DNA from: Akanthomyces muscarius | Lineage: Eukaryota; Ascomycota; Sordariomycetes; Hypocreales; Cordycipitaceae | DNA length: 64,000 nucleotides | Reading direction: 5' to 3' | Assembly (NCBI RefSeq): GCF_028009165.1 | Contig: NC_079244.1 | Location: forward strand, 1,364,001 to 1,428,000 | Part shown: piece by piece, positions 1-64,000 of the stretch | Position numbering within the stretch: the first letter of the stretch is position 1 | Layout: each line of letters begins with the position of its first letter | Position numbers and translations under genes: made by a program | Notes under the pieces: model-generated | Databases searched by the model: none | Told to the model about the DNA's origin: nothing | Seen by the model: the letters and a program-made list of their open reading frames with translations, nothing else

Positions 1-77
1 AGTGATAGATACTGCCAAACATATAGCAAGCCAATACGTCGCAATTAAACCTCTGCACCGTAGGTCCCCCTGATCTC

Positions 78-1091
78 TCAGCTGTCCCATCCGTCTACCG
101 TGAATTTGATCGTGACGTCAGCCGCACCTCGCTCGATCTCGTTTCCGTTTGGATCGAACAAGGCTCTCTCAACATAAGTAACGGTGCCCTCCAGGTCGAC
201 TAGAATGACAGTCTGGCGCTGGGTTCCGTACAGTCCAGTCGAGAAGCCCCCAACTGGGTTGGCTGGCGCGTGGCTGGCGGCTCCATTCGATTTCTGTGCA
301 GCGTCCTCCCAGCCGACTCGTCCTTTGGCTGCAGACTCTGCGAATTCAGCCTTTTGGTGTGCCGTACCAACGGGAGGCAGGAAAACGCTGTGTCGGAACC
401 TCTTCATGCTGTCTTGCACGGTACCCTCTTCGTCTTCGGCGGGCGGTAGTGTATCGTGGTTGAGCACTGTGAAGAGTGACTCGACAAATTCGGCTTCAGT
501 CTGCTTTCTGGAAACGGCGCCCTGAATTGCTTTGCTGAGCAGCTCCTCGCCGTCGGACACCTTGGGCCATTTTTCAGGGTTTGTGTGCGTGGTGTTGCTC
601 AATGCCCAGGTCCTCCCCCTCTCTCCGCCCACAGTCGGCACATCGTCAACATGGTCTGCTCGGTTGCTGATAATCGAGATGTTTTCTGTGTTCTTGCGCA
701 GTCTTCCACAAATCATGGAGAAACCGCCGACGCCCTTGACACCGCCGTCCTTGACCAGACGATGCACACGATCAGTCAGTGGCTGGTTTGCGTCGCCGCC
801 AACCCAAAGGCTCGGCATGCCGCCTCTGCTTCGCGTGGTAGAAATGCCAGCCGATTCATCGACAATTTCCTGATAATTGGTGAGGATAGCAAAGTCGCCA
901 ACTTTATTCACAGCCATCCATGTGCCTTGCTCAGCTCTCTGAAGGTCTCGTGACGAGAGGACCTGCATGCCGGATGTAGGGTGAGCCCACCAATGCGGCC
1001 GGGATGTCGGCCGTAGTATGAACTCATCTCGGTTATCAAGGATTATGAGAGAATACTCTGGATGGGCGGTGGATAAAATGGCGATGCACAT
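78..1091 (-). CDS. TANGO2/NRDE family protein
   Basis: Single-exon gene, 337 aa. The reading frame extends 14 codons further upstream, but I start at the internal ATG because the family begins with Met-Cys: the protein reads MCIAILSTAHPEYSLIILDNR, with the Cys2 and the NRDE-like segment (DNRDEF) that define the NRDE/TANGO2 family. Further family landmarks are GTWMAVNKVGDFAILTNYQ near residues 55-75 and a mid-protein SNR segment. Members have an Ntn-hydrolase-like fold with Cys2 as potential nucleophile; animal TANGO2 is linked to Golgi and mitochondrial/lipid or heme homeostasis, but the reaction is not settled. The C-terminal half contains a fungus-type insertion around PPAEDEEGTVQD. It is on the same strand as the FAD oxidase upstream, with about 660 bp between them. 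Family assignment is firm; function is inferred only at family level. Confidence 0.85.
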   Translation of the reverse strand: MCIAILSTAHPEYSLIILDNRDEFILRPTSRPHWWAHPTSGMQVLSSRDLQRAEQGTWMAVNKVGDFAILTNYQEIVDESAGISTTRSRGGMPSLWVGGDANQPLTDRVHRLVKDGGVKGVGGFSMICGRLRKNTENISIISNRADHVDDVPTVGGERGRTWALSNTTHTNPEKWPKVSDGEELLSKAIQGAVSRKQTEAEFVESLFTVLNHDTLPPAEDEEGTVQDSMKRFRHSVFLPPVGTAHQKAEFAESAAKGRVGWEDAAQKSNGAASHAPANPVGGFSTGLYGTQRQTVILVDLEGTVTYVERALFDPNGNEIERGAADVTIKFTVDGWDS

Positions 1092-1749
1092 CGCCAAGGC
1101 GCAAGCTGCGTTGCTGACAATAAGGCGAGACACAGGTTGCGGGCTGTCGCGCCTGATGAGAGAAGCAGCACTAGGTATGAGCCGAGATACTGCGATTTAG
1201 CTTCTGTGGGACAGCTTTCCGGTGAGAGAAGAAGATGGGTGTGCTCGAGGGTGCCGAGTCCCCGAGACGTTGGGAGGCGATGGCGGCTGATCATCTCCGC
1301 TGTACGCTGCGTCATTGGCCCCAGCAATTCGCTGCTGCCCGAAATCCGCCCAATCCACCAATCCACACAAGCTTGTGATGTTTGCAGCTGACAACCGCAT
1401 AATAGCCCCAAAATCACCCCACTAAGATATCTCGTCAATCAAGTATAATGAATATTCCAGAGTATCACGAGCTTTTCAGATAAGAGCATGCATGAACTTG
1501 TAAAATATTACAACTAAGTAGTCTACAGTTTTGCGGAGAGACGCTCATTGACCACGCAGCTCTGTGAGGTGCTGCCCCGACATCGCTGGGGCTCCCTCGA
1601 CTCTAAAAAGCAAATAACCCCCAAGACGGGCAATATATCTCCTCAATACCACCCGTGTATCGTATGATACTATTTTACAACCTTGTTCCAGATTCGTTTT
1701 CGTCGCATGCGTCGCTATATACAGTTTAAATGCAGCAAACCATTAGTCA
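1092..1749. other. Intergenic, upstream of the TANGO2-like gene
   Basis: This 658-bp stretch holds the 3' end of the FAD oxidase transcript and the promoter of the TANGO2-like gene, both on the minus strand. The part nearest the oxidase (about 1440-1740) is AT-rich. Short open frames occur but none has family resemblance or coding bias. Confidence 0.5.
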
Positions 1750-3517
1750 TTAATGTAGTTTGAAGTAACCCGGCTGCAGCCGCTGCAGAACCTGGTCGGG
1801 GTCGTATTTCTTGGAAATGCTCCGGAGCCTCGCGAGATTCGCCTCGCCATAGCTAGCAAAAACATCCTGCTTCTGTGAGGCGTAGTTTTGGTACAGGTAA
1901 GGGTGGTCAAGCCCCCGCGCCTCGGCCGCCGCAACAGAACGGTCCACGATGGCTTGGGCAGCGGCCATAATGCGCTTGTCGTCGGCAATCTTGGTCCACG
2001 AGATGTCAATGTTGACCACTATTGCGACAAAGTTAGCTTTTTGTAAATTGTTGTTCATAGATGGTATACGTACGGGTAAGCGGGCCTTGACCCTCCAGGC
2101 CGAGGGGATTGCCACCATTCTTGGAAAAGTGCTTCGTCATGGAGGTGGTAATCGGTTGGAAAACGGCAGAGGGCACAATGCCAGGAGCATCCTTGACCTT
2201 TTCCACTTCCTCCGTGTATATGGCAACAATGTCATCCATCACCGCCGCACTGTTCTTGAAGGTAAATGTCCAGTAGGTTTTGCTATAACGAGTTAGTTAG
2301 TACCAAGGCATTTCTCCCTTGTCCATGGAAGCCATACCGAAAGCCATAAGGGTTAGTGGCATTGAATTCCTGCGTCAGCGATGGCAGATCAACGACACGG
2401 AGGGTGTCAGCAATGGCGCCAGGAATGGCAGTGAAGTTTCGCAGGACAGGAGGGTTGGCGACAGGTTTGCCGTACTGGAGATCCGACGCAATAACATATA
2501 TGCCCTGGGTCTGGGCGTATGCATAAGCAGTAATAATTTGAGCGTAATCGTCCTCGGGAGACTTGATAGCGAAGCTCTCGAAAGCATTGTTTATGGCCTT
2601 GCTCGTCTCGGGCGTGTTGATGAAAGTCTGTGACCCAGCCCACATGTCGCCCTGAGGATAGGTCTCAAAGTCGAATCGCGTGGCAATGGCAAAGTTATTA
2701 CCACCACCACGCAGCGCCCAGTACAGATCCTTGTCGCAAGACTTGGGGTTGACGTCCCGGATGGAGCCATCCGCAAGTACGACCTGGTAGTTGTAGACAT
2801 TGTCGCACGCCCAGCCATAGCGAGCCGAAAAGAATGATATGCCGCCACCAAGAGTCAATCCTCCGACACCAATAGGGGACACTCTACCACCGATGACGGT
2901 GAGATTGTGGGGGGTCAACTCCTCATACACATTGTACCATGTGTTGCCGGCTCCAGCAGACGCAATCTTTTTGTCTTTAGATAGCTCCACATCCGTTAGA
3001 TTGATGAGATCAATTGTCACACCATCCTCGATATTGGAGGCGCCGGAAAAGGCGCCATGGCCTCCACTCTTGACGGCAAACTGGCATTGGGTAACGCGGA
3101 ACGCCAGGATAGCCAGGGAGACATCCTCGGCGCGGGCGGGGGAGAAACGGCAAGACGGGTGGGTGAGCTCTTGCTGCTGGGACCAGTATCGGTTCTCTTG
3201 GAAGTCATAAATTGACGAGTTGGGGAAGGCCACTGTATGGGGGCGGGAGAAGGCCAGAAAGCCGCACTGTTTCAGAGATATGTCAGCCTCGCCTGGACTG
3301 GAGGGGGGGTACGGAATTTGCCGTCGCAGGAATCTGGGGCAGAACTCACAGCTACGTCGCAGCCAAAATTGGAGACAGCTCTTGTTTGCTGGGTCTCATT
3401 GCGACCTAAATAAGACGATATGTCGGCTTGAACTCCCTCTAGCGTGTAGGGCGAGAAGGATGCAGCTGCAGCAATGCGCGACAGAATCGGCAGAGCTGCA
3501 AGCACAAAGAGGCGCAT
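1750..3517 (-). CDS. Secreted FAD-linked oxidase, berberine bridge enzyme (BBE) type
   Basis: Four exons rebuilt on the minus strand: 3517-3350, 3266-2338, 2282-2074 and 2018-1750. All phases close, giving 524 aa, the usual size for this family. Residues 1-20 (MRLFVLAALPILSRIAAAAS) form a signal peptide, so the enzyme is probably secreted. The FAD_binding_4 domain carries KSGGHGAF, whose His is the usual 8-alpha-histidyl FAD attachment site, and GVGGLTLGGG downstream. The Cys used by bicovalent BBE enzymes in the segment before GVGG is replaced (RVSPIGVGG), so a single covalent FAD link is expected. The C-terminal BBE motif is present as YQNYASQKQDVFASYG. Family members oxidise sugars, alcohols or secondary-metabolite intermediates with O2; the substrate here cannot be read. 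It is divergent from the membrane-protein gene at 5263. The start is the ATG that gives a clean signal peptide. Confidence 0.88.
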
Positions 3518-5262
3518 CGTAAGTTCGTGGGCGGCCGAGCCTGGCGAGTGGGTGGCCAAGGAATTGAGAGCCGTATGCGGTGGTCAGCAATGCAGCTGCA
3601 GGAACGCTAGAGAAGCGACTGAGGGGCGGATTGGTGTGAAAGTTTGGTTACCGGCCCGAGATGCGGGATGTCGATGCTTGTTGAACCTGGTTGAAAGATC
3701 AGACGAGGAACGCAGGCTTTTACATGTCCAGACGAGAATAGTGTCCGAGCAATCTTCGGACGAACCGCCTGGCCGCCGGTGTTTTCATTGAGCAGCAACC
3801 CCGTCAATTGTGGCCGCATGGCGCGAAAAGGTGGAAATTATCACCGGACATGACTCCCTAGGCTGGAGAGACGGGCAACGGGCCAGCCGGCTCCGACGCT
3901 TGGAGGGCCATGCTGGGGATTCGGAACACGTTTCTGGGAGGGATATTCGGGCGGTGGCACGGCAAGACGCTAGCTGGCTTGGGGCAACTCGGCCGGGGCG
4001 CGAACTAATAAACAAAAGGTCCATCGGGAGGGACGCCATCCGGGGTGGCGATTTCGCTTCTTCGCTGCAGAAATCAGTCAATGCCAATTATGCGCATGGG
4101 ATGGCTGGCGATGATGCATCTGTAGAGACGGTATGTGCTTGGCTGTCCAATGCTGCAGTGCCTCGCCGTTTGCACGTCACTACAGTGCCAGCCGGTGCCC
4201 TTCGTCATCGTCGAATGTGGCTTGCCCTGGGCGTCAGCCACGCGCACCTCAGTATGCGCCACCCGGGTTTTGGTATTTCGTACAGGTAATATATTTGAAG
4301 CGATGGCTGAGAACTGGAGACTCATTCCCTGTCCAAGGGCGCAAGAGCCAACTAAATACTGGTAGTTGCCCAGTCGCCGGTTCGCTGCTGGAGACATTCC
4401 CACACGAACCGCTCGTACGGACGCAGGATGGCCGGCCGCCGCTATTAATACTGCTACCTACACGTACAGTACCTAGATACCTCGTCAATGTTCTACCAGC
4501 CAGTACAAGCCAAGGCCCACCGACTTTACAGCATTACCACCACACCACATGCCAAATACTACAAGTCGCACGCGGTCAGACTGAGTCTCTGGCTGATGAG
4601 CCCAGCTTAGGCTCACTGTCTTACACCGTGTCGGTGGCTACCACCACCACGACACTAACCAGCGCGCCAGCTTGTAGAGTCGTAGCCCACCACCATTCGA
4701 GCCAGACTCTAAGGTGCCAAGCAAACTTTCTCACGACGTCGCTGCACCCTGATACTCTTCAATAAGCAATTTCAGCGTCACGTCAGTTTCCAACCGTTGC
4801 AAATGGAGCCCGAGACCCCTGCGCAATCATCTTACTCAATGGCCATCGCGGCATCTTCCGGCCGTTCCAAACCACAGTCTCAGCCGCCTGCCCACACACC
4901 GCACCATCATTCGTCGGCGATGCTGACGGGCTTGGGGGAGCCAGACGGCGAGAGGGGCACCCTCACATCCTCTGTAGAAGATGTGTGTGATTAATCTTCA
5001 GCCCAACTCGAGGCCGATCCTGCGCCGCGCCGTCTTGGTCTCGTCCGCGGCCTCGCAGTCCGGCACTCATTTAGCGCGACCCCCAATTCCACACATCCTT
5101 TATGTAGCTTCACATCCCCCCAATCCACCAGCCACCTTTGAAATCTTGCTGCAATTATTTTGCATAGAAACAAACAGCAAATTGTCGTCGTTTTGCAGCC
5201 TCTTCTGGTCTCTCCCATCAGTTCAGGCGTGGTGGCTCACCTGCGCCAGCAGCATCTTCACA
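3518..5262. promoter_or_regulatory. Divergent intergenic region between BBE oxidase and membrane protein
   Basis: This 1.7-kb region must contain the promoters of both the oxidase (minus) and the seven-helix membrane protein (plus). The part from about 4450 to 5260 is pyrimidine-rich on the plus strand, typical of fungal promoters and 5' leaders. Overlapping open frames at 3810-4289 and 4133-4765 have no recognisable domain or codon bias, so I do not call them genes. Confidence 0.45.
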
Positions 5263-6561
5263 ATGGGCACGCAAAACGTATCACAAGGCGCTGACAAGGT
5301 CCGTCTGACACTACCAGTCGCAACTCTATTCGCGCGGCGCGGTGTAGCCTTGTACTGACTTGACTCGTTTTCTGCATCTAGGAAGGCTTGATTGCATGTT
5401 TATGCGTAGGCGTCGTCTTTGTTATTGTGCGCACCGGCGCACGCTGGTATAAGCTGCGCAAAATCCCTGTCCAAATGGAGGACATCTTCATGTACCTCGC
5501 CTTGGTATCTTTTATCATCACAGTCGCGCTCTACTATGCGACCATCGACACCTTTTTCAAAATCACAGCAATCTCCGAAGGTCAAGCGCAACCATATGCC
5601 AAACTACCGGAGGACCTTGTCGTGATGCTCAAGGAATTCTTCGTCGTCCAATTCTTCTTTTGGCTGACGCTATGGGCTGTCAAATGGAGCCTTCTCTTCA
5701 TGTTCAAGCGACTGACCAAAGGCCTGCCTCTCTACACGCAGATCTGGTGGGGTGTCCTGATATACTCTGTCCTCGTCTTTATCGGATGCTGCATTAGTAA
5801 CTTTACTAGCTGCTCCTCAATGAAGGCGTGGTTCACAGCGGGAGAGTGCAGTACCAGCGCTCGAGATGCGCGCGCCAAGGAAATCAGTCTCTGGTTTAGT
5901 TTGGCCGCCGATCTATCTACTGATCTTCTGAGTATGTCACTTTTTCTCCCAGCTCACAGAGATGCTGACGTGCCTTTTAGTCATGGCCGTGCCGCTTCGC
6001 GTCCTATGGAATCTCAAGATTTCTCGCATCGAAAAGATCAGTATTGGACTCATCTTTGCCGTCGGCCTCATCACCATGGCCACTGCTATTATTCGAAGTG
6101 TGTCACTCAACTCTAGCTCAAGTACAGGACAAGTGAGCACGACGTGGCTGATGTTGTGGGCTGGCATTGAAGGAGCAGTCGGTATGCGCAAGCTCTCCCG
6201 CATCTGATCGCGCTGATATAGCTAACCGTCTGTAGCCATCATTGTGGGCTGCCTCCCCTCGTTTGCGATCTTCATCCGCGGCCGAGTAAAAGCCTCGAAA
6301 GCCCAATACGAGGAAAACTCGAATCAAACCCCACCAGACTACAACTCGCAACCAAAGTCCCGCGAACGGGCAAACAGTCTAGGATCTCAAGATCCCAATC
6401 CCTTATGGGGGACCCGCGACAACTCCAGCGACAAAAGCCTAGTAGATGACACTATTGTCACTCGTGCATGGGCGCAAAAATGGCAGAATCCGCATCGGCA
6501 GCAAGCACTGCAAAGAGATCCCGAGTCCGGCCACGAATTACATACGCTACCGCCGCCATAG
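5263..6561 (+). CDS. Seven-helix integral membrane protein, fungal rhodopsin-like (SAT4/PTH11-type)
   Basis: Four exons: 5263-5298, 5382-5931, 5981-6181 and 6236-6561, giving 370 aa. The first exon encodes only 12 residues (MGTQNVSQGADK). The donors GTCCGT, GTATGT and GTATGC and the acceptors CTAG, TTTTAG and TGTAG are all acceptable and phases close. The protein has about seven hydrophobic helices: LIACLCVGVVFVIVRTGARW, then DIFMYLALVSFIITVALYY, and later blocks around FFFWLTLWAVKWSLLFMF, VLIYSVLVFIGCC, LIMAVPLRVLW and AIIVGCLPSFAIF. The RTGARW and KWSLLFMFKRL blocks are typical of the fungal rhodopsin-domain/SAT4 family. These are plasma-membrane proteins, some of which are PTH11-like receptors. 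There is no CFEM domain at the N-terminus. The tail from about residue 275 is hydrophilic, Ser/Gln-rich and cytoplasmic. Ligand and role are unknown. Confidence 0.82.
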
Positions 6562-8087
6562 CAGGTTTGTGGCGAGCATACCCTTGTTTCGTGTAAATTT
6601 CCGGCGCAGCGGGCGAATATTACTTTTGACATGGGCTATTTACGAATAATGAGACAATTGCATTAATGACACGAACTTTGGCCAAATGCAAAAAGTGACA
6701 CGCAGAGAAATCAGTCGCTGACTGAATGCTACCGGCCCTACCCGTGCAATGCGGCAGATCACCAAGGACTAATCTATCGCCAGCACTGTCGCCGTAATAG
6801 GCTTGCCCCTTCGTACCTGAGTGTCCTATGAATAGCAAAATCACCTGCATTAGTGGCATAGAAATGGGGTGATGCCTTCGCCTTGCAGGGCCCCCTAGTT
6901 TTATTGGGCAGGGGCATTAGGAACGCGGTTCAGCCTCATGGCCCTGTCTAGGGTTTCAACTTTCAGTCAAATTGGCCCATGATCATGGCGAGTGGTAGCC
7001 AATCCGTCGGGCTAGAGGCACGATAATTTACCAAATCACCAGTCATGTCGCAAGCGATACGATGCTGGAGCCCCTAATAATCTCAACACGGGTATTTGCA
7101 TCATGCTGGTATGTCCGGCGCGGCACCTCATGCATGTGGCTGGACTATGCCGTTCGCTAGTGGGCCAGAGATACGGATACAGAGCATAGGAAACAAGGAA
7201 AGCTTATTATGGCCGTCTTGCCTTCTCGGTTGACCTGTTTGCGACGGTACTATTGATTTTGAGTAGTCAAACTGGGTACTGGCTACGGGGAAAGCCACAC
7301 ACGCGCCGCCCACGCCTTCGGCGCCAGGGGTTGATAAACTAGGTTGCGACGGTAGCGAGCTGGCTATTCCAGAACCAAGGTCAAAATGGAGTCAGCGAGC
7401 TGTCATGTTGCAGGCTGCATGGAGCGTCGTCTATGATGCTTACTAGCTTGCGAGACTTACAGGTCGGGCTTGCCGAGAGGTGGTCGGCACGACGTCCAAG
7501 TAGTTATGTTCGACCAAACATGTCAGTAGATTACAAAAAGCGAGAAACCAACGGCCCGAAAATAGGGAGATTCATAGTCCTCAGCGGGACGTCCCACGGA
7601 GTAGTTAACATATTACCAACTTTCTTTGCGTGCTTGATCGCACGGCACACGCAACATAAGGCGGCCGTTCCTGATCTCGCGAGGCTGGCTCTCTCCAGAT
7701 TGAATACCGAGGCTGATCCAGCTGCAATACCACCAGCTAATGTTAAACTGTGCTCGGTAAGCGGATATACGATCCTGCACCGACAGCAGATTAGCGCATG
7801 CAGCAGTGAATGTTTCAGTGTTCCGAGCCACTAATTATCGGGCCCAGCGTCGTCATGCGCAGGTATTTGTAGATTAAATGATCAGGAATGATTGTCCGCC
7901 TAAAAATTACTGGACACAAGCATGAGACCGAGCTGCTACTGATGATCAGTAGCAGCTCGCAGAAGCTTCTTGATCTGCCGATTAAAATTATGCTGAATTG
8001 TGCTTCCTATATAGACATTGGTATCATAGCTAAACTTAAAAGACCTCTCCCCTTTGTTTCCAAAAATTGCGCCGACCGTGGATGAAT
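6562..8087. other. Intergenic, convergent 3' region
   Basis: This 1.5-kb region lies between two convergent genes. I see no supported gene, RNA or repeat in it; the 133-codon frame at 7433-7834 lacks codon bias and resemblance. A perfect inverted repeat occurs around 7930-7960 (AGCTGCTACTGATGATCAGT and its complement), an 11-12-bp stem that could act as a 3' end structure of the minus-strand gene or be chance. Confidence 0.4.
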
Positions 8088-8969
8088 CTACAAAGCCAAA
8101 GCTCCCGCAACAGCCATCGCTAGCCCGCCAAAGACCGAAGACCCCACGATGCCAGCTGCCGCGTTGTGTTTCGATGTCGAGCTGGGACTGGGCGTTGCGC
8201 CCACGCCGGCACCGCTGCTGCCTCCAGCCTTTCCCGTGCTCGTCGCCGTGGCCGCGCATGCCGTGGCGCCGCGCGATATGCTCGGGATCGGCGCGCCGTT
8301 GCCGTTGACGTCGCAGCGCGCCACGCCCGTCTTGTTCTGGATCTTGAAGTCGATGCTGGCGCGCTTGAAGCCGTACGAGACGTCGTCCGTCGTGTTGGTG
8401 AAGACCTGGGAGAGTGCGAACACGAGCGGCATCGGGATCCGCCCGTTCTCGACCGAGTCAATGTAGCGCTCCAGGTTGTCGTCCTGCCGCCACACCTGGA
8501 TCGTCGCGTTGCGCACCTCGCCGCCGTCAATCTCGGGCGACACGGCGATGTGGCTGACCGTGTCGCTGGTCGTCGCCAGCTCGCCCGAGTCATGCACCGT
8601 CAGGTTCGACCGAATCCAGGGGTACGAGTAGATGACATCGTCGAGCGTATCGGTCGTCGGGATGAAGGAGACTTCGAAAAAGGCAATGTAGCGTGCGCTG
8701 CGCGCCGAGTCGTCTGGCTTCAGTAGCGTGATGACGGCGGGGCTGTAGAGGGTCGAGTTCGCTTGGATGATGTCGCCCGGCGCCGGGCGCTTCTCTGTAG
8801 AAAATGTGATTGCATCGCTGCTTTTCGACGACGTCTTGGGCCCGTCCTGGGAACCCTTGAAGTCCGCCGAAAAGTCAAAGTCATGGCCCGACAGGGGCGG
8901 GTCAGGCCAAGATGCTGCGGCCAGCGAGGCCAAGCTCATGGCAACTGCGATCCAGCTTCGAGGCGCCAT
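8088..8969 (-). CDS. Secreted, probably GPI-anchored cell-surface protein of unknown function
   Basis: Single-exon gene, 293 aa. Residues 1-19 (MAPRSWIAVAMSLASLAAA) form a signal peptide with a small-residue cleavage site. The middle (about 20-230) is hydrophilic with several N-glycosylation sequons (NST, NLT, NAT, NTT, NKT) and two cysteines near residues 218-237 that may pair. Residues 235-270 are Ser/Thr/Ala/Gly-rich, and the protein ends in a hydrophobic segment (IVGSSVFGGLAMAVAGALAL) preceded by small residues, the layout of a GPI-anchor signal. The phrase YIAFFEVSFIPTTDTLDDVIYS suggests a beta-rich extracellular domain. I do not recognise a named family. Third codon positions are very strongly C/G, unlike the AT-richer surroundings, which supports it as a well-expressed native gene. 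Confidence 0.75.
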   Translation of the reverse strand: MAPRSWIAVAMSLASLAAASWPDPPLSGHDFDFSADFKGSQDGPKTSSKSSDAITFSTEKRPAPGDIIQANSTLYSPAVITLLKPDDSARSARYIAFFEVSFIPTTDTLDDVIYSYPWIRSNLTVHDSGELATTSDTVSHIAVSPEIDGGEVRNATIQVWRQDDNLERYIDSVENGRIPMPLVFALSQVFTNTTDDVSYGFKRASIDFKIQNKTGVARCDVNGNGAPIPSISRGATACAATATSTGKAGGSSGAGVGATPSPSSTSKHNAAAGIVGSSVFGGLAMAVAGALAL

Positions 8970-10641
8970 GGTTTCTGGAGGGTATGAATGTAGTTTTTTG
9001 AGACGATGAAATAGTGAGAAGAATTAATTTAGGCCGGCCAGTGGCGACAGCGGTGGAAAATACATCAGACTTCCAAGTGATGATCGGTGGGGACAAAGCC
9101 TGATCCCCTCCGCTTATTAGCCAGATGCCGTTTCTCCCGTAGCGTGGCGGCCGCGTAATACACCACCCAGCAAGCGACCGTTTTTTTCTCCCTCAGATCC
9201 ATGCGGCTGTAGATGCCGGTTTTAGGGGCATGACTTGTGCGTGGCTGGCCACCCGGCGCTGCTCGGCAAGTCAAGCAAGAAAAGGAAAGACGAGCATTCT
9301 AAGGAATCGCAGGGGCGGACTGGTTTGGTGCAAACTTGTATCTTGTCATGGGAATCTTGTCATGGGAAACAGTACATTTTATTTGATCGCAACCCAAGCA
9401 ACTAGCTAATGTCAATAAATTCAGCGCCACACCAGTCCACAGCGCCAACACGATCTATATCTTTGCCGCAACAGCTGCTGCTGGAGTCTAAGCAGTTGAT
9501 TTGCCTGGTAGCCTTTGCTGTTGAGTGGAGCAGAGGTGCCCCGGCGCAGAGTTTCAATTTATTTTATCGTTTTACTTCCCAACCCTGCACGGAGCAAACC
9601 ATGCTCTCGAGTCTATTTCCTAGCCCGAACGTTTGAGGTTCAACTTCGTTGTAAAATTGAGTGATAATTCAGCGCAATCGGTGCAAGGGTCAGATGAACC
9701 TTGAATGATTTTGGGTACTGAAATCGGGCATTTGCTGCTCATGCCATTTGGGCTACTCTCAGCAGCCCGGCGCGCGGCGCAAACATTGGTCGGCAATATG
9801 CATACACAGCCGCAGCTGAATCGTATTGACTGTTCACCACACATATCGATGGTTGGTTAGAGGAGAAATTGAGAGAGAAAATAGTGTACTGGGGACTATT
9901 GTCAAGTATTGCTTCCAGACTGGGATTATGGGACAGTTAGGTATTTAAATATATTTAAATACTTCACGCTGGGCATGGTAGCTGGTCACCTAAGGATATG
10001 AATCACTAAACACACTTGCTTTTGTCATAGTTCATAGTTTCCAGAGGCTTAAAGCATCGTGGCGACTCCTTTGGTGTGGTTTGCGCTGCGAATCAACGTA
10101 TCGCTTTGTGATAACTATAGCACCCGCTTGCTAGGTTACGCGCACCCTAGCCGGTCCGATATGCGTATTCTCCGTGTCAATTCTCTTTTGTATCAATGTT
10201 CTTTGTGTCAATACTTTCTTGCATAAATCACTTCCTTTCTTTCTTGTGTTCATTCTCTGTTGTGATTTCCTGCCTTAATTCTTCATCGCAGTTCTTTACA
10301 GTATTAACTTTGAAGTATTACTGTGTGCATTTAACGTGCGTCTGATGGAAGTGCTGACTACTCTGCCGCGAAAGAATCGCCAGGCTTGACTGCCTGAGAG
10401 CACCGGCCTTGGTCTAACGTTTAGTTCATAGGGAGAGAGGGAACCTCAGTTACTTTGAGTTATTCTGGGAAATCTCGATTTTGGAGTCTTATCTGCCTCA
10501 TTTTTCGCTGTGCCCCGCCAACTATACCACTTGTAGAACAATACCCCCATAATGTAAAGGTATAAAAGTTCTTAAAGTGACATCGTCCTGTACCACGAAA
10601 TAAATGTGATTCAAATTTAGCTACCTCTTTCTGATCCAAAC
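8970..10641. other. Intergenic, AT-rich in its distal half
   Basis: This 1.67-kb region starts with the promoter of the secreted protein gene (minus strand). From about 9900 to 10640 it becomes AT-rich, with runs such as a duplicated TATTTAAATA around 9941-9961. No open frame here has coding bias and no known repeat is recognisable. Confidence 0.4.
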
Positions 10642-11085
10642 TTATACTTCAAATGCTAGCCGCGCGCGTATTTCGGTCGAGCGTCCCTGTGTGCATCTCG
10701 GATTAGTGCTGCTTTCAGCTTGAGCGCTGCTGCAACTGGAGGCGAGGGAGGCCATTAGAGTATCGGTTGAAATATACCTTGCTGGTACGCAATAGTCGCA
10801 TACTTTATGTTCGCAGACTTTTCCGCCGTCATTGAAGCAGCAAATTTGCTGTTCGTTCGGGCCTGTCCCGCAGTGGCAACAGCGCCAGCGCCATCCGTAT
10901 CTACAGAAGAAGCAGCGTTCCAAACGGCATGGCTCACATGATATGATATCTGGCTCTTTCCATGAAGTCTTCCCACATGCGAAGCGCTGGCCTGTGTAGT
11001 GGTTCATCACGGACTCGTCGCAGTAGGCTGTTTGATGGATCGTGTCGACACCACAACGGTGCTTCTGTATGACGAGTCTGCACAT
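10642..11085 (-). CDS. Small Cys-rich protein, hypothetical
   Basis: The open frame encodes 147 aa starting MCRLVIQKHRCGVDTIHQTA. It contains more than 15 cysteines between residues 2 and 105, many as CxxC pairs (CEPCRLERCFFC, CCHCG, CDYC), together with His residues. This suggests one or two structural zinc sites rather than a secreted disulfide protein, since there is no signal peptide. The last 40 residues are Ser-rich without cysteines. I recall small ascomycete proteins that also begin MCRL and combine WRWRCC with CxxC pairs, but I cannot name a function. The start is placed at the ATG directly before the first Cys. A second coding-looking frame lies immediately upstream in a different phase (10934-11398), so this model could be the 3' part of a longer or frameshifted gene. 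Confidence 0.55.
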   Translation of the reverse strand: MCRLVIQKHRCGVDTIHQTAYCDESVMNHYTGQRFACGKTSWKEPDIISCEPCRLERCFFCRYGWRWRCCHCGTGPNEQQICCFNDGGKVCEHKVCDYCVPARYISTDTLMASLASSCSSAQAESSTNPRCTQGRSTEIRARLAFEV

Positions 11086-11398
11086 GAAGAGGAATAAATA
11101 ATACGGGATCTTGTGGCTGTTTCATAGGTTCTTTGATAATTTGCTGGTTTATTTGCAGCAGTACCTGCTTTAAGCCCTTGCTGAGCGTGTAGTGTTCTTG
11201 GCGCCAGGCCTCATAGCTCAGACTATGGAAGGGGACGCTGTGGTAGTGCCCGTGTTGACGTGCGAGATAGAATGTCAGATAATAATTAGGGTAAAAAGGG
11301 ATTTGTGTGACGCTTTGTATGGTACTTGCGTTTTCTTGTGGTATGGTTGAGCAAAACTCCGTGGTGGGATTCGCAAGCGTATCAATCAGTCGCTTGTG
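10934..11398 (-). pseudogene. Coding-like frame upstream of, and overlapping, the Cys-rich gene
   Basis: The frame is open for 465 nt from the stop at 11399-11401, but its first ATG is only at 11125. The segment upstream of that ATG (about 11125-11300) reads like protein, for example YHSVPFHSLSYEAWRQEHY followed by SKGLKQVLLQINQQ, with partly C-ending codons (CAC TAC CAC AGC GTC CCC TTC). It overlaps the Cys-rich frame by about 150 nt in another phase. There the overlapping part turns Arg/His/Pro-rich, as expected for a shadow frame. The simplest reading is that 11085-11398 encodes the N-terminal part of the same protein and that a frameshift or an unrecognised small intron separates the two. 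A chance open frame is possible. Confidence 0.3.
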
Positions 11399-11982
11399 TC
11401 ACCCTGATTAGTCCTACTTCAATCACCTGCTCTTTTTGAGCGATCCTTGTTCACCTGCAGCTATAGTGGTACCAATATGAATGGAGTCCCAAGGTCTGGT
11501 TCTTGTAGTATGTTAGTGTATCGGGAGCGGGCTTGCAGATAAAGCGCCGCCATTAGCCATCGGGCATCAGCGAATGAGCCCGATCGTGCTACACTGCTGA
11601 ATGACTACCTTGCATTTATGGTCCATGTTAGCGGCCAGTCCTCTATCAACAAGGCTGTGGACTTCTCTATTTGGTAAGAAAGTATAATATTGGAGTTATC
11701 TTGCATGTTGCTGGCTTGACTCTTTTGGTGCCATTGGCTCTAAAGTTGCAGGGACGGAGGATGGGAAAATTATTGTCTGAATTTTATAGTGAAGGGATGA
11801 GCTCGCAGGATTAAACCCTACTTATTCAAAGAGATGAACGGCCTAATGAGAAAGCCAGATAAACGATGTCACTATGAATCCAATGGCACTTCAGGTCTAC
11901 TTCCGTGTCTATTGTATAGTGCGAAGGAAAACTTGACAATACGTGAATTGTCTAGGAAAACTGTATATTGGATGCGAAAGAT

Positions 11983-12148
11983 TCAGAGGCTGAATTTATT
12001 GCACTTCGACCAGTCAATGAAGCCAGCATTGCTGCAGCGTTCGACTTTCTGGGCGAGCATGTGGTGGTTCTCGGGGCTGTGGATCTGCTCGGCGCACATG
12101 TGGATGAGGTTGATGAGAAAGAAGTCCGTAGCAATACACTCGTGGTCA
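11983..12148 (-). CDS. Orphan coding-looking fragment, probable 3' exon or gene remnant
   Basis: After a good 3' splice site (pyrimidine-rich TTTTGTCAG, acceptor at 12149-12150), a 55-codon frame runs to a TGA at 11983. It reads DHECIATDFFLINLIHMCAE, then QIHSPENHHMLAQKVERCSN, then AGFIDWSKCNKFSL. Codon use is strongly C/G-ending (TTC CTC ATC AAC CTC ATC CAC ATG TGC GCC GAG CAG ATC CAC AGC CCC GAG AAC CAC CAC), unlike the AT-rich DNA around it. I do not recognise the protein. A possible upstream exon around 12195-12260 would need a GC-AG intron, so I could not build a complete gene. Neighbouring frames on the same DNA are shadows of it. Confidence 0.35.
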
Positions 12149-12590
12149 CTGACAAAACCAAACTTATGAACAGTACAAAAAAAAAAGAATACGCCTGATG
12201 ACTGACATTTTCAATGCGTAGCCTAGGGCTGTAAGCTCGAGGTTGGCCACGGGCGCGGGCGACCTACTCAACTGAGGTCGGGAATTGGGAGAGAAGCGAG
12301 GAGCTCAGTTTCGACATTAAAGACAGCCCTCAATCGATGAATAAAAGAGTATGATTCAGGAAAAGTTTCCCGTGCGCATTTTCTGGCATTTTTGGCATCT
12401 GCGGAAAGTATGGACTTCCTCGGTGGCTCAGAGTAGGGAAGGCGATCTGTGGGGTAACGCATATAGCCGGCTGGTTGTCATCAGAGCTGCTAACTCCAAA
12501 TGTCAACCACTCACTAGCCGATCGGAGTCCTGAGCATCTGCAACCATTGGTGAAATATATCATTGATCGCTTGAAGTTACTACTTGCATC
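12149..12590. promoter_or_regulatory. Intergenic, promoter side of the MDR oxidoreductase
   Basis: This region contains a run of ten A residues near 12178 and the promoter of the MDR gene. ATATATC lies about 30 nt upstream of the ATG at 12591, too close for a normal TATA box unless the leader is very short. No further gene is visible. Confidence 0.35.
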
Positions 12591-13742
12591 ATGCCCCGTG
12601 CCTTGACTCTCGACGCAGGGGAAGGAGGCCGCCCTGGCAAGGTCTACTACCCGTAAGTTACTGTAGCTTTCGTGAGGATCAGCTTTTTCGAGATACTGAC
12701 GTTGTAACGCCGCAGTCTTCAAGTCAAGCAAGTTCCCAAGCCGAAACCAGGCCTAAATGAAGTTCTGGTCCGAATCAAGGCAGCAGCTCTCAATCACCGG
12801 GATTTATGGGCACGCCGGCATTTGTACCCTGGGCTGTCTCTCACAAGTCCACTGTTAGCCGACGGTGCTGGCATCGTGATCGAGATTGGATCAAAAGTCA
12901 AACGCACCGAGTTGCTTAACCAAGCTGTCATATTGGCTCCTATGCGTGGTTGGCAAAACGATCCCGTTGCACCTGAGGATCCTCATCGATTTGCCGTCAT
13001 TGGCGCTACGCTTCTATGTGACGACGGAACAGGGCAAGACTACCTAGCCGTCCACGAGGATGAGGTTGAACTCGCACCCCACCATTTAACTCCAGCTGAA
13101 GGCGCAGCACTTCCCCTTTGCGGACTTACTGGCTGGCGGGCGCTTGTTTCTAAGGCTGGCGTTACAGGCCCTGGTAAAAATGTGCTGGTTACAGGTATTG
13201 GGGGCGGCGTCGCTCTGCAGGTTCTGCAGTTCGCCGTGGCGCTTGGGAGCAACGTATATGTTACTTCTGGAGACCAGAAGAAGATTGACAAAGCCATCGC
13301 AATGGGCGCGCGAGGAGGTGTCAGCTACAAGGAAAGCCGATGGGGCTCCGCCTTATTAGAGATGCTCCCCGACGGCCATCCATACATAGACGCGGTCGTG
13401 GATGGCGCGGGCGGAAATATCATTGCGGAGGTGGCACCCATCGTAAGACCCGGTGGTGTCATTGCGCAGTATGGCATGACAGTCGGCAACAAAATGGACT
13501 GGCAAATGCGAGCTGTGTTGGCCAACCTGGAGCTCAAAGGCTCAACCATGGGCTCAAGAAAAGAGTTCCGTGATATGGTGGCGTTTGTAGACAAGCACAA
13601 GATCAGGCCAATTGTCAGTAGAACTGTCCGAGGGCTCAGCGACCTGGAAGCGATCGAGACGTTGTTTGCCGACATGCAGGCCGGACGGCAATTTGGAAAA
13701 CTGGTCATCGAAATAGACGACGAACTACAGGCGCAGTTGTAA
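12591..13742 (+). CDS. Zinc-type alcohol dehydrogenase-like / quinone oxidoreductase (MDR superfamily)
   Basis: Two exons, 12591-12652 and 12716-13742, with donor GTAAGT and acceptor CGCAG, give 362 aa. The first exon encodes MPRALTLDAGEGGRPGKVYY. The GroES-like N-terminal domain contains the family phrase EVLVRIKAAALNHRDLW. The Rossmann domain has TGIGGGVALQVLQFA near residues 180-195 for NAD(P)H binding, followed by the paired glycine segment DAVVDGAGG. The Cys cluster of the structural zinc is absent, as in the YogA/quinone-oxidoreductase branch. These cytosolic enzymes reduce or oxidise carbonyl/alcohol pairs or enones; the substrate cannot be predicted. The gene converges on the alpha/beta hydrolase gene, only 173 bp apart, and is the left edge of the 12.6-23 kb metabolic gene run. 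A product-processing role there is inference. Confidence 0.88.
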
Positions 13743-13915
13743 AAGCCATCGGATTCTGAACTATGGGCATCATCTCGAGTATAAGCATGATTTTCTGGAA
13801 TCTCGATCTGATCAAAAGCAGTAGCTAGCAATAAGTTGATCGAACTAATGTGCCGTTTCTTTCTAGTTCAAATAGCAGTGAAGCGCTCACAGCACTCACA
13901 GAGGAATCCTTGCTG

Positions 13916-15132
13916 CTATGTATTCGCTGGCAAACCATAGTCGCCCTCAAGAAGCTTAGTAAACCATCGCTGGATTCGCGTGGAAGCGGGACCATCGAAC
14001 TGGTGCGTCATTTCCTCAAGTAGCACCGCGTCATGCGACTCTTTATATCCTACCTCGGCAACAAGATTGAGTTCGGGAGCATGTTCCCTCAGCAGCTCTA
14101 TCAACTTCGTACTGTGGTCGACAAGCACCTCGTGTTCACCATACGTGATGTACATGTGTCGAACGATACCACTGATGCCGTCGTACCTGCTCGGATCTGC
14201 GTCCAGAGGAGTTCCCCACCAGTATTTGCTCTCCATCTCGGGAATTGGGTTATCGGTTCCGGAAACTTGATATTGCAAATACTCCACTCGCGGTCTCCCA
14301 GGGGATAGGTCAACGCTGAGATACTTCTCAAATGACTGTTGGTACGCAGCACGAAATGTCAGGTATGGAGAGACAAGAAATACAGCGGGCAGCTGAGCAT
14401 CTAATGTGAGAGAGGTGACTTGAGGATGGGGATGCAGGATATGCATCAGTAGTTGCATCGTCAGGTTGCCTCCGGCCGAGTCTCCGCCGATGATTACGTC
14501 GCGGGCAGAAACTCCCGTGTCTAAGATGGCCTGGAGGCCCATTGATGCCTGTTTTAAGTGGTTGGGGTATTTGGCTTTCGGGGAAAGTGTATACTCGAGA
14601 ATTGCGCAAGCGACGTCGATTCCCGCAGCCGCACTTGGCTTGACATACAACTCCCAGCACCAGCGAAGATGGCCAGGCGCGAGCGGGACAAAGAAGCCTC
14701 CGCCGTGCAAGAAGTACACGATTTTGGTCGCTTTTTGGCGGTTGCCCAACCAAAGCAGAGAGGCTCCAGATTCATCGAGCAGTTCGATATTTGGAGTGAA
14801 AGAGACGCCCAGGGTGCCGCCGGGGTGTTCCATGGACTTTTGGCGGAGAAATTTCTGGTAAGCTTCGCGGGTCGAAGGGACAACATGCTGTATCTGTCGC
14901 GGCGAAAGTGTCGTAAAGGCAGCTCTGATGAAACCGCATGTTACAGTATTGCGAAGATTCATGCGCCAAACTATTGCCAGTATTGCAGCTCGCGAAACAT
15001 AAACGGTAAGGCGCAGCGGCACTGTAACAGATGTTAGCGGAGGGCTTGTTTACTTGCCTTTGCAAGGGAATTCTTACACACGGTGATGACTTTCAATAAA
15101 AGACTTATTCGCTCAGTAATAGTGAGCGCCAT
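13916..15132 (-). CDS. Alpha/beta hydrolase, hormone-sensitive lipase (HSL) type
   Basis: Two exons, 15132-15078 and 15021-13916, give 386 aa. The long exon is open from a GTG only. I added a small 5' exon because an ATG-led frame (MALTITERISLLLKVIT) ends in a GTAAGA donor and a GCTAAC branch point plus TTACAG acceptor follow, restoring the N-terminal helix usual for this fungal group. HSL landmarks are the oxyanion motif HGGG at residues 124-127 and GGDSAGG with the nucleophile Ser200. An acidic residue in GEHEVL (about 314-319) and the His in SHDAV (about 348) complete the triad. The N-terminus is hydrophobic, so membrane association is possible. The family hydrolyses acetyl and other esters. 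Beside a Baeyer-Villiger-type monooxygenase, an ester or lactone substrate is a reasonable inference. Confidence 0.88.
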
Positions 15133-16454
15133 GTCGCTTACGTATGATGATGCTAGCTGAAGAGAAAAATATAGATATATAAGTATTTATTGATGAGCTT
15201 TTCGCAAAACTGTAAAGAGAACTCGACACCACAGCCCATAGTTTACATATAGCAGCGGGAGAGGAGTAACGGAAAGCCGGGTGTGCCATCTGACCAAATA
15301 GCCGAAACAGGCTACTTGCACCCCTGAAGCGATGTGACAGCTCTAGACTGCCTAAACCGATGCTTCCGATCGGATGAGCGAGATTGTAGATCGAATCAGG
15401 CGACTTTGCAATGATGATCTTTTTCTGTCCGGGTTCTGGCTCAGTATCAAATTAAATAATCCGGGGTGCTGCGAGATCTAGTCTTAGGACGCCTCGGTGA
15501 GGCAACTACATGCATTAACATCAAGTCATATGCTTCCTGCCTGTTCGCACCACTCGATTTTCGATTCTTGACACACGTAGCACTATAACAGTAGCCTGTA
15601 TTCAAATTAATTTGAATTCTTTCTCTAGAAGAGAGTGCAATAGTTGTACGATTTGAAGCCTGCTCGACAAGAAATAAGCTTTTAGCCACAGGCACCTGCC
15701 GCGGGTAACGCCCACCCTACAATAGGGCTGGGGCATTTGGAACATTACTTGTGTACTTGTGCTGGGGAGGCCCTATAAGCTTGGCTTTCCTTTACGAGCC
15801 TGCGCTACACCTCTGAGTGTTCATCTCCACGGGTGCTTTTCGTTGAACTAGGAGCGGCCTATAACTATGAGGTAAACCGCCGGTATAATCCAGAGGCGGG
15901 AGAGTTTATGTCCCATAAACAACGCCGCACTGTCTAGTAACCCGTCTAGCGTCCTTAGCAACAACCATTGTCGAGCAGCAGGTGCGTAGGCTAACAACCA
16001 CGAATGGCTACAGAAACGTGCCGAGAGCCATGTGCTGATGAGCCTATAAAGCGCCAGAGTCCCTGCATGCTTACTCCCTGGAGTTGCTCCATATGCAAGG
16101 GTAGGCCGCCCCTCGGAAACGACCCACGATCTGTGCTGACGGTGAATGACCGAACCAGACGGAGGTCCGTATTTTTTCAACTCGTCCACACTGTCTTGAT
16201 AAAGCATAGATTTTGTTTTAAGTATGGCGCACGCGAACTTAACACGTAGCTATGCCGTGCCTAAACTTTAGCACACGTAACAGCGATAGTGCGGCCACGC
16301 TTGCGGGGTGGTTACGTGCTTCCATGCTGCAATTCCGTCAGCGCCTTGCTGCCCTTTCAACCCTACTTTCTACTCGTTCTAAGCTCATACAAAATTCGGT
16401 TGCTCATTGTTCTGCCGGGGGAAAGAAAGCCGGCCTTCTAAATTAACCTTCAAA
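15133..16454. promoter_or_regulatory. Divergent promoter region between hydrolase and Baeyer-Villiger-type monooxygenase
   Basis: This 1.3-kb region must drive the hydrolase (minus) and the monooxygenase (plus), so it is the natural place for a shared control site. The first 500 bp are AT-rich (for example a long AT stretch at 15165-15195). A 119-codon frame at 15848-16207 has no family resemblance. I could not identify a convincing pathway-specific operator by eye. Confidence 0.4.
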
Positions 16455-18376
16455 ATGGGGGTTTTAATTGACGCGCGACCCATTGTGGACGCGCACATTG
16501 ACACGGAGGCCGGGAATGACGAAAATATCTCCGTCCTGCCGCCGCCGCCTGCTTCCGGGGACCGTGTGCACCAAGAAGCGACACCGAATTCGGCATCTGC
16601 TGCACCGCAAGCGCGGAAGCAGACAACGCCGCTGGAGCTTGTGGACAGGTATATTGACGAACCGCGCCCGCTCAAAGTCGCAGTCATCGGCGGGGGTCTC
16701 GCGGGTATTCTTGCAGGCGTCCTTCTACCTGCTAAGGTACCCGGAATCCAATTAACTATCTACGAGAAAAACAGAGACTTTGTGAGCTAGCTCAAGCATG
16801 TCTTTCGATGTCCTGAAGCTCACCGGTCATACAGGGAGGAACTTGGCTAGAGAACATATATCCAGGTGTCCGCTGCGACATACCGTCTCATGTTTATCAA
16901 TCGACTTTTGAGCCGAAAAAAGATTGGTCCGATGAGTTTGCACCCGGGCACGAAATTCGCGACTATTGGCAGTCTGTCGCTAAAAAGTACAACGTGTACC
17001 AGTATGCCAAATTTGAGCACTTGGTAGAAGGGGCGGCGTGGGATGCCGCTAGCGGAAAATGGCGGGTTACTTCCAAAAGCATAAAAAAGAACGATGCCGA
17101 GACGCTGGAATATGATTTTGTGCTGAACTGCATTGGCCGATTCAACGATTGGAAGCTACCAGCGTATCCTGGCATTGACGACTTCAAGGGAACCTTGAGG
17201 CACACTTCAGATTGGGACCCTACGTTCGACCCGGACGGCAAAAAAGTGGCGGTCATTGGAAATGGAGCCAGTGGAATTCAGGTTGTCGCTACTTTACAGA
17301 AGACTGTGGCTCGTTTGGATCACTACGCCAGAAACAAAACATGGATTGCAACCTCTTGGGCAGGAGATGAACGGACGGCTGGAGCCCAACCTATCGAGAA
17401 GGAGCTCCAGGACACCTTCGAGGATTCTACGACTTACACTGCCTACAGGAAAACGGTTGAGGACAAGTACTGGCGCGGTTTTCCGGGCGTTCTTCGCGGT
17501 AACGCTAAAAACGTAAACCTCAAGTCCAACTTCATCGAAGTGATGCGGAAGAGACTTTCGAAGAAGCCAAAGATGATTGAGCACTTGGTTCCCGATTTTT
17601 CTCCCAATTGTCGACGCCTCACGCCTGGTCCTGGCTATCTAGAAGCCATTACCGAAGATAATGTGGACTACATACGCACACCAATTCGCAGAATTACCGC
17701 GACGGGTATTGAGACGGAAGACGGTGTCCACAGAGACGTCGATGCCATTTTCTGTGCCACCGGATCCAAGACCGATTTAGTCCCGCGTTTCCCGATCAAA
17801 GCCAATGGAAAGACACTCGCCGATGCTTGGGCTCCAGACGGACAGGAACCCTTCCCGTATACTTATATGGGTATTGCCACACCGGGATTCCCGAACATCT
17901 TGTTTGTTCATGGGCCGTTCGGCACTGGCCCGTCTGGCACCGTGCCCCAAAGCGTCGAGAGCCAGCTGTCGTACGTTGCAAAATTGCTGCGCAAGGTATC
18001 TAGGGAAGGAATCAAGTCTGTTGATGCCGACTCCAAGGCAGCTGACGACTTTAATGAGTTTTCTGAAGCGTTCTTCAAGACCACCGTGTTTACGGACAAC
18101 TGCAGCTCCTGGTACAATGGCGGCAAGCCAGGTGCTCGAGTGCATGGAATCTGGCCTGGCAGCGCTGCGCATCTCACCATCGTGCGACGTGATCCGCGAT
18201 GGGAGGACTGGAACTACGAGTATCTGACTGGTTCGGGAAATCGGTTCCATTGGTACCTGGGCAATGGATCTACAAAGCGGGAGGCAGACCCCGACTCAGA
18301 CATTACCTCGTACCTTCAAAACCCAGAAGAAATTGACTTGAAAGATGTGCACGAAAGCTGGTGGAGTATCCCATAG
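16455..18376 (+). CDS. Flavin-binding monooxygenase, Baeyer-Villiger (cyclopentanone/phenylacetone monooxygenase) type
   Basis: Two exons, 16455-16781 and 16835-18376, with donor GTGAGC and acceptor ACAG, give 622 aa. An N-terminal extension of about 72 residues is low-complexity and lacks a signal peptide. The FAD-binding GGGLAG is at residues 79-84 and is followed by the conserved GGTWLENIYPGVRCDIPSH. The class fingerprint FKGTLRHTSDWD is at residues 226-237 (FxGxxxHxxxW, with Asp where Pro is commonest) and the NADPH-binding GNGASG is at 251-256. Such enzymes insert oxygen next to a carbonyl, turning ketones into esters or lactones with NADPH and O2. The size fits the larger fungal type I enzymes. 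It is flanked by a hydrolase and an UNC93-like transporter, the basis for proposing a cluster. Some relatives are N- or S-oxygenases, so the substrate class is uncertain. Confidence 0.9.
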
Positions 18377-18823
18377 ATAAGATCTTCTAGAAATCTTTTA
18401 GACATTAGATGAAAGGAGCCCTATTCTAGATTGGCAGACACCTAAATGGCAGAGTGCTTGGCGGGGGCAGTGGGCACGCCGAAGCCGGAAGTTATTGATA
18501 TTTCGTATTATCAGCCCATTTTGTCTCTTAGTATTTCTTATCTGTCGTCGCAACCGGTTGGCTAGCTTGTCTCCCAGCTTTAATGCGCTGGGGTATGTTG
18601 CTTCGGTTCCTTGAAATGGCGTGCTTGGGCAATGCCGCAGAGCGGAGGAGCTCATCTAACCCGCAGACAATAAAAGCAGTGAAATGCATTGGGTGACCTG
18701 ATATCCTGATCTATGCGTAAAATCATTTTGCGGTTCAGTTTTACTTGGTCAACGTATACTTGCAGCCTCAAAAAGTGATTTTATCTCTGTTCCTCCGGTA
18801 CGCGTTGGCACGCTCCCGCGAAA
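18377..18823. promoter_or_regulatory. Intergenic between monooxygenase and transporter
   Basis: This 447-bp gap holds the 3' end of the monooxygenase and the promoter of the UNC93-like transporter. No gene is visible; the minus-strand frame at 18398-18655 has no coding features. Confidence 0.4.
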
Positions 18824-20490
18824 ATGGCGTCCGAGCACATCCCTGGTATGTCAACCGATGGCTAATAGCTGTGCCTCTTTGAGACGTCATTTTCTGACTC
18901 GAGCATCAAAGTCAAATGGTATCGATCAACCTTTTATAATATCACGATCCTCGGCCTGTGCAACTTTGCTGCGCCAGGGATATGGGGTGCTATGAACTCC
19001 CTCGGCGCGGGAGGAGCACAAAAACCATACTTGGTCAATACAGCGAATGCGTTGACGTTCTCTCTCATGGTAGTTTCTTGTCTATTCTCCAGTGCCTTGG
19101 TTCGCTTGATTGGGATCAAGGGTGCTTTGCTTTTTGGAACGTACGTGCGCTTGGCATTTGACCAATTGAACAAGAAACTTCTTCTCTAACAAGACAGCAC
19201 AGCCTTGGTTATGCACCTTATGCCGCAGGCTTATACACAAATAATCGCTTCGGCACGGAATGGCTCACCATTTTTGGGGCTGCTCTGTGTGGTATTTCTG
19301 CCGGCGTATTCTGGATGGCAGAGGCAGCCATCGCAATTGCCTACCCTGAGCCCTGGAACAGAGGCAAGGCACTGGGATATTGGCTGACGTACCGAGTCAG
19401 TGGTCAGATTCTTGGTGGTGCCATCAACTTGGGCCTGAATTCGTCCCGCAATGAGGCCGGAAAGGTATCGCATACAGTGTACCTCGTCTTCATTGCTCTT
19501 CAATGCCTCGCTCCCCTCGGCGCGCTCTTCCTGACGCCACCCGAAAAGGTACAGCGTCAAGATGGGAAGCCAGTAGAGCTGGGAATCTTCAGCAACCCTT
19601 GGTTTGAGATTAAAGCTACCATCAAGCTGTTCTTCTCTCTAAAGTTCCTGCTTCTGCTACTGCTTATTGGACAAGCCGTGTATGCCGAAGCTGTGTTTTT
19701 CACCTACCTCTCCTGTGAGTACACAACCCTCTTGCATCTTACTCACAAAAGCGAATTTCTAACTAGCTGGTTTTCAGTGTGGTTTAGTGTTCGCTCGCGG
19801 GCTTTGGGATCATTCCTGTCTGGTATCGTAGCCGCGATTGGGGGTAACGTCCTAGGGGTAAGCCTTTCGTCACAATGCCACTGCAAAATATATGCTGACG
19901 ATGTTGGTTGAACAGTACTGGCTAGATAAAACGACTATCTCGCTCAAGTTCAGAGCCAGATCCACGTTCTGGACAATTTTAACTCTGCAAGGGGGGTGGT
20001 GGACTTGGGCGACAGTGTTAGCTACGCGATACCATCGCACGCAGCCCACGTACGACTGGACAAGCCCTGGTTTCGGTTCCGGCTTTGCCGTCTACATTTT
20101 CTTACTGCTTGGCTTTCAGCTGAACTACATGTTTTTGTGAGTAACGCAAGTCTGGATGTTGCAATACTTTTCTAACGCTCAGCTAATAGGTACTTCATCA
20201 TTCAAAATTTGTCCGACTCTAAGGAGCAGATCATCCGCTATTCTGCGTTGCTGCGCGGAACTGAGTCTGCTTGGCAAGCAATTAGCTACGGCTTAGGATC
20301 TATCGAGATTATGGCCCAAGTCGGCAGCATCTACTTGAACTTCAGTCTTTGGGCAGCTGCGATAATTCCAGCCTGGCTCGTTTTGCGCCACATTGGTGTA
20401 GCAAAGCCAGGCGATGGTGAGGATTCGGAGCATAGCATAAGTGAAGCTAGCGATGCCAAAGCCGCCAGAGAAGAGACCTCTGGACTGTAA
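18824..20490 (+). CDS. MFS transporter, UNC93-like (DUF895)
   Basis: Six exons: 18824-18845, 18912-19140, 19203-19714, 19778-19857, 19916-20136 and 20190-20490, all with canonical splice sites, giving 454 aa. The first exon encodes only MASEHIP plus one base. The start of the mature frame, VKWYRSTFYNITILGLCNF, is the hallmark of fungal UNC93-like proteins, followed by APGIWGAMNSLGAGG. About eleven hydrophobic segments follow, and the protein ends in a charged cytoplasmic tail with acidic and Ser residues. It lies in the membrane. Fungal relatives are poorly characterised; the group is treated as transporters or channel regulators. In the metabolic gene run it could move the substrate or product, but this is inferred from position only. 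Confidence 0.87.
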
Positions 20491-21121
20491 TTGCATATCA
20501 ATTGGCCACATATGGACCATAGTTCCCATAATCCTAGGTTGATGAGAATTTAGATTCCCACAGAACCTGCAAGGCTTGTGGAACGCAGGAGCAAGCGGCA
20601 TACTGTATCGGCACAGTATATATCTAGCAAGATCAAATTCCAATAGCCTGGGGATAGAAAATATGGCCCAGCCCGTTATCAGATTGCTTCACTGTTTTGA
20701 CTTTGAGATCCGAGATCGGAACGTCTTGTCGACTACACGAGATATGGCTGTGTAGGCTGCTTTTCGTAAGACATAGCCAGAATGGCGCCATCGCATATGC
20801 CGGTACTCCCACCCGGCACAAGAGATCTGCAGATGAATGGTCTATCAATTCTTCCCCACAATCGGATATAATTGGAAATATAGTAAATTAACGGCCACGT
20901 TCCTGGCTGTTTCACGTGCGTCGCAATTGCGTCGCCACTATCACGTCATTGCGTTGGCGGTGCACTGAAGCGGAGGCTATCGCACTGAACACCAGACGAC
21001 CGCGCCGAGCTTTTATACCACCACGCGGGTATTTCACTTTCATGTACGCGATTATATATGTCTTGGCCCGTCACAGTTCTAGGGAAAGTCTTGCCTAACA
21101 ACCTCAAGTACGACTAAAAAC
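20491..21121. promoter_or_regulatory. Intergenic with promoter of the FMN monooxygenase
   Basis: This 631-bp region precedes the FMN monooxygenase. It is GC-richer from about 20890 to 21030 and contains CACGTG (20912-20917), a palindromic E-box-like hexamer that could bind a bHLH factor; a single hexamer is weak evidence. Confidence 0.4.
21053..21059 (+). promoter_or_regulatory. Putative TATA box of the FMN monooxygenase gene
   Basis: TATATAT lies 63 nt upstream of the ATG at 21122, a normal distance for a short-leader fungal gene. Confidence 0.5.
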
Positions 21122-22965
21122 ATGGCTGACAAGGCTTCTGCGAAGGGAAAGAAGTCCCTCATTCTCAACGCCTTTGTGATGATGTGTAGGTTTTCGTTAA
21201 CAAAAAGCACTTTCAGATTTCTAATGGAAATTTAGGTAGCGGCCATCAATCTCCAGGTTTATGGCGCCACCCGGATGACAAGTCGTGGAGATTTGACGAA
21301 ACAGAGCATTGGGTTGAACTGGCGAAGCTACTTGAGTCGGCCAAGTTTCACGGCATCTTTATTGCTGATGTGCTAGGTAAGTTTCTCTTGATGGAGACAA
21401 AACAGCCGCAGCTAACTGATTTAGGTGGTTACGATGTGTACACAAAGTCTTTGGATCCAGCGATCGTCTCTGGTGCGCAGTGGCCCGTGACAGAACCCCT
21501 TGCAGTGGTTCCCGCCATGGCCGCGGCGACGAAAAGCATCGGCTTTGGCGTGACTATTTCTACCACATACGAGCAGCCATACCACTTGGCTAGGAGGATT
21601 TCTACTATTGATCACTTAACCAAAGGGCGGTAAGTGTGGTTCTTCCCAGATATGCTTGACCCCTCAACTAATTAGCTTTCTCAAGGCTGGGCTGGAATGT
21701 GCGTACAAGATCAAAGTACCTTCTAATACCTCTGCTTACATTGCAATAGATTGTAACGAGTTATTTGGACTCGGCTGCCAAAAATATGGGACGCAACGAG
21801 CAGTTGGATGTATGCTACTTATCCCGTCCCGGGAGGGTAAAGAAATACTAATGGTTGCAGCACGACGAGCGCTACGCCCAAGCGGAGGAATACATGAAAG
21901 TCATGTACAAACTGTTCGAGGCATCTTGGCGCGATGATGCGGTGATTCTTGACCGTGAACGGGGTGTTTATACCAACCCAGATCTTGTTCGCCAGATCAA
22001 TCACGAAGGGAAGTACTACACAGTTCCTGGTCCACACATTGTCCATCCCAGCCCACAGCGAACACCGCTGCTTTTGCAAGCTGGCGCGTCCAAGTCAGGG
22101 AAACTTTTCGCTGCCCAGCATGCAGAAGCGATATTTACTTCTGCTCACGCTCCCGAAGCGTGCAAGAAGAACATCGCAGAGATACGGCAAACTGCAAAAG
22201 ACGTTTTCGGCAGAGACCCACGAAGCATCAAAGTGCTCGCTCTGGTCACTCCAATTCTGGGTAAAACTGAAGAGGAAGCACTCGCCAAGTACAACGACTA
22301 CAAGAAGTATGCCTCCCTCGACGGGGCACTTTCGCTTTTTGGCGGCTGGACGGGGATGGATCTGAGTGCCTACGGCGATGACGAAGAGTTGCGCGAAGTT
22401 GAAAGCAACGCTGTGAGGTGAGCAACTGTCTCTGCAATGGCAGTGAATGTTTTGCTGTTATCCGGCTAACAGTCTTCAGGTCGACCGTTCAGGCTTATGC
22501 AAGGTTCTCGCCAGCGAACGCAAAATGGACAAAGCATACGGTTGCTGAACATGTAAGCCTGGGTGGCAATGGACCACTGTTCGTGGGAACTCCCGGGCAA
22601 GTCGCGGACAGTCTCGAAACTTGGGTCCAGGAGGCCGACGTCGACGGATTTAACCTAGTGAGTCCTTTATTTATTTATTTTGTTTATTGTTTTTTTCATC
22701 GATTAGACTCGCCGATTTTTATGCTGACTCGCTCTCCCAGGCATATGCGTTATTCCCGCAAACCTTCCAAGACATTATTGACCTGCTGCTTCCTGAGCTG
22801 AGAAGGCGCGGTTTGTTTTGGGAAGATTACTCAGTCCCAGGCGGAACGTATCGCGAAAACTTTTACACTGAAGCTGGCCAGAAGCACGCCAAGCAAGAAC
22901 ATGTGGCATCAAAGTATCATTGGAAGGCAGGGCGGACTGCAGCGCAAAGTACTTTCCCGGAATAG
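21122..22965 (+). CDS. Luciferase-like FMN-dependent monooxygenase, NtaA/SnaA/DszA family
   Basis: Eight exons: 21122-21185, 21236-21376, 21425-21629, 21686-21698, 21750-21809, 21861-22417, 22480-22657 and 22741-22965, giving 480 aa with all phases closed. The fourth exon is only 13 nt but is needed to produce the conserved RLGWN-IVTSYLDSAAKNMG block. Other family landmarks are CSGHQSPGLWRHPDD, FIADVLGGYDVY, EPLAVVPAMAAATKSIGFG, the STTYEQPYHLARR block, SPQRTPLLLQAGAS and GTPGQVADSLETWV. These flavin-reductase-dependent TIM-barrel enzymes use FMNH2 and O2 to oxygenate or cleave C-N and C-S bonds (nitrilotriacetate, dibenzothiophene sulfone, streptogramin) in bacteria; fungal copies are mostly uncharacterised. 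No partner flavin reductase is in the window. It converges on the alpha-galactosidase gene, 116 bp away. Confidence 0.9.
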
Positions 22966-23081
22966 AGTTGCATCACCAATACAGGCTGTTTCTGGGTGGT
23001 GTCGCCTCGGCACCCGGCAAAAGATAGTTTTCAACAAGTTTTATGCAGCATATTTGAGGACACACTGTAACTCATTCTGAT

Positions 23082-24567
23082 TTAGCAACGGTTTCCAACC
23101 AAGATAGCCGCAGTATCATGAGCATCCACATCAACGGAATAGCTGCCCAAGCAGCCCAGGTCCTTGCCCGTCCAAACATCCGTGACGTAATACTTTCCGC
23201 TGCGCAGGCGTGGGATCTCGCTCCATGTGGCAGTCTTCTTTGTTTTTTCATCTCTTACATTCATCATAAGCACAAGATGCCCATTCCTTGACGGGCCGGC
23301 CCAAAACTCGGCAGGGTTAGCAGGGTCATAGGTCCACTGCGGGTTGACACCCCATTTGTACGGCTGCGCTGGCTCGCCATACTTATCGTCCTGGTTGAAC
23401 GCCAGAAGATGCCTGTTCTTGAGGATATCGACGTCGTCCTGCGTCATGTTCTTGACGTTGGAGCCAATGAGCAGGGGCGACTTCATAGCAGCCCAAAGCG
23501 CAAAATGGGTGCGCGTCTCGGCGGGCGAAATTCCATTTCCGACTTCGAGCATGTCTGCATCGTTATGCCCATAAAAGTTTGTTGTGTGCATCTTGAACGA
23601 ATTTTGGTTGATGATGGACTTGATGCTGTCCCAGGTGTTGGTAATATCTCCGCTCATTCTCCAACTGGCGGCCAGGTCCTTGCCCCAGGAGAATACGTCT
23701 GCGGTACCCCAAATGCACATGTTGTAGACGATCTCGCGCTTCTGCTTGGCAAGAGCAGCGCTCATGCGGGAGAATCGCTCGTATGATTTAGACTTGCGCC
23801 AGTCGTAGCCGGAGGGTGCGAGGCGAGGCTCATCCTTGGAGTTGCAGGTTCCGTTGTTGCCAACATGGGTCGATGCCGAATCACAGGCAACGTATTGATC
23901 CTGCCAGTTGGAAGGAATGTTGCAGTTGTCATACTTTAAGTAATCAATTCCCCACGATGCCCAATCGGCAGCATCGACGTCCTCGTGCTCCAAGCTGGCG
24001 GGGTAGCCGGCGCATGTGAGTGTTCCCGCGGCTGCATTCTGTTAAATATGGGCACGTTAAGGGGATTCTTGTCGTATCAGACTTACTGCTGTAAATTCCG
24101 ATCTTCAGCTTCATTTCGTGAATCTTTTTAGCAAGTCCATCGATGCCGTCAGGGAACTTGGTCTTGTCGACGGCGATGTGTCCATCGACTCTACCGCTCT
24201 TGACAGCCCAGCAGTCATCGACTGTTGTAATTTGTTAGAGGGTGGCAATCACTTTGTATGCCTTGGAAACGTACTGTTGACGTAGCCATAGCCGGCGTCA
24301 CGAAGACCGCGATCCACAATGGCTTGAGCGGCCTCGAGAAACTGCTCAGCATTAATGTCGCAGTGGTACGCGTTCCACGAGTTCCAACCCAGCGTGGGCA
24401 ATTTGCTCTGGATACTTATTTAGCTGCGGGTTCAAATCGTATCATCAAGATTGGCATACAGCCTGGCCCTTGCCCATCACATGAGCATGTCCAAGGGAGG
24501 CCGCAGTGAGCACAGTCGCTGCGAGGGGTCCGGCCCACGTCCTGGATTGCATCGAAGAGTGTTTCAT
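23082..24567 (-). CDS. Secreted alpha-galactosidase, glycoside hydrolase family 27
   Basis: Four exons, 24567-24460, 24407-24275, 24221-24087 and 24031-23082, give 441 aa. Residues 1 to about 28 form a signal peptide. The GH27 barrel starts at LPTLGWNSWNAYHCDIN. IDDCW follows, then IDYLKYDNC with the nucleophile Asp160. WRMSGDI places the acid/base Asp at residue 254, and GHNDADMLEVGN completes the active-site loops. The C-terminal beta domain ends in AAILVGNRC. The third splice acceptor was chosen at 24032 because it gives the family sequence YSTAGTLTCAGYPASL; an acceptor 6 nt upstream would add two residues. The enzyme removes terminal alpha-galactose from melibiose, raffinose or galactomannan outside the cell. 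A TATAAAA lies about 90 nt upstream of the start. Confidence 0.95.
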
Positions 24568-25382
24568 ATTGACTAGTTGCAAGAGATATTCGTCGAGATG
24601 CTTGCCTTGGAGGTTGTCTCAATCTGTCTACAAGTGAGGCAACATCATAGTTTTTATAGTTAGCTCGATGTGGGAGAGGGCGCGCGTCACCGCGGCCTAA
24701 TTGCACCGAGAATCGAGACAAGGGCCAGGTCTTCCTGCATCTGTATCGTTCCTCTGGGGTAATAATGGGGTAATGAGCTTGACTAGTCAGGGAACACTTT
24801 TCTGTATTATCGTCAATTGTACCGACGGGTGCAGTCTTGATCGACAAACCCCGCGCGGGTAGCGTCACATCGCCAAGGCGGGGAAGCTTTGAGGAGCGGC
24901 CTCAATTGGTCAAGAACCTGGGACGATGCATGACAGTCCAATAGTAAGCGAAGAATAATGCCATTTATCGTCGGTTCGGCACTGAAAGGACCGATTTATC
25001 GCTTTTCCTTGATTATACCTTGTCACCTTAGACCAGCCGTCTGTGGCTGATCAGCAAAGTCGCTGAAACCTTGAGGATTGGTTGCCGATGTGACGTTTCA
25101 TTGCATTCAAGAGTGAATACGAAGTTTTGGCGAGGATGACATGAAGGAATTTAAGTAGCGCGAAAATGCGTGAAATTTGCTCGCCTTTGTACTCTGGTTC
25201 AATGAAGCACAAGTGATGTTAAAGTTGAAACCAGGCACAGTGGCAACGGCTCGAAAGGTCAGCAAAAAAATGGGCATCTCAAGACCGACGTGACTTCAGG
25301 AGTTCGAGATATCCAACGTTGTTATTGTTCAAAATTATGGGTATATTGCGTCCCGTCACTTCCGCCTGGCCCAATTGAATTC
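24568..25382. promoter_or_regulatory. Intergenic, alpha-galactosidase promoter side
   Basis: This 815-bp region contains the promoter of the alpha-galactosidase gene (minus strand) and the 3' end of the CFEM receptor gene. No gene is visible. Confidence 0.4.
24652..24658 (-). promoter_or_regulatory. Putative TATA box of the alpha-galactosidase gene
   Basis: On the minus strand the sequence is TATAAAA, 85-91 nt upstream of the ATG at 24567, which suits a strongly inducible secreted-enzyme gene. Confidence 0.55.
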
Positions 25383-26839
25383 CTAGCGCCGAGTACCCTC
25401 TTGCTCCGACCTCACCAGCCCATCGTGGGACTTGGTTAGATTTGACTGCCAGTCACTACCCTTTGCGTGATCCACATCGGTCAACTCGTTTCCATGGCTT
25501 TCCAGTGATGTTTCTGAGCGGAGGACATTTGCACCACGCGATCCATGCGCGTAAGAGACACTCTGACCCGATGCCGTCGTGTTCCCCAGCAACTTCGGGA
25601 ATAGGCGCAAAAGCAGCAGTCGCAGCGAAGGAAGACATGTGCAAATCATTCCAATGTTGACCTCGATTGTCGACCAATAGGCAATCTCCCATTGATCCCA
25701 AGTTGGGTTGTTGGAGTTTGCGAAGCCGACCAGAGATCGAAGCCGGAGAATAGAGACAACCGTCACGCTATGTCAAATAATTAGAGTCACGACCGAACTA
25801 TACTCGTTAGAGCTTTACTTACAAGGTTCCAGTCAGAAACATGATGACGACGCCGACCTTCTTTCTCCAATGCAGTTGCAGCTTCGTAATCTGGCTCAAG
25901 GGAATGGCAATCATCAAGATGTCGATCAAAACACTGATAGTGGCGTTCGACCAACCCATGGCATTGATGTTGATGCAATGGCCCTGTCCAGGGTTCTCGC
26001 TGTACTGCGTCCACCAGTAGTGAATTGGCGTGCACTGGAAAATGGCCGCTGTGACAAAGACGACGCCAAAAAGGACATTGAGAATGCAGATCCCCCATAA
26101 CAGCCGTCGGATGCCCGTACCGGGGAACACACAGAGATAAAATGCCGATAGACTCAGCTTGAGCATAGACAGCTCTGCCAGGTACAAGACTTCCATGATG
26201 TACAGCCACATGACAAACGTACTTAGCTCGCTGACGGACATGGTCCACACATCCTTGCCCAGGCCGTGGTCGGCAAGGCCCTTGATGTTGAGGACGGTAC
26301 CGGAGATGCGGAGCACGACGGTCAAGAGGATGATCTTATCGTCGGGGCCAAGTGCCCGCCTCGAGCTCCAGAACTGCTTGAAAGCAACGCGCACAAGCAC
26401 AAGAGCGATGGCGAGGACACCAAGAATAATCGACATCGTGTAGTATTGCTGCGTCTTGTTGCGAACGGGGGCGCCGCAGGCCGTCTGGGTTATATTCTTG
26501 GTGTGGAGGGAGTCTGAAAGACTGCATGATTGGGAAATGCATGCAGTTGCATTTTTTTGCAAATTATCATCGTGGCAAATGCACTGCATGTCGGTCGGAG
26601 AGCACTTCGAGGCGGATATCGCGGTCAGAAGGCATGGCAACTAACGGCACGTCAAACCTCGGTCAGCAAATGAAGTCTTCGGTTTTGGGTCTGATCGGGG
26701 GTCATTTGCAAACACCTACAGCACAAGGAGGCACCGACGACAATTGCGACATTGGGCTTTCTGCCCGTGGCTGCTGCGACGCGGCCACGCAGAGTTGCGT
26801 GCCGCATGCCAGCAATAGGCTCCAGTATTGGACGAGCAT
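25383..26839 (-). CDS. CFEM-domain, seven-helix GPCR-like receptor (PTH11 type)
   Basis: Three exons, 26839-26720, 26640-25823 and 25767-25383, give 440 aa. A signal peptide (MLVQYWSLLLACGTQLCVAA) is followed by a CFEM domain with all eight cysteines at residues 39, 43, 53, 60, 62, 74, 79 and 95. Asp57 sits where CFEM proteins coordinate heme iron. The first intron splits the CFEM domain right after PPCA, and the donor GTAGGT is the only one that restores the PPCALPCLLTAI pattern. Seven hydrophobic helices follow (about residues 107-365), including the fungal rhodopsin-family segments TQYSENPGQGHC and DILMIAIPLSQI. The 70-residue cytoplasmic tail is hydrophilic. PTH11-class proteins sense surfaces or host cues at the plasma membrane; the ligand here is unknown. 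Confidence 0.9.
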
Positions 26840-29800
26840 CGTTGCGCGCCGTGAGTGATTGTTCGAATTGGCTTCCTGAAAGAGAGCGTAATCACATTTC
26901 CGGCCGCTGTGGTTTGTGGAGAGCACTCTTCAGAAGAGATGGAAGCGTGGGGGCAAGGCACGCGACGCCCTTCTTATTAAGATGCAAGATCGAAGGGGCC
27001 CAAGAAATGCCGCGTGGAAGCGAGAGGGTAGACTTTTCTCCCACCTCCCCTTTCCCACTGATCAGGATCGGTCTACCCACAGGGGCGGTACCACGAGTCG
27101 GAGCATTTTTCGAAGAGGGGGCGAAGAGGCCGGGGCTCTCTCCTAGTTGATGTGTGTGTTCAGTCGGAGCCGACGACGATCTTTCACCCACAACGTGGCG
27201 GTCTTCACATGCCGCAACTAATTTGCCGCGACATAGTCTGCCACCAGTGGCGTTCGGCAATTCATTTTTTACTCCTCTCGTCTCTATACCTTGTTTGTAC
27301 TTGCATCACTTCAGAGAAAAGGCACAATTGAACACATTCTACGGATGGACTAGCTGCGAATATTCTGCACGTCTCTTCTGTCTGCAGAATACAGAATTTG
27401 ACACATGAGTCCCACCGTTGCGGACCGCGGTGATCTATATCAGACTAACGGCCAACTAAACTAGTGGCGGCCCTGCCCTGCGGGACACCGTTTTGCGTCG
27501 CACAGGCCCTGGGCTGAACAATTCTAGTTTCACCTGACTCGGGCTGAAATTTGACAAGAGTGTGGGGAGTGACATTTCCAGAGGATGAAGAATTGCCGTT
27601 GGCAAGCCATGGCGCTTCTGGCTTCCCGCGCTCAGACTCTTGACCAGACGAGACATAGGAAGAATTAGTCCGGCATACCGCGAGCCCCCGAGTTGCCGAG
27701 CCATCTTCATCTTTTCTTTCCTTTTGACATATCGGCGGGGCTTGTCAAGCACCCGGGTGGCGACGGTGCATATGTACGGTGGGCCACGGGCGCCACTTCC
27801 ATGGTCCAAGTTTTTCAGGGGAAGAGTTCAGATAAATTTTACGAGCCTGCGGCCGGTTCCGATGTTGGTATTTATGGGCGTTCCGCCAGAGTTCCGGCAC
27901 GGCTGTGGGGGGGAGCACGGATTAGACTGCCCTTTTTCGTGTTCATCGCCGACACTTGCAGTCGATAAATAGTATCTTCAACCCCTCAAAAGATAATGTT
28001 TCCATGATCAATTGCAGTGCTCGTCTTGAGATTAGAAATATCCTACTGAGTCAAAATTGAAACATTTATGACGCTAAAGACCCCTAAAGTTGTCACGAGG
28101 AGCTGTTCGCGGTGTCCTCGTAGCCAAGAAGTTGAGCCGGTCCTAGCGGTTGTGGGGGAAATTGCAATACCAGTTCGTATATTAAAATTTATCAATCTAT
28201 GATTCCTATTGAGATGATCTTCACTTTAACCAGATGTCTTTGTCCATCAATCCCTGTAACGAAATGCCGACTAGAGCCGACTCCAGGATCATTAACGTTA
28301 GGGCACATTTGTTTAGGCTACATGTCGAGGACAAGGCTTCAGGCATTGGCGCCACCATTCATGTATTTTTCAACATGAACTGCATCGTGAATATTGTGGC
28401 TATACTGTGCCGGGGATGCGTCAATAGAAACAACTACTCAGAATCGGGTAGAGTGCTCTTATCCTCTTCATGCGCACCTTTTTGCCCAAGGGCAGCGAGT
28501 TCTCGGTGGTTATCGTTGGCGGAGCCCTGCCAATGTACCCTGTCGACAAGGAGTCAAGGACATCGTCTTGGCAGACTACGATCTTATCGATTTTTTTTTC
28601 AGTGATCCCTAGCGTCATGAAAAGCGTATAGGAGGAATAATTGCGCCTGATTCAGCACAGCAACAAAACATGCTAATAAGCCAGACAAAGTCAGATATTT
28701 GAATGGCTCAACATGAATTACCGAGATAATTGTTTTATTCTTCTTCGCCAGAGAAACGCAAGCCAGCTTACCTGTTATTCGGCCTCAACTCCCGCAGGTT
28801 CAGTTTGTACCTAGGCCCAAATGGCGGCGTCTTCGTTCCGCCAGTTGTTCAGGAGACTCGGGGTCAATGCGAAATCATTTCGCCTACAAAGAGAAATGTA
28901 TTTCGGCAGACACTCAATACTAGCTCACTGAATGGCGAAGAGGGTCGTCGAAACAGTCTGAAAAATTTTCCAACGGCGCGTGGCGCGCCACGACTGATTC
29001 GTGTACCACAGCAATGGCTTTACCTATTTCCCATAACGGCACTTGTCTCGTCTCATGGTAGCTTATAATTAAACTTAGGAACTGGTCCGATACTTTTCAC
29101 CGTTAGGATGAGAAGCTGGTAAGCAATTTCCGCAGCAAAGGACACCGGCCATAGCAAGTCGCTGCATACATTCGGCCCAGGCAGGAGGGCATTAGTACTG
29201 ACCCGCCAAATGAATTGCCAAGGTGTGACTTGTGTTAACTGAGACACCGCGAAACTAACTTTCCAGGACGGTGCACATCGCCTCCCTCCATCATGTTGCA
29301 GGACGGAGCTTACACAGAGCAGCTTTGTCTCGTCATCATCACTGATCATAGCTGGTACATGGCAGCATCATCCCATCCCAGGAAAGTTCGCGAGGACCCG
29401 ACACTAATAAAACTTGGCATCGAGCAGCGTGTTCTTGGAGTAGTGATACTCTGCATCACCGCCGGTGAGTATCAGTAGTCGGTTGTTCTGGTTGCAAAGC
29501 TGAGGTGCACTGTAGTGCCGGCTCTAGACTGGCTTTCTCTCACGCTGGCGGATTTATGTGCCACCAAGAGCCCTTTTTGCCTCCACCGACGGTGTCAATT
29601 TAGCAATGCATTCCTTGTGGGATCATGCAGAAGCCGATCTTTGATTGGTGGTTTTGGCCATCACCATGAGCACCAGTAAGTGGAGGCTCAAAGGCAAGCG
29701 GCCGGACCGCATTTCATGGTTGGGGCTTTCAACAAGCACGGTGATGGCAACGAGGTTCTCTTTTTCGTCCTTTACTGACCCTTTCGGATTGACTTCCTCA

Positions 29801-30205
29801 CTCCTCGCCAATCTTGTCAAACAAGCAAATTGGATGCAGTAGCTTCGATGCGATTCCTGCATCGCTAGTGAGGCTGGCCAGCTGCATCAGGGCGTGGCTT
29901 ATTGACTATTGTCATGTCAGACTGTGGCTTGATAGCCATTACTACCGCGAGCACTGACGGAAACTTGGGTGTGCTAACATGAAACTCCAGCGGCTCCTCC
30001 GTTCTCTCCCCCGAACACTTGCAACACCAACAACGTCTACCCCAACAATCCGGCTCATTGCTAAGCGGCTTCGCGCACATAGGAGACTCGTTTTATCACG
30101 ATATAGTATATACACACAATGTATGCAGATTTCTTTTGCGCATGATGAATAGAGGAAAGTTCGTGGACCTCATTCTTTGGTGAAGGTGGTATTTTTGCCT
30201 TGTAG
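26840..30205. other. 3.4-kb gene-poor intergenic region
   Basis: No gene can be supported here. The DNA is mixed in composition, AT-richer at 27960-28750, with several sub-125-codon frames. One of them (28394-28612, containing LGGYRWRSPANVPCRQGVKD) reads a little like protein but has weak codon bias and no recognisable family. There are no obvious long repeats or transposase motifs. Short remnants of decayed genes cannot be excluded. Confidence 0.4.
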
Positions 30206-31387
30206 CTATTGTCTTTGGAACAAGTACAGCTCTACAGACTCGTCTTCGTTGCCCAGAACGGGCAGTCTTAATATCTGGCTGCACTCAACCGACCACCTGT
30301 TGTCCGTCATCTGGTCAAAGAAAGCTCGCTCCGATGCATGCCGCGGCTTAGTAGCTAGGAAGACTTTTGTCCCAGTTGCGACCCCCTTATTGTTTTTACT
30401 TGAGCTCTCGATGGCACTCAGCGTCTCCACAAGTGCTGGCAGCATGTCGACGTTGTAGGTGCAGTCACTTATGATGATGAGGTCCCAACAGCGACATGCA
30501 ACTTCGGGGCCAAACACCCCTCTCCTTCCATCTTCCCAATCAAGGTTTTCGTATAGTAGCGACAAGCCGTGATTTGATGGGCTGGTGGCTATCCGCCGCA
30601 TATTCGTTGTTGCTCTCTCCTCGGCCTCGTCCAGATCCGTCATCATGATTGTGCACTGTTCCAGTCCCTCTTTTCGCAATTCTGGAACTACCGTGGCGAT
30701 TCCGATGCCCAGAATTCCGACACCACATCCAAGTTCAAGAATATTTAGTGTCGTCTGGGAGGAGAAGATGGTCTTCATAGCTTTGGGAAGCGACTGTTGG
30801 CTGCACTCGAGGCCAGGACACAAGTAAGCGCCTGCAACAGAACACATCGTTAGCACACCAGCATCCCAGATGTGCCGGGCTATGCTTTCGCCGATTTCTT
30901 CCTCAACTTCGACAAGATATTTGCCAGCGCCGGCGTCGTCTAGCAAGATTCTTCGCGTCGACACATCTACACCTTCATCTGAGTTGCTCAATACGGCCCA
31001 AACAGGCATAACTTGGCCATGAGCTTCGTCTCCCTCCGAGATAGAAAGGATGTTTTGCGCACCATCTGCGGACATCTTTTTGTTGGTTGATATGCAGATA
31101 TTGACCTTGGTACCAGATGCCAGGGCAGATTGCAGCTGTCTGGGAATTGCAATTTTGGGTTTAGCCACTCGCATACCAGCTTGCCACAGCATCTGGCCCT
31201 TTTTTGTCAATTTCAGGATTGTGCGATTTGATGATTCGTGTAATTCCGCTATTATTTGCAGATCAATCGGATCCTCTGGGTGGAGAAATGAGTCTCCGAG
31301 ATCAGTTGTGACGGTGAAAAGCAGTTCTAGATGGAGCCCAGCCTGCCGAGTGACCCTTGGCGGCCGAAGAAGGCGAATGTAGTGCAT
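30206..31387 (-). CDS. METTL21-type (Methyltransf_16) lysine/protein N-methyltransferase
   Basis: Single-exon gene, 393 aa. The frame is open seven codons further upstream from a TTG, but I start at the ATG giving MHYIRLLRPPRV, the usual N-terminus of this fungal group. The Rossmann SAM-binding motif I is NILELGCGVGILGIG (about residues 215-229). An acidic motif TDLDEAEERATTN follows, and the family post-motif is DLIIISDCTYNVDMLPALVETL. The N-terminal 200 residues are specific to fungal members. Relatives methylate Lys in translation factors, chaperones or other proteins, in cytosol or nucleus; the target here is unknown. It is divergent from the deaminase-like gene, with 436 bp between the start codons. 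Confidence 0.88.
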   Translation of the reverse strand: MHYIRLLRPPRVTRQAGLHLELLFTVTTDLGDSFLHPEDPIDLQIIAELHESSNRTILKLTKKGQMLWQAGMRVAKPKIAIPRQLQSALASGTKVNICISTNKKMSADGAQNILSISEGDEAHGQVMPVWAVLSNSDEGVDVSTRRILLDDAGAGKYLVEVEEEIGESIARHIWDAGVLTMCSVAGAYLCPGLECSQQSLPKAMKTIFSSQTTLNILELGCGVGILGIGIATVVPELRKEGLEQCTIMMTDLDEAEERATTNMRRIATSPSNHGLSLLYENLDWEDGRRGVFGPEVACRCWDLIIISDCTYNVDMLPALVETLSAIESSSKNNKGVATGTKVFLATKPRHASERAFFDQMTDNRWSVECSQILRLPVLGNEDESVELYLFQRQ

Positions 31388-31823
31388 TTCTTTTATGTCA
31401 AGAGTCAAATCATCGGATTATAGAGTAGCCCCGGGTGGGAAAGTAATGTGTTATCGCAGAGCCATTGTCGATGGTTTTTACGCGCTGCCGCTGGCTGAAG
31501 ATGTCGATCAGAAGTTTTCTCGTCCACGGCTTAGTCATCTACGCCGAGGAGGTATCGCGAACCAAGATCTCGAGATGTTAGGTTCTCGACTGTTTCTGGA
31601 GAATAGCATTTCATTTGGGCTAGTATATTCAGGCACTTCATATCGTGTTTTGTGTTGGAGTTTTGCGCCGCCGATCTACCTTATCAGCGCCCGGAAGCCG
31701 CCGCTGACACAGCCACATGGCGGTGGTCGCCGTGTCACAGGTCGTGATAAGAACGCAATACTCCCAACTCTATACAAAACTCTATACCAACCTCACATTT
31801 GCCTTTATAGTCAATCATTGAGA
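31388..31823. promoter_or_regulatory. Divergent promoter between methyltransferase and deaminase-fold genes
   Basis: The 436 bp between the two ATGs must carry both promoters. The deaminase side holds CTATACAAAA (about 31773-31782) and TTTATAG (31804-31810), either of which could serve as a weak TATA element. Confidence 0.5.
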
Positions 31824-32477
31824 ATGAGCCCCAACACCAAAGATCTTTTGTCCACTCTTCTACGTACCATTGAAGATGGCATCATCCCCATGACACGGGA
31901 GGGCGTGGCATCCGGCTCCAAGGTTTTTGGGGCCGCTATCCTTGCCCGAAAGGATCTGAAGCCGCTCACCGTCGTGACAAACAATGAGCGAGTCTCGCCG
32001 CTTCTCCACGGCGAAATCAACTGCATCCAGGAATTCTTCACCAAGACCTTTCCTGATCCGGCCGGCCGCCCCAACCCGCAGACGGACTGCATCTTCCTGG
32101 CTACACATGAGCCCTGCAGCCTGTGCCTGAGCGGCATCGCATGGTCGGGCTTTCGGGAATTCTACTACCTGTTTACATATGAAGACAGCAGAGACTTGTT
32201 TGCCATTCCGTACGACATTGATATTTTGCAGCAAGTCTTTCGCGTCCCGGGCACGGAATCGGAGGAGCAGGTTGAGAGACGGGCGCTCTATAACCGGGAG
32301 AACAAGTTTTTTACGGGTCGGTCGCTTATGAACTTGGTCGAGAAATTGGAGACAAAGGATGAGCAGGATTATTGGATTGCTGAGATTGAACGCGTCAAGG
32401 GATTGTACAATGCGCTGAGCGAGACGTATCAGGAGGGCAAGAAGTCGGGGGCGCAGACATCCAGCACCTGGAAATAG
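31824..32477 (+). CDS. Cytidine/deoxycytidylate deaminase-fold protein
   Basis: Single-exon gene, 217 aa from MSPNTKDLLSTLLRTIEDGI. The frame stays open 430 nt upstream, but that part contains the promoter of the divergent neighbour and has no coding bias, so I start at this ATG. The zinc site of the CMP/dCMP deaminase family is visible as LLHGEINCIQ (His-Gly-Glu in place of the commoner His-Ala-Glu, around residues 70-72) and EPCSLCLSG (PCxxC). An N-terminal GSKVFGAAIL substrate-loop segment is also present. The catalytic Glu is therefore retained. The C-terminal 80 residues are charged and helical and not typical of cytidine deaminases. Substrate (nucleoside, nucleotide, guanine or tRNA adenosine) cannot be decided. 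Confidence 0.85.
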   Translation: MSPNTKDLLSTLLRTIEDGIIPMTREGVASGSKVFGAAILARKDLKPLTVVTNNERVSPLLHGEINCIQEFFTKTFPDPAGRPNPQTDCIFLATHEPCSLCLSGIAWSGFREFYYLFTYEDSRDLFAIPYDIDILQQVFRVPGTESEEQVERRALYNRENKFFTGRSLMNLVEKLETKDEQDYWIAEIERVKGLYNALSETYQEGKKSGAQTSSTWK

Positions 32478-33188
32478 CGTCAATCATGGCTGAAAAGAAT
32501 ACAAGTACCTTTATTGCGTTATTGGCCCATGCGATAAAATCTGCAGTTTGCAGAGCTTGCTTCCAGTTTCTGAGAGAGGGGCGTGTCTGGAGTGACAATG
32601 CTCGAGCGGGAGCGGACACGATAGGAATGATTGCGCAAACTCAAATAAGGCGGGAAATGCGTGACACGACGAACAAGAGGTGACAGTATTTCTGGGTCAT
32701 ATCCGTGTTTCCTGGGACAGGCAGATTCGGAACGCGATACACGATTGCGCGTTGAGTAGGTGCCTGGCATGCCTCATCCGCATTCCTCTGCCGGGCGGGC
32801 TTGTACGTAGGACAATGTCTACCTGCCGCAAATCTTCCGCCGGGACTTTGGAGCCATGGCCTGATTTTGGTCCAGAATATGGTAATCTCGTCGCAGAAAC
32901 TTTTTTTCTTTTCTTGTTCTGCCTTCCGCTCCGCTCACAGGCAACTGCCGCGACGACAGGTGAGTGGTGCGGGCATGGATTCGGAAAAGTGCTGTAATCT
33001 CTCCGCCCCCGGCCGAGGATTCAGGAGAAATATTCGAGGGTTTGCACTCGTAATGAGAAAAATATAGATAAATAGAAGAGACTGTCCTGAGTTGGAGAAT
33101 TTATTTTCACTTCAAACTCTGTCAAATTGCCAAAACAAATAGCCCAAGACCAAAAAAAAGGAATCTACGACCGCGCTGCACCAAGATC
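32478..33188. other. Intergenic
   Basis: This 711-bp region between two plus-strand genes ends in an A-rich leader (33040-33180) upstream of the small membrane protein. No other feature is visible. Confidence 0.4.
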
Positions 33189-33665
33189 ATGACATCTCGC
33201 ATCTCCGACTTTGCGCCGCTGAAGCGCGCGGCAACGCAAGACTCTCTCGAGCCGTGGCTCAAGAGCGTCACCGTCACCTTTGGCGCCGCCATGATCGTCT
33301 TCTTCATTCCCATTCTCATTCTCGTGCCCCTGCGCGTGCCGCTGCCGCCGACGCTGGAGGCGCTGCTGCGCTGGGGCCCCGGCGGCGGCGAGCAGTACGA
33401 GGAGATGATTGGGGCCATCTACATCGTCTGGGGCATCTTCCTGCTGCGCGCGTCGGCGGATCCGTGGGGCAACGCGCTCTTCCTCGACTTTACGGTGTGG
33501 GCCAACGTCGCGCACATTGGCCTCATGACGCTCATGGCCGTGGTGAACGAGGGCGACCGCATCCATCTGGTGGGCGACCTTCTGGGCGCCTGGCTGGTCC
33601 TGGGCCCCTTTATATATGTTTGGAGCTCGGTGAAGAGATCGCGCAAGCCTATTTTGCAGAGATGA
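33189..33665 (+). CDS. Small four-helix membrane protein, DUF6632-like
   Basis: Single-exon gene, 158 aa, starting MTSRISDFAPLKRAATQDS. Four hydrophobic segments are visible: VTVTFGAAMIVFFIPILILV (about 27-46), MIGAIYIVWGIFLLRA (about 73-88), FTVWANVAHIGLMTLMAVV (about 100-118) and LVGDLLGAWLVLGPFIYVW (about 127-145). The pattern of GxxLLRAs-PxxN in loop 2, AHxxxM in helix 3 and GD before helix 4 matches my memory of the DUF6632 family. That family is found in bacteria and fungi and has no known function. Codon use is very strongly C/G-ending and so fits a native expressed gene. The C-terminus is basic (KRSRKPILQR), so it probably faces the cytosol. Confidence 0.75.
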   Translation: MTSRISDFAPLKRAATQDSLEPWLKSVTVTFGAAMIVFFIPILILVPLRVPLPPTLEALLRWGPGGGEQYEEMIGAIYIVWGIFLLRASADPWGNALFLDFTVWANVAHIGLMTLMAVVNEGDRIHLVGDLLGAWLVLGPFIYVWSSVKRSRKPILQR

Positions 33666-36600
33666 TTGTCGTTTTGTGAAAGGGCAAGGCTATCAGCGGC
33701 CGCTTGCACTGGCGGAAGGATACTGCGTGTCAATTGCACGCTTGGTGGGAGATGGATTCAGGGTTAAGATGTAAACTACAATTTGCGCAGCTTGACTGGG
33801 AGAGTTGGATGAATGCTTTATAGGGCAAAGCACACATATCTGCTTAGACCAAAGAGCAGCAGTCGTGTATGTGCGGAAATGTTGTCTCGTCAAAAACTTG
33901 CAATCCATATACATGTTAGATTTGCTACACTGCGACTTACACTAGAGCAAGGATCGTTTTCTACAAGGAACTGCTCACATCATTTCCGTTATACTTGTCG
34001 CTATACTCATTCATCTTCACATTGCTACAGGGGTTACATTGGTCTTGCGACGGATACTTGGAGGCTCCACAGGTGCCGTCATCCTACTGGGTAAGGTGGT
34101 GTGGCTTGCATGCGTTCATGACTTTTGATAATCCTGGGCTCACGCCTCTCACGAAGCACGATTGCCGGGCGACAGACGATACTCCTCGTACTAGCCCTGT
34201 CACGAGCCCAAAGTGAATTCTTGCTCGATCGCGCAAGCTGCAAAGGTATTCTTCGAGCATCGCAACGAAACATCCCCTCATTTTGGCGCTCTTGCCAAAG
34301 CAGCTGCCTGGTCAAAATTCACCGTGTGCAATACTAAGCGATGGCTTGCTGCATGGCTGACTGTAAAAAAGCCACCTGCATACGCCCAGCGCGTGCCCAC
34401 TGGTTCGGCAGGACGCTGCTAGTGGGCAAGCCCCAACTGAGCCGGCTCCTGTACAAGCATTACTAAAACGGCATGGCTTCGAGCTTTTATCAAAGAGGTT
34501 GTCGTCATTCTTCTTCTCGAAAAGCAAGTTTGGGGGAGGGGGTGTGTGTGGTAATTCTCCTCAGAAGTACCTCGATGTACATGTTTTCTTTGGCAAGTCG
34601 GAAATACTAGAGCGGGCTTGTTTCTGCAAAAGGACAAACTATCTCGTTGTCTAGATTGCGGCTGGAAAGCCCAAAGCCACCTGGTGAGTTGAATGATTCG
34701 TTGTGACAGCAGCCGTTGGCGCCGAATGTAACTGTGACGTGCATCACAAGGCATGCATCACAGCGCCGCACACCACCTGTAGTCTGCGACATGCACCGCA
34801 GGCAGCTCAATAATAATGGGAAAAAAGGCTGGTTAGCTCGGACTTGTCCGGTGGGTGGGCAGGAAAAGGCAGAACATGTCCTGCAGAAAGTGATCTCGGT
34901 TTCCATTCATTCCATGCCTGTCCTATAGCATGGTAGCCCAACCTGACATGCGTGCGAACCTTGCATTGTAATACCATCTCTTTCTCTCAATTGCGCCGTG
35001 TTGTGCAGCAGTTACTCAGACATAGATATCTCAAACGATATGCTTCTCTCAAAGACCCAACTACAGCAGGCCCTTCATCGAGTCATGATGCACGTCAGCG
35101 TGAGGAGAAACGCTACAGCAGGGCTCGGTGCGGAGTTTCGGCCGGCCGGCTGCGGGCTCTGTTCGAGCAGGCTTTCCCCTCAACTTGATCATCCATCCGT
35201 GGGACCTGAGAAAGGTCATGCAGGTGATGGCAGCCACGCAGCCACCTGCGGATGCTACTGTACCAGTAGCACCCAAATGGGTCTAGACGTGCTGTGTTTC
35301 CTTTCCCTGGCCGAAATTTCCCCTCACGAGAAAGAGGGGAAGGACAGGTACCAAAACAGTCCCCTCTCTCGCATTACTGAGTATCAATAAAAATCTACGT
35401 GTGCAAGTCAAGGAAAGACAAAGCGGTAAAAGACAAGACCGTATCCGTGGCCCTTTTCAATCTCTGGCAATGCAAATGCCCGACCGTGGCGAAACACAAA
35501 AGTACTCTCTGGGACAAAGAGAAATGAGTTGTGTAACGCGCCCGCCTGGTTGGGTGTCTGAATGAGACGACAGAATCCCTCCGCTTCACACCCATTCACC
35601 TGCCGGTTTGCCCCAGCCTTTGCCTTTTTTCACCTTCCGGCTCGGGCCAGCCATGGACGGGCCCTGCCCGCCGCTGCTTTGCTCGCTAGTGCGGACGCGC
35701 CTCGGGAGCCTAGTTATAATTAGTTGGGCGTGTGAGGCTTCTGCAGAAGAGACAGCTGACTGCCCAGGAAGCATTGACTCGCTGCGCGCGCGCAGAAAGG
35801 CAAACAATATCCAACCCTATGCCTCTCCCCCCATCAAAATCAAGAGAATCATTGATGGGGGAACAAAAAGCAACAAGGTGATCCTCAACGGTGACTGCTA
35901 TCTGGTCGAGACTTTTCAAGGCTACAGCCAGCCACTTTGGAGTAGTTGAAAAAAGGGGCGTGCTCGAGCACAAAAAGCAAAGACATTGTAAAGAGGCCTC
36001 TGAAACACCGCCGGCAAGAATATAGGAGACAAAACAAGAAAACCCCCCAATGTATACTACCAGATCGCCAACATGATTCGTTCTCTTCTTCATGCCTCTC
36101 CTTTCTTTCTTACTTCTGTCTGTGGCTGGTTTGCTTTCCGCCTACATTTTGTCCGCCACTTTTCCTCTCCCTTTCTCTATTTCCATTTACGTAGTTTTAG
36201 GGCTGGGATCAATGAGAAAATACCTGCTTGACCTGCGTCCCGCCGCTGCCGCAAGACGGAACGGCACAGCCGACACTTTGCTGTCTCACTTTCGGCCGGA
36301 CGCGACTCAGATTTTTGGCGGGGGGGTGCAGCTGAACGCGACCAGGGAACGGAGCCGCCCCCAAGGAAGGAAGAGGGCAATCATTAGAAACGTATGATCT
36401 TTGTCTCTGTATTCTCTCTTCTCTCCCGTCCACGGCATTAGTAGACAGGGCCAAGGTCACAAACTGTTGGCTGTTGCACGTTCTTTGAGAAGCCAGTTGC
36501 CAGACTGCGCAGGATGTGGGCGCATGTTATGTTCACGCTGGTAAGAGTCATGATGGTGTGTAAGATCTTCGTTGCCAACATGAGCTAGCACTACGACACT

Positions 36601-37378
36601 ACAGGTTGTCGCTCCATTGTTAGCCGTATCACCAGAACGGTGCATTGATATCAAGTAAGCCACTGAGTGCAACGTCATGTTGGATGCGAGAGGGGAACTT
36701 GGTCATTTTTTTAGAACATTTCCAATTTTTAAATTCACAAGCTAAATATCTCGGCCATGCTTCAGTAAGCGAAGCAATATTAACAATATAGCAAGTTTTT
36801 TCTCTCCAAAACCCATACTTTTTCCCAGTCTATAACAGAAAAATTCCAAGTCGACCTATCTCTCCCAGCTTACCTCGTCATCTCGCTCGGCAGCCGGGGG
36901 TATCTCTAAATTTTTCAGCAACAAAAAAGCAAAAACATCATTCACACCAAGCTTGGTGTGCAGCGCTGCATGCGCTTTCCGGTTGGTAGTACAGGTTGCC
37001 CTTGCATTCCGTCTTGCGCATCGTGCCCGTAAGTCTAAAAAGGCCTGATATCCATAAAAGGAAGACAAAAATAAGAAATAAAGCAATTACTCCGGGGTAT
37101 AAAGTTTGGGTATCCAGGCGTACTCCGTCCGCGGATAAACAAAAAATCAGATTAGTGTACAGTCTGACAAAGCCATTCCTTGGGTCTTGAGAGGTTCCAT
37201 ATGGTTCGTTGCTCCAACTCCGAGAGGGTAAAGAGGCGCCGAGATCCAAGATGGTTCGAATGAACAGGTAGAGAAAGAAAATGAAGGGAGAATTCCAGGG
37301 AGCCACGGATGGAATACAGGCTTTGGGCGAATTCTCCTTGGGTGCCAAAGGCCGTCTCCAACGATCCAATCCGGGCAT
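33666..37378. other. 3.7-kb intergenic region
   Basis: This gene-free block lies between a plus-strand and a minus-strand gene, so it holds two 3' ends and no obvious promoter need, which makes its length notable. Frames of up to 130 codons occur but none has family resemblance. Pyrimidine-rich stretches at 36070-36190 on the plus strand could mark the leader of an unrecognised non-coding transcript. Confidence 0.4.
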
Positions 37379-38725
37379 TTATCGGGTGGGGTTCCGGACA
37401 ATGTCATCACAATTGATATCAAAGCGGTGGATGAAGACGCGAATGCTCTGCATGAACGTCTCTGTCTTTTCACCCTCACGGTCGGGTCCGAAGAGCGTGT
37501 GGACAAACTCGACGCCAGAGCTCTTGCCCAGGCCGGACTGCCGCTTCTTGGCGGCCTTGAGCATGGGAGCCTCGCAGGACTTGAGGAGAGATCGCAACTT
37601 CTCCAGCAGACGCTCACCCGACTCGAGAAAGTCCTCGAGCATCTCACGGCTTTCGGGGTTCCGAACACCGCCAATGACACTCTCGGAGACCTTGATCTTG
37701 GAGTTGAGCTGAATCAGAAGTAGCCACAGTTCGCCGGCAATGTCGGCGATGGGAGAGCCACGGCCTTCACGGTAGACGGTCCAATCGAAAATCCACTTGC
37801 CTAGGCTGTTAAAGTCAAAAACACTACCCAGCAGGAGAATGGGTCTCTCCTCAGGGTCCCAGTTCTTAAGGGCATAGCCGGCAGGGATCCGGTGGGCCTT
37901 GGCATCGGCCTCGTTCGCCTTGCGCGGGCCAGCGGGCTCGTCGGCTTTGGGCTTTGTCTTGTGCGAGCTCGGGGGACGGGCAGTGGATGAACGCTTAGGA
38001 GTGGCCATGGAGGAATGACGGGTGTGGCTGAAACTGGTAGGGGGACGATTCTGGAAGCGCGGAGTCTGGGGCGACTCGCGAGGGGTGGCGAAGCGCTCGG
38101 GACCAGGCGTGGGAGCGCCGCCATAGGCGGGGTAATCGTAGCCATTGGGGTAGTAGCAGGGAGGGATCTGGGTCTGCTGATAACCACGCGCGTTAGTGTA
38201 CCGCCCTCCGTCATGATAACCGTAGTGTTGGCCTGGAGGTTGGCCGCTCCGGCAGCGCGATTGAGCTGGCAGGACGTAGGTGCCGGCAAGTGTCTCAATG
38301 ATCTCGTCCTCGTCGGATTCTCCATAGGGAGTGGAAGCCCGGACATGGGAATACGAGTGTCTGCCATCACCCCACGGGGGAGTGTGGAACGAAGCCGAGT
38401 GTCGGCGCGACGACGAGAAATGTTTGGGACTCACATCAACATCAACCCTGGCGGCGTAGACTCCATCGCTGGTATAGCGCGGCGACTCCCACGGATGAGG
38501 ACTGTAGACGGGCGGCTGCGGGCGCGCCTGTGGGTGAGGCGGGAAAGGTGAGCGCTGGGAATAACTGGCAGCCCGTCCATGAGCGGCACGCGTGGCAGGG
38601 CGAATAGGAGTCGTCGGGGTGTCGAAGGTCCAGTCTCGTCGTGGCGAGGGGGTGGCAGAGTAGTCGCGATAGTCCCGATCATACTGGGGAGTAGAACCGG
38701 GCGTCATTGGCGAAGGGAAGTTCAT
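37379..38725 (-). CDS. Pro/Ser-rich N-terminal tail protein with conserved C-terminal domain, unknown function
   Basis: Single-exon gene, 448 aa. The frame begins 17 codons earlier at a TTG; I start at the ATG giving MNFPSPMTPGSTPQYDRDY. Residues 1 to about 270 are disordered, rich in Pro, Ser, Tyr, Arg and Gln with many SP/TP sites, suggesting phosphorylation. Residues about 275-448 are ordered: AHRIPAGYALKNWDPEERPI, LLLGSVFDFNSLGKWIFDWT, a helical block with LWLLLIQLNSKIKVSES, and HTLFGPDREGEKTETFM near the end. Ascomycete proteins of this shape are often labelled vegetative cell wall protein gp1 only because of the Pro-rich part; that name is not informative. There is no signal peptide or membrane segment, so it is probably cytosolic or nuclear. 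The role is unknown. Confidence 0.8.
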   Translation of the reverse strand: MNFPSPMTPGSTPQYDRDYRDYSATPSPRRDWTFDTPTTPIRPATRAAHGRAASYSQRSPFPPHPQARPQPPVYSPHPWESPRYTSDGVYAARVDVDVSPKHFSSSRRHSASFHTPPWGDGRHSYSHVRASTPYGESDEDEIIETLAGTYVLPAQSRCRSGQPPGQHYGYHDGGRYTNARGYQQTQIPPCYYPNGYDYPAYGGAPTPGPERFATPRESPQTPRFQNRPPTSFSHTRHSSMATPKRSSTARPPSSHKTKPKADEPAGPRKANEADAKAHRIPAGYALKNWDPEERPILLLGSVFDFNSLGKWIFDWTVYREGRGSPIADIAGELWLLLIQLNSKIKVSESVIGGVRNPESREMLEDFLESGERLLEKLRSLLKSCEAPMLKAAKKRQSGLGKSSGVEFVHTLFGPDREGEKTETFMQSIRVFIHRFDINCDDIVRNPTR

Positions 38726-41700
38726 GTTGTGTGGTGGTGTTGGTGTTGTTTCGTTTTTTTTTTCTGAGATTTTCAAAGTTGGAAAGATTCTTCACTGATG
38801 CCCGCAGGACATCGACTCCTCGGCTCTCATCCAACAACTACCCGTCGAGGGCGGATGTGGTGCAGCTGCTGTGTTTCAAGCCGACTGCTTGTTGTCGTTG
38901 GCAGGTGGAGTTGTTGTCATGCAGGTGTGGCGGCGAGTTGGGCCAGTCACCTTCCTATGTCGTGGGATGCGTATTGTTGAGGAGAGGTGTTTCCTGTTGC
39001 AAACATGACAGGCCTGATATGAATATGTAGTAGATTTCCCCGTGCGAGGAAATACGTTGCCAAGTTCCAAACGGGACCTGACTAGCAGTGACGTGAAGTA
39101 GGCGCCGGCAGTGAGTCAGCGCAGTCGTGAGTCGACGTGATTGTAAATCAACAGACGTAGCGAAACGTCTGTGTGGTGATTAAAGAGCGGCTGGAAGCGT
39201 TTTGTAAAGTGATTTGGTTGTTGGCAGAAGCCAAGAGTGGTACAGAAGAGGAGGAAAAAAGAGAGGGGGGTTGGCAGGAGTGCAGTGAGTATGTAGTTAT
39301 ATTGTGTGTGAGGGCGTGAGCAGGTAGCGGCTAGGGGGAAGAACCTAAACAGAGAGGCCAGGACAGGGGGGGTGGCAAGCAAATCAGGCCGAGCCAGTGC
39401 CAGCCCAGGGCCCCAGGTGGACGTGGAGCGTGCAGGCAGACAGGGGTCGCCGGCAGGGGCGGACACGGTGGTGTGGTGGTGGATGCCCTGGAAGCCTGTA
39501 ACCCTGGTCTGGTGGGTGTCGGGTGCTGAGGTGTGGTAGGGTGTCTTTTAGAAGGCCCGTGGAAGGCAAAAGGGTACCCGCCTGTACTTTGAGGCGGGCC
39601 AAGCCAACCGACTGGCTGAAGTCGTCCTTGCACGCCCCTGTGCTCTCCGTGCGTACGAAGGGAACGAAGCCATTCAAAAAGGGCGGCACTAAATTGAATG
39701 GTGTGCAGCAGCGTGCGTGAGGCATCAGAGTCAAAAAGTCTACTACGGGTAACATTAGTCTTTCGTTTTCTTTTTTTTTTTCTTTTCCTTTCTTTTCTCT
39801 TGGGATACCTGCAGCTTGTTCCTGCCTTGATGTTGGTACTGCTAATCTAACTGGTTCTTTGGGCGGTGGCTTACAAACGCGCCCGCGCACTTTCCAGCAC
39901 CGCCTGGCACCAACGATTCGGCTCGACGCCGCTGGAAGGAGGCTCAGGAACCTTTGCCCTCCCGTTCCCCTCGCACCAGCCACCAGCCACCACTAACCTC
40001 GCTTTGCCGTGCACAAGCCGCACGAGCGCTATGGAATCCGTCGCCTTGGCTATTGGTGCCCTGTGCGTGCCGCCATTTTGCAGCAGGCAGGCACTTACTT
40101 ACAGCGGTCGAAGCAGCAACTACAGGCCAGAATGCGCGCTTCCATGACAACTGTAAACAACAAACAGCGAGCGCAGACACAATACAGCGAGGACAACGAC
40201 ACCACACAGTTTCAATGTTCAAATTGCAAAAAGAAAAATGAAAGAAAAAAAAGAGGCTTCTATGACCAAAATTCTGACGAATTATCCGTCTTATAATACC
40301 CCTCGCTGACTCGCCAACTCACCTACCCATCCTCGCTGCTGACAATGCCCTCTACTAGCCCTGCCATTTGCCTGTCGGCAGTCGCCCGCCCACGCCGATT
40401 TGCCACTGGCCATTGCTAATCGACAAGCCTGACCAAGCCTTGCTCAACTGCTCAACTGCTCAATTGCTCGTTTGTCGGCTTCTTTGCCTCGCAGCACAAC
40501 AAATATCACAGCGCCCAACAATCCAAAAGCGCGTCCCCATTCCGACCGTTCATCCTGGCATGGCGTCAGCTATTTTCTCACACGTATTCCTTCCTCGACG
40601 TCTTTCCCTGCGCTTTCTGGATATTCATCGCTCCTCAGTGACGTCTAGCTGATACGCTGCCACGCTATTCCAGGGCTGCCAGCGAGAAAACTCTGCCCCC
40701 AGCCCCCGTCGATGGGGTCAAATTACCACCTTCAGGGGTCAACCGAAATGACGGCTCCAGTGGGATGTGCGAACCGACCTTGTCTAGCGGCCCGGATGCA
40801 CCCAGGCTAGCATTCCGCGACAATGCAAAGCATGGCAGAACCGTAAAAACTCTGCGTCGATAGTCACCGTCCAGCCTATTGCCATGGATGGCCTTCCCGT
40901 TGCGGCGATATTGCACCGACTCGTATATCGCCATGTAATAAGCTCGAAACTTGGCCCTGAGCCTGCATGGCTCGCCAATAACACAGCCCCGGCTCGCTCG
41001 GCCACTGGTTCATGCTCAACAAGGCTTTGCCAGTAACTGCTCATTTCTGCAATCGCCGCACCGTTATCTTACTCATACGGGTGCTCCAGCCAGCCGCATA
41101 CCAGGCCTCGTACGGATATTATCATAGTCTTGCCAATGCGAAAGATCCGTGTTGAAGTGCGCCACATCATATGCAAGCAAGCCGGCTAGCCAGCCCATGT
41201 CGACGAGGTTGCTGCACCTTGTTGCAGACGATTCAACTAATAAACAACTAGGCGACCCCGTATTCAAGCCCCGAGCGGCCACCGGCCATGTAAGCCAGGC
41301 TTTGCGCGAGGCTACGAGCGTTGTGCATCCTCGCATGACTCGAGATTTCGTGCAGCATCTCCAGCACATCTGCTCACATACGGCTACCGACCAGTCGTAT
41401 GATATGCACCGGATATTACTTTCCAAATATGAGCGACCTCGCAGAGTCGCCCTACGCCTGGCACAGGGCCGCTATTCGAGGGGTGTGCCGTCACATGTGC
41501 GCACCAGATGGTGCATGAGCAGGACAAAGCGTGGTGCCAGGTCAGCCCTCATTGGGCGCACTACATGGCCAGGTCAACACCTGCGACTCAGTCACTTGTA
41601 CGCTTGTACTCATGTCGTCCAAGTCACGACAAGAACAGCACCTTGTCTGTCCTGACTTGGCCATGTTCCATCATTTGCCGATTCCATCACGCTACCAATA

Positions 41701-42370
41701 CCAGACAGAAAAAGCGTGCTGACTCGACGGCGGTCAGGGTCGCGCCGCCAGCGCCTCTTGATCGTTTTTACTCACCACGATTCGTGCTGGTAAGACACGG
41801 GGCTTCGCCTCCTGCCTTGGACGAATAGGGTGCTTTCCTGCAACAGTTCACGTATCCGGAGCCACATTATGCACAGCCATTGGCAGCATGCAAAACCTTC
41901 TCTGCGTTGCAGCACTAATTAATTATTAGCAAGCCGCAGCGATGCCCAGCAGCTGAGAATACAGCTCATCATGCGACTGAAGCAAAGCCAAATCCGGAAT
42001 TCCATCAGCTACAGCCACGGTTCATAGCATCTTTAGACGTGCCTCTCGGCCGCCAGCTACACGAGGGGAATGACATGGATTGTTTGCCTCGCCTCGGCTG
42101 CTCGCGTGCTAGAACGGAGCGGCGCGCAAAGCGGCAAGTGGAAACTACTGCACGAGTTACAGAAATACACGTCAAAATGGGCATGTATGCTCATCGCTGC
42201 ATTTCCGTCTTGACGCCGACTGCTGCAACTTGGACGCTGGTGGAGTTGCAAGTTCCACAACACACGGGAACCCGCAGCCTCCCGCTCTCCGCAGGATGCT
42301 AACGCAGTAGTGGCAGCCCGGCCCGCCATGCTGGACGATGAGCGATGAGCAAAAGTATGGGTGCCACTCG

Positions 42371-42385
42371 TGTGTGTGTGTGTGT
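42371..42385. repeat. (TG)n dinucleotide repeat
   Basis: Fifteen bases of uninterrupted TG repeat. A simple microsatellite in non-coding DNA. Confidence 0.9.
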
Positions 42386-44884
42386 AACGGCAGCTGTTTC
42401 GACTCGAGTCCAATTGGTATACCGGTGCGGCTGTTGGCACATCACGAGCACGCGACATGGCACTTGGAGCCAGCTCGGAAGAGGATGAACTTGCAATTTA
42501 CCAATTTACCGGAATTTCACCTCTTTGTGGAGCTCCAACGCTGGGACCAAGCCCAGGGCTCTGACCTAGCGTCTCAAATTGTACCAGGTTGGAGCAGCGC
42601 ACAGCAAGGCGACCGACAACAACAATAACAAACAATGGCCAGTGTTGTTGCTGTGTTCGGTCGCTCTCATTCACACCGCCACATTCGCAGCCGATCTTGC
42701 TCAAGACATGTCTACAGATTTCACGCCATCGCTTGTTTCTGATGGTCGGTACTCCGTACTATCAGTAGCTTTCCATGCTACTCTATACACACCTGTGTTG
42801 CAATAGGTTCTAGAAGACTGTAGCCGACGCCCCCTCATAACCACAAAAAAATTTTAAGAGAAAAATTAGTGTGCGTACCGCCGCCCGAGTCTTTCATCAT
42901 ACCATGCAGGGATGGGGTTGATCTTGCGCAAAGGGATATCTCTTGTTGTTATTACTGGTCGTGCGTGGCTAGGCCACCCTGGTCCTAATAATAATACACA
43001 CTTGTTGGCGCCCAGGCCTTTGCGCATGGCTGCCTGAATCCCATGTTATTACATTTTGCACCAGCCGAGAAGAGCAAAGCCGCCCGAGCACCAGAACAGG
43101 GGCACCGCCTCATTCCGCCCGGGACAAGATAACAATGCTGAATAGGCAGACGGAGCGTCCTGGCTAAATTGCACGACTGCCGGTTCCCTACTCAGTAATC
43201 CGCAAGGCGAGACTAACAAGGGCAGCGCTGGAATGTGACTCATGACATCAGAAACCCGCCTCAAACGATCGAACGAGGCTTATGTATTCGCTCCCAATGG
43301 CGGCGCAAGCTGCAGACGTATATCTGTATTGATGCCAGAAGCTAGCTCTTTGGCCCCTACGCTGTCGAATGGCCACGGCGCAAACGACGTCGGCCGACTT
43401 TTGATTGGGCGCCGAAGCTGAAGGGATGCAGCAGACACGTCTGACCAAGTCATAATAGCGCTCGTTTTGTCAAGGACGGCACCCCCCTTGCTTTGCCCTG
43501 TCTAGCTCTACCCCTGTCAGTTAGTGACCCGTTGTTCTGGATTTTGCCCGTACGGATACAATTACATTGATGGCCACAAAGGGACAGTGACGGTGGCGGC
43601 GCCGCCGTGTCGCGTGTGAGTGACGGATGGACCGTCATGGCCTCTGATATGCGCTGACCGACTCTTTGCATCGAACAAGCACGACGAGTCCATGGGGGTG
43701 TGCAAATGAATAGTTGAAACCTTGTCAAGTGCTTGCTTCGTATAATACGCAATTTACATCTGATGCTGCGAGCTAGAGGGGGGCTTTGCAGCTGATGAGG
43801 GGAGTTTTGCAACCCACGAGGGGCAAGGTCGTTCTGACGGCAGCTCGGAGACGACATGCACGCAAGCCAGAAAACAGACCAAACTGATGGATCAGCGACT
43901 CTTTCTCTCTTTGGTAGTGGAAATTATCAATCTGCCTTTTGAACGGAAACGAGCAGCCTGCAGCGAGCCTCCTTTTGTCTTCCCGGTGCCGGGTTGTGGC
44001 AGTAGCATATAGGTCGACGGAGCTCTACCATCTATCCGTATCAAGCGGATGTTTCACCTTGTTCTGGTGCCGCAATATATTGCAGTCTTCATGCCATCAT
44101 TCTTTTCCGCCTTGTCCTTTTCTCAGCCTGCATCATAAAGCACACAGCGCGGCCCCCAACGGCAGCTGGGCAACGAAAGATGGAATGGTTGGGTGTGTGC
44201 ATAAAAGCCAGCTGCCGAGCGAGATGTGTCGCTTGTCAGAATGTAGTCATATTTCTTTCCAACTCATCAAACTCTCATTCTCCATTCCTTTTACCCCTCC
44301 TGCTCGGGAGGTTTGCCAGAGTGTATCGCGGCTTGCTTGGCTTTGTTTTTGCCCAACATCTGCGCGGATACCCAATCTCCTATGCGCTGGCCCACACCGA
44401 ACAGAGCCAGAGGGGTGGGTGTGCGCCAGCGAAGAGGCCCGGCAGTATGCAGCTCATGCCGACGGCGCGCCTTGCCGCTTAATGCAAGTAGGGACATGTT
44501 TCCATCTCGTCTATTCTATGGTAGAAAGCCCTAATTCCTATATGCCACTGGGTTCGAATTTTGTCTTGCAGAAATCGAGGAATTTCTTAGCGGCCTTTTG
44601 GTCTCGCCAGATGGGTGTAGTGGCCACTGATACGTGTGGTCCGGCGCTGCAATGCCTCTGGCTGCCTTTTTCTCAGCCGCAGGCCCTTTTTTCCTTTGCT
44701 CCTGAACAAGACGCAATGCACGAATTACTAGCTCCCGTCTCGTGCTCTAGCTCAGGCTGACCAGGCGGAAGAATTCTCCCTTGCTGTCAAAATTCGAAAG
44801 TGTATCTCGAAAAAAGTTCTGGATGTAGTCGCAGTCAGATATGCGCCAGGGGTCCCGTCGTTAGCTGCCCAACCGCCACACACC

Positions 44885-44900
44885 AAAAAAAAAAAAAAAA
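44885..44900. repeat. Poly-A tract
   Basis: A run of 16 A residues in non-coding DNA, flanked by CACC and TACACG. There is no sign of a retroposed gene next to it. Confidence 0.9.
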
Positions 44901-46235
44901 TACACGAATGCGCCACAATGCGAGGTCAACGCCGCCACGTGGAGTGGCGGCTGCTGTGGCTGTGCGCACGACCCAGGGTGGTTTGTTAGCGTCCTTTCCC
45001 GGCCGATTGGTTCTGTGAGGCGCAGCAGGGCGCCCCATCTTTTTGCATGTGAGATGCGTCACTACAAAGGGAAATTCATCCTGCAAGATTTATGAATGAC
45101 TGTGTCTCGGACGAGAAGATTCCATCGCTTGCAAATTAACGAGACACGGTTATTGATTCGATTCCAATCTTGGGCAATTGGGTTCATCTTGGGAGAAAGA
45201 AAAACCTTGGTCATTGTACAGTGTTCTGCGACGGACCACATGACCGGTGACGCATCGACAAGAGTGCCTTGCACATGCACGACCGACAGTTGCGCCCAGC
45301 ACACAGTATCACGGCCGTGAAAAATTGATTGCAACTGGCCAAATTCTGTCAAAAACTATGAGAATAGGCTGACAAATTAGTCGCTTCATTTTCTAACAAT
45401 GTGCTTTTATCTGAAACTTTGCACCAGTGACTCAATGACTCCTTCATCCTTGCTAGCCCCCGCGACTTACACGGAGTCGGCTGGTCCAGGCCGTGGCATT
45501 CACAAGTCTTCACGAGCAAAGCTAGTCCGGGGCGGGCCTCACAATTTTTCTTGCCACCTCCACAAAGCATCGTCACAGCCAGTCTTTGCCAGATTTCACA
45601 TGCTTCTTTTCCCCAGAGATGAGAAGCAGCAGACTAGGCGCGGGCCATGCCGTGATTTCTTCGCCACCACACGCTAGCTCGCGATGGCCTCGAAAGAAAA
45701 CCATTAGCCATTTTCTTTTTTATCCAGCTCAAACTTCACTAGGCAGCGCATACACGTAATCCAATATTATTCATTCGCAGCGTGTCGTCAACTTTGCGCG
45801 TCTTTTCACGCCAGACTTGCCATTGCTGGGGGGGGGACTTGGCTCCCATTTTGCCACCCAGACTCGTTACACTTGACACTTGACAGGAATAACGCGCAGA
45901 CACTTACCATGTACTTTTTTGTATCTTCTAGGCAGAAATAGCTTACGCATGTACTGTTTACTATCGGCACTCCCATTTGGCGGCCTCTTTGGCTGTGTGA
46001 GTCAACATACAGTCACCACGCTTCACAGATTCACGCCTTGGGGGAATCTATTCTATTCAAATCATGAACCGATATTGGACCGCTGATACAGTACTCTATA
46101 ACAGAAAAGGAGATTCGTAAAACATTGCGTCACCTGACTCGTGACTAGAGCAAGCCAAGGCTTTGAATTTGCAACAAAGGCGCTTAGCAAGACACCCATC
46201 AGCATCCCATCCTTTGCATGTTTTTGATCCCGTCG

Positions 46236-47505
46236 TCACGCATCCAACGGCTTGCGCGCGTGCAGGTTGTGAAACGGAAAGTACGAGTGAAACTTGGGCA
46301 GACCATTCTCCCCGGCCGCCATGAGCGACTTGCGCACGTCGACGAGGAACACCTCGGTCTGCGTGGGCGTCCACTCGAGGCCGTCACGAAACGGCCGCCG
46401 CGCGAGCCCTACGAGCCCCTCCATGCAGACGTCCCTCAGAATGTGCCCGCACTCCTGCAGCCGGCGCCTCCTCGCCCACGGCCCGTTGGGACACTTTTTG
46501 TGCTTGTACGCGAGCGCCTCGAAGCCCGCGGCCGCGAGCTCCTCGTCGACGCGCCGGATGCCCAGCAGGTCCGAGCCGCCGAGCGCCTGCAGGCCCTTGC
46601 GCAGGTTGTCGAGGAAGTCGCGCCACGGGTAGGGCCCGTCGCAGGACGAGTCGTCGCAGGCGGCAACGTATTCAAACTCTTGCACCTCGACGTAGCCGCC
46701 GGGCTTTAGGTGTCTTGTTTTCTTTGGGTCAGCCGTGGCTTCATCTTGCAAGGTGGAGCATTCGGTGGTTTGGCTCACTTGTATATTCGCTCCCAGAGCT
46801 CTTTGCGGTCTCGGATGGAATGGACAATGTGCCGTACGTGAATGTAATCAAACATGTTGTCGTCGTACGTCCAGCCTGCTACGTGCTCAATGTCGTCGAC
46901 GACAAAGGACACGTTTTGCGGCACCCAGTCGGGCTGTATGGGGGAGAGGTCCATTCCCTGAAATGTAGTATTCGGGTAAATATCCGCCACTGGGATGGAA
47001 ATGTCAGCTTTTGTGTTGTCCCCTTCGGTTATAGAAAAGTAGCACGAAAATTCAGACAACATCTAGAATACCTACGTTCTATGCACCATTTTCCATTGCC
47101 CGTTCCTGTTCCACTTCTGTCAGCAAAACTGTGTTGGAACACGAGGCTCACATGGGGCACCGTACCCAGATCGAGCACTTGGGCTCCCTCGTCGAGGATC
47201 TCTTCAATAGGTGCCAGGAAATACTTTCCGTCACACAGGTGCAAGGTGAGGTCGTGCTTGAGGTCATCGCGGTGCTGCTCCATCTCATCGTTGGGAAACG
47301 CGTACTGTCCAGCGTGGTAGGCGTGATATCGCAGACCTCCGTCCACGATGTGTTGGCGTATGCTCGACGTGAGGCTCTGGGTGTCATCAGTGTAGTCTGA
47401 GTCGATGTACTCGGCGCCTTGCTCGATGCCGTATATCACAGACACATCGTCGGCGTTTCCAACGGCGACATACTCGCTGCCATGCGAAGACGCTTTGTCA
47501 CTCAT
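46236..47505 (-). CDS. LaeA-like SAM-dependent methyltransferase
   Basis: Four exons, 47505-47166, 47105-47076, 46989-46779 and 46713-46236, give 352 aa. The second exon is only 30 nt and completes motif I: VLDLGTGNGKWCIELADIYP, the SAM-binding Gly loop. Without it the protein would lose its cofactor site, so the splice choice is well supported. Typical features of the fungal LaeA/TAM group follow: GMDLSPIQPDWVPQNVSF, FDYIHVRHIVHSIRD and HLKPGGYVEVQEFE. The N-terminal part has GLRYHAYHAGQYAFPNDEMEQ, also typical. LaeA regulates secondary metabolism and development from the nucleus, but this is a large family and most members are not LaeA itself. The target and role here are unknown. The C-terminal exon is extremely C/G-rich at third positions. 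Confidence 0.88.
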
Positions 47506-48466
47506 TTTTCTTTCTCTGCCAACTTTCCACTTTGCCAGTTGTGTGTCTTGTTTGTGTGGTTCTTTTGCAAGGGCTGTGAGAGGAACTCGACTTGCAAGGA
47601 GCGACTAGCTATCTCGTATCGTCGTGAAGAACCGTCGACTGGGAAATGAGGGGACGGAAGCACCCTGGTTTATAGTTCAGCGGCAGGCCCCCAAATCTAG
47701 ACCAATGCAGTAACCCTTTGACGAGCATCCCCCGGTGATGGCTGCAGGTTGCCGAGAGAGAAAAATATGTAACAGGGGCCCTATTGCAGGTGGTCCCCCC
47801 GAGCATCCATGCAAGGTCAGGGCTTTTCTTCTTTGCTGACTCGTGTTTGTGAGAGGTGCCAACCTCGAATGTCCGACAGCCGTTGTCTTCCCAGCCCTTG
47901 TCTGCTGCTGCGCTCAATTGTCTCTTTTACCCAGCCAGCCTTGTGTCTTAAGCTGCGAGCGAGGGCGTGGTTCGCCTTGCAGAAGAGAATATTCGAGGCG
48001 AGAGAAGTTTTGTCGAGGGAAGAGGGAGGGGGGGGGAGGCCTAACAAAAGAGAGTAGTCTGTCTGTTGACCCAGACTCCGCTATGGGCCCAGCTTCGGGG
48101 GGGGGGGGAGAGGGGAGAAACAAAGTTTATGATGGACAGAGTTTGTGTGCCGTAAACAGCGTGCGAAAACCGATTGAAAAAAAAATACGTGAATTCGATG
48201 GGAAAAGCCCCGTGTCCCGGCGTCTCGGAACGCCGACTCGAACAGTCAATATGGGCACAGGATTTTAGGAAACCTCGCACGCGGGCCGAAGCGGCGGAGG
48301 CGGTTGGACCGTTTTTTGGCGATTTGGGGTTGCGCCCGATGGCCGGGACGTTACCAGTCCACTGGTATCTGGGAGGGTCGCGATCCGGCTCCGCGAGACA
48401 GCGAACAAAGACGATGCGCTGGCGGCGGAGAGCGAAACAGGTAAACGACGACCGCGCCCAAGATAT

Positions 48467-48494
48467 GGGGGGGGGGGGGGGGGGGGGGGGGGGG
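48467..48494 (+). repeat. 28-nt uninterrupted G homopolymer
   Basis: Twenty-eight consecutive G residues preceded by AGATAT and followed by CCAGAGG. Such a run can form a G-quadruplex on the plus strand. Two shorter G-runs (12 nt at 48097-48108 and about 10 nt at 48027-48036) lie within 500 bp. The exact length may be affected by sequencing slippage. Confidence 0.9.
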
Positions 48495-48712
48495 CCAGAG
48501 GGCTGAGTTTGCTGCTGCTGCTCTGTGACCTCATGCAAGACAATGTCGTGGGATCAGGAGATATCAGCAATGTATTCCGCAGCCGCCACCCCTTGCTAGC
48601 AGATGGAGCTGCATGGTTCTGGTATGTGTGACTCTGTGTGTGTGTGTGTTCCGGGAATCTGGTTACGAGTGATTTTTTTCCTCTCAGCTCTGCAGTATCT
48701 CTCTGTTCTTGT

Positions 48713-48731
48713 TTCTTCTTCTTCTTCTTCT
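48713..48731 (+). repeat. (TTC)n trinucleotide repeat
   Basis: About six TTC units followed by a T-run. A microsatellite in non-coding DNA. Confidence 0.8.
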
Positions 48732-50139
48732 TTTTTTGCTTTTGGCGGCCCCAAGCAGACACTATGCATCATATTTGCTTTTTTTCTCGTCCTTTTTGCT
48801 TTTTACTTGGTCACAAAGTATCGCAAACAATGTTTACATCGTGAGACGACAAGGCATTGAGTACAGTTTGTCGACTGGTCGAGTCCGAATGTGGCAAGAG
48901 GTCCCTCACCAAGACACATCGATATTTGGCATTACATGGGGGTCAGGTGGTCGTTTTTAGTTGTCTCGTTGTCGCAGAGCATGTTAGAGTACAAAAATTC
49001 AAGCATGTCCAGACGCAGCACGAGGAAGCACGGCGCATGGCGCGGTGTACACAGAGCCAGCTGCTCTTTGGTGCCACCCATGATTGTCTCCATTGCCATG
49101 CATATTGACAATCCACACCTCTATTGTCAACACCCATGCTTTTTTTTGCCTTTTGCCCAAGATTTGGTCTAATCCAGAGTTGGTTTGGACCTCTCCGCGG
49201 GCCGTTGCACTTTTTCCATCCAACGCTTCAGTCTCTTCCCCCACTCCTTACCGCTCTGTCGGGCATCTGGAAAAGGCAGCCATGCATGCGCAAGGCATGC
49301 TTGCCCTTCAGGCGTCCCATTCAGCTCAGCGCCTTTTGCTTTTTTTTCCTTTTCTTCTGTCGCAACTCCTTTGCGCAACCCGCAGCTTTCGGCCTCTCCT
49401 GCTGCCGAGCCCACCCTGCGCAATTCCGTCGTGCTGCACAGAGATGCTCGGGACGGCCTCAAACCCGCCAATATCGTTTCACAGCAGGCGCCGCGCAACG
49501 ATACACCGACCCAGGACCGCGGACCCGGGTCCCTCAAGCAAATACCATGACGCATGCGGGCAAACATGCCCGTCAAAGAAGCGAGGCTCCATTCTTCCTC
49601 GGCGCACAGGCACCGCTTTGAACTCCTGCTGCTGTCCGACATGAAGCGATGCCAGGAGACGGTGACACAGCCATGGGTCGTGGGCCATTTTCGAGTAGGT
49701 GACCCGACAAGTCGGATCCGGTCCACTCTTTGGTTATTATCACTTGTCAGAAACTACGGAAAAGACAGGTTAGTTTAGCGGCTTTCCAATTACAGGCGAC
49801 CGGGCCGCGAAACCCGCGGACCGCTTCGGAGCCTGCCGATTTGGACCAAGTGTCATACTACGATAACTAGCGTGGCTTTATTTCGCCCACAGATCGGCAC
49901 CACGAGATTCCAAAACTTGATCTAAAGATTCTCACAGTGGATGAAAGTGTAAAAGATTTGAAAAGACTCTTGTATTCGCAGCCAAAAGGCCAAAACGTGA
50001 AATGCTGTGCAAATCACCTAAATAAATAACACCTAACATACCCAAAAACAATCGTCATCAGCTTGCCTGAAGAGGTCAAGTGAGATCATATCCCAATACG
50101 CCAGAGAACCGTAGAGCGGAGCATCGAAAATCGGCTGAT

Positions 50140-51925
50140 TTACAGAAGGAGAGCAAGACCGGCAAGGGCACCGACAAAGGTGACGCCGGCGCGCTCAGCA
50201 CCGCCAACCATGGGGGGAAGGGTAGGACGAGGGGCACCGGTGCCGCTGATAGTGCCGGCAGGAGCGGGCTTGCAGTCAGCGCCGTAGCAGTTGGTGTTCT
50301 TGCCATTGCCGCCATTGTTTCCGTTGCTGCCATTGTTGCCGTTGCTGCCGTTGCTGCCATTGCTGCCGTTGTTTCCATTGCCGCCGTTACCACCGTTACC
50401 ACCGTTACCACCATTGCCACCATTGCCGCCGGTGTTCTTGCCGTTGTCACCACCGTTGTTCTTGCCGTTATCGCCGTTGCCGCCGTTGCCACCATTGCCT
50501 CCGTTGCCTCCGTTGCCTCCGTTGCCACCGGTGTTCTTGCCATTGTCGCCGTTGCCACCGTTGCCGCCGTTGCCTCCGTTGCCTCCGTTGCCGCCGGTGT
50601 TCTTGCCGTTGTCACCGTTGCCGCCATTACCTCCGTTACCTCCGTTGCCACCGTTGCCACCGTTGCCGCCGGTGTTCTTGCCATTGTCGCCGTTGCCACC
50701 GTTGCCGCCGTTACCTCCGTTGCCTCCGTTGCCGCCGGTGTACTTGCCGTTGCCACCGTTGCCGCCGTTGCCGCCGTTGCCACCATTGCCGCCGTTGCCA
50801 CCGTTACCACCGTTACCACCATTGCCGCCGTTGCCACCGTTGCCACCGTTTCCGCCATTACCACCGTTGCCGCCGTTGCCACCGTTACCACCGTTGGGCT
50901 TGGGGCAAGTCTCGCCCTTGCAGGGAGCAACAATAGTGCAGTCCTTGCCGCCCTGGCAGACAACCTTCTGCTGGCACGAGGAGCCCTCGCACTTGACGTA
51001 GCGGCACTCGTCACCGTTGCAGACGAGGTTCTTGGAGCACTCATCACCAACGCACTTCTCAATCACGCACTTGCCATCGTAGCAGACAATCTTCTTGCGG
51101 CAATCATTGCTATGGCAGCCGTTGGCGTAGTGGCAGTCCTCACCGCCCTTGCAGATAACCAGCTTGCTGCTGTCCTCGCCGGACGGGCAGTTCTCGGTGT
51201 GGCACTCTTCGCCTGTGCAGACGACACGCTCCTTCTTGCAGTCCTCGCCCTTGCAGGGGTAGTCGGGCGCGCAGTTGGGGCCATAGCAGACAATCTTCTT
51301 CTTGTGCCACTCGGGAGCGGGGCAGACCTCGGTGGTGACGGTCTTGGCCTCGGTGGTGACGTGGGGAGTGGCAGGGCAGTCGGTGACGGTAGGGGGGCAG
51401 GCGGTGATGGTGTGAACGTGGTACTCAATCTTGGTCTCGGCCTCGGGCTTGGCGTGGCGGGCATAGACGGTGCAGAGCTTGCCGCCAGCACCACGGCGAG
51501 AGAGGGCGGAGGCGGCACCACCGCAAGCCTCCCTGCCGTTACCAGGGCAGGGAATGCCACAGCTCTCGGGAGTGCTGTTGGTAATGTCATCGGCGGGGTC
51601 GTCACCGCAGTGGCATTCGCTGCGGGGTAAAGTCAGAATGGTTTTCATGCGGAGGACGCGGGGGCAGGACTTACTCGTTGTGAGTAGCAAAGTACTTGGA
51701 CGGGCAGCTAGCAGCGCAGAGGTTCAGGGACATGTACTTGGACTGGGCAACCATCTCAAAGTTGGCAAAGTCGGCCTTGTCACCGGCGCAGCCGACAAGG
51801 CTGAATTCGCCGATAATCTCAGGCATGGACATGGCAGAAGCGGTAGCGGCAGTACCGTTCTGGAACATCTGGGAGGCCATGGCGGCCTTGCCCGCGCCAA
51901 TGGCGAGCATGAGGGAGATCTGCAT
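50140..51925 (-). CDS. WSC-domain cell-wall protein with Cys-rich region and Asn-Gly-Gly repeat stalk
   Basis: Two exons, 51925-51675 and 51619-50140, give 576 aa. A signal peptide ([17 protein letters not shown]) is followed by a WSC domain at about residues 43-115, with cysteines in [37 protein letters not shown] and ACGG. Residues about 160-320 contain repeated short Cys modules of the form C-x-G-x-x-C (CYGPNC, CKGEDC, CTGEEC, CVGDEC, CNGDEC, CEGSSC, CKGETC). Residues about 325-522 are almost pure Asn-Gly-Gly repeats. The C-terminus ([20 protein letters not shown]) is a GPI-anchor signal. WSC domains bind wall glucans, so an anchored wall protein with a flexible Gly-rich stalk is the likely picture. 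The only intron falls inside the WSC domain. Confidence 0.88.
50305..50895 (-). repeat. In-gene tandem repeat encoding Asn-Gly-Gly
   Basis: About 590 bp of 9-nt units (AAYGGHGGY on the coding strand) encode the NGG stalk of the WSC protein. At intervals of roughly 65-95 bp the pattern is interrupted by units reading GDNGKNTGG or GKYTGG (near 50435, 50530, 50597, 50670 and 50738 on the plus strand), giving a second, longer period. The repeat keeps all three reading directions open, so frames on the plus strand here are shadows. Confidence 0.92.
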
Positions 51926-52066
51926 CTTGACAGGAAAAAAGAACGTGCTGTTTGGGTTAGAAACGAAAGACTATGGCGTAGAGCCTAAAAGAATGAATGT
52001 AATCGCGAATGCGGGAGTGGGATGAGGAGAAGGGAAAGGACATTTTCAAGGCAGATTGGCGGTCGC

Positions 52067-52074
52067 TATTTATA
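52067..52074 (-). promoter_or_regulatory. Putative TATA box of the WSC protein gene
   Basis: TATAAATA on the minus strand, 142-149 nt upstream of the ATG at 51925. Confidence 0.5.
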
Positions 52075-54825
52075 ACTAATCTGCACTGGCAGTCCGTGAC
52101 GCGCTTGCCCGGTGTGTAGTCCCCCTTTCTGTCTGGTGATTCTCACAAAAGGCACCATTTTCATGGAGAATGTTCAGCATCTAGGCCGAGTGCCCGAGGA
52201 AGGCGGTTGTGGATCTGCTGAAGAATGCATGCTTTGGCAGGTGGCAGGCGTGACAGCACTTGTTGTGTCTTGAATTAGGCCAGCGGACTAGTCCTGTTCC
52301 TGATGTTCGGCTTGTCGGTTTGCTGGAGAGAAGAAGATGGTATCGATGAGATGGTGCAGGGTGAGACAAGCAGCATGACTCTGCCCACTTGGTGTCGACG
52401 GGCAGAATTCCAGCGGCGCGGTGCTTGCGGGCAGCAGGACGCGACATGCTCTCGGCCAAACTCTGGGTCCCAAACTCTGAGCTATGGTGAAAACGAGCTT
52501 CTTCTTCTTCTTTGGAGAGTAGGCTCAAGTTTTCCCTCGCAATGTCACCCGCTTTGACTCGGATGGAAATGCTGGCTGCCCGTGCTACTTTACGCTCGGA
52601 ACAAGAGGGCATATCTCGATGCGAGTTTCGTCTTTGGCATTGGCCTTCATCTGATATCCACAGAGCAGGCGCGTTTCCGAATGCTCTATCTTGCGACCAG
52701 GCTTCCTCAGCCGCGGAGGTCTAGCCGATGGCCGACGGCATGACCCGAGCACTGGGCTGACGCGAACTGTAATTTCCCGCCGCATTTCCACTTTACTTCA
52801 CGTTTCATCCCATCGATTTCTGCATCGAAGTGATCCGTCCGCTATGGTGGCGATGGCCGTCCATGTAAGCGCAGGCCTCTTCATTTTGATAGTAACCGTA
52901 GGCGACATCAACGCGTTGAGCGCGAGGTGCGAGAGCTTTCCGTCAGATACCATCAACCCTGCTTCCAATACGGATGCAGAATCCCTTCCTTCCGCCGACT
53001 AAGCGCATAATCGAAGCCTTTCGTTTGTTTTCCTCGTTTTGCCATGAGCCGCACAGCAAGAATTCGTTGTCTGTGGATGTAGTTGAGGACGCGAGGAAGC
53101 TGAGACATTGCGGGGATGCCTCAGTTTCGCGTTTTTTGTACTGTTTTGCTGTAGGGTAGCGGTATTAACAGCGCAATAACATCTTCCTACACTGCCTCTT
53201 GGTCGTGATTCAATAGCAGGAAATACGTGTTTAATTTGAAACTTATTTTTTCGACGATTTATGGCTGTTCTGGTATCTATAGGCCGCTTTCGTAGCCATC
53301 TAGCGGTATTCATGTAAGGTTTGTTCTTTTCACGCCTTACTCGTGAGTTTGTTCTAACAGTGGGTGGTTTTCGGCGATACCCAAACATTACATTGACTCT
53401 TCGAGGATTCCGAGCAGAACGCAGATTCAAGGATGTGTTATGTCGTCCCCACTTAGTGTACACCGATTAATTATTACACGGAGACCCTGTCTCAGAAGCC
53501 TCTGCGAGATCGACGTGAAGACTTCAACGCGTCGAATGTAAGCAGAACAACATGGCGCACGAGCAATATGGCACCGGTCGTATTGTGACTGATTATAGCA
53601 TCTTGTTTATCGCCACAAAAACACAGCATCAAGATTTACGGACAGTATCAACAAGTACGTCAACAGCCAGGGAGACTACCAGAATGCACGGGACCTAGTT
53701 GCCAGGTGGATTCACAATGCACTCTGCAGGGATGGTAATAGACCTCCCTTCCCACCAATTCACAATGGCCCCTCGGCTTCTCGGCTGTCTATCGAAGAGC
53801 CCATCTCTGCGGGAATAATTGCAGCGAAAAGACAAGCGATGGAACATGGGGTATGCCCAATGTCGCGAGCCGAATGGCAGTCGAGACATTGGAGTGATCT
53901 GGCCGCGGTCGTATCGCCTGCCCTTTCTGTCTCTGCGCAATTAGGCGAAAAAGGTAGCATAGACTCCTTTTCTGGCCAAAATATCGCGGTCCAATGAGGA
54001 GCCAGGATCACTACAAAGACGGATTTAAAGGTGCGCAAGCTCCCCAACTTTGTCTCAGGCCAGATTTTCACCCAACCTCTCTACAAGCTAAAAAGAAGCC
54101 GTGGATCACGCGTCTGCGGCTGGCATTCCTGGCCGCGACAGCTTTCTGTGAGAGGTGTCCGGGCAGGCCGCCCGCGTGCCGGCACAACACAGACAAAGTT
54201 GTGTCAGCTCCTTTGTAAAATCTCCATGGCGAAAAATGATTCTGCGTCAGTGCAATTTCACATGGAAAGACTAATTAGAACTGGTAGATCGAGAGCGCGT
54301 CGGCCGACGGCTGATCTGGACTGTAGCCGCTCATTGTAGGCCATCATCTGCAAATCATCGTATTCCCATCTACAGAAGTTTACGTTGGCTATTTTCGCTG
54401 AAAATCCTTGATAATCTGACTAACATCTTTATCATCGCGAGAATGACGCATACACCCAACTAGCTTGCGTCGGCGCGGAGCACGGCGGGAACAGCTTCCC
54501 CACAGCAAACTCCGGGTGTCCGGACCGGCAGTTGGTCATCGAACTGCCGATATGTGCGGGGTTGGCCGCCATTATGCAGCTGCATGTTCAGATGACGATA
54601 ATACATGCTGTATCAGTCTTGAAACCGAAGCTTTCGTTGGAAGTGGACGCTTAAGTGCCAAATTTGGAGCTTGAGTACTACACATAGTCCACTTACACCC
54701 GCGGTGATGCTGGCTTTAGCACACGGGTCTACCGCGGACCTGCATGATGAGCTGCGCGGTATTGAATTGAGAAAATATCATGTAGATCGCGAAGTACCGA
54801 GAGCCACTGAAGCGATCTTTGCAAA

Positions 54826-54832
54826 TATATAA
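54826..54832 (+). promoter_or_regulatory. Putative TATA box of the MetE-like gene
   Basis: TATATAA lies 78 nt upstream of the ATG at 54910, in a suitable position for a core promoter. Confidence 0.5.
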
Positions 54833-54909
54833 TGTATTAAATCGACTCCATCTCTCAAACTCTGCATTCACACCAATTCCGTCGGCTGCTATCCTGCAAG
54901 CTGTGCACC

Positions 54910-56094
54910 ATGGTCAACAATAAGCTCCCATTTCACGCTGACCACATTGGTTCTTTGATTCGCCCAACCTCGTTGTCAGAAGCCCAGGCAAATACCGACA
55001 ATGGTAGGACCTCTACTGCCGAGCTGCAAGCAGTTCAGCAAGCTGCCATAGCGGACATTGTCCAGAAGCAGCTGGCCAATGGCGTGCGTGCCATCTCGTC
55101 CGGCGAATACGACCGAAAATTCTACTTCTCGGGCTTCTTCGAGAAGCTGAGCGGTTTCAAGGAAGTGAGCCCCGTGCCGTGGGACCTCGCGCGAGTGTCG
55201 GCGCCACCGGTTGCGGCCTTGAAGAAGGCGGGCAAGCCCTACATGATGGCCGCTGTCTGCACTGGCAAGATTAGGCGACTGGAGAGCCCGTACATGAACA
55301 ATTGGAAGATGCTACGCGATACGCTGCCCAAGGAGAAATGGAGCGAGTGCAAGTTTACGATGCCGCCTCCCTGCTACTTCCACCTGCGTCTGGCCAAGGG
55401 CAAGTGCTACAGCGCCGATGCATACAGCAGCGATGGCGACTTCTTTGCCGACCTGGCCGTGGCCTACCAGCAGGAGATCCAGGCTCTGTATGACGAGGGT
55501 CTGCGCAACCTGCAGATTGACGACCCGACGCTCGCCTACTTTTGCTCCGATGAGATGATTGCCGCGCTCAAGGCCGAGGGCGAGGATCCAGAGGCGCTCT
55601 TCACGCAGTACCTCGCGGCGCACAACGACTGCATCGCCAAGCGCCCGGCGGACATGCACGTCGGCCTGCACATCTGCCGGGGCAACTTTGCCAAGTCGAT
55701 GCACTTCAGCCAGGGCTCGTACGAGCGCATCGCCGAGCGCTTCTTCTCCACGCTCAACTACGACACCTTCTTCCTCGAGTACGACGACGAGCGGTCCGGC
55801 GGCTTTGAGCCGCTGCGCCATCTGCCGCGGGGCAAAAACGTGGTGCTGGGGGTTGTGACGACCAAGGACCCGGCGCTGGAGGACAGGGACGCCGTCAAGC
55901 GGCGCGTGGTGGAAGCTGCGCGCATTGTCGCGGCCGGCCAGGCTGTCAGTGTGGACGAGGCTATGGCGAGCATCGGCATCAGCCCGCAGTGCGGGTTCGC
56001 CAGCGTGGCGGTCGGGGCGGACGGCATGACGGAGGCAAAGATGTTTGAGAAGCTGAAGTTGGTGCAGGATATTGCGGGGGAACTGTGGCCGTGA
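54910..56094 (+). CDS. MetE-like (cobalamin-independent methionine synthase, C-terminal domain) enzyme
   Basis: Single-exon gene, 394 aa, half the length of true MetE. It starts MVNNKLPFHADHIGSLIRP; the family N-terminus with RADHxGSxxRP is visible, His11 included. The UROD/MetE barrel follows with VRAISSGEYDRKFYFSGFFE, RNLQIDDPTLAYF, HVGLHICRGNF and NYDTFFLEYDDERSGGFEPL. It ends with LGVVTTKDPALEDRDAVKRR and a C-terminal GISPQCGFAS. The His and two Cys (HICRGN, QCGF) and the Glu after FFL match the zinc-site residues of MetE. Single-domain relatives (YxjG/YxjH type) act in methionine or C1/sulfur metabolism and can use non-folate methyl donors; the true substrate is not known. Third codon positions are strongly C/G. 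The start is supported by the TATA box 78 nt upstream. Confidence 0.87.
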   Translation: MVNNKLPFHADHIGSLIRPTSLSEAQANTDNGRTSTAELQAVQQAAIADIVQKQLANGVRAISSGEYDRKFYFSGFFEKLSGFKEVSPVPWDLARVSAPPVAALKKAGKPYMMAAVCTGKIRRLESPYMNNWKMLRDTLPKEKWSECKFTMPPPCYFHLRLAKGKCYSADAYSSDGDFFADLAVAYQQEIQALYDEGLRNLQIDDPTLAYFCSDEMIAALKAEGEDPEALFTQYLAAHNDCIAKRPADMHVGLHICRGNFAKSMHFSQGSYERIAERFFSTLNYDTFFLEYDDERSGGFEPLRHLPRGKNVVLGVVTTKDPALEDRDAVKRRVVEAARIVAAGQAVSVDEAMASIGISPQCGFASVAVGADGMTEAKMFEKLKLVQDIAGELWP

Positions 56095-57456
56095 TGGCTA
56101 GGCGCGGTAGGCGTTTGGAGGAGGAGCTGGCCAAGGTAGCGGTTGTTGAGTAGAGAAGCGTGCTTTTGTAATTGGATGCATGCCGAGTAGCACAAAGATA
56201 GAAATCTTGGAATATTTGCCGAGACAGTTGTAGCACCAAGTCGTAATCAGGATGCGCAACGTGAGATTGAGATGCTGCGCCGGGGCTGTGCTGCGTGTCG
56301 TGCAGGCGGCGATGCCACATGGGCGCTCCCCGCTCGAACTGGCGGCGTAATGCAGGTAGGCGTGCGGCGTCGTGCCTCGCGGTGTTAGCTAGATATGGCA
56401 ATCTAGGGTTGACACGGTCCCTGCAGGCAGCCACGAAAAGAAATCAAGTGTATGTATTCGATACACGGTGTCCTGTTTGTGTATGTCTAGCAAGTTTTGC
56501 AAGCCACTTTCTATCAGACTGTTGGCGCATACGAGTTGCCCGTGTTTTCGTCCCCCTCCTCCCCCGCCAAAGCCGAGAGTAGCCCGTCGAACAACGACGG
56601 CATACGAAGCAGGGCGCGCTGGGACCGGCTGATATATACAATGGCGAGGCATGGCCAGCCCGCCTCACCAGGCCAAGAGTTGCATAAGTCACAAAGGGCC
56701 GGAAATGGTCACGCGTCGCCTGATGACGTGGGAGGAGAGCCCCAGGCGGCAGGCTGCTGCACCCAGGGTTCTGTTAGTGCCGTACAAAACTGCCCGCGTG
56801 CCTTTTTTTCCTCAAGCGGGCTGGACGACGCAGGCACTCGCTGTGGGGACCAGTCAGTACGCCGACCGCTAAATGACCCCTAATTCTTTCCTGAAACGCC
56901 ACTCTGTGCACTTTTTACAGGGCCGCCACCGCTATAAACTGCGCCCGCACGGCCGCCAAACAGCCCGACTCGCCCGATAAACCCCGCTGCAACCCACTGC
57001 ATTTAGCGGCCCACCATCGCCGCCCAGGCGTCTGCTTGCCATATTGGGAGCTCGAGGCTCACCTGTGCATCATCGCTCCCATTCGGCGGACGCAATTCTC
57101 GATTCCCCTCCTCCACTTGCCATCTCTTGAATAGCTTTCCTACATCCTATCGACACAACTTCCAGCCTGGCCTCTACTTTCCGACAGCCTGTCATCAACC
57201 TCCCTGTCCGTTATGAGCGGCTAGCTGGCCTCTTCGCGATCGATATATATCCTCTCAAGAACCCGACTGCGTCGACTCTTACCTAGTAACAAGAGTCAGC
57301 TGCCCAGCTCGCCCTGCCGATAAGCCAACTTCCGCCACTTGCCTACGCCGCAACATTTTTGCCCTTTTCCATTCTTCACCTTTTCGTACCGAATATACAC
57401 AATACAATACAACTGGCGACCGTGATACACCCGCTCAGGCCCCATTTCTAGCCACC
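56095..57456. promoter_or_regulatory. Intergenic with promoter and long leader of the REEP/Yop1-like gene
   Basis: From about 56930 the plus strand becomes pyrimidine-rich up to the start codon at 57457, typical of a long fungal 5' leader. A GCTATAAACT element lies near 56931-56940. The first 800 bp show no gene. Confidence 0.5.
56933..56938 (+). promoter_or_regulatory. Putative TATA box far upstream of the REEP/Yop1-like gene
   Basis: TATAAA lies 519 nt upstream of the ATG. If used, the leader would be nearly 500 nt long, in line with the pyrimidine-rich DNA in between. Confidence 0.35.
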
Positions 57457-58636
57457 ATGTTTGACCTACCCGCCATGCTGCTATGGTGAGTCTCTCATCC
57501 GTTTGCCCCGCGTTGGGTTTGCGGCGCTCCGTATCGCTTCCAGCAAATCTAACAATATGCTTTCGCGGCTTTGTAGCTCGATAGCATCCGTCCTCTTTCC
57601 GATATTTGCTTCATACAAGGCTCTTAATTCGTCCGACCCCGCACAGCTAACACCATGGCTCATGTACTGGGTTGTGTTTAGCGTCTGCACATTGGTCGAA
57701 TCTTGGGTATCATTTATTGTCACTTGGTCCGTTCTCTCCTCCTCAGGAAGTTGTCGCATTCCATCGCTGACTTGCTCACTCTCTTCCCGCAGGATACCTT
57801 TTTATGGATACTTTCGCTTGCTATTCCTTCTCTACCTCATCCTACCACAAACCCAAGGCGCCCGCGTTCTATACGAGCAGTACGTCCACCCATTTCTACA
57901 GGACAACGAGGCCCAGATCGACGAGTTCATTGCCGGCTCCCATGAGCGCCTCAAATCCACAGGGCTCTCATATCTTCGGCAAGCTATCAACTATGTTAGG
58001 GAGAAGTTCCTCGGCATGCCCCCCGCCGAGCCTCCTGCGCCTATTCCCGAGAACGTCGGCGCGCAAGGCTATACGCAGGCTCTCCTCTCAAGGTTTAGCA
58101 TCCCTTCTACCAAATGGGTCCCCAGCGGCGCCCAGAGCGGCGGCGATCTTTATAGCCTCCTGTCCAGCGCAGTCGCGGCCGCCAGCGGTGCTGGGACTGT
58201 GAGAAGCGCCACAGGTTCCAGTGACATGACAGCATCCGGCAATCTCATCCCGGACCACTTGCGTGATTCCGGCGAGAAGATGAGCTTTATATCTACACAG
58301 AAAGAACGCCTCAACTATTTGCTGGCTGCTCTTGACCGCGAGGCGCAGCAGCTTCAAAGTGAACCGCCAAAGCAGGCCGCGCCGGGTACTTTCGACGGAA
58401 ATGCGGACTCTGCATCTACACCTCGGTCGCCGAGCGGGCTCAGCATGCTCAGCGCTCTCAGCAAGAGTCGCAGTGAGGCTGATTTTGAAAAGATTGAGGC
58501 TGATAGCGGCACCGAAGACGAGCTCACCATGCGCAGGCGCAACGTGTCGGGCGGCGGCTCTTGGATGCCATGGGCCTGGGGCGGCGGCGAAGAGCACACC
58601 GACGGCCAAGGCTCAAGCACTGGACGGGAGCACTAG
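57457..58636 (+). CDS. TB2/DP1/HVA22 (REEP/Yop1-like) ER membrane-shaping protein
   Basis: Three exons, 57457-57485, 57577-57726 and 57793-58636, give 340 aa. The ATG sits in a strong context (GCCACCATG). The TB2/DP1/HVA22 domain occupies residues 1 to about 100: LLCSIASVLFPIFASYKALN, then the signature LTPWLMYWVVFSVCTLVESW, then IPFYGYFRLLFLLYLILPQT and GARVLYEQYVHPFL. Hydrophobic hairpins of this family wedge into the ER membrane and curve it. The long hydrophilic tail (about 150-340) is Ser/Gly/Ala-rich and ends acidic, with a coiled-coil-like segment (STQKERLNYLLAALDREAQQ). This tail makes it longer than Yop1 (180 aa in yeast) and more like REEP1-4. ER localisation is inferred from the family. 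Confidence 0.9.
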
Positions 58637-59059
58637 GCCTGCAACTCGTGCTGCAGCAACCAGGATGAGATCTTTCCTTGGGATGACTGGCGTTGGACCG
58701 TAGACGGCGTTGCCGGACCGCACGGGGTTACATACTTTCGTTGAATCGCTTGAATTCAGATAGACAGTGATACAGATAGGCGTTATGCAACATTTCTATA
58801 TGTTAAGATTGACCAGTGTTAGCTCACTGAGCCTGAGAAACGGGAGACAAGAATAGTTTATGCAAAATCATTAAAGTGTAATGTACAAAACGCCGAGCGT
58901 ATTTCCTCTACCATGTCTCGCCGTTGTATAGAATATAATACACGTCTGAAGGAGTTTGCTACAAGGGGACAATGTAGCACGCCATTGTGGCTTTTTCAAC
59001 CTTCAGAGATCTCTCTTTCCTCTATCCACTCCTCTCCTCTCTTGAAGGGCCGTCCTTGT
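58637..59059. other. Short convergent intergenic region
   Basis: This 423-bp region holds two convergent 3' ends (REEP/Yop1-like and MGM101). Nothing else is visible. Confidence 0.5.
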
Positions 59060-60049
59060 TTATTTGGTCTGTCGGTAGGGGTAGGCAACCTCGACGGCGC
59101 CCTTGCGGTACCAGAGCGTGCGCTTCTTCTTGGTGGTGGCGTGCTCGACCCAGACCTCCTCCATGCGGTTCTTCTTGAACCAGCGGACGAAGCTGGGGTC
59201 CCAGAGCTCCGACGCGATACCCAGGTCCTTGCAGCAGCGCATGAGCGCGTTGGACTTGCAGCCCTCGACGGCCGAGGGGAGCTGGTCGGCGCCGAAGTAC
59301 GAGTTTTCGCCCTGTGCCTGGGAGACGAATCTAGAGCCGTGCCTGGTTAGTTTTTGGGCCTTTGGTTTGTGCCGAGCTACTGGGGCGAGGTGTTGTTACC
59401 TTCCATCTACAATCAGGGCGTACTCGCGCGTGACAATCGAGTCGCCGACGACGGCCTCGCCCTTGGGGATCAGGCCCCAGCCCATGGGGCCAAAGGCCTC
59501 GTTGAGGCGCCGCCTGTAGCGGATCTCGGGGAGGTAGATGATGCCGTCGGGCTTGACCTCGATGTCGTCGACGTCGAGCGGCCGCATGAGCGCGCCAAAC
59601 TGCCGCTGCGTCACGGGCCGGCTCGCGATGCCGTGGAAGCTCGACGACCAGTCCACCGCGGGGATGGCGGCATCGTCGGAGGCGCCCGCGCCCTCGTCGT
59701 GCGCAACAGTCGTCGGCTGGTAGAAGAGGTCGGTGGGGATCGCGGCCGAGGCCTTGCTGCTGCTGCTGCTGCTTGTGGTGGAATAGGGCTTCGAGAACGG
59801 CTTGGCTTGCTTGTTGGGCGGCGCCGGCTTGCTGGACGCAGGCTTCGATGCTGCGGCGTCATCTGGCAGGGCTGTGACTTTGGGCGTGGGCGGTACCGAT
59901 TTGGAAGAGGAAGAGGACGAAGAAGCTCCTGATGTCGCAGAGGCGGACCAGAACCGTGTAGAGGGTGTGTTGAGGTGGCGAGTGGCGACGCGGGTTTGGC
60001 AGCGTATTTGCCTCTGGCCCTGCGTCAGGGCTCTCCGAGAGGCGTTCAT
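59060..60049 (-). CDS. MGM101: Mitochondrial genome maintenance protein Mgm101
   Basis: Two exons, 60049-59400 and 59342-59060, give 310 aa. The frame is open three codons earlier from a TTG; I start at the ATG giving [20 protein letters not shown], a basic mitochondrial presequence. Residues about 45-110 are Ser/Pro/Ala-rich and poorly conserved. The conserved core runs from [20 protein letters not shown] to the end, with [37 protein letters not shown] and [20 protein letters not shown]. It ends in the characteristic basic [11 protein letters not shown]. Mgm101 is a Rad52-like single-strand annealing protein of the mitochondrial nucleoid, needed for mtDNA recombination and repair. The neighbours COA4 and PAM16 are also mitochondrial. 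Confidence 0.95.
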
Positions 60050-60309
60050 GATGTCCAAAAAGGAGAGGATGAGGGGTCGCCGGTGGGATTGGCGTCAACG
60101 GGGGCCGAGTGAAGGATGTAGAGGCAAAGGAGAAGAGCTGCACTCTCCAGATAGCTTTTTCTCGGCGTGAGCTTGTCACACATGAGCCCCACAATTCTGT
60201 GTGAATGGCTTGCAGCATTCCATGAAACCTGAGATTGAATGGGGTATTTCTATTAATACAGGAAGATGTGAGGACATGTTGTACATATTTTGGTTTCACC
60301 AATGGCCAT

Positions 60310-60956
60310 CTATGCATCCTTGGTAGATGTTCGCTCTTCGTTTCCGTGCCGCTTCCAGCACTCTTTGAACTGCTGCATCTGGCGCCAGTTAGTACAGCCT
60401 CGGGCGAAGATTCACCCATCGCAAGAAATGAATGGAAAAAAAGCTCGAGGAAAAAATCATGAGCGAGATAGGATAGACTCACTTCGGAGGTACACGCTCT
60501 CCAATCCTTCTTCTCAAAGTAGCAATCCGTCATCTTGGCATTCTCCTCTATGGTCACCAAGTCAGCTTACAGTGTCCACGGCAGTAGACGGTTGTCAACT
60601 CGAAATTACGGGTATAAAGCCCAGCGAGCGCCATTGGCCTCTGATAGAAATCATAACAAAACATGGTAATTTTCAAAAGAGACGAGACGACTCACCAGAG
60701 CATCCGGTGCTAAAAATTCGCTTGTCCCTGTTGCGCGGTGGCCATCCAAGGTTAGCATCGGATCGACTGAACCGTCGTCGCATCCCCGGCGCGGCACTTT
60801 TGCCCACTCAACCGCTCAACATCCTGCACAAAACACACAGACTCACCACTCATCCGGCTCATCGTCGCCATCTGTCTGAGCAGTAGCGCCAGGCTGCTGC
60901 ACCTTGTCCTCCTCTGTCTTTGGACTCTCCGCCTGTTCTTGCTGAGACGATCCCAT
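60310..60956 (-). CDS. COA4: Twin CX9C cytochrome c oxidase assembly factor Coa4 (Cmc3)
   Basis: Four small exons, 60956-60847, 60727-60696, 60547-60483 and 60378-60310, give 91 aa. Three introns in so small a gene hide it from simple frame searches, but all phases close. A TACTAAC branch point precedes the last exon, whose acceptor is GCCAG. The N-terminus is acidic and disordered, ending DDEPDEWDKRI. The CHCH domain follows: GCSEENAKMTDCYFEKKDW, then RACTSEMQQFKECWKRHGN, with both pairs spaced C-x9-C. The EPDEWDKRI...GC start and YFEKKDWRAC hinge match the Coa4/Cmc3 group rather than Cox17 or Cox19. The protein is imported through Mia40 and supports cytochrome oxidase assembly in the intermembrane space. 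It is divergent from BPL1, with 114 bp between start codons. Confidence 0.9.
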
Positions 60957-61070
60957 CCTGCTTGTTGGGGCTTTTTCCTGGGGCCGCGAGGTTGTAAGGT
61001 GGAAATTCTCCAGACTTCTGTGCGACGGCTGGCGACCCGTCTTGTACAGACCACTTTGAGATTCACAAAG
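60957..61070. promoter_or_regulatory. Very compact divergent promoter between COA4 and BPL1
   Basis: Only 114 bp separate the two start codons, so both core promoters and both leaders must lie here or reach into the partner gene. There is no TATA box. The plus strand has GGGGCTTTTTCCTGG near 60967 and GATTCACAAAG just before the BPL1 ATG. Confidence 0.65.
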
Positions 61071-63345
61071 ATGGCGCCACAACGGCTCAATGTTCTTGTC
61101 TACACCGGTATTCTATCCCGTGCCTAAACCTGCTCAAATTAGCTCTCGTTTCTGACCCCAATGCTCCCTCCCCCCAGGCACCGGCACGACCAGCGAGTCG
61201 GTCCGCCACGCCATGTACTCGCTGCGGCGGCAGCTCTCGCCCAACTACGCCGTCATCCCCGTCGGCGAGGCCGTGCTGCTCAAGGAGCCGTGGCCGCCGA
61301 CGTGCGCGCTGCTCGTCGTCCCCGGCGGCGGCGACCTGGGCTACTGCCGCGTGCTCAACGGCGAGGGCAACCGGCGCATCGCCGACTTTGTCCGCCGCGG
61401 CGGCGCATACCTCGGCCTCTGCGCCGGCGGCTACTACGGCTCGCGCCGCTGCGAATTTGAGGTCGGCAACACGCCCCTGGAGGTGATTGGCAGCCGCGAG
61501 CTGGGCTTCTTCCCGGGCACCTGCCGCGGCGGCGCGTTCGAGGGCTTCGAGTACGCGAGCGAGAGGGGCGCGCGCGCCGCCCGGCTGAGCCTGGCGAGCG
61601 ACGTCGTCGAGGGCAGGCTGCCGGTGGAGATGGCCTGCTACTACAACGGAGGCGGCGTGTTTGTAGACGCGGAGAAGTGGGAGGGCAAAAAGGTACAGGT
61701 GCTGGCGTCCTACTGCGATGAGCTGGATGTCGAGGGTGGCAAAGCCGCCATTGTCCAGTGCAGCATTGGCGACGGCAAGGTTATTCTTTGCGGTACCCAT
61801 CCAGAGTGAGTCCAACACTTTGTAAAGCGTGTAATCATTTTATCGGCACCTCTGACACCATTGGCGTAGATTTGCTGCCGAGAACTTGCACCGCCAGCCC
61901 GACGTCCCCCACTACGACGAGCTCATTGCCAACCTCGCGCGCGACGAGCGCACGCGGTCCGGCTTCCTGGGCCTGTGCCTCGAGCGTCTTGGCCTCGAGG
62001 TCAACAGCCAGGGCACCGCCCCGCTGGTGCTCACCAGCCTTCACCTGTCCGCCGCGGACGGCGGCACGGTCAGCGAGCTCCTCCATGACTGGCAGGACGC
62101 CGCCATTGACAGGGAACACGGGCAAGACCTCCTCCGGGGCGAGGCCGACACGTTTCGGATCCGTAGCAAGGAGAGCGGCGCCTGGAACCTCAAAGATTTG
62201 AGGGAGGCGCTCCCGGACGCCGGTGCCGGTGCCGCCCCGGAGCTCGACGCACACGGCGTGCCCGACTACAAGTCCGTGACCAAGGACATTGTGGCCCACG
62301 AGCAGCAGCTACCGAATGAGAAGCTCACGCCGCGCTTCAACCACAAGCTCTTTTATTCGAGCCTGCAGCAATTTCAGTCCATCGAGAGTGATGCGAGAGA
62401 ATGGGGCAACACTCTTCTTTACGGTGACGTCGTCACGAGTACCAATGTTCTTCTTGAAAAGTGCGTTGCAGAGTCACACACCATGTCCGGTAAGGACTTG
62501 TGCTAATTGTCGGAATGAAACAGAAATCCTAAGCTTATCGCAAAGCTGCCCTCTGGCTTTACGTTTACCGCCTCCACACAGCTTGCCGGCCGCGGTCGCG
62601 GAACCAACGTCTGGGTTGCGCCGCCCGGCTCTCTTCTCTTCTCCGTCATCATTAATCACCCCGCCAACCTGGCCGCGTCGCGGCCCGTCGTCTTTGTCCA
62701 GTACATTGCCGCAATCGCCGTTGTCGAAGCCATTCGGTCGTACGGCCGGGGCTACGAGAACCTCCAAGTCAAGCTCAAGTGGCCCAATGACATCTGTGAG
62801 TCGACACAACCCTTTTGAACTCTCACCCCAGCTTACCAACAGTTTGTCCTCAAGATGCGCTGGATCCAAGCAAGCCTGCGTCGGAAAAGTCGTACATCAA
62901 GATTGGCGGCATCCTCTCCCAGTGCGGCTACTACGACGGCAACTACCAGATCATCCTGGGCATCGGCATCAACGCCGTGAACCCGCGCCCGACGACGTCC
63001 ATATCGGACATGCTCGGCGAGGGCGCCGCGCCGCTGCACCTCGAGACGCTTCTCGCGCGCATCCTCACCCGCATCGAGGCCGTGTACGCCCAGTTCCGCC
63101 GCGAGGGCTTCTCTGCCAACCTCGAGTCGCGGTACTACCGCCACTGGCTGCACACGGACCAGGAGATTACGCTCGAGGCCGAGGCCGGCACGAGAGCCCG
63201 CGTCTTGGGCATCACCCGCGACTGGGGCATGCTCCGCGTGGAGGAGACGGACAGAGAGGGCCGCGGCACGGGTCGCATATGGTCCCTGCAAAGTGACGAA
63301 AACAGCTTTGACTACTGGAAAGGTCTTGTGCGAAGGAGAGACTAA
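61071..63345 (+). CDS. BPL1: Biotin:apoprotein ligase (holocarboxylase synthetase)
   Basis: Five exons, 61071-61107, 61178-61805, 61870-62460, 62524-62795 and 62855-63345, give 672 aa, close to yeast Bpl1 (690 aa). The N-terminal part is the glutamine-amidotransferase-like domain usual in fungal BPLs: MAPQRLNVLVYTGTGTTSES, VVPGGGDLGYC, and AYLGLCAGGYYGS with a Cys in the nucleophile elbow. The C-terminal catalytic domain has GDVVTSTNVLLEK, the biotin/ATP loop AGRGRGTNVWVAPPGSLLFS, LKWPNDI, and IKIGGILSQCGYYDGNY with GIGINAVN. It attaches biotin to pyruvate and acetyl-CoA carboxylases in the cytosol and is normally essential. Exon 1 ends inside the first conserved block, so the start is secure. 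The third exon codes for the linker between the two domains. Confidence 0.97.
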
Positions 63346-63795
63346 ACGTGGCAAAAACTAGAATACAGGGTTTTTTTACTGAAAATATAAATAGTATATT
63401 GTTGATGAAATAATACAGGTGGTAATTTGTCAAGACCAAGCGCACCTAGGTGGCAAGATTTCATTCGTACAAATATACCAGTAATTGCTTCAGAATCAGA
63501 GGCTGCCGTCAGCCCCTCGGCGGATTCTTGTTTCTCTAGATTGTAGTGTATTTTCCGCCCATATAACGCCGTGCCATGCCGCAGTCGAGTGAAGATGTAC
63601 ATGTATACAAAGGAAATCTTTCCCCGTTTCCTTTCCGCAGCCACGTTTAAGCTGCCAAATTATTACTCCGCGTAAGCCGTTGTCGCTTCGAGCATGTCGA
63701 TGTTCGTCGAGTCGGCTTGTGAAACTTCCGAGTGCGCGCGCTATCGATGCGGACGACTCGATTTCAGTCCTGCATCAGCCGCCAAAGGAGTCAGC
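63346..63795. other. Convergent 3' region of BPL1 and PAM16
   Basis: This 450-bp region carries two 3' ends. The BPL1 side is AT-rich with a TTTTTTT run and AATATAAATA near 63384, suitable for polyadenylation. No gene is visible. Confidence 0.5.
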
Positions 63796-64000
63796 CTACC
63801 GGTCCTTGTAGACCTTGGGCTTCCACCCCTCCTGGGCCTCGGCCTCTTGCTCGATCTTTTCCTTCATGGGGCCGAGCTCGCGCTCGAAACGCTCCTTGGC
63901 GCGCACAATCTTGCTCTGCAGGTAGAAGCTGCCGCCCTTTTGGGGATCGTTGGCGTCGAACAGGCGCTTGTAGCGCTCGAGCACCTCCTCGACGTTGGCC
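63796..64000 (-). CDS. PAM16: Mitochondrial import motor subunit Pam16/Tim16, C-terminal part (cut by window edge)
   Basis: Partial gene: the last 67 residues before a TAG at 63796, continuing off the window. It reads ANVEEVLERYKRLFDANDPQ, then KGGSFYLQSKIVRAKERFER, then a Glu/Lys-rich tail ending WKPKVYKDR. The segment YKxLFDxNDPxKGGSFYLQSKxxRAKER is the characteristic second half of the J-like domain of Pam16. That domain lacks the HPD motif and pairs with Pam18 to control mtHsp70 at the TIM23 channel in the matrix. The 5' end, introns and presequence lie outside. Confidence 0.93.
   Translation of the reverse strand, partial: ANVEEVLERYKRLFDANDPQKGGSFYLQSKIVRAKERFERELGPMKEKIEQEAEAQEGWKPKVYKDR

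Follow-up and report, generated by a model that had tools for sequence, protein, structure and literature searches.

Among described systems, the pdc genes of Caenibius tardaugens are one of the closest to the locus analyzed here. In this bacterium, an adjacent Baeyer–Villiger monooxygenase (BVMO) and luciferase-like monooxygenase (LLM) each turn progesterone into testosterone acetate (PMC12239570). The 2025 pdc paper lists two regulators of TetR and LuxR type next to these oxygenases; as far as its accessible sections go it names neither a carrier nor a hydrolase, and the word "esterase" is absent from its main text. It also states that the enzymes with which fungi split off the side chain of progesterone had not been isolated (PMC12239570). 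A partial exception are the vid genes for demethoxyviridin, which act on a biosynthetic pregnane: vidF, vidP and vidH encode a fungal BVMO (VidF), an esterase (VidP) and a dehydrogenase (VidH) that cut the pregnane side chain (PMC5943271). They belong to a biosynthetic cluster with P450s, and the accessible part of the report mentions neither an LLM nor an UNC93 carrier (PMC5943271). Clustered fungal genes that degrade one small molecule are known from the hxn (nicotinate) genes, which have other enzymes, their own regulator and co-induction (PMC5746545). In Aspergillus fumigatus, a DszA-family protein and a flavin-binding monooxygenase were described whose gene numbers lie far apart (PMC10455693). 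Furthermore, cells of Beauveria and Isaria perform Baeyer–Villiger oxidation of steroids, with the Isaria products of progesterone reported as not possible to identify (PMC6128828, PMC6151793). Both genera are relatives of Akanthomyces muscarius; our search of the open-access literature found no report of steroid Baeyer–Villiger oxidation in Akanthomyces.

In this work we analyzed a 64,000-nucleotide stretch, called the window in the following, from the 36 Mb, 12-contig genome of the insect-killing fungus A. muscarius (Cordycipitaceae, Hypocreales). It combines BVMO and LLM families, like pdc, with a hydrolase and a dehydrogenase-type protein, a set that has the fungal vid precedent, and like hxn it would be a group of clustered fungal genes for one small molecule. 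The likeness to pdc is one of family and description. Three of its genes, for the BVMO, an UNC93-type transporter and the LLM, remain linked in other fungi, and among the matches listed in the open-access literature we recognized no description of this combination.

Gene content of the locus

Five genes with complete spliced frames and GT-AG introns lie between positions 12591 and 22965 of the window (Table 1). A first-pass annotation had placed five small-molecule genes side by side here, and their domains exceed the curated profile cut-offs, which were applied to the window pieces and to the spliced MDR, HSL, UNC93 and LLM proteins. The spliced LLM was scored against NCBIfam; in the Pfam scan, P0001 and P0121 from A. 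lecanii stood in for LLM and BVMO, respectively. The annotation's glycosidase at the right flank can be specified as an alpha-galactosidase (Melibiase_2 and Melibiase_C). Its short gaps do not extend throughout, as 1.3 kb separate the BVMO gene from the HSL gene, which is on the opposite strand. The stretch between these divergent genes is a possible shared promoter.

Table 1. Features of the gene group, in window positions
Feature	Position	Strand	Exons	Protein	Remark
MDR-family reductase	12591..13742	+	12591-12652, 12716-13742	362 aa	ADH_zinc_N and ADH_N above cut-off
HSL/Say1-like alpha/beta hydrolase	13916..15132	-	15132-15078, 15021-13916	386 aa	
Intergenic stretch, divergent HSL/BVMO	15133..16454	.			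from gene models
Type I Baeyer–Villiger monooxygenase (BVMO)	16455..18376	+	16455-16781, 16835-18376	622 aa	
UNC93-type MFS transporter	18824..20490	+	six: 18824-18845, 18912-19140, 19203-19714, 19778-19857, 19916-20136, 20190-20490	454 aa	
NtaA/DmoA-family FMN-dependent luciferase-like monooxygenase (LLM)	21122..22965	+	eight	480 aa	

In the 30 window pieces scanned, mostly longest frames, we found no backbone-synthase domain, in agreement with the annotation, and recognized no flavin reductase and no regulator. A pdc-type cluster is marked by a BVMO and an LLM with TetR and LuxR regulators and by induction with progesterone; of these features, the two enzyme families are present. The coding fragment at the left flank gave no Pfam match in the one piece scanned, and a second copy of this flank (10500-12500) was not found in the genome. 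A second copy of the whole cluster in A. muscarius was ruled out, since the paralogues are scattered.

Family assignments

Type I BVMOs are defined by two nucleotide-binding motifs that enclose the fingerprint FxGxxxHxxxW(P/D). The window protein has this arrangement, with the fingerprint FKGTLRHTSDWD at 226 and the motifs GGGLAG at 79 and GNGASG at 251. Among the 24 BVMO relatives whose genes are linked to an LLM gene (see below), the fingerprint is strict in 6 and present in 20 if F or Y is accepted as first residue; of the remaining four, three deviate at either end of the pattern, in its first or its last residue, and one has S as its final residue. Among solved structures, the A. lecanii orthologue matches phenylacetone monooxygenase best. 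The transporter matches UNC-93 (PF05978) with 33.7 bits (cut-off 22.9), over only model positions 13-196 of 379, and MFS_1 with 35.2 bits (cut-off 33.4).

The LLM matches TIGR03860 over all of its model positions (1-422 of 422) with 527.1 bits (cut-off 279.7) and hence belongs to the NtaA/DmoA family, of which the A. muscarius genome holds two genes. Among solved structures, its A. lecanii orthologue is closest to two bacterial enzymes, the dimethyl-sulfide monooxygenase DmoA (6ak1, 484 bits) and LadA (3b9n, 436 bits); DszA is also among its relatives, with 249 bits. The annotation had called such an enzyme rare in a fungal setting of this kind. The relatives listed do not bear this out: within the best 120 of 7955 relatives, read by eye, every match that names an organism is from a fungus, and the family is common in fungi. 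The viral contigs scanned contained no relative of either the BVMO or the LLM.

The hydrolase has HGG at 124 and GDSAG at 198 and matches Abhydrolase_3 (PF07859) with 61.4 bits (cut-off 25) and Say1_Mug180 (PF10340), the profile for the steryl acetyl hydrolase Say1, with 48.6 bits (cut-off 21), the latter over just model positions 2-219 of 374. Its spliced sequence is identical to A. muscarius LMH87_011103. For the MDR protein, the nearest solved chain is 9mc1, a "trans-acting enoylreductase" (429 bits), with the runner-up at 134 bits. Zinc-dependent MDR alcohol dehydrogenases are marked by a GHE-type catalytic zinc site. The GHE motif is absent from the window MDR, which contains just two cysteines. 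As it also is closest to an enoylreductase, the interconversion of alcohols and carbonyls proposed in the annotation is doubtful, and its sequence makes a role as ene-reductase likelier than one as alcohol dehydrogenase.

A conserved BVMO, UNC93 and LLM core

The LLM and BVMO genes are on the same contig in 24 of 26 species, compared with about 1.6 expected for an assumed genome of 35 Mb. The 26 are those species that occur in both the best 120 of 7955 LLM relatives and the best 120 of 1366 BVMO relatives. A contig was called the same if the printed sizes of both matches' contigs were equal, and pairs were entered by hand; for 8 of the 24, the LLM species name was abbreviated (Coniochaeta h, Pleurostoma r, Lepidopterell, Whalleya micr, Durotheca rog, Thozetella sp, Corynespora c, Hypoxylon tru). 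Annulohypoxylon truncatum, with three abbreviated LLM names and a pairing by size only, was left out and would bring the count to 25/27; Neoarthrinium moseri, with differing contigs and differing locus-tag prefixes, was also left out and would give 24/27 as a miss. Thermothelomyces and Hypoxylon sp. were set aside because names were abbreviated, no contig sizes agreed and species could not be matched. Linkage holds on short contigs: where the LLM contig is below 150 kb it carries the BVMO gene in 6/6 cases, and below 1 Mb in 11/12. The two genes are on separate contigs in Coniochaeta sp. 2T2.1 and Biscogniauxia mediterranea.

Close locus tags for LLM and BVMO (LLEC1_01065/01067, PWT90_07608/07606, PspLS_10798/10795, OQA88_3090/3085) further document the neighborhood. 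In A. lecanii and Aphanocladium album one gene number lies between the two, and an UNC93 gene would fit this place. In a predicted Cladorrhinum protein of 1041 residues (P0239), a BVMO (61% identity to the window protein) is fused to an UNC93 transporter (73%), and a shorter predicted protein of Podospora didyma (P0208) likewise joins both; most likely, neighboring genes were merged in these predictions. The linked species comprise Sordariomycetes (e.g., Neonectria) and Dothideomycetes (Lepidopterella, Corynespora, Lophiotrema). Pairwise distances of LLM and BVMO correlate across the 24 species (r 0.59, with 0 of 2000 permutations as high), a value obtainable from common species history alone.

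The same three genes occur within about 6.2 kb on a metagenomic contig, L006, in an order unlike that of the window; the BVMO gene is read from the minus strand, the other two from the plus strand. L006 is filed under a deltaproteobacterial metagenome-assembled genome (MAG). However, its UNC93 gene contains GT-AG introns, one of them positioned as in the window, and L006 hence is eukaryotic. A neighboring gene carries DUF7779, presumably a fungal domain. We therefore rejected a bacterial origin of the module, as suggested by the filing, and regard L006 as a mis-binned fungal contig. Of the two loci compared, L006 alone has the core: on the other, a Streptomyces contig with an LLM at 40% identity, matches to BVMO and UNC93 were absent in 17 kb.

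The grouping of BVMO, UNC93 and LLM genes thus is beyond chance, and as the three are still linked in many molds it probably is functional. Conserved adjacency of the kind found in fungal catabolic clusters applies to these three genes, and to the HSL gene in two related species. The annotation had named the lack of a conserved neighborhood in related species as an outcome against its idea, and this outcome did not arise.

Hydrolase and reductase beside the core

The 18.9 kb of L006 contain the core, and neither an HSL nor an MDR gene was found in them, so the module can do without both. In the MAG of L006, which is incomplete for that fungus, HSL had no match, and matches to MDR did not exceed 34%. 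A predicted protein with ADH_N joined to BVMO (P0165) was considered as a sign of MDR conservation and dropped, as its ADH_N part gave no match to the window MDR.

Among the matches listed, the named HSL relatives with at least 61% identity come from A. muscarius, Lecanicillium saksenae (Cordycipitaceae) and A. album (Hypocreales incertae sedis), and in the latter two the HSL gene adjoins the BVMO gene by locus tag. More distant named matches in this list have at most 39% identity, except one Lecanicillium sequence at 42%, and metagenome sequences fall between the two groups. When the relatives listed for each protein were compared by eye, HSL and BVMO shared one contig in 5 of 11 pairings (A. 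album, L. saksenae, a contig of 51456 bases, Cladorrhinum PSN259 and, on a 7.6 Mb contig, Discula destructiva) and were on separate contigs in 6 (Apodospora peruviana, Cercophora scortea, Tolypocladium ophioglossoides, Colletotrichum shisoi, Elsinoe fawcettii and Sphaceloma murrayae). HSL is grouped with the cluster above chance among close relatives, and its best reading is that of a lineage-level addition, found beside the conserved core in close relatives only. The annotation's idea that all five genes act together thus stands for the three-gene core and extends to HSL in these close relatives; for MDR, which is not near the core of L006, it would be tentative.

Elsewhere in the A. muscarius genome, two other HSL loci lie near BVMO-family genes, at 1.1 and 6.2 kb. 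This count of 2 of 7 compares with 0.04 expected within 8 kb, although the distances of 1.5 and 8 kb were picked after the data had been seen. One of the two loci also has short-chain dehydrogenase genes. Allowing for this post hoc distance, they support BVMO and esterase as a working pair. Fungal metabolic genes are generally clustered, which weakens the argument from proximity.

The promoters of the cluster genes contain no common word enriched above shuffles. Such a lack of a common promoter word counts against the catabolic cluster proposed below, as do the core of L006 without nearby HSL or MDR, the split of HSL and BVMO in 6/11 pairings from within and beyond Hypocreales, the two species with LLM and BVMO on separate contigs, and the lack of a recognized regulator or flavin reductase in the pieces scanned.

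Proposed function

We consider it most probable, with a rough probability of 0.6, that the locus is a catabolic or detoxifying cluster in which local additions accompany a conserved core of BVMO, UNC93 and LLM. We infer a common substrate and an order of reactions as follows. The UNC93 carrier would move a lipophilic, ketone-bearing compound. In A. muscarius, reduction of a conjugated C=C bond by the MDR protein may come first. The BVMO would then form an ester or lactone by inserting oxygen next to the keto group, and HSL might cleave this ester to alcohol and acid; both steps are proposed because of the enzyme families. A second oxygenation by the LLM, with cleavage of a C-C, C-S or C-N bond, could act on this molecule or on one further along the route, and the FMNH2 for it would be supplied by a reductase encoded elsewhere. 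If the substrate were a ketosteroid or terpenoid ketone, the locus would provide genes for conversions so far described chiefly for whole cells. The three-gene module, which is linked in both Sordariomycetes and Dothideomycetes, lends itself to gene deletion combined with metabolomics.

The LLM branch is near both the dimethyl-sulfide and the alkane monooxygenase, for which reason two other substrates are still entertained. Scavenging of organosulfur compounds is unlikely on balance. Here, the carrier would import a thioether, the BVMO would oxidize it to sulfoxide or sulfone, and the LLM would cleave the C-S bond like DszA or DmoA. The best solved match of the LLM orthologue being DmoA and the presence of DszA among its relatives agree with this, yet LadA, no sulfur enzyme, scores nearly equal, and HSL is left without a role. 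A perfect ATGRYRYCAT site, which we take to be the CYS3-type consensus, is found at 20782 upstream of the LLM gene. However, 0.96 such sites are expected per window, so that one is unremarkable, and the two L006 sites, at 6708 and 11226, do not lie between the divergent starts of the core genes. With about one site per window by chance, we did not adopt CYS3-like sulfur regulation and treat it as a weak lead only.

A eukaryotic counterpart of pdc would be the boldest reading of the locus, and a rather doubtful one. BVMO and LLM, two unrelated flavin oxygenases, would oxidize ketosteroid, triterpenoid or ecdysteroid-like ketones, the Say1-like esterase would cut the resulting ester and UNC93 would move the steroid. 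If this holds, the locus would supply candidate genes for the whole-cell Baeyer–Villiger steroid conversions that have long been known from Beauveria and Isaria.

It is improbable that the genes serve the subterminal oxidation of long-chain alkanes, e.g., of insect cuticle wax, where the LLM would act as LadA to give a secondary alcohol, followed by MDR to the ketone, BVMO to the ester and HSL for cleavage. A subterminal route with LadA and BVMO was proposed for Aspergillus flavus (PMC9468676), and LadA is second among the solved relatives of the LLM orthologue. On the other hand, the MDR without GHE motif resembles an enoyl reductase, the core of L006 has neither MDR nor HSL nearby, and many LLM and BVMO relatives come from fungi that, from general knowledge of their lifestyles, are not insect pathogens.

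We give as little credit to a tailoring remnant of a secondary-metabolite cluster instead of catabolism. BVMOs, enoyl-reductase-like MDR proteins and hydrolases are frequent tailoring enzymes, and some BVMO relatives carry the names stcW, moxY and tazF; against this stand the lack of a synthase domain in the pieces scanned and the linkage of the core in two classes, which is better suited to a general catabolic module.

Finally, that the five are chance neighbors with independent roles is highly improbable, even if MDR may be such a neighbor and HSL was seen beside the core in close relatives only; for the core, this reading is already contradicted by the 24 of 26 species with a common contig and by a linkage that survives rearrangement in L006.

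Related loci in the genome

The A. muscarius genome carries a second gene for a luciferase-like FMN monooxygenase (67% identical), which lies within positions 3769000-3788800 of contig C6, and no match to a Baeyer-Villiger monooxygenase (BVMO) or to an UNC93-type transporter was present at this locus. Genes for a multicopper oxidase, a Zn2Cys6 regulator, a sodium:solute symporter, a nitronate monooxygenase, a chitosanase and a hexokinase were found nearby.

Two other loci of the genome combine a BVMO-family gene with a hydrolase gene. On contig C3 (2157500-2177300), such a gene occurs together with short-chain dehydrogenase genes and an HSL/Say1-like hydrolase inside about 9 kb, and on contig C2 (490000-499900) it adjoins an HSL-type hydrolase gene, the two being divergently transcribed.

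Surroundings of the cluster

Window positions 10001-12000 featured a low GC content (0.455) and fragmentary reading frames. The single piece of this stretch that was scanned gave no Pfam match, and no further copy of positions 10500-12500 was found in the genome.

Window genes flanking the cluster
Gene	Window position	Strand	Location
FAD_binding_4 oxidase	2283-3395	minus	about 9 kb left of cluster
Fungal rhodopsin-type domain	5382-6116		left of cluster
Fungal rhodopsin-type domain and CFEM domain	25819-26640		right of cluster

Eukaryotic DNA in a bacterial genome bin

A public 'Deltaproteobacteria' metagenome-assembled genome contains at least one eukaryotic contig (NYXK01000071.1). Another contig of the same assembly, C85, carries a BVMO-like gene whose match is broken into three segments, as though by introns.
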